Shown: in pieces, positions 1-20,294 of the stretch
How positions within the stretch are numbered: the stretch's first letter is position 1
Layout of the letters: each line of letters starts with the position of its first letter
Virus record (IMG/VR): IMGVR_UViG_3300002231_001599
Span: 2,776-23,069 of that record
From: a virus
DNA: 20,294 nucleotides
Strand: one strand, 5' to 3'
The notes under the pieces: generated by a model
What the model was told of the DNA's origin: nothing
Database searches by the model: none
What the model saw: the letters and a program-made list of their open reading frames with translations, nothing else
Position numbers and translations under genes: made by a program

Positions 1-184
1 CGCTGTGGGGAAATGGGGTGTCCTCAACGCCGACGAGATTCGCGACTTGGAGGACCTTAACCCGCTGCCTGACGGCGATGGCGCGAAGCGATTTGTGCCG
101 ATGAATTTCATGACGCTTTCGGCGGCCGGCGAAGAGGAACCCGCACAGGCACGCGCCACCACCGCCGGCGGAACCGGGTGGTGA
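1..184 (+). CDS. Phage portal protein, C-terminal end of main reading frame (partial)
   Basis: The frame is open from the window edge (first full codon at 2) to TGA at 182-184. The peptide contains LNADEIRDLEDLNPLPDGDGAKRF in substance: the asparagine/aspartate-rich 'NEIR..ENLNP..GGD' signature followed by a 'FVPMNFM' stretch. This is the usual end of the core domain of HK97-type (gp3) portal proteins, the dodecameric ring through which DNA is packaged. The frame then runs into a short Ala/Glu/Thr/Gly linker and stops at TGG-TGA. The sequence that portals normally carry after this linker is present but in the +1 frame (next entry), so the gene looks interrupted. The position just upstream of protease and capsid genes fits a portal. 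The upstream part and start lie outside the window. Confidence 0.8.
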   Translation, partial: AVGKWGVLNADEIRDLEDLNPLPDGDGAKRFVPMNFMTLSAAGEEEPAQARATTAGGTGW

Positions 185-680
185 TGATGACCTGAAAAAA
201 CAGATTGAGCGGCTTGCGGCGTATCTCGAGTCGCACGGTGACACTGCTGCGGTCTACGATTCCATGCGGACGTTGCATAATCAGACTGTGCGTGCGCTGA
301 CTGACCAGCGGTTCGACGAGGATTCGGAGGTCGTGGTTGCGTGCGCAGGTGTGGTCAACGAGACGTACACCAGGATGCTCGGGAAGGAATCCGAGGCGGT
401 TCGGCGCCACGTCAACAAGGCGAACTTCCTCGCCCGGGTCGACGCGCACTACGATTCGTTTGCGAGCAAACTCAAGGAACATTTGCGGCTGCCTGTAGCG
501 GCCTTGATGGCGTCACAAGGGCGGTCGTGCGACCTTGATGGCGCGGTTGCCCGGCACGTAGCCAGGTCCAAGGCTGACCTGTTGTCGGCGCTGGAGTGCC
601 AGCCCGACGAGGTGGCGGCCCGGATTGACGCCACGATTGCCTCGTGGAAGGATCGCGAATTCGAGGAGATAGCGGCATGA
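183..680 (+). CDS. Portal C-terminal extension in +1 frame (frameshifted portal, or separate small gene)
   Basis: This frame is open from about 114 and runs to TGA at 678-680. Its first ATG is at 264, and I see no Shine-Dalgarno sequence before it. Coding-looking sequence begins right at the portal stop: GDDDLKKQIERL, then an amphipathic helical region with 'RRHVNKANFLARVDAHYDSFASKLKEH' character. Long portal proteins typically end in a similar helical segment with an F/Y-Y tail motif, followed by a Cys/His-containing 'AxxH' stretch and a closing Trp. I infer this is the missing portal tail. A +1 shift around GGG-TGG (176-181) would join the frames as ...AGGTGGDDDLKK.... Either the portal is broken, or the shift is programmed, or it is a sequencing error. 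Its end overlaps the next start (ATGA). Confidence 0.6.
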   Translation, partial: DDDLKKQIERLAAYLESHGDTAAVYDSMRTLHNQTVRALTDQRFDEDSEVVVACAGVVNETYTRMLGKESEAVRRHVNKANFLARVDAHYDSFASKLKEHLRLPVAALMASQGRSCDLDGAVARHVARSKADLLSALECQPDEVAARIDATIASWKDREFEEIAA

Positions 681-1465
681 GCGATTGGCTGAAAACCCGT
701 ACGCTGGGGCGCCCTGTTGGAGTTGACCGCGATGCCCGGGTCATCAATGGGTTCGTAGTCGCGCAAGAGGGGGAGTTCAAATCCGAGGGGCGCGGCGAGT
801 TCGACGGCGACTCTCTGCGGTCGATCGCCAAACTAATGCGACGATCTCCCAAAGGCCTGAAGTCGCGGTTCGCGCATCCGGACGAATCTAACGATGGGCT
901 CGGCAAGTTTCTGGGACGCGCCCGCGATCCGTTCATCGACCGGCTCACCATCGACGGACGGACAGTGGAGGCTGTCCGCGCGGACCTGCATTTCGCGGAG
1001 TCTGCCTCGTCGACGCCTTCGGGCGACCTGGCCGGCTATGTGATGGATTTGGCGGCAGAGGATCCAGATGCGCTGTCCTCGTCTCTCGTGGGCGAATTCG
1101 AAGAGGAGTTCCGTCTGGAAAAGGACGGCACTCCGACGAAGGACGCCGCAGGCCGCGAACTCCCTCCCCTGTGGCGGCCTTCGCGACTCCATGCATCAGA
1201 CGTCGTCGACACGGGGGACGCCGTAGACGGGCTCCTGTCGGCCTCATTGAGCGCGGAAGGTTTGCCCAACGAGGTGGTGTTCAAGGCGGCCGAGCTGCTC
1301 CGGGCGCAGTTCGCCAATAAGGATCGGCAGTTTGTACACGCCCGCCTGTCCGCCTGGTGCGCGAGGGTATTAGATCACTATTGGCCGGCGAAATTGTCGG
1401 ACTCGGACGTGGCTACCGCCACTCTGCGAATTCGGCACGAGGTTGACGCCCTGCTCGCGGATTGA
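677..1465 (+). CDS. Prohead maturation protease
   Basis: 262 residues. ATG at 677 overlaps the previous stop (ATGA) and has GAGGAG eight bases upstream, which beats the longer in-frame start at 644. The pattern fits His-Ser capsid assembly proteases: a beta-rich opening (VINGFVVAQEGE), a His motif in 'SRFAHPDESNDGLGKFLGRARD' context (about residues 75-95) and a serine motif ALSSSLVG (about residues 133-140). These would correspond to the catalytic His and Ser of the HK97 gp4-like/herpesvirus-assemblin fold. Such enzymes trim the scaffold or capsid delta domain during procapsid maturation. The location between portal and major capsid genes is the standard one. The C-terminal 80 residues are helical and may serve as a scaffold tail. 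A 19-bp tandem duplication covers its stop codon and regenerates it. Confidence 0.65.
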   Translation: MSDWLKTRTLGRPVGVDRDARVINGFVVAQEGEFKSEGRGEFDGDSLRSIAKLMRRSPKGLKSRFAHPDESNDGLGKFLGRARDPFIDRLTIDGRTVEAVRADLHFAESASSTPSGDLAGYVMDLAAEDPDALSSSLVGEFEEEFRLEKDGTPTKDAAGRELPPLWRPSRLHASDVVDTGDAVDGLLSASLSAEGLPNEVVFKAAELLRAQFANKDRQFVHARLSAWCARVLDHYWPAKLSDSDVATATLRIRHEVDALLAD

Positions 1466-1480
1466 CGCCCTGCTCGCGGA
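1443..1480 (+). repeat. Perfect 19-bp tandem duplication over the protease stop
   Basis: The unit ttgacgccctgctcgcgga occurs exactly twice, at 1443-1461 and 1462-1480. Because 19 is not a multiple of three, the duplicate shifts the frame, but the stop falls at the same codon of the first copy, so the protease C-terminus is unchanged. Each copy starts with TTGACG, a good -35 hexamer. Confidence 0.95.
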
Positions 1481-1490
1481 TTGATAGAAA
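1462..1490 (+). promoter_or_regulatory. Putative promoter between protease and capsid genes
   Basis: TTGACG (1462-1467), a 17-base spacer, then TAGAAA (1485-1490) make a reasonable sigma-70-type promoter (5/6 and 4/6 matches to consensus). The -35 is supplied by the second copy of the 19-bp duplication. It would start RNA near 1497, just ahead of the structured element and the major capsid gene. Confidence 0.4.
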
Positions 1491-1513
1491 GACCACAGAG
1501 ACACCGGAATCGC

Positions 1514-1595
1514 AAAGCGTCGTTACGCGAGAAGCGGTTCAGCAGCAGCTAAAGAGCCTGCTGGTGGACGCCCCTTGCGTAGCGACGCTTTTTTT
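1514..1595 (+). ncRNA. Structured RNA / terminator-like element upstream of the capsid gene
   Basis: Bases 1514-1528 pair with 1577-1591 over 15 positions with a single G-U wobble, and T runs from 1589 to 1595. The enclosed 48 bases can form an inner hairpin (CAGCAG at 1543-1548 with CTGCTG at 1558-1563). This could be a rho-independent terminator with a large branched loop, a processing site in the late transcript, or a short RNA driven by the promoter at 1462. The following capsid gene has its own Shine-Dalgarno 30 bases downstream. Confidence 0.55.
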
Positions 1596-1640
1596 GTGGG
1601 GTTCGCCGGCGCACCGACGCACCGACAAGGAACCCGACCG

Positions 1641-2978
1641 ATGACCCGTGTTGACAGACTCGCGCAAGAGTTGACGGCCAAGGCGAAGGATATCCGAGCG
1701 CTACTCGACGACGCCGACGAACGAGCCGGCGGCGAGAACCTCGGAGTCTTGACTGGGGACGAGCAGACCAGATACGAGACCCTCTCGGCTGAGTACCGGG
1801 ATATCAAGAAGCAGCTCAAGGCGGCCAAAGAACAGGCTGCTTTGCTAAAGGAAATGGACGACGACGAGCTGGCAACAGACGGGCGTCAGACCCGGGCCGG
1901 CGCGACCACGACAACCACCATCCGCCCGATCGACGCCCACCCGGAGAGGATGGGCTTTCGGGACGTCCGGGAGCAGCTCGGATGCATCGTCGAACACGCC
2001 CGCACTGGGCAACTGGACCCGCGTCTGGAGGCGTTGGCCGCAGGCAGTGACGAGCAGTCAGGCGCAAACAACGCCTACGGCGGATTTCTGATCGCCCCAG
2101 CGTTTCGCCCCGATCTATTGATGGTCGGCGCGGAAAGCGACCCATCTGCCGGGCTCGTCCAAGATATCCCGATGGATTCGTCTATCGTCTCGATTCCGGC
2201 GCGTGTCGACAAAGACCACAGCAGCAGCGTTTCCGGTGGCACGACGGTTACACGTCGGCCTGAAACGGTGGCTGCGACTTCCAGTCGTGCCGAATTCGAA
2301 CAGGTCAAGCTCGAGGCGACCGGCGTTTTCGGCCTGACCTACGTCAGCGAAGAGTTGCTGCGTCGATCCGCCATCTCGATCACCGCGCTTTTGCAGCGGG
2401 GTTTTCAGGATGAGTTCCAATCCCACATGCTCAACGAGAAGATGACGGGCACGGGGAATGGCGAGTTCGAAGGCATCAACAACGCACCGTGCTTGATTGC
2501 GGTTGCGAAGGAGAGTGGTCAGGCGGCTGACACGATCAACGGCACCAACATCATCAAGATGCGTGCCCGGGTGTGGAACTACGCCCGCTCGATCTGGCTG
2601 GCAAATCACGATTGCTATGTGCAGCTCGCATCCGCGCACATCGCCGGAACGAATGGTGACGTATTCCTTCTTGCGCCTGGTAACGGTGTCGACGTGCCGG
2701 ATACCCTCTTGGGCCGTCCGATCTATTTCACTGAGTACAGCCAGACGCTAGGCGACCAAGGCGATCTGTCGTGCTGGGTGCCTAGCGAATACCTAGTCGG
2801 GACCGAGGTAGACGGACCGCAGCAAGCGGAGTCCATGCACGTGAGGTTCGAGAACCACGAGCGGACCTTCAAATTCTGGGTCAACAACGCCGGCCGCTGT
2901 TGGTGGCGATCGGCATTGACGCCTAAGAATTCGACCGCAACGCTGAGCCCGATTGTGCAGCTCGCGGAACGTGCCTAA
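1641..2978 (+). CDS. Major capsid protein, HK97 gp5 family
   Basis: 445 residues. ATG at 1641 follows AAGGA by nine bases; the longer frame from 1575 would read through the T-run of the RNA element and is not used. The first 75 residues are a charged heptad-rich coiled coil (RLAQELTAKAKDIRALLDDADER ...), the delta/scaffold domain typical of gp5. A linker rich in Thr/Arg follows (about 90-105), a likely cleavage zone for the upstream protease. The remainder shows the HK97 fold order: 'GGFLIAPAF' before the spine helix, the E-loop region, 'TYVSEELLRRS', a 'GxGNGEFEGINN' motif, and late 'DTLLGRPIYFTEYSQTLG' and 'GDLSCWVPSEYLVG' strands of the A and P domains. It builds the icosahedral shell. Codon use matches the neighbours. 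Confidence 0.92.
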   Translation: MTRVDRLAQELTAKAKDIRALLDDADERAGGENLGVLTGDEQTRYETLSAEYRDIKKQLKAAKEQAALLKEMDDDELATDGRQTRAGATTTTTIRPIDAHPERMGFRDVREQLGCIVEHARTGQLDPRLEALAAGSDEQSGANNAYGGFLIAPAFRPDLLMVGAESDPSAGLVQDIPMDSSIVSIPARVDKDHSSSVSGGTTVTRRPETVAATSSRAEFEQVKLEATGVFGLTYVSEELLRRSAISITALLQRGFQDEFQSHMLNEKMTGTGNGEFEGINNAPCLIAVAKESGQAADTINGTNIIKMRARVWNYARSIWLANHDCYVQLASAHIAGTNGDVFLLAPGNGVDVPDTLLGRPIYFTEYSQTLGDQGDLSCWVPSEYLVGTEVDGPQQAESMHVRFENHERTFKFWVNNAGRCWWRSALTPKNSTATLSPIVQLAERA

Positions 2979-3033
2979 CACCCCTACGCACACCCGCGAT
3001 GGGTGGTGCTTTTCCTCAATCAGGACCTGACAA

Positions 3034-3489
3034 ATGGCAAGTGCTGTATCCTCTCAACGACTTGGGTCGGACCTGTGGGTGCAATCTTACGACCACGACC
3101 CCGGCGGAACTGGGGCTGTCATTGCCTCGCCTGACGGCGGCACGACGCCCCGCACAATCGACATGCGCGACTACACAGATTTCATGGTTGTCGCCAAGCC
3201 AAATATTGTTGGCGGCGGCGGCCTGACGAAGCTGGAAATCTTGGCGGACGATCTATCAACGATGGCATCGCCGGTCGTGGTCAAGGACTCGGGCACGATC
3301 GCGGCCGATGCCCTCGACGACAATGCCGTGCTGGAGTGCACCGCAGAAGAGATTGCAGCGTTGGGTAGCAACCTGAGGTACTGCGCTGCCCGCCTGACCT
3401 GTGGCACTGCGACCGACGAGGTTACGGTTACGTATGTCGGCAAGGCAGTGCGACCACAGCGCGATCTGACCGTGACCGAGATTTCATGA
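3034..3489 (+). CDS. Hypothetical head protein downstream of capsid gene
   Basis: 151 residues, starting 56 bases after the capsid stop. TCAGGA lies about eight bases before the ATG. I do not recognise the family. The protein is beta-rich, with Gly/Thr/Asp turns, a 'DMRDYTDFMVVAKPN' strand pair and several DxT/TVTYVG strands. Size, composition and position suit a capsid decoration or head-stabilising protein, but that is inference from context only. The stop overlaps the next ATG by four bases (ATGA), so translation is likely coupled. Confidence 0.7.
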   Translation: MASAVSSQRLGSDLWVQSYDHDPGGTGAVIASPDGGTTPRTIDMRDYTDFMVVAKPNIVGGGGLTKLEILADDLSTMASPVVVKDSGTIAADALDDNAVLECTAEEIAALGSNLRYCAARLTCGTATDEVTVTYVGKAVRPQRDLTVTEIS

Positions 3490-3695
3490 TGATGGTTGTT
3501 ATTCGAGACAACCGCGACACTCGCCTTGGCCACTTCTCAAAAGGCGAGGTTGTGGATATGGCTGACCACGTCGCAGCGCGCTGGATAAAGCGCAAAGCGG
3601 TGTCCAAGCACACGCCAAAGAGGGCGAAACCGAAACCGAAACCGAAACCGAAACCGCAGGCGGCGCCTGCAGTGGAGGGCGGTGGGGGTGAATAG
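3486..3695 (+). CDS. Small basic head protein with (Lys-Pro)n tail
   Basis: 69 residues, ATG at 3486 overlapping the previous stop. The N-terminal half (RLGHFSKGEVVDMADHVAARWI) resembles the short 'G-x-x-KGxVVDVxxxxAxxLIxxG' proteins often found between capsid and connector genes, probably a small beta-barrel. The C-terminal half is a flexible tail: basic residues, a Lys-Pro run encoded by five exact AAACCG units (3627-3656), then an Ala/Pro/Gly/Glu end. The repeat could expand or contract in frame (six-base unit, two codons). Function is unknown. The stop shares one base with the following GTG start. Confidence 0.65.
   Translation: MMMVVIRDNRDTRLGHFSKGEVVDMADHVAARWIKRKAVSKHTPKRAKPKPKPKPKPQAAPAVEGGGGE
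3627..3656 (+). repeat. AAACCG hexanucleotide x5 (Lys-Pro repeat)
   Basis: Five perfect, contiguous copies of AAACCG inside the small basic head gene, encoding alternating Lys and Pro. A slippage-prone microsatellite that stays in frame whatever its copy number. Confidence 0.9.
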
Positions 3696-4285
3696 TGAGC
3701 ACGCCGGCGAGCGTTCGCGTTGCAACTTCCGCTACTCTGACAGCTGTGTCAGTTGAGGACGCATCCACTTACTCGGATGTCGTTAATGGCACAGATGACA
3801 AGCTAGTGCTTGACCTGATTCACGAGGGCACGCGGATCATAGAGCAGCGTTACAAGCTTGCCGTGATGACTCAAACGCTCCGGCTGACGCTAAACGGGTT
3901 TGCAGACCCGTACCACTTTCACGATGGTGCCATTCACCTCGAGCGGTTCCCTGTAGCATCGATTACGTCCGTGACCTACCTGGACGTTGACGGTGTTACT
4001 CAGACCCTATCCGCGTCTCAGTATCGCTTGGTTCCCGACAGCGTATTCGCGAGATTAGAGCCCGACTATAACGTGACATGGCCGAACACCCGGGGCGTGG
4101 GTGGAGACGTGACGGTCACTTACGTCGCCGGTGAATCGTCGCGAACGGCAGTGGACTACAGCATAAGGGCCGCCATCAAGGCCTACGTTCGCCACAGGTA
4201 CCATATGCGGGATTGCGGGAACGAAGAGATGTTTGCGGTGTTGGACTCAATCGTCAGCCCGGTTCGCGCGGTGCAATATGCCTAG
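3695..4285 (+). CDS. Head-tail connector (gp6-like / phiE125 gp8 family)
   Basis: 196 residues. GTG at 3695 overlaps the previous TAG by one base and follows a G-rich ribosome-binding stretch. The pattern is that of the helical adaptor that docks under the portal: an N-terminal helix ending in LIHEGTRIIEQRYKLAVMTQTLRLTL, a 'FPVASITSVTYLDVDGVTQTL' strand region, 'YRLVPDSVFARLEPDYNVTWP', 'GDVTVTYVAGE', and a closing helix (YSIRAAIKAYVRHRYHMRDCG). These elements appear in this order in phiE125 gp8/HK97 gp6-type proteins. It sits directly before the head-tail joining gene, as expected. It connects the portal ring to the tail adaptor. Confidence 0.8.
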   Translation: MSTPASVRVATSATLTAVSVEDASTYSDVVNGTDDKLVLDLIHEGTRIIEQRYKLAVMTQTLRLTLNGFADPYHFHDGAIHLERFPVASITSVTYLDVDGVTQTLSASQYRLVPDSVFARLEPDYNVTWPNTRGVGGDVTVTYVAGESSRTAVDYSIRAAIKAYVRHRYHMRDCGNEEMFAVLDSIVSPVRAVQYA

Positions 4286-4625
4286 TTGCTGCTCACCCAA
4301 CGTCCCGAGGTTTACGCGGCGGATCAAGATTCAGTCTGCGAGCACCTCAACGGACGGCGAAAACACAGAGACGATGTCGACGCTCGCAAGCAACGTACCG
4401 GCCGAGATCAAATACAACGGCGGCAACGAGTCGCGACGAGGCGACCAGCTGGCCAGCACGGGCACGCATACGGTGCGGATCATGTATCGCACAGGGATAG
4501 TCCCCACGATGCGGCTCGTGACTGTGGACAAGCCCGAGAGCGAGACGCTACACGTCTTGCATTCGAGCATTGACGACGAGCACGGCCGGTACTTGCGGAT
4601 CGTGGCAAAGACGGATCAATCATGA
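4278..4625 (+). CDS. Head-tail joining / head closure protein (Phage_H_T_join-like)
   Basis: 115 residues. I place the start at ATG 4278, inside the end of the connector gene (eight-base overlap); a longer frame exists from 4233. The protein follows the SPP1 gp16-like closure family: an 'RFTRRIKIQSASTSTDGENTE' opening strand with turn, 'LASNVPAEIKYN', then 'THTVRIMYRTGIVPTMRLVTV', the near-invariant 'hxVxxRYRxGIxPxMRV' motif, and a last strand pair that normally reads 'hxIxSVxxxDExxRxLxLxCxE' (here LHSSIDDEHGRYLRIVAK). It seals the connector and forms the docking surface for the tail. The stop overlaps the next start (ATGA). Confidence 0.82.
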   Translation: MPSCCSPNVPRFTRRIKIQSASTSTDGENTETMSTLASNVPAEIKYNGGNESRRGDQLASTGTHTVRIMYRTGIVPTMRLVTVDKPESETLHVLHSSIDDEHGRYLRIVAKTDQS

Positions 4626-5143
4626 AAACGTCACATCACGCGAGCGACTGGAAAGGGGTCCGTCTCACTGGAGATAGGGAGCTTGACCGCGCGTTGGCAA
4701 TGCTTCCTGATCGGATGCAGCGCAAGGTGATCAGGGCGGTAGTGGCGGCCCAAGCATCTGTATTTATGCGGGAGGTGCGCCGGCGTGCCCCGACGCGATC
4801 CAGAAAAGAGACCTACACCAGCAAGACAGGAAAAACACGTCGCCGGTCGATTGGCCTACGGCGGTCGATCACAAAAAAGGCCTGGTCAAAACCCGATAAG
4901 GGGATGATCGGGCAGATTGTAGGTGCGAGGTGGCCCGAGGGAGCACACGCGCACCTGGTGGAATATGGGCACTGGATGGTTACGCACGATGGAAACACGG
5001 TCGGGCTCGTGAGAGAGCAGCCATTCCAGCGGCCAGCCGAGGCTGCCGCGCAAGGTCGCATGCTGAGCAGAGGTGCTCAGGTTGCGAGATCAAAGATACC
5101 TGCTCTTGCCGCAGATGTGCTGGCGCGGGCAACTCGCGGATAA
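4622..5143 (+). CDS. HK97 gp10-like head-tail protein
   Basis: 173 residues with an ATGA-coupled start. The family pattern is clear: 'GDRELDRALAMLPDRMQRKVIRAVVAAQASVFMREVRRRAPT' (the G-x-x-x-L-x-x-x-L-x-x-L-P start followed by a long helix and the Ala-Pro pair), a basic variable loop, 'IGLRRSITKK', 'AHLVEYGH' (conserved Glu-Tyr-Gly/His), and the terminal 'PFQRPAEAAA' motif. Members sit at the head-tail interface or tail terminator region of siphoviruses. The loop here (residues about 60-80, Arg/Lys/Thr-rich) is longer than usual. It lies between the joining protein and a DUF3168-like gene, the canonical order. Confidence 0.8.
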   Translation: MKTSHHASDWKGVRLTGDRELDRALAMLPDRMQRKVIRAVVAAQASVFMREVRRRAPTRSRKETYTSKTGKTRRRSIGLRRSITKKAWSKPDKGMIGQIVGARWPEGAHAHLVEYGHWMVTHDGNTVGLVREQPFQRPAEAAAQGRMLSRGAQVARSKIPALAADVLARATRG

Positions 5144-5148
5144 AAAAA

Positions 5149-5592
5149 GTGGCGGACATACAAAAGGCATTGCGGCAGTCGTTGACTGGCGAGTCCAGCA
5201 TAACAGCTCTGCTTGTTAGCGCTACTGCTGTGCATTACGACAAGCTGCCGCCCGGCAGGGACGAGGACATTTTGCCGGCGATCGTGATCAGACAGATTAC
5301 GGGCGAGGATCAACGGCACTTGCTCGACGAGGCTTCTTTGGCGCGCACAACGATACAGGTGGACTGCTACGCACTGGGCCGCGTTTCTTGCAACGCCTTG
5401 GCCAAGGCCGTCAAAGACTACGCAGACAACTTTGGGGGCGGGACGCTAGGCACTGGGGGCAATCAAGTCACCGTTTCGCAGATCTACGCCGAGCCAGCAA
5501 ACGACGGAGTTGACTTTCCATCGGACGGATCGCAGGAGACCCGACCGATTCGATCTCGTGACTTGATAATTTGGCACACGGCCGGAGGATAA
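5149..5592 (+). CDS. Tail completion protein, DUF3168/gp17-like
   Basis: 147 residues. I choose GTG at 5149, five bases after the upstream stop, since the frame above it is a shadow of the gp10-like gene. The Met-Ala-Asp-Ile-Gln opening is followed by 'ALRQSLTGESSITALLVSATAVHYDKLPPGRDEDILPAIVIRQI', matching the family order: short helix, 'xxLLxxxxVYxxxPPxxxxPxIVV' strand, then 'TTIQVDCYALGRVSCNALAKAVKDYAD' (strand plus helix) and a terminal strand 'RSRDLIIWHT'. This is the scheme of SPP1 gp17-like tail terminators, which cap the tail tube and bind the head. No Shine-Dalgarno is evident; translation may depend on re-initiation. Confidence 0.65.
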   Translation: MADIQKALRQSLTGESSITALLVSATAVHYDKLPPGRDEDILPAIVIRQITGEDQRHLLDEASLARTTIQVDCYALGRVSCNALAKAVKDYADNFGGGTLGTGGNQVTVSQIYAEPANDGVDFPSDGSQETRPIRSRDLIIWHTAGG

Positions 5593-5597
5593 ATGCG

Positions 5598-5993
5598 ATG
5601 GCAGACATTGGAGATGGCGCAACGTTTACGATGTCCGGTTGGGCGGGCAGTATAGTGTCCATGAACTGGACAGGGGTCAGCCGGGCGGCGGTGGACATCA
5701 CGCACTTAGGGACGTCTGCGGCAAAGGACTATATGCCGGGCGATCTGTACGACGGCGGCGAGCTGGAGATAACCATGCACCGCGACCCCGACGTTGAGCC
5801 GCCATTCACGGCGGCCGCGGCAACTGGCACTGTGACGCATCCAGTTCCGGCAGGCAGCTCGTCTGGCGCGACGGCAGCCGCAACTATGTTCTTGCAAAAT
5901 TGGGACCCCGGGAATATTGCGGTCGACGAACTGATGCTCTCCACGGTGACATTCAAAATCAAGGGTGCGCTAACTTTCGTGAATGCCTCCTAA
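5598..5993 (+). CDS. Major tail tube protein
   Basis: 131 residues. ATG at 5598 with GGAGG ten bases upstream. The protein is a beta-sandwich pattern: 'MADIGDGATFTMSGW' opening, 'DITHLGTSAAKDYMPGDLYDGGELEITMHRDPD' (typical of the 'h-D-x-T-x-x-x-x-x-x-x-x-P-G-D/L-x-x-x-G-x-h-x-h-x-x-x-x-D' tube motif), then a Gly/Ser/Ala-rich loop and a C-terminal strand 'STVTFKIKGALTF' that in tube proteins ends in 'xVxFKVTGxxxF'. It would stack as hexameric rings around the tape measure. It sits between completion protein and tail chaperone, as usual. Confidence 0.8.
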   Translation: MADIGDGATFTMSGWAGSIVSMNWTGVSRAAVDITHLGTSAAKDYMPGDLYDGGELEITMHRDPDVEPPFTAAAATGTVTHPVPAGSSSGATAAATMFLQNWDPGNIAVDELMLSTVTFKIKGALTFVNAS

Positions 5994-6420
5994 TATGCTG
6001 ATCGAGCTTACACCCTACCCTAGCGGTCTCGCCGAAGACGCGGAAGTCAGGGACCGATTGCAGCAGGAGAACGTCTTGTGCGACGGTCGCCGCGTCGGGT
6101 ATCGGTGCACTAGATCAGGTGTCCTATCTCTCTTGCTGGCGAGAGCGCACCGGTTAAATGCTCGAGAGATCCAGGCGGTGCGGGAGTTTGTACGATTGGT
6201 AAATTTACCGCTGGCGGACTTTTTGTTGGCTGCGATTCCAAGCGTTGGGTTTGGCGCCGGGCTCATCAAATTGGAGACAGCGGCAGACCTGCGTGTGGCT
6301 GCCGCAGCTTGGAAGGATGGCGGCTGCCATGGCGAGGCGTCCGCATGCCTGCACAGGGCAGCGGAGATGGACGAAACCAAAACAGGGGGTATGCCAGGTG
6401 TCGTTGGTCGATCTGATTAA
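5983..6420 (+). CDS. Hypothetical tail-region protein between tube and chaperone genes
   Basis: 145 residues from ATG 5983, or 141 from ATG 5995; neither has a clear Shine-Dalgarno. The first overlaps the tube gene by 11 bases. I do not recognise the family. The middle (SLLLARAHRLNAREIQAVREFVRLVNLPLADFLLAAI) is helical with a conserved look. The C-terminal third is helical, Ala/Cys-containing, and ends inside the start of the chaperone gene, with 23 bases shared. Its place, directly before the slippery-site chaperone, suggests a tail-assembly role, but this is inference only. Confidence 0.6.
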   Translation: MPPNMLIELTPYPSGLAEDAEVRDRLQQENVLCDGRRVGYRCTRSGVLSLLLARAHRLNAREIQAVREFVRLVNLPLADFLLAAIPSVGFGAGLIKLETAADLRVAAAAWKDGGCHGEASACLHRAAEMDETKTGGMPGVVGRSD

Positions 6421-6730
6421 CAGTGTCCGCAACCGAGAAATAAGGGCAGCAGTCGTTGCGGGCGAAACGTACTACGTGAGGGAGTTGTCAGCCGCTCAAG
6501 TGGGCATACTGTCGGATGCCCCACGGCATCAGTTCGCTGCGAAGGCGATCGGGATGGCACTATGCGAAGAAGACGGCACAGATATCGAAGTGAGCGAGCA
6601 CCAGATTGACGCACTGTCGAGTGGTTCATCTCGGATGCTGGGCCCCATATACGACGCGGTGGCCGGGATCAGTGGCCTGGAAAAGGACGCCGTTGAGGAA
6701 TCGGCAAAAAACTCGACAGCGACGGACTAG
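6398..6730 (+). CDS. Tail assembly chaperone, zero-frame product (gpG-like)
   Basis: 110 residues. GTG at 6398 lies ten bases after a run of five G's; the longer frame from 6245 is a shadow of the previous gene. The protein begins SLVDLINSVRNREIRAAVV and continues with 'TYYVRELSAAQVGILSD', a typical chaperone motif: 'YxVRELxxxxxxxxxxAxxxxxxxxA', then 'DGTDIEVSEHQIDALSSGSSRMLGPIYDAVAGISGL'. It resembles lambda gpG-type proteins (small, acidic, helical). Near its end lies A-AAA-AAC (6706-6712), exactly the X-XXY-YYZ form of a -1 slip site, and the -1 frame continues open to 6993. It would keep the tape measure soluble during tail assembly. Confidence 0.8.
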   Translation: MSLVDLINSVRNREIRAAVVAGETYYVRELSAAQVGILSDAPRHQFAAKAIGMALCEEDGTDIEVSEHQIDALSSGSSRMLGPIYDAVAGISGLEKDAVEESAKNSTATD

Positions 6731-6993
6731 CCAAGTTTTGGCTGCGTCTGTCTCTGATCTATAGGATTCCGATTGGACAGCTTCAAGACTCAATCACCGG
6801 CAGGGAATACGTGACGTATTTGGCCGCAGATCGTCTGGGCCTGTTGCCAGACCCGAGCCAGGACCCTATTGACCTTTTGGCCGCAGTCGTCAATTACAGC
6901 GGCAACGCAAGCAAGCCGATGGAAGCCCAACGACCACGCGAACCACGCGAGCAAACACAGGAGGAGCAGCAGAGGATACTGCGGAAACAATAG
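6398..6993 (+). CDS. Tail assembly chaperone, -1 frameshift fusion (gpGT-like)
   Basis: Predicted join of 6398-6712 and 6712-6993, giving 198 residues. After A-AAA-AAC the ribosome would re-read C6712 and enter the -1 frame as CTC. The added part reads LDSDGLAKFWLRLSLIYRIPIGQLQDSITGREYV in order: the 'W-x-x-x-L-x-x-x-x-x-I-P-h-x-x-L-x-x-x-I-T-x-x-E' pattern of gpT-type extensions. It ends in a charged tail rich in Glu/Gln/Arg. The -1 frame has no convincing start of its own in its first part. A possible stimulatory hairpin begins eight bases beyond the slip site. The stop is 24 bases before the tape measure gene. The family is known to require a fixed ratio of short and fused forms. Confidence 0.82.
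6706..6748 (+). promoter_or_regulatory. Programmed -1 ribosomal frameshift signal
   Basis: The slippery heptamer AAAAAAC spans 6706-6712 in the frame A-AAA-AAC. Eight bases later, GACG (6721-6724) can pair with CGTC (6745-6748), and AGCCAA (6729-6734) pairs perfectly with TTGGCT (6738-6743) around a three-base loop. The spacing of eight bases suits a stimulator. The zero-frame stop (6728-6730) lies inside the stem. Confidence 0.75.
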
Positions 6994-7017
6994 CGCCCTC
7001 GTGCCCGACGTGAACAA

Positions 7018-8361
7018 ATGCCTGTAATCGGAAAACTCGCGACGCTAGTTACGGCCCAGACGAAGCCGTTTGAGAGTGGCATGGCGCGCGCAAAAAAGAG
7101 TTCGGGCGGATTTGTGAAAAGCATCAATTCCGCCACCGCCCCGGTGGCCAATTTCGTCAGGGGCCTGGCTGCGGTCGGTGTGGCAGGAGTGACTGTTAGC
7201 GGCGCCTTTCGGTCGATGACCGAGGAATTCGACCGGCTCGAGAACACAATAGACGTGGCCGACAAGCTCGGGGAGTCAGCCACCGCGCTGGGAGGCCTCC
7301 GCGAGGCGGCCCGTCTGACCAGCGTCGGCGCCAACACGCTGGACATGGCACTGCAGCGGATGACCCGCAGAATCAGCGAGGCGGCTGCGGGCACGGGCGA
7401 GGCCAAGGGTGCCCTCAAAGAGTTGGGGTTGGACGCAGGCCGGCTAAACCTGATCGGGCCGGCGGCTGCATTCAGCGAAATCGCGGACGCGATCAACGCA
7501 GTGCAGAATCCTGCGGATCGCCTTCGCCTGGCATTCAAGCTGTTTGATTCCGAGGGTGCAGAACTGGTACGCACACTCGCGCTGGGGTCTGATGAATTGC
7601 AACGGATTGCGGATCATGCGCTAAGGACTGGCAAATCGCTTTCTGAAATCGACATTAAGCGAATGAACGATTACGCGGCCGCAACTAAGACTCTCGCTAG
7701 CGCGTGGTCGTTAGTGAAAACAGAAATCACGCTTGCCGCTGCCGGCGTCGCGGACTTCTTGCGACGCAGTACCGAGGTTGTTGCCGGGCCTGGCGCAATC
7801 CAGGGGGCCTGGCAGGGAATGAAAAGGACCCTGACTTTTGACTCTCGCGGCGCACGCCAGGCAGCATCCCGCCCCGCTGGTGCGGCGGCGAAATCTGCGG
7901 CAGAGGCCAGGGAAGCCAAAAGGCAGGCCGCGCTAGACGATGCGTTGAAGACTTACGAGAAATCCTTGTCGAAGCTGGAGGCGCTTGGGCGTGAGGCGGA
8001 TTCGATTCGTCGGTCGGTGCGTACTCCCCTTGAGACATTCCGCGACACGATGCGCAACCTAATCAAGCTCCGCGAGGCCGGCGCCCTGAGTGATGACACG
8101 CTAAAGCGGGCGGGAATCAAGGCGGCAAAGTCGTTTGCGGACGCGACGAAAAAGCCATCAATCGGCGCGCCGGGCGGCGTGGCGGCGACCAAGCGAGGAA
8201 CGGTAGCCGATGCGTCTGCGACCCGCGCCGCGCTAAAGACACAGCACGAGATTGCGAGGAACGCAAAGGAATCGCTCGAAGAGTCTCGTCGGCATACCGC
8301 GTTGTTCGAGGAGATGGTTACGGAATTGAAAAAGCCCGACACGAAAACGGTAAGCTTCTGA
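7018..8361 (+). CDS. Tail tape measure protein (short)
   Basis: 447 residues, ATG at 7018, 24 bases after the chaperone fusion stop and in the same frame; the Shine-Dalgarno is weak. Opening 'LATLVTAQTKPFESGMARAKKSSGGFVKSI' is the typical tape-measure start ('hxxDxxxFxxGMxxAxxxxxxFxxxh'). A Gly/Ala/Val hydrophobic stretch (about 45-65) could be membrane-active. It is followed by 'ALGGLREAARLTSVGANTLDMALQRMTRR' and 'ALKELGLDAG', both common in TMPs, then a long Ala/Lys/Glu/Arg helical region to the end. By the rough 1.5 A per residue rule the tail would be near 65-70 nm. No lytic or peptidase domain is visible. Confidence 0.85.
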   Translation: MPVIGKLATLVTAQTKPFESGMARAKKSSGGFVKSINSATAPVANFVRGLAAVGVAGVTVSGAFRSMTEEFDRLENTIDVADKLGESATALGGLREAARLTSVGANTLDMALQRMTRRISEAAAGTGEAKGALKELGLDAGRLNLIGPAAAFSEIADAINAVQNPADRLRLAFKLFDSEGAELVRTLALGSDELQRIADHALRTGKSLSEIDIKRMNDYAAATKTLASAWSLVKTEITLAAAGVADFLRRSTEVVAGPGAIQGAWQGMKRTLTFDSRGARQAASRPAGAAAKSAAEAREAKRQAALDDALKTYEKSLSKLEALGREADSIRRSVRTPLETFRDTMRNLIKLREAGALSDDTLKRAGIKAAKSFADATKKPSIGAPGGVAATKRGTVADASATRAALKTQHEIARNAKESLEESRRHTALFEEMVTELKKPDTKTVSF

Positions 8362-8362
8362 T

Positions 8363-9475
8363 ATGGCAGTGACATCGGCGGAAGAATACAGCGTCCACGG
8401 GACTCGCGGTAACGACGGATACACCTACGAGTCCGTCTACCAGGTGCTGACTGACAACGACGATGACGGGCCGGTGACAGTGCACAACCACTTCAAGAGC
8501 ACGGCAACGTTGCCATGGCGTGGCGATCAGTTCATGTTTGGGAACGATTCTGATACGACATCGCTATGTATTTCTGTGGTTGCCAAACGACCTGAACGGC
8601 AATCGAGACGCCTGTGGCATGTGACGTGTAACTTCGGGCCGCAGAATCCCTCCCTGGATGAAGAGCAAGACGAAGCCGGGAATCCTACCGACGATCCTTT
8701 GGAGTTTCGCCCGGTACTCACCTCGTCGAGGATGTTCGTTCCACGCGTGGCCGAGCGGGCAAAATATCTGGAAGGCTACCAGGAAAACGACCCGACGGAT
8801 TCTGGATCCAGACTAAAGGCGATCCGTGGCGGCGTGACTCCGATGAACTCGGCATACACGCCTTTTGATCCGCCAGCTACGATTGATCATGAAATCCAGA
8901 TCTGGCGATTGAGATTTAACACGGCCCAGATACTGAGCAAGAAAGACAACCAGGCGGGGTTCGTGATCGAGGACAAATGGGCGATAAACATCTTCAGGGT
9001 GGTGATCGCAAACCCATCATTGGGCGGGCTGGACGTATTCCAGGCGGATCGGTACGAGGCAAAGGTGACAAATGTTGATTTGCAACCGATGATCACGAAT
9101 GGGATCGCGCACTGGCAGGTAGAATACGAATTCGCAATTGACACCGAAACGTGGCGCCCCGAATACGCAGACCGAGGCTATGACGCGAGGCTGTCAGAAA
9201 CGAAAGACCCCACGGGAAAAGGCACCACGCTGGGCAGCGAAGTTCTCGACGATGGGGTGGCGGAACGCCGGCCGATACTAGATAAGTTTGGCCGGCGGAT
9301 ATCGTCGCCAGTAAATCTAGACGGCAATGGGCAGCCGCAGGTAAAGTTGCCAGGCGGCGGAATGCCCCCGACTGTTTACGGGCGCTGGTCACTCGACCCG
9401 GAGAAAGAGGTGCCGATGCTCGTGCAGTACTTTGCGTTGGCGCAGTCTGGTTTCATCATCCTCAATCCACCCTAG
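8363..9475 (+). CDS. Hypothetical tail protein downstream of tape measure
   Basis: 370 residues, starting one base after the tape measure stop. I do not recognise a named family. The protein is acidic and beta-rich with many aromatic residues, without signal peptide or membrane segment. 'LRFNTAQILSKKDNQAGFVIEDKWAI' and 'YEAKVTNVDLQPMITNGIAHWQVEYEF' suggest a beta-sandwich, and the 'GRWSLDPEKEVP' and 'PTVYGRWSLDP' end suggests a final folded strand pair. Position directly after the tape measure is where distal tail or baseplate hub proteins are coded, so a tail-tip role is a reasonable inference. Confidence 0.7.
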   Translation: MAVTSAEEYSVHGTRGNDGYTYESVYQVLTDNDDDGPVTVHNHFKSTATLPWRGDQFMFGNDSDTTSLCISVVAKRPERQSRRLWHVTCNFGPQNPSLDEEQDEAGNPTDDPLEFRPVLTSSRMFVPRVAERAKYLEGYQENDPTDSGSRLKAIRGGVTPMNSAYTPFDPPATIDHEIQIWRLRFNTAQILSKKDNQAGFVIEDKWAINIFRVVIANPSLGGLDVFQADRYEAKVTNVDLQPMITNGIAHWQVEYEFAIDTETWRPEYADRGYDARLSETKDPTGKGTTLGSEVLDDGVAERRPILDKFGRRISSPVNLDGNGQPQVKLPGGGMPPTVYGRWSLDPEKEVPMLVQYFALAQSGFIILNPP

Positions 9476-9484
9476 GACGACGTC

Positions 9485-9976
9485 ATGGCTGTGATTAGAT
9501 TCCCAACGGATGTGCGGGTCGAGGGGAACTTACAATCCGACTCGATGTCTTTGCCGACTGGCTCTGTGTCAGACACGCACGTGGCTGCCGCAGCCGGAAT
9601 CGACGCGGACAAGATCGAGCACAATCGATATGCGCAGTCGAACTTTGCCCTGGCCATTGGCGGCACTCCGGTTGCCCGCGAAGAAATTGTTTTCGTTGCG
9701 ATGAACTCAGGCACTCTCCGTGGATTCCATGCCGGGCTGAATGACACTGGCTCCTCGACAAATGTCAACTTCGATCTGAAGAAAAACGGCACAACCGTTC
9801 TGTCTTCGGCGATCAATGTCACGCATTCCGACGCTGACCGATTGGTGAAGGACGCGACTCTGTCGGTGACGTCGTTCGTGGCTGACGATGTCTTTTCGAT
9901 GTCCTTGGCCGTCACTTCATCGACTGGCGCGCAGGGGCCGTTTGCGCGTGCGTACTTCGACGAGCAGCTAGTGTAG
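9485..9976 (+). CDS. Hypothetical virion protein, beta-rich
   Basis: 163 residues. ATG at 9485, with AGGACG eight to thirteen bases upstream. The segment 'GNLQSDSMSLPTGSVSDTHVAAAAGIDADKIEH' has the 'LPxGSVxDxxVxxxAxIxAxKL' pattern seen near the start of phage tail-tip and fibre-associated proteins. The rest is alternating strands with Thr/Ser/Asn, ending 'FARAYFDEQLV'. It may form a trimeric or jelly-roll type structure at the tail tip; that is inference. A five-residue-scale gap (4 bases) separates it from the next gene. Confidence 0.65.
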   Translation: MAVIRFPTDVRVEGNLQSDSMSLPTGSVSDTHVAAAAGIDADKIEHNRYAQSNFALAIGGTPVAREEIVFVAMNSGTLRGFHAGLNDTGSSTNVNFDLKKNGTTVLSSAINVTHSDADRLVKDATLSVTSFVADDVFSMSLAVTSSTGAQGPFARAYFDEQLV

Positions 9977-9980
9977 TTCC

Positions 9981-10370
9981 ATGCCGATCAAACCAAGCGA
10001 GCCGGTTAACCTGACCGCAGGAACAGTTGCCAAGCTGCGCGAACTGTACGATCGTCAGCAGTTTGAGATTAGCCACGTGCGCCGGCGGCAATTGCATTTG
10101 GATTCGCGGGGCGATGACGTCGAGTTTGAAATCGCGAAGACAGATGGTAGCGGCGTGCCCGCCCGCTCTGGCGACGTTCCCGGTTCGGGCGTGGTCTCTA
10201 TCTACACGATCCGCCAGAACTCTGCGACATCGACGCTGGATCTTACCTCGGCCGGATACACGGAAACGGTTCTCAATCTGGCTGGGACTGCGGTGGGTGC
10301 GAATAAGTGGGTCACGATTAAGTTGCACCAGAACTCCGGTCAGTGGCTCGTCGACTGGGAAGATTGCTAA
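9981..10370 (+). CDS. Hypothetical tail-region protein
   Basis: 129 residues, ATG at 9981, four bases after the preceding stop and with no strong Shine-Dalgarno; the next gene begins at the base after its stop. I do not recognise the family. A Lys/Arg-containing N-terminal helix (LRELYDRQQFEISHVRRRQL) precedes a beta-rich C-terminal half (GVVSIYTIRQNSATSTLDLT, VTIKLHQNSGQWLVDWED). It belongs to the block of small unknown structural proteins between the tape measure and lysis genes. Confidence 0.6.
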   Translation: MPIKPSEPVNLTAGTVAKLRELYDRQQFEISHVRRRQLHLDSRGDDVEFEIAKTDGSGVPARSGDVPGSGVVSIYTIRQNSATSTLDLTSAGYTETVLNLAGTAVGANKWVTIKLHQNSGQWLVDWEDC

Positions 10371-11318
10371 ATGCCGAAGAAGCACGGGCCGGGGTGCAGA
10401 TGCTGCGGGTGCGTGTGCACAGACTGTTCTGGCAGCGTGCCCGAGTTCCTTTTTATTTCGCTGACGGGCGTCACAAACGGGACCTGTGCTGACTGCACGG
10501 ACCTTAATCGCGAGTGGTGCCTTCCCTGCACGGGAGCGTGCGAGTGGGAGCTGAGCACAACGACGGCGTGCTACGGCAATATCACGCTGCGGGTGCAGCT
10601 GGTCGACACGGGCGGTAGCTACGACCTTCGCTTTCGGATCACGGACGACTCAAGTAGCAACTTTGGCGAATGGCAGACTACGCTTGGCGCGTCGAAGCCC
10701 GACTGTGCCGCGTGGGCCGCCAAGGCGCTATCCATCGGCACCGATACGCTCGGGAGTTGCAACTTCGCATCGTCGACGGCTGAGGTTAGCGCGAACTGCA
10801 ACGGGGCGTGCGACCCGGGCGACGGTTCCAGTGGTGTGTGCGCCGGCGGCGCGCCTGCTCAGTTCAAGGCGGTGCTTACGATTCCGCCTGGCCTGGTGTG
10901 CATGGGCACGCAGCATCCGGTCACGGGCACGTATTTCTTGCCGGTGGGATTCTGCGGCAACTCGTTTGATTTTGACGTTGGAGGTGGCAGCGGAGCGTGC
11001 GTCAGCAGCTGCTGCTATAGGACGCCTACGACGGTGGGCGTGGCTTGCCCAACTACGGGGATTCCGGCCGGCACAGTCACCCTGCAACTGAAGATTTGCC
11101 AGGACTCAGACGGGAACTACAAGCTTGGCGTGCGGCTGGAGTACTTCCAGGGGCTTTTTAATTGCCAGACCGCGACCTGGGTGCACGACTACGGCGCAAC
11201 AAAACCCGACTGCAATGCCATCGCCGGCCTCAGCGTTCCGTTTTTCGGCGTGGAACCTGGAGCCAACAATTGCCAGTCGATCGGTGCGAGTCCGACAGCG
11301 GTGGTAACTGCTGCATGA
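10371..11318 (+). CDS. Cysteine-rich protein with internal duplication
   Basis: 315 residues with 27 Cys (about 8.6%). The N-terminus is a dense Cys cluster (GCRCCGCVCTDC, residues 8-19), and further Cys pairs occur throughout. Two related halves are visible. Residues 69-141 contain YGNITLRVQLVDTGGSYDLR, then GASKPDCAAWA and a Cys-Asn-Phe end. Residues 234-315 contain GTVTLQLKICQDSDGNYKLG, then GATKPDCNAIAG and NNCQSIGAS. Thus 'GA(S/T)KPDC' and flanking strands are repeated. No signal peptide is visible. In this position a tail-tip or receptor-contact role, with disulfides or metal binding formed after release, is plausible but unproven. The stop overlaps the next start (ATGA). Confidence 0.7.
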   Translation: MPKKHGPGCRCCGCVCTDCSGSVPEFLFISLTGVTNGTCADCTDLNREWCLPCTGACEWELSTTTACYGNITLRVQLVDTGGSYDLRFRITDDSSSNFGEWQTTLGASKPDCAAWAAKALSIGTDTLGSCNFASSTAEVSANCNGACDPGDGSSGVCAGGAPAQFKAVLTIPPGLVCMGTQHPVTGTYFLPVGFCGNSFDFDVGGGSGACVSSCCYRTPTTVGVACPTTGIPAGTVTLQLKICQDSDGNYKLGVRLEYFQGLFNCQTATWVHDYGATKPDCNAIAGLSVPFFGVEPGANNCQSIGASPTAVVTAA

Positions 11319-11749
11319 ATTTGGTGGAATATCAGTGCGATCGCTGTGGCTGGGTCCCTCCTGTGCCGGTCTACGAGCACGAGTTGCCTATCCACCACGC
11401 GTGCGAGACGTTCGGTCTGGGAGACGTGATCGCGTGGGTGGCCAAGCGTTTCGGCGCGACACCACGTAGTGGGTGCGGGTGCGAGGAGCGCAGACGCTGG
11501 CTAAACGCTTGGCTATCATTTGATTGGTTGCGGAAGTGGCGGCGGCTGACGATAACACGGAGTCAGGGGGCCGGACCAATGGCAAAAAATCGCAAGGCAG
11601 TGGCGACGGGTGTGATTGGCGGGCCTTTGGCCGTCGTGTTGGTCTGGTTGATTCATGTTGCTGGCTATGAAATCCCGCAAGAGGTGGCGGCGGCAATCGC
11701 AACGCTGATCAATGTGATCGTGGCCGCGGTGGTCAAGGATGAGGTGTGA
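11315..11749 (+). CDS. Zinc-ribbon protein fused in frame to a holin-like membrane domain
   Basis: 144 residues, ATGA-coupled to the Cys-rich gene. Residues 1-85 carry Cys pairs (CDRC at 8-11, HAC, and CGC in 'RSGCGCEERRRWLNAW'), which look metal-binding. Similar small 'CGCxxRxxxLN' proteins occur in phage tail regions. Residues 89-144 are different: a basic MAKNRKAVAT start, then two hydrophobic stretches (about 98-116 and 122-141) separated by 'GYEIPQE', typical of small phage holins, ending in KDEV. There is no stop between the halves. The second half also has its own ATG and ribosome-binding site (next entry). Confidence 0.65.
   Translation: MNLVEYQCDRCGWVPPVPVYEHELPIHHACETFGLGDVIAWVAKRFGATPRSGCGCEERRRWLNAWLSFDWLRKWRRLTITRSQGAGPMAKNRKAVATGVIGGPLAVVLVWLIHVAGYEIPQEVAAAIATLINVIVAAVVKDEV
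11579..11749 (+). CDS. Putative holin from internal start
   Basis: 56 residues from ATG 11579, in frame with the longer gene. AGGGGG lies about eight bases upstream, a strong ribosome-binding site inside a coding region. The product starts with positive residues, then two hydrophobic segments with an intervening 'AGYEIPQEVAAAI' turn, and a charged end, which fits a class II type holin hairpin. The internal start suggests the small form is made by itself, with or without the long form. The endolysin partner is not in this window. Confidence 0.5.
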   Translation: MAKNRKAVATGVIGGPLAVVLVWLIHVAGYEIPQEVAAAIATLINVIVAAVVKDEV

Positions 11750-11927
11750 CATTATCGGCGGCGCCGCTGCAATTTGTTGCCGCGATCAAGCCACAGATAA
11801 TATTTCCGCGTAGCTTCTCGCCGGCGTCGTCCGCGTGCTGATATCGCCCGCGACAGCCACACTCGCTCCCGCCACCGGCACACAGAGCCGATCGGCCGAA
11901 GGAGCAACAATACGATGCGGCTGAGGA
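11750..11927. other. Convergent intergenic region
   Basis: 178 bases separate the convergent ends of the late + operon and the minus-strand nuclease gene. Short palindromes are present (GCGGCGCCGC near 11757-11768; GCCGATCGGC near 11887-11898), and ATTATC can pair with GATAAT across one of them. I see no canonical T-tailed terminator and no ORF. Confidence 0.5.
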
Positions 11928-12281
11928 TCACCTGTCATCAGTCCGGATCGCGTGGCCTGCGGCTACCATTTCGTCGTTGAGGTTTTGATCTTGCAGCCAT
12001 ATTGTGGCTAGCCACCGACCGTATTTGCCCTGCCGGTCTCGGTGCGTTTCGACGACGACGGCGTTGCCCGGGTGGAGTCGATCGCTGAGCCATCGCTTTG
12101 CCTGGCGGCCCTTGCTCCGTTGGCTCTCTGGCCCGGTGCGTGTTTCCGCCGCGTCGATTCCGACCATCCGCAGTGTGACATTGTGCGCCCACACCCGTAG
12201 GCCTAGGTCAATGTCTGCCCGCACTGTGTCGCCGTCTACGACTCGCCGGATGATTGCGTGGTACCGGTATCTGCAAATCAC
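11928..12281 (-). CDS. Thermonuclease-like (SNase) nuclease
   Basis: 117 residues on the minus strand, GTG start at 12281 overlapping the upstream stop (GTGA). The staphylococcal-nuclease fold is clear: 'VVDGDTVRADIDLG' (residues 14-27), 'LRMVGIDAAET' (37-47) and 'DRQGKYGRWLATIWL' (82-96). Likely active-site residues are R38, E46 and R89, with D43 and D16/D18 binding Ca2+, all present. The product would cleave DNA and/or RNA to nucleotides. I see no signal peptide, so it would act in the cytoplasm or be released on lysis. Roles such as host DNA breakdown are guesses. It is paired with a membrane protein gene and is transcribed against the late genes. Confidence 0.85.
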   Translation of the reverse strand: MICRYRYHAIIRRVVDGDTVRADIDLGLRVWAHNVTLRMVGIDAAETRTGPESQRSKGRQAKRWLSDRLHPGNAVVVETHRDRQGKYGRWLATIWLQDQNLNDEMVAAGHAIRTDDR

Positions 12282-12517
12282 GGATTCGAGGGCCTTTGCA
12301 ACAGGCGGTCGATTTTTCCTTCCAGCCGGTCGAGCCGGCCAGTTAGCGATTCCTGCAGGGAATCAAATTCCCTGTGGTCCACTGCCCCCTGGTGAGGTTG
12401 TGACGCGTGTATCTGCCACGCGCCCAGACCCACTGTGGCACAGGCACCGACTGCTGCGACGATTGAGCCGAGCAGCCACCTGTGCGTGACGTATTTGTCG
12501 CCGTTGTTCTGACTCAC
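12278..12517 (-). CDS. Small one-TM coiled-coil membrane protein
   Basis: 79 residues from GTG 12517, which has GGAG seven bases upstream on the minus strand; a 92-residue form from 12556 is possible but less likely. After a short charged N-terminus comes one membrane segment (WLLGSIVAAVGACATVGLGAW, about 13-33). A linker follows, then an amphipathic coiled coil (SLQESLTGRLDRLEGKIDRLL). Short phage proteins of this kind are often coded beside lysis genes, and a holin-antagonist or spanin-like role has been suggested in general for such designs, but here the function is unknown. It is coupled to the SNase gene by a GTGA overlap. Confidence 0.7.
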   Translation of the reverse strand: MSQNNGDKYVTHRWLLGSIVAAVGACATVGLGAWQIHASQPHQGAVDHREFDSLQESLTGRLDRLEGKIDRLLQRPSNP

Positions 12518-12597
12518 TTTCTTTCTCCGCGCGCCACAAATCCGAGGAAACTGCAAGTCTACTCTTAGGCCCTCGCACGCGGTCTGTGCAGGGCGTC

Positions 12598-12633
12598 AAG
12601 GCTGGCCGCGCACCACCGCGGCCGGCCTTTTAT
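12598..12633 (+). terminator. Strong rho-independent terminator
   Basis: A 13-bp stem (12598-12610 with 12617-12629, one G-U) around a six-base CACCAC loop is followed by TTTT and ATA. Only the + orientation has the T-tract. It would stop rightward transcripts from the late operon, or antisense RNA through the minus-strand pair, before the switch region. Confidence 0.75.
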
Positions 12634-12810
12634 AATGATAAGCGAATTCGCTTTCTTTAAGTCCTATATTCACCGTTACCTGGACAACAACGCGCCACGG
12701 AACGAGGGCCGTTACACGAATTTTGTTACATAACTCGGTGTAACCCGTTCTCCGCGCGTGTCGCCCTGGCCTGTTAAACCCTGTTAAACCCTGTTAAACC
12801 CTAGTGAACG
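12631..12810. promoter_or_regulatory. AT-rich switch region: palindromes and 10-bp tandem repeats
   Basis: This stretch holds a perfect TATAAT (12631-12636), a 14-bp perfect palindrome around AGCGAATTCGCT (12640-12653), and an inverted pair GTTACAC (12711-12717)/GTGTAAC (12738-12744). Three exact tandem copies of CTGTTAAACC (12771-12800) follow, then a degenerate fourth. The 10-bp phasing places the copies on the same face of the helix, as in operator or iteron arrays. No gene is visible here. An early promoter/operator or replication-related site is inferred. Confidence 0.55.
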
Positions 12811-12823
12811 TGTGGGATAGCGC

Positions 12824-13087
12824 GTGGGGAGAACGTGGAAGTTGATCGGTGGTACTGGCGATCCGGAGAAGCGGACGGATACAGCCAAGTGGGATCACGT
12901 TTGGAAACTGATAGTCAAGCACGAGGCCCAGACAGGGAAGGGCATCGATCAGAAAATCGCCAATGAGCACAACAAGATTTGCGCGGCAAAAATAAACGCC
13001 GGACAGTGCGAGAGGATCAACGCCAAAAAAATTGGTCAGATCAGGTACGAATACAAACGTAAGCAAAAAAACGCTCAGCCCTCTTGA
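12824..13087 (+). CDS. Small basic hypothetical protein
   Basis: 87 residues from GTG 12824; the start is uncertain since only a weak GGGA precedes it, and TTG 12842 is another option. The protein is rich in Lys/Arg (many in the last 40 residues: KIANEHNK, KKIGQIRYEYKRKQKN), with no metal-binding Cys pairs and no recognisable domain. A nucleic-acid-binding role is suggested by charge alone. It follows the tandem-repeat array and precedes the TTCGGAA motif cluster, the position of a regulator or early gene. Confidence 0.5.
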   Translation: MGRTWKLIGGTGDPEKRTDTAKWDHVWKLIVKHEAQTGKGIDQKIANEHNKICAAKINAGQCERINAKKIGQIRYEYKRKQKNAQPS

Positions 13088-13091
13088 AACA

Positions 13092-13205
13092 GGTTCGGAA
13101 ATTATGCGTTTCCGAACATTTCCGAACCGTTCTTTTCGCATCAGATTTCGTCTGAAAACGTAGGCTCCTCGCGCCTTCTAGGTTCGGAACTCCACACTTC
13201 CGAAT
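13092..13205. promoter_or_regulatory. Cluster of five TTCGGAA/TTCCGAA operator-like motifs
   Basis: GGTTCGGAAA (13092-13101) and its exact reverse complement TTTCCGAACC (13119-13128) form a 10-bp inverted repeat. A further TTTCCGAAC lies at 13109-13117, exactly ten bases before the right arm. GGTTCGGAA (13181-13189) and CTTCCGAAT (13197-13205) make another inverted pair. Related sequence also occurs inside the next gene (13349-13378). This resembles an operator array for a dimeric repressor in front of the HTH gene. TCAGA-TTTCG-TCTGA (13141-13155) is an additional small hairpin. Confidence 0.6.
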
Positions 13206-13270
13206 CTTATCCTGCCAACTCCCCGCCAAACAATGAGGTTAGTCACACTGCACTAACCGATGGAGGGAGC

Positions 13271-13471
13271 ATGCCAAGACTTTTCACCACCCGTGACGTC
13301 GCGGAGATCTTAGGAATCGAGACGTGGAGAGTTCGCCGGATCTTCGAGGACGGAACCGTTCCGGAACCTGGCTGGTTCGGAGGACGGCGTGCCATCCCGG
13401 GATCACTCATCCCGATAATCATCGACGCGTTGAGACGCCGCAATTGGCTCCAAACCGAGGAGTCATTGTGA
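13271..13471 (+). CDS. Excisionase/MerR-like helix-turn-helix protein
   Basis: 66 residues. The ATG at 13271 has GGAGGG five to ten bases upstream, a strong signal. 'FTTRDVAEILGIETWRVRRIFEDGTVPEP' is a winged-helix DNA-binding core of the MerR/excisionase (HTH_17-like) kind: helix, turn, recognition helix and a basic wing (GGRRAIPGSLIP), followed by a short C-terminal helix. Such proteins act as excisionases or regulators. The TTCGGAA motif cluster sits just upstream and could be its target. The stop overlaps the next gene's GTG. Confidence 0.75.
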   Translation: MPRLFTTRDVAEILGIETWRVRRIFEDGTVPEPGWFGGRRAIPGSLIPIIIDALRRRNWLQTEESL

Positions 13472-13707
13472 GAAGTCGTCAGCTCTTTGAAGTGTTCGAG
13501 TTTCTTGTCGATCAAGAGTTGCAGCCGGCCGATCTCGACCGGGCTCTCGCTCAATTTTTGCTTCGATCCCTTTCTGCGACCCCGACCGGCACGGACTCCG
13601 CCGACGTGGTCTCCAACCAGGAGTCCGAGGAAAGCACTCCAATGGAAATGCAATCTGAGGTTGGTGCCGGAGGTCCGGAGAAATGTTCCCACAGTGGGGA
13701 CATTTAG
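13468..13707 (+). CDS. Small hypothetical protein coupled to the HTH gene
   Basis: 79 residues starting at GTG 13468 (GTGA overlap with the HTH stop; GAGGAG seven bases upstream). The first 30 residues form helices (RQLFEVFEFLVDQELQPADLDRALAQFLL); the rest is low-complexity, acidic and Ser/Glu/Thr/Gly-rich. I do not recognise it. The coupling suggests it works with the HTH protein. Its end overlaps the following frame by 25 bases. Confidence 0.5.
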   Translation: MRSRQLFEVFEFLVDQELQPADLDRALAQFLLRSLSATPTGTDSADVVSNQESEESTPMEMQSEVGAGGPEKCSHSGDI

Positions 13708-14048
13708 ACCCGGCAAAAACGCAACAAACCGCGTCCTGGCAAGTCCGCGGCTTGTTGCTGTGTTTCGGTCCCGACAAGGAACTAGGAACCAATCACATGA
13801 TTTCGAATTTGGCGCAAGTTGTCAATTGCAACGAAACACCACATGACTTGGAAGAAACGCTTCAACGGTTGGCAGACCGCGGTTGCAACCCAGTCGAACT
13901 GGACGGCGGCATTTACCGGGCCGACTGTCCAAAGTGCGGCAGGAAAGGTCGACTTCGAGTCCACGGTCTACGACGAAGACTGGAAGTGCAAATCATTCCA
14001 GCAGTGGATCTTCTGGGAGCTGCGCGACGGTCATCTTCAGGTCATTGA
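13683..14048 (+). pseudogene. Zinc-ribbon (primase-like) gene, probably frameshifted and truncated
   Basis: The frame is 121 codons from ATG 13683 (CGGAG just upstream). Residues about 55-93 read 'LEETLQRLADRGCNPVELDGGIYRADCPKCGRKGRLRV', like the N-terminal zinc ribbon of phage primase/helicase proteins (helix, then CPxC). After the CPKCG motif the frame turns poor: third-position GC falls to about 7 of 26 codons. The +1 frame from about 13966 (VYDEDWKCKSFQQWIFWELRDGHL) keeps 22 of 29 and supplies another Cys. I infer a frameshift near 13955-13970, with the real end near TAG 14089-14091. No helicase or TOPRIM part follows, so the gene appears cut off where the minus-strand GNAT gene begins. 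Confidence 0.45.
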
Positions 14049-14531
14049 CTGGCGTTGGGCGCGAAAGCAGAGAGTCCAGTTGATATGGTAGACCATCTCG
14101 TACGCATCGCCGTTGTCGTAACGCTCCACCTTGCCCGTCGCCAGAAACCCCATGTCGCGAAAGAACAACTGAGCGTCGAGGTTGTATTCAGACACGGTCA
14201 CCACAATTGATGTGCGCCGCTCGGGATTCAACTTTTCGACCATCTGCTCGACCATCTGCTCGCCAACTCCGCAGCGACGTATGTTCGGATGAACCGCGAA
14301 GTTCAAAAGTTCGAGGCCTGACCGTTTGAGGTCGTAGATCATGAACCCGACAACGTGCTCGTCGTGCTCAGCAACCATGCCTATGCAGTTGCGCCGCCTA
14401 AGATTTTGAATGAAATCATCTCTCGTCCACGGGAAGGGATAGCACGACTCCTCGATCTCGAGCACCTCCGCCATGTCACGCCGAATCAACCAGCGAATGT
14501 GCACCGACACTTTGTTGAGTACGTTCGTCAT
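14037..14531 (-). CDS. rimI: RimI-like N-acetyltransferase (GNAT)
   Basis: 164 residues on the minus strand. I take ATG 14531, with GGAG six bases upstream; a longer frame starts at 14579. The GNAT core is complete: 'IRWLIRRDMAEVLEIEESCYPFPWTRDDF' (N-terminal helices), 'NCIGMVAEHDEHVVGFMIYDL' (beta2-4), motif A 'NFAVHPNIRRCGVGEQMV' with the RxxGxG acetyl-CoA loop, and motif B 'VSEYNLDAQLFFRDMGFLATG'. RimI acetylates the N-terminal alanine of ribosomal protein S18; similar folds acetylate other targets. This copy lies in phage surroundings, behind an RHH gene. The last 14 residues (after AYEMVYHI) look like extension into unrelated sequence. Confidence 0.82.
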   Translation of the reverse strand: MTNVLNKVSVHIRWLIRRDMAEVLEIEESCYPFPWTRDDFIQNLRRRNCIGMVAEHDEHVVGFMIYDLKRSGLELLNFAVHPNIRRCGVGEQMVEQMVEKLNPERRTSIVVTVSEYNLDAQLFFRDMGFLATGKVERYDNGDAYEMVYHINWTLCFRAQRQSMT

Positions 14532-14556
14532 GGTTACTCCGTCAGCGCTCATGTGC

Positions 14557-14856
14557 TCATCTGACATCCGATTGCGCACGCTCGCTGTCGAGGGCGATAC
14601 GGATCGAGGTCGCGACGCTCAGCCCGCCCGACGGAGAGATTGGGCGCGGCGGACCGTCGTCTTCTAGCCAGTCCAGGACCGCGGCGCAGACTGCCGCGGA
14701 GCGGCTCATCTGGCACGCTCTGGCGTCGAGCCGCTCTAGCAGCTCCTGCGGGATCGACACAGTGACGACTCTGGCTGGACCCAGTGCGTTCTGGGGTCGG
14801 CCAGGCCCCCGTTTCTTAGTTTCGGATTCCGTTTTCATGCAGTCCGTTTTCATGCA
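14557..14856 (-). CDS. AT-hook plus ribbon-helix-helix DNA-binding protein
   Basis: 99 residues if started at ATG 14856; ATG 14841, or GTG 14928 further out, are also possible and none has a good Shine-Dalgarno. A basic 'KKRGPGRP' AT-hook-like motif (minor-groove binding) precedes a ribbon-helix-helix core: strand VVTVSIP, helix QELLERLDARACQM, turn, helix SRSAAVCAAVLDWLED. The C-terminal 35 residues (PPRPISPSGG ... SERAQSDVR) are not recognised. It is 25 bases upstream of the RimI-like gene and co-oriented. The order RHH then acetyltransferase is that of GNAT-RHH toxin-antitoxin pairs, though the RHH is not clearly DUF1778. Confidence 0.65.
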   Translation of the reverse strand, partial: CMKTDCMKTESETKKRGPGRPQNALGPARVVTVSIPQELLERLDARACQMSRSAAVCAAVLDWLEDDGPPRPISPSGGLSVATSIRIALDSERAQSDVR

Positions 14857-14857
14857 G
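14828..14857. repeat. 15-bp tandem duplication carrying the RHH start codon
   Basis: TCCGTTTTCATGCAG is present twice in tandem (14828-14842, 14843-14857). On the minus strand it gives two in-frame ATG codons five codons apart (peptide CMKT(D/E)), so the RHH gene has duplicated starts. Confidence 0.9.
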
Positions 14858-14968
14858 GCATTGTGGCTGGATCTGTGGTCGTGTCGATCGTCACCGTGTG
14901 GTACGGACACGGCACGGGGTGTCCGCACTGCAGTCCGGGAACGTCACGGTCTGGTGTAGTGCAATGCA

Positions 14969-15283
14969 TCAGCGTGTCTCCCATGAACGGTGGTCGCGTG
15001 GATTCGAGTTCAGCATCCGTCGATGTCTCATGACGTTCTTTACGAGAACTGGCTGAGGTCGCTTTTTAGAGAGTAATCGTGGACGCTGGTCTGGCCATAC
15101 GAATGGGTCGGGGCCTTCCTGCTCGTCAGACTCCTTCACGCTCTCAGTAAAGGACACGACAGTCGCGGTGGTCGGCACGTAGTAGCATTCATCGTATTCG
15201 TCGTAACCCCAACTATCAGTGCTTGTCGTGTACCCGCACCGAGGGCACCTGTGACTCTCACCTGCCATAGACACTGCGATCAT
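14969..15283 (-). CDS. Small zinc-ribbon hypothetical protein
   Basis: 104 residues from ATG 15283, whose ATGA overlaps the stop of the small ORF upstream (15280-15408). The N-terminus has a CPRCGY knuckle, then an acidic, Tyr-rich segment (SWGYDEYDECYY) with a further Cys, so a metal site is possible but the usual second CxxC is missing. The C-terminal 40 residues are basic (RPRLLSKKRPQPVLVKNVMRHRR). I do not recognise the family. It may be the first gene of the leftward group that includes the RHH and GNAT genes, though 112 bases separate it from the RHH start. Confidence 0.5.
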   Translation of the reverse strand: MIAVSMAGESHRCPRCGYTTSTDSWGYDEYDECYYVPTTATVVSFTESVKESDEQEGPDPFVWPDQRPRLLSKKRPQPVLVKNVMRHRRMLNSNPRDHRSWETR

Positions 15284-15408
15284 CGTTTTCTCGTGCTCGC
15301 GAGGTTTGGGTACGCCAGCAAGAAGTCCTCGAACGGGATCGCCTTGCCTTGATGCAGGGCCCGAACGTTCAGGTCCTGGAATTGTACTCCCTGTGGATCG
15401 ACCCACAC
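15280..15408 (-). CDS. 42-residue ORF upstream of the zinc-ribbon gene
   Basis: GTG 15408 to TGA 15280, in a different frame from the longer open frame there. The peptide VWVDPQGVQFQDLNVRALHQGKAIPFEDFLLAYPN looks like natural protein sequence: a Gly/Asp strand-turn then 'AIPFEDFLLAYPN'. Codons before GTG remain open up to TAA-TAA next to the A7 tract (15432-15438), so it may be the C-terminal remnant of a longer gene. Its stop overlaps the next ATG (ATGA), supporting translation. It has no good Shine-Dalgarno. Confidence 0.35.
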   Translation of the reverse strand: MWVDPQGVQFQDLNVRALHQGKAIPFEDFLLAYPNLASTRKR

Positions 15409-15463
15409 ATCGCTGACTAGGTCGTAGCCACAAAAAAATTATTAACCAAACGACAGATTGTTG

Positions 15464-15492
15464 TTGACGCCACGCCGCCCGCCCGATAAGTT
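15464..15492 (+). promoter_or_regulatory. Putative promoter for the right-hand operon
   Basis: TTGACG (15464-15469), a 17-base spacer and TAAGTT (15487-15492) precede the gene at 15509. The element TTGACG...GATAAGYT also occurs before the RNA at 17746. The region around it is AT-rich, unlike its surroundings. Confidence 0.45.
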
Positions 15493-15508
15493 AATAAGGA
15501 ATTAAGGA

Positions 15509-15868
15509 ATGGCACTAACCCGGGGAAATGAAATGGCCAAGAAGCACGCAGCATCAATGGAAATCAACGGCGTACAAATCGAAGTCCAGGCAATCCTGGT
15601 CCCGAATCACCGCGACGACACCTGTCCAGACATCTCGGCCGAGCCGGTCGTGCTAGACAGCCTGTCGTGGGACGCGACCGAGGTAGAGCGCCTCGCCAAC
15701 GAGATCTCGCAGAAATACGGTTGCCGCCGCGGCGAAAAGAGCGATGCCCTGTGGTGTCTCTCGAAAATGGACACGGCCAGCAGAATCTTCCGCGAGGCCA
15801 GGACGGCCGCGGCCAGGACCGCGCAGCACCGGAAGGACGCCCGCCAGTACAGTCGCGACCTATCCTAG
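15509..15868 (+). CDS. Hypothetical early protein
   Basis: 119 residues from ATG 15509, with AAGGA eight bases upstream. ATG 15533 (111 residues, GGGGA upstream) is an alternative start. I do not recognise the family. The N-terminus is a strand-rich segment (MEINGVQIEVQAILVP), and the C-terminal half is a charged helix rich in Ala/Arg/Lys (SRIFREARTAAARTAQHRKDAR). It opens the right-hand + operon behind the putative promoter. A ten-C run (15882-15891) lies just after its stop. Confidence 0.6.
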   Translation: MALTRGNEMAKKHAASMEINGVQIEVQAILVPNHRDDTCPDISAEPVVLDSLSWDATEVERLANEISQKYGCRRGEKSDALWCLSKMDTASRIFREARTAAARTAQHRKDARQYSRDLS

Positions 15869-15908
15869 AGGATCTCCCGAGCCCCCCCCCCACAGAGCGA
15901 GTTGAGAA

Positions 15909-16145
15909 ATGCACGAGCGAGTGACACGCACGGTAGCCTATGGCTGGATCGAGACCACACTGCGGGCTGAGGTCGGCGACGACGACGGATGCGGGGAGGC
16001 TTGGGCCCGCGTCGAGGATTTGGACGGCGGCGTATGGTATGCGTCGCCGGCCGCGATCGCCGAAATTTTGGGCCAGGTCCATCCAGCGATGGCTGCAATC
16101 GAGATGTGTGTAGCTGCGCCGACGCGTGGTACCTGGCAGATGTAG
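15909..16145 (+). CDS. Small acidic hypothetical protein
   Basis: 78 residues. GAG precedes ATG 15909 but the ribosome-binding site is weak. I do not recognise it. The protein is acidic (VGDDDGCGEAW, VEDLDGG) with a helix-forming end (AIAEILGQVHPAMAAIEM). It follows the previous gene by 40 bases and precedes the sigma-like regulator by 58 bases, so it belongs to the same operon by spacing alone. Confidence 0.5.
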   Translation: MHERVTRTVAYGWIETTLRAEVGDDDGCGEAWARVEDLDGGVWYASPAAIAEILGQVHPAMAAIEMCVAAPTRGTWQM

Positions 16146-16203
16146 CGGCGTTAAGCGGTAGCACCCCGATTCACGACACCACGACACCACAGACGGACCG
16201 ACG

Positions 16204-16926
16204 ATGATGACCGATTTGGCCACCAGCGGCGCGACACATGGCATCGACATCACCGCTGTCACGAGATTGAAGCATGCCGACCTTTACGCCGCGGCGAATC
16301 GACTGGGCAGTCAATCCGCTCTTGCGCGTCATCTTGGCATTCAGCCTTCGGAGCTTGGCGAGTGGATAAATCTCAAGCGGTGCCCTCCCGCTGATCCGAT
16401 CGGTACACGATGGACCGAAGGGTATCTGCTGTCCATGCAGTCCCGACTTCTTGAGCTAACGGGCAAGGATTGGGAGGAGTTGTTCCCGCAGCATCTTCGC
16501 GACAACGTTCAGTTCTTGGATTGCCGCAAGACAATCGAGCAAACGCGTCGCGTTGAGGCTGAAGCGTTGTGCTCATACGCAATTGCCAGTTCTGAGCGGC
16601 TCGCACGGATTTCCAACGACGAGAGTGCCCCGGACCTGCCTGCAGTGTTGGAGAAGGCAATGCACTGTTTAAGCAGTCGCGAGTGCAAGGTATTGTCGGT
16701 TCGTTTCGGTCTGTGGGGTCATGAGCCACACACATTAGAGGCCGCAGAATCTGTCTTTAACGTCAGTCGCGAGCGAATCCGGCAGATCGAAGGCAAGGCA
16801 ATCCACAAGCTGCAATCATGGTTCTCGTTGCATGCAGATGTTCGGTTCGACGAGAGCTTCACGGGCATGCTGCAGCGAGTGGGAAATAACGATGGACTGG
16901 TTGAAATCAACACGAAACAAGCATGA
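16204..16926 (+). CDS. Regulator with HTH and sigma-70 region 4 domains
   Basis: 240 residues. ATG 16204 or 16207. Residues about 26-60 (DLYAAANRLGSQSALARHLGIQPSELGEWINLK) form an HTH of the Cro/XRE type. Residues about 148-205 match sigma-70 region 4: 'AMHCLSSRECKVLSVRFGLWG' (region 4.1) then 'LEAAESVFNVSRERIRQIEGKAIHKL' (region 4.2), the characteristic -35 binding helix-turn-helix with RIRQIE. Region 2 (core binding and -10 recognition) is not visible, so this is not a complete sigma factor. Likely a phage transcription regulator that binds DNA or RNA polymerase near -35 elements; inference. The ATGA overlap couples it to the next gene. Confidence 0.75.
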   Translation: MMTDLATSGATHGIDITAVTRLKHADLYAAANRLGSQSALARHLGIQPSELGEWINLKRCPPADPIGTRWTEGYLLSMQSRLLELTGKDWEELFPQHLRDNVQFLDCRKTIEQTRRVEAEALCSYAIASSERLARISNDESAPDLPAVLEKAMHCLSSRECKVLSVRFGLWGHEPHTLEAAESVFNVSRERIRQIEGKAIHKLQSWFSLHADVRFDESFTGMLQRVGNNDGLVEINTKQA

Positions 16927-17141
16927 GCGGGTCCGTCAGTAGCGCGGAGATTGGGATGCGATTCGAGGTGAGGCAGCGTCTCCGAATTTGCGGAAAGTTC
17001 GCCGGCTATTCGCACGCGTTGCGTCTGGCGAGGACGATTGCAAATGAGACTGGTCGTTACACGCTGATCTGGGATCGCTCGAAAACCGGTAACGTGGTGT
17101 GGACGTCAAATCACGGTCAAATTCGGGAGATAGATGGATGA
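16923..17141 (+). CDS. Small hypothetical protein
   Basis: 72 residues, ATG 16923 overlapping the regulator's stop. It begins with Ser-rich residues and continues 'GMRFEVRQRLRICGKFAGYSHALRLARTIANETGRYTLIWDR', which has a strand-helix-strand look common to small phage proteins of the 'xxALxxAxxLAxxxG' type. Function unknown. It is coupled at its end to the following gene by ATGA. Confidence 0.6.
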   Translation: MSGSVSSAEIGMRFEVRQRLRICGKFAGYSHALRLARTIANETGRYTLIWDRSKTGNVVWTSNHGQIREIDG

Positions 17142-17575
17142 TGAAATATCGGGTCCATTCGGGTCGCGGGGTGCTCGAGTCGGTAATGAGCAGAGATCAC
17201 GCCACCGCAATCGCGGAGCAGATGTGCGCGGAGTACGGCCCGGGGTCACACTGGCTCGAGCCGGCCGGCGGGCTGTGCTCCCGATGCGCTGCACTGTCCG
17301 ACGTGCTGTTGTCCGGCAGGTGCGAGGCCTGCCTTGACCCGTCCGGGCTGTACCCGCGGATGCTGCAAAAGGCGTGCAGGCTGTGCGCGAGCAAGGGCGT
17401 AGAGATGACGCCGGACGAGCTATGGAGCGAGATGGAATCATATCGCTCGCACATATTTAATTTGACTGGTATCTGGGAGCGCGTGCCACGCTTCATCTGG
17501 CGGATAATTTCGGAGCCGGACCAGCTGGCAATGTTTGCCGCGGAACAACGTATCCAGCGAGACGTGACGTCATGA
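17138..17575 (+). CDS. Cys-rich hypothetical protein (zinc-ribbon-like)
   Basis: 145 residues. ATG 17138 overlaps the preceding TGA (ATGA), with GGGAGA seven bases upstream. 'CSRCAALSDVLLSGRCEACLD' carries two CxxC pairs, a likely zinc ribbon or knuckle at about residues 46-66, and 'KACRLCASKG' a third. The C-terminal 50 residues form helices (IWERVPRFIWRIISEPDQLAMFAAE). I do not recognise the family. It lies between two coupled small genes in the right-hand operon. Confidence 0.6.
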   Translation: MMKYRVHSGRGVLESVMSRDHATAIAEQMCAEYGPGSHWLEPAGGLCSRCAALSDVLLSGRCEACLDPSGLYPRMLQKACRLCASKGVEMTPDELWSEMESYRSHIFNLTGIWERVPRFIWRIISEPDQLAMFAAEQRIQRDVTS

Positions 17576-17754
17576 CTGACTCGGACCTTCGCGCAAGAAT
17601 TGAAGAGTTAGAAACTTCGCTGCGGGAGGCCGCATCGTTAATTCGCCTCGGGTCGGAATTCATGCGGCAGCACCTGGTGATTGAGGAATGGTGCCATTTC
17701 CGGGACGCGGCGGTGCGGTTTCGTGAGATTTGTGACAAACGTCTCTTGACGTAA
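17572..17754 (+). CDS. Short coiled-coil protein
   Basis: 60 residues, ATGA-coupled to the preceding gene. It is almost entirely helical: RARIEELETSLREAASLIRLGSEFM has heptad spacing, followed by 'EEWCHFRDAAVRFREICDKRLL'. A dimerising accessory protein is plausible, function unknown. It ends the first + operon; the promoter and RNA element follow at once. Confidence 0.55.
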   Translation: MTDSDLRARIEELETSLREAASLIRLGSEFMRQHLVIEEWCHFRDAAVRFREICDKRLLT

Positions 17755-17773
17755 TTTTCGCCGGCGATAAGCT
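17746..17773 (+). promoter_or_regulatory. Putative promoter before structured RNA
   Basis: TTGACG (17746-17751), 16-base spacer, TAAGCT (17768-17773), similar to the promoter at 15464. The -35 lies inside the last codons of the coiled-coil gene. Transcription would start about 17780, at the first outer stem base. Confidence 0.45.
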
Positions 17774-17777
17774 ATTT

Positions 17778-17925
17778 CGCGATCGGTGCCAGATTTGCAA
17801 AATGCCTGTGAGTGTGACAATGATTCCATTCTGCGTGGTGGCTTACGGGCGCGGTTGGCACCGATCCTCTCAATCACCACCAGACACCCCGCCAGGCCCC
17901 ACACTCCCTGGCGGGGTTCTTTTTT
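17778..17925 (+). ncRNA. Candidate structured small RNA or leader
   Basis: An 11-bp perfect outer stem (17781-17791 with 17856-17866) encloses a 9-bp inner stem (17804-17812 with 17842-17850; two G-U pairs) and a small hairpin AATG/CATT (17819-17830). A 20-base single-stranded linker leads to a 10-bp perfect terminator hairpin with a T-tract. This 145-base module, promoter to terminator, fits a stand-alone small RNA, or a riboswitch-like leader for the operon that starts at 17960. The segment CACCAC (17875-17880) can also pair with GTGGTG (17835-17840), allowing two alternative folds. No match to a known class is recognised. Confidence 0.5.
17887..17924 (+). terminator. Rho-independent terminator of the structured RNA
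   Basis: CCCCGCCAGG (17887-17896) pairs perfectly with CCTGGCGGGG (17907-17916) and is followed by TTCTTTTTTT. The hairpin is one of the strongest in the window. Confidence 0.85.
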
Positions 17926-17959
17926 TATGGTCCTGGTCTGAGACAGGGGGGGCGAGGAA

Positions 17960-18631
17960 GTGACCGCGAGCGGCAAGATATCGATCAAGCTTGGAACGAC
18001 CATTTGCACCGTCGAGGCAGACAACGCGAAGGACGCATTTCGCCTTCTGTCTGAGTTCTCCGAGATCATCCAGGCACAGCAGTGCATCAAATGCAAGTCG
18101 CGTCTGCGGCACGTCCATCGCGTGGCCCAGAGCAAGTTCCACTACTTCGAGCAGCGCTGCACGAGCCCGCGCTGCGGGTGGCGACTGACCTACGGCGACA
18201 GCGATGAGCACGGGCTGTTTCCGAAGGGGTGGGAACCACCCTACGAGGCGCAGAACGAAGGACAGCAGACGGTCGACGCGCTCAAGGAATCGGGACAGAT
18301 CAAGACGGGGGCGCAGGTGGCGGCCGAGAAACCGAAGACGCCCGAGCAGATTTACGAGCAGTCGTCGGCGTATCTATTCGCGCGTGAGTCGGTCGCGGAT
18401 CTGGGCCAGGCCCGCGATCACATGCGACAGTCGGATTCACTGACCTACGAACAAAAGGTCACGCTGCATGACGTGGTGTATGCCCGCTGGTTCGCGTTGT
18501 GCCAGGACGTGGACGAATTCCGCGCGATGGCGGATGCGCTCGAGAAGGACGAGGCCGATGGCTGGATAAATAAGGACGCCGCAACAAAACACTACCGGAA
18601 GATAAACCCCCGACTTGAGGAGATGCTGTAA
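17960..18631 (+). CDS. Phage zinc-ribbon protein, early region
   Basis: 223 residues. GTG 17960 with AGGA six bases upstream. After a strand-rich start (ISIKLGTTICTVEADNAKDAFRLLSEF) there is a zinc ribbon: CIKC (about 42-45) and 'RCTSPRCGWRLTYG' (about 67-78), then 'EHGLFPKGWEPPY', which resembles phage proteins with a GW-type motif after a Cys knuckle, often found beside recombination or DNA-metabolism genes. The C-terminal part is Glu/Ala/Lys-rich and helical, with a 'SSAYLFARESVADLGQARDHM' segment. Exact role unknown. The stop and next start share one base (TAATG). Confidence 0.6.
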   Translation: MTASGKISIKLGTTICTVEADNAKDAFRLLSEFSEIIQAQQCIKCKSRLRHVHRVAQSKFHYFEQRCTSPRCGWRLTYGDSDEHGLFPKGWEPPYEAQNEGQQTVDALKESGQIKTGAQVAAEKPKTPEQIYEQSSAYLFARESVADLGQARDHMRQSDSLTYEQKVTLHDVVYARWFALCQDVDEFRAMADALEKDEADGWINKDAATKHYRKINPRLEEML

Positions 18632-19530
18632 TGAAGGACGTTGATCGTTTTCAAAAACTGAATCGTCCGCTAACCGACGATGAGCGGGCGTCGTTGAGGT
18701 CCAGCATAGAGGCCAAGGGGTGTTTGAATCCGGTCGTGATGATGCAGGGCGACGTGATAATCGACGGCTACAACCGCTGGGAGATTTGCAAAGAGCTGGG
18801 GATCAAGGCGCCTGTAAAGCTGATGACGTTCGCCTCGGAGGATGCGGCGTACGAGTTCGCGATTGGCCTGCAGCTTGGCCGGCGGAACGTCTCCACCAGC
18901 GATCGGGACCGCCTTCTCGGGGAGTTGTATCGCGTCCGAAAAAACGGACATGGCGGAGACCGCAAGTCTGAAAAACCCGAGGAAAAATCAAGTGGTCAAA
19001 GTGACCACTTGAAAAAAACGTGCGAACAGATCGCTTCCGAAGTTGGCGTTTCGGAGCGGACGGTTCGACGTGCCGCCGAGGCGGCCGAGGCGCGCGAGAA
19101 CCTGACGCCGGCGGCCGCAGAGTTGGTCGAGGAGAAGGGTGCGTCACGGGCGGACCTGGTCACCCTGTCGCAGAAGGAACCCAACGACCAAGAGCGGGTG
19201 GTCGACGCGGTGCGTGCCGGCGCAGAAAACGTACACGCTGCCTTGTCTCGCCTCGAATCGGAATCAGCGGGAGAAAAAGAGCTGCAGGCAAACTTCGATG
19301 ATGCCGTGGGCCATCATCGCGCCGCCAAGGCAGCGGTCGACAAAATAAAGCGAGAGTTCCAGTGCGCGGCAAACGACCCCGGCGGCGATTATCTGCGATC
19401 GACAGTCGGCCGCCTGGTCGGCCACCTGAACGACGTGCGCAACTGGCTGCACGCGAACGAGCCAACCGAGCTGGTCGACGGCAGGTTCGTGACGCGATTC
19501 AGAAAGTCTCAGGACAAAAAAAACGATTGA
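18631..19530 (+). CDS. ParB-like nuclease-domain protein
   Basis: 299 residues. ATG 18631 in TAATG overlap with the preceding stop. 'LNRPLTDDERASLRSSIEAKGCLNPVVMMQGDVIIDGYNRWEICKELGI' is the ParB/Srx-fold start (IxDGYNRWEIxKELG), shared by phage ParB-like proteins. 'EQIASEVGVSERTVRRAAEAAEA' is an HTH, and 'SSGQSDHLKKT' before it is a recurrent motif of these proteins. The C-terminal half is helical with Ala/Glu-rich segments. In other phages such proteins regulate transcription or act as nucleases; role here inferred. A perfect palindrome inside the gene (18989-19011) encodes the SSGQSDHL part and could be a binding site. Confidence 0.78.
   Translation: MKDVDRFQKLNRPLTDDERASLRSSIEAKGCLNPVVMMQGDVIIDGYNRWEICKELGIKAPVKLMTFASEDAAYEFAIGLQLGRRNVSTSDRDRLLGELYRVRKNGHGGDRKSEKPEEKSSGQSDHLKKTCEQIASEVGVSERTVRRAAEAAEARENLTPAAAELVEEKGASRADLVTLSQKEPNDQERVVDAVRAGAENVHAALSRLESESAGEKELQANFDDAVGHHRAAKAAVDKIKREFQCAANDPGGDYLRSTVGRLVGHLNDVRNWLHANEPTELVDGRFVTRFRKSQDKKND
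18989..19011. promoter_or_regulatory. Perfect palindrome inside the ParB-like gene
   Basis: CAAGTGGTCA and its reverse complement TGACCACTTG flank a three-base AAG spacer. It is a good candidate for a parS-like or operator site bound by the encoded protein, or it may only reflect the conserved peptide it encodes. It is not a terminator, since A's, not T's, follow it. Confidence 0.45.
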
Positions 19531-19552
19531 TGGTTTCGCTATCCCTATTTTG

Positions 19553-19612
19553 TCGAGTTCGTGGTCGCAATCGAGTTCGTGGTCTTGGTCGGGTTCGTGT
19601 TCGTGGTCGCAG
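19553..19612 (+). repeat. Degenerate GTTCGTGGTC-type tandem repeats
   Basis: Units of 18, 18, 12 and 12 bases built from TCGAGTTCGTGGTC-like hexamers, in the noncoding gap after the ParB-like gene. Hexamer-based intergenic repeats of this style are common in planctomycete genomes as I remember them. The minus-strand reading frame through it (Asp-His-Glu repeats) is not a gene. Confidence 0.7.
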
Positions 19613-19701
19613 TACCAGTCGATGGGATCATTTCGCACCCCGAGGCCCGAAAACAAAGAAGGTAACAGGAACGCCAAACCAAAAGATAGGAGTTAACACC
19701 C

Positions 19702-20235
19702 ATGCGAAAAACGCTTCCAGATGAACACGGATGGTATTGGTCGAAGTCGCCAAGCGACGGCGATTGGTGCATGGCGTTTGTCAACATGAACCGCGAAACG
19801 ATCACGCTTTTCGATGGTGTCGATCCGCGAAACGACCAGATTGAATACCCAATGGACGAGTTTGAAAACAGCGACCGGCATTGGTACGGGCCGTTCAACT
19901 GCCCTGGTACGGACTTCGGCCAGCACACGATTGTCATGGAGGAGGAACAGCACCAAAAGGCAGAGCGGGACGGCGAGGCAATCGTAGTGACGTATGCCGA
20001 CTTCCACCACTGTGACGACCTGCACTCAAGTATCGCAATAGTAGGGAGATGCAGCGAGGAAGCAGCCAGGGCGATTACCCAGCGTGAGACGCGAGAAATG
20101 GGCATAGAAAGCAAACTCGTCAAGTTGTGTCGTGAGCTTGATACGGAACTGGACGGTGTTCGTTTGCCTGCCACCGCTGCTGCCGTTGCTAACGGCATCA
20201 GGTGTACGCTTGAGCGACTGGAGGACAACGCATGA
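19702..20235 (+). CDS. Hypothetical protein, early region
   Basis: 177 residues. ATG 19702 with AGGAG eight bases upstream. The N-terminal domain is a compact Trp/Gly-rich fold: 'DEHGWYWSKSPSDGDWCMAFVNMNRETITLFDGVD', and 'HWYGPFNCPG'. Short phage proteins with 'GxYWxK......W.......WYGP' patterns are common and of unknown function. The C-terminal part is helical with 'ESKLVKLCRELDTELDGVRLPA'. It follows the repeat-bearing gap after the ParB-like gene and is ATGA-coupled to the next gene. Confidence 0.65.
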   Translation: MRKTLPDEHGWYWSKSPSDGDWCMAFVNMNRETITLFDGVDPRNDQIEYPMDEFENSDRHWYGPFNCPGTDFGQHTIVMEEEQHQKAERDGEAIVVTYADFHHCDDLHSSIAIVGRCSEEAARAITQRETREMGIESKLVKLCRELDTELDGVRLPATAAAVANGIRCTLERLEDNA

Positions 20236-20294
20236 CATGGAATCCAAGCAAAGAGGTCGCAGTCGCCAGGGACGCAGCAGAGGCGTTAGACGAC
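20232..20294 (+). CDS. Hypothetical phage protein, N-terminus only
   Basis: Only 21 codons are visible: ATG 20232 overlaps the preceding stop (ATGA) and the window ends in frame. The start 'NPSKEVAVARDAAEAL' resembles the short phage proteins that begin with '(P)xxEVxxARD(F/A)AxxF', of unknown function. The rest lies beyond the window. Confidence 0.5.
   Translation, partial: MTWNPSKEVAVARDAAEALDD

Follow-up and report, generated by a model that had tools for sequence, protein, structure and literature searches.

The 205-nt gap between two operons of an uncultured siphophage (upstream ORF end at 17754, GTG start at 17960) carries a promoter-like element, a long hairpin, a 15-nt linker and an intrinsic terminator, in that order. 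We read this arrangement, with moderate confidence, as a phage promoter–structured RNA–terminator module which gives an RNA of about 147 nt and gates an operon of replication-type genes. The window, that is the whole stretch of 20,294 nt which was analysed, covers bases 2776-23069 of the IMG/VR virus record IMGVR_UViG_3300002231_001599 (record size 23,069 bases), and the source phage is tailed and encodes a tape measure protein and a capsid protein of the HK97 type. From the elements seen in the sequence, the fold predicted for them and the arrangement of the genes we infer transcription, termination efficiency and regulated read-through as follows. RNA polymerase would start near 17780, at the foot of the long hairpin, and most of the transcription would stop at the terminator at 17927, leaving the short RNA of about 147 nt. 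The downstream operon would be expressed solely by read-through, either through leakiness or through an antitermination factor of the phage or the host, and the polymerase which reads through may have started at this promoter or have come through the preceding operon. The terminated product would be a stable short RNA, for which an action in trans is a possibility.

The genes on both sides of the gap lie on the + strand. The upstream ORF (17572-17754, 60 aa) overlaps its preceding gene by ATGA and lies at the end of the preceding operon (15509-17754). The first gene past the terminator encodes a zinc-ribbon-like orphan protein (17960-18631, with the RBS GAGG at about 17953) and the second gene of the same operon encodes a ParB-like protein (18631-19530). 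In the overlapping contig IMGVR_UViG_3300002231_000349 this operon is extended by a DEAD/ResIII helicase and a RusA-like resolvase; the gene types of the operon (zinc-ribbon, ParB-like, helicase and RusA) are replication-type. By codon-usage scoring both 17572-17754 and 17960-18631 were inside the coding range, whereas the frames tested in 17755-17959 fell below it. A small protein in the gap was considered and rejected, the tested frames scoring lower than all coding segments used for training, and the 205-nt gap does not look coding.

The promoter-like element TTGACG-N16-(CGA)TAAGCT (17746-17773, + strand) was already pointed out in the first-pass annotation, made from the letters of the sequence, and was found as described there, within a base or two. 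Its TTGACG (17746-17751) overlaps the final codons of the upstream ORF and is followed, after a spacer of 16 bases, by TAAGCT (17768-17773). Against the sigma-70 consensus the -35 matches at five of six positions and the -10 at only three of six, and a generic sigma-70 scan made no call at 17746-17773; the poor -10 counts against the module. A second copy, TTGACG-N17-TAAGTT (15464-15492, + strand), stands upstream of the preceding operon and is the one further occurrence in the window. The two copies differ by one base and one spacer base, and TTGACG and CGATAAG are common to both. When CGA was part of the pattern and up to one mismatch was allowed, the window gave 2 sites and 60 shuffles gave none; without CGA there were 2 sites against a shuffle mean of 0.23. 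The pair was noticed after the fact, hence we take the repeat as moderate support only. The earlier proposal that the RNA has a promoter of its own is plausible, though the -10 is weak. The predicted start, 6-8 bases past the -10 (about 17779-17781), coincides with the foot of the outer stem of the hairpin, and both the repeat and this placement of the start on the first base of the stem argue for the module. The protein encoded at 16204-16926, which has a weak match to a YdaS/Cro-like N-terminal HTH together with a sigma-70 region 4 domain, is a candidate regulator of both promoter-like elements.

The long hairpin (17781-17866, + strand) has a minimum free energy of -39.2 kcal/mol with a z of -4.3, a value matched by 0 of 200 shuffles, and its pair probabilities are above 0.999. 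It is made up of 11 perfect pairs (17781-17791/17856-17866) and one G-U, then 4 pairs, and inside them a nested 9-bp stem with G-U pairs (17804-17812/17842-17850); the perfect outer stem and the nested stem with wobble pairs had both been noticed before and are seen again here. The fold of 17770-17925 reaches -65.7 kcal/mol (z -4.1), so that hairpin and terminator together fold far below shuffles with near-certain pairs, which speaks for the module. The energy of the hairpin by itself is not exceptional, because the window holds five pairs of perfect 11-bp inverted repeats whose arms are separated by 100 nt or less, two of which belong to the RNA unit, and about 18 of 2,023 segments of 86 nt, both strands counted, have an equal or lower z. 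The hairpin alone is therefore in about the top one percent by z and is not unique, a point which again counts against the module. The hairpin and the strong terminator together are rarer than the hairpin alone: among 29 strong terminators found in this phage and capsid-related ones, 1.17 Mb in all, the upstream hairpin here has the second most significant z and is the most stable of the hairpins whose z is under -3. Elsewhere in the window, the segment around a perfect 11-bp stem followed by TTTTT, AAGTGGTCACTTTGACCACTTGATTTTT (18986-19012, - strand), gave the most extreme fold z, -6.8; this terminator-like element lies inside the ParB-like ORF, antisense to that coding gene.

The intrinsic terminator (17882-17927, + strand) consists of a 14-bp GC-rich stem with one unpaired base, a 10-base loop and the T-rich tail TTCTTTTTTTA, and with the linker before it (17867-17881) it bears out the earlier description of a linker and a very strong terminator. 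An alternate fold by GTGGTG (17835) and CACCAC (17875) had also been offered. Both motifs exist, but their predicted pairing probability is about 1e-6 and forcing the pair costs 8 kcal/mol, with the terminator still intact, as it was in all the folds computed. A competing fold which breaks the terminator, the feature of an attenuator or riboswitch, was not seen in the predicted folds of the unit. The alternate fold being disfavoured and the terminator remaining intact, the predicted folds do not support an attenuator switch. Hence, of the two roles suggested in the first-pass annotation, a small RNA or a transcription-attenuating leader, the leader is favoured in the form of read-through, with the small RNA as its other product, and the terminator/antiterminator switch is not supported. 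A kissing pair GAGTGTG/CACACTC, joining 17810-17816 with the terminator loop, was rejected, as 5% of shuffles did equally well. A promoter scan called none in the gap of about 33 nt between the terminator and the zinc-ribbon gene; the downstream operon would need read-through because there is no room for a promoter of its own.

Transcripts of the upstream operon would also end at this terminator, therefore the unit could simply be the ordinary 3′ end of the 15509-17754 mRNA, in which the hairpin protects the message or is processed, the terminator ends it and the promoter match is weak or due to chance. The unit begins 26 bases past the stop codon of the last gene with no terminator between, and the weak -10 and the stable hairpins found elsewhere in the window fit the same view. 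We hold it to be rather unlikely, though the strongest of the alternatives, since the element matches the one at the start of the preceding operon, the predicted start fits the base of the stem, and the downstream operon would be left without a nearby promoter of its own.

The linker CTCTCAATCACCACC (17867-17881, + strand, 15 bases) is predicted to be unpaired in the RNA of about 147 nt, and its complementarity to the end of the upstream gene is a feature beyond those of the first-pass annotation. The complementary segment (17675-17696, + strand) lies inside the upstream ORF and was not equalled in score by any of 3,000 shuffles; it forms 11 pairs and one G-U with 17869-17879 and, colinear with these, 7 pairs with 17856-17862. 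In longer transcripts a 12-bp helix, 17675-17686/17868-17879, is predicted with a probability of about 0.99, the hairpin and the terminator staying intact. In controls restricted to the linker, with 20,000 sequences of each kind, equal complementarity was reached by 5 dinucleotide shuffles and 39 codon-order shuffles, and 861 synonymous recodings which keep the protein (4.3%) reached 11-base complementarity. The match may represent a long-range RNA helix, an antisense seed or a repeat at the DNA level.

As an antisense seed, the linker would belong to an independent small RNA acting in trans, with the end of the upstream gene as one target and the leader of the zinc-ribbon gene as a possible second; the zinc-ribbon gene is the best predicted start-region target of the linker (-16.8 kcal/mol). 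The unpaired state of the linker and its 12 pairs with 17675-17686 agree with this, but the same complementarity arises in the stated share of synonymous recodings and no homologues were found, so that such a role looks improbable. Still more doubtful is a DNA-level element, in which the GGTGCCA repeats (17675-17696, 17781-17791 and 17856-17879) would be operator or partition-type sites, for example for the ParB-like protein, and the RNA fold a by-product. Of the four GGTGCCA copies in the window, three do cluster around the promoter in a span of about 175 bp, and the match of 11 and 7 colinear bases between 17675-17696 and 17856-17879 exceeds the need of the RNA fold; the nested stem and the terminator are however left unexplained, and the window holds no further full copies. 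We give an equally small chance to a lineage-specific cis-acting RNA which drives read-through without a protein, or to an RNA with two promoters, in which the linker would pair with the end of the upstream gene in the long transcript only, so that translation of that gene would change the RNA before the replication operon.

In lambda, the pR′–tR′ region has the same promoter–leader–terminator arrangement and is under Q antitermination. In phage 21, pR′–tR′ comprises a promoter, a short untranslated RNA and an intrinsic terminator, and then an operon which depends on read-through (PMC6606751). The phage analysed here likewise has, by its sequence, a promoter, a short untranslated leader, a terminator and an operon, but the operon holds replication-type genes whereas pR′–tR′ of lambda and 21 precedes late genes, and the leader has a long hairpin which is predicted from +1. 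When the initial transcribed region was checked for a -10-like pause element, CAAAAT was found at +18 with four of six matches. Neither a Q-family protein nor an antiterminator family was recognised among the early proteins scanned (Pfam, PHROGs and NCBIfam), where both contigs may be incomplete, and because no Q-family protein was recognised the unit is not filed as a pR′–tR′ leader. IsrK of the Gifsy-1 prophage has its own promoter and terminator, a fraction of its transcripts reads through into the operon, and its short form acts in trans (PMC4825925); its layout is alike, but the present unit has no Rfam match and other gene content. The module is favoured because its layout is that of the lambdoid pR′–tR′ modules and of IsrK. 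HK022 putRNA is characterised by direct binding to the zinc-binding domain of the RNA polymerase beta′ subunit and by antitermination that needs no protein factor. A cis-acting RNA which modifies the polymerase so that it ignores later terminators, like HK022 putRNA (two stem-loops in about 70 nt right after an early-type promoter; PMC9378689), is the least probable of all the readings, for although a structured RNA likewise stands right after the promoter-like element, at a predicted 5′ end ahead of a replication-type operon as putL stands just after PL, and the weak CAAAAT at +18 compares with +23 to +28 in putL (PMC9378689), the two stem-loops are replaced by a single long hairpin of 86 nt, a strong terminator follows it directly and no sequence similarity was shown.

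As it stands, the unit adds an orphan example to the known architecture of phage promoter, structured leader and terminator. If real, it would be a regulatory RNA point ahead of a replication operon, in a siphophage without close early-gene relatives in the collections searched, and would allow promoter–leader–terminator control to be tested in a phage that is not lambdoid. It would also be one of many RNAs which are invisible to family-based searches.

The only other copy found was in IMGVR_UViG_3300002231_000349 (L002/L019), which shares 99.9% identity with the window over 9.9 kb and does not differ from it in the RNA. No covariation is added by so close a copy, and the view that the arms differ by G-U as in conserved RNAs gained nothing from it. 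This contig diverges from the window near 20102 and carries a shorter version of the ORF at 19702 (128 aa against 177 aa), so that the assemblies or variants are not the same there. Rfam 15, searched with the whole window, gave no family at or above the gathering threshold, in agreement with the earlier opinion that the RNA is undescribed; the best match below the threshold was rli38 (28.4 against 49 bits), largely over the terminator and linker. The exact stem pattern searched in IMG/VR returned only the near-identical contig, as did the zinc-ribbon, ParB, helicase, sigma-like and 17099 proteins, and searches of phage and plasmid DNA gave nothing useful. A covariance model, R1, yielded no convincing homologue in 40 capsid-related virus records or in about 1,290 genomes taken from four phyla, namely 392 from the phylum of a Gemmata genome, 398 from that of a Burkholderiales, 251 from that of a Chloroflexi and 247 from that of a Bryobacterales genome. 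The weak hits look like chance; L036 falls inside an ABC-transporter gene in antisense orientation, and the likeness of L040 to the model is mostly in its terminator. The capsid alignment found 186 IMG/VR relatives, which share no more of the early region than single distant genes, and the early genes adjoining the RNA are orphans in the collections searched. The lack of homologues is not evidence against the RNA. A hairpin with a terminator in a capsid-related phage (L130:17150-17290, - strand) was also inspected and set aside; its position coincides in part with the beginning of a transposase-like ORF read from the opposite strand, and no likeness to the present unit was seen.

Other features were observed in the remaining part of the window. 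A RimI-like acetyltransferase is encoded at 14037-14579 on the - strand (TIGR01575, 72.6 bits, under the curated cut-off). A short tandem repeat CCTGTTAAAC of about 3 copies occupies 12770-12803, in the gap ahead of 12824. Direct and inverted TTCGGAA/TTCCGAA repeats occur at 13092-13207, in a stretch without an obvious gene, and are possibly operator or origin sites.
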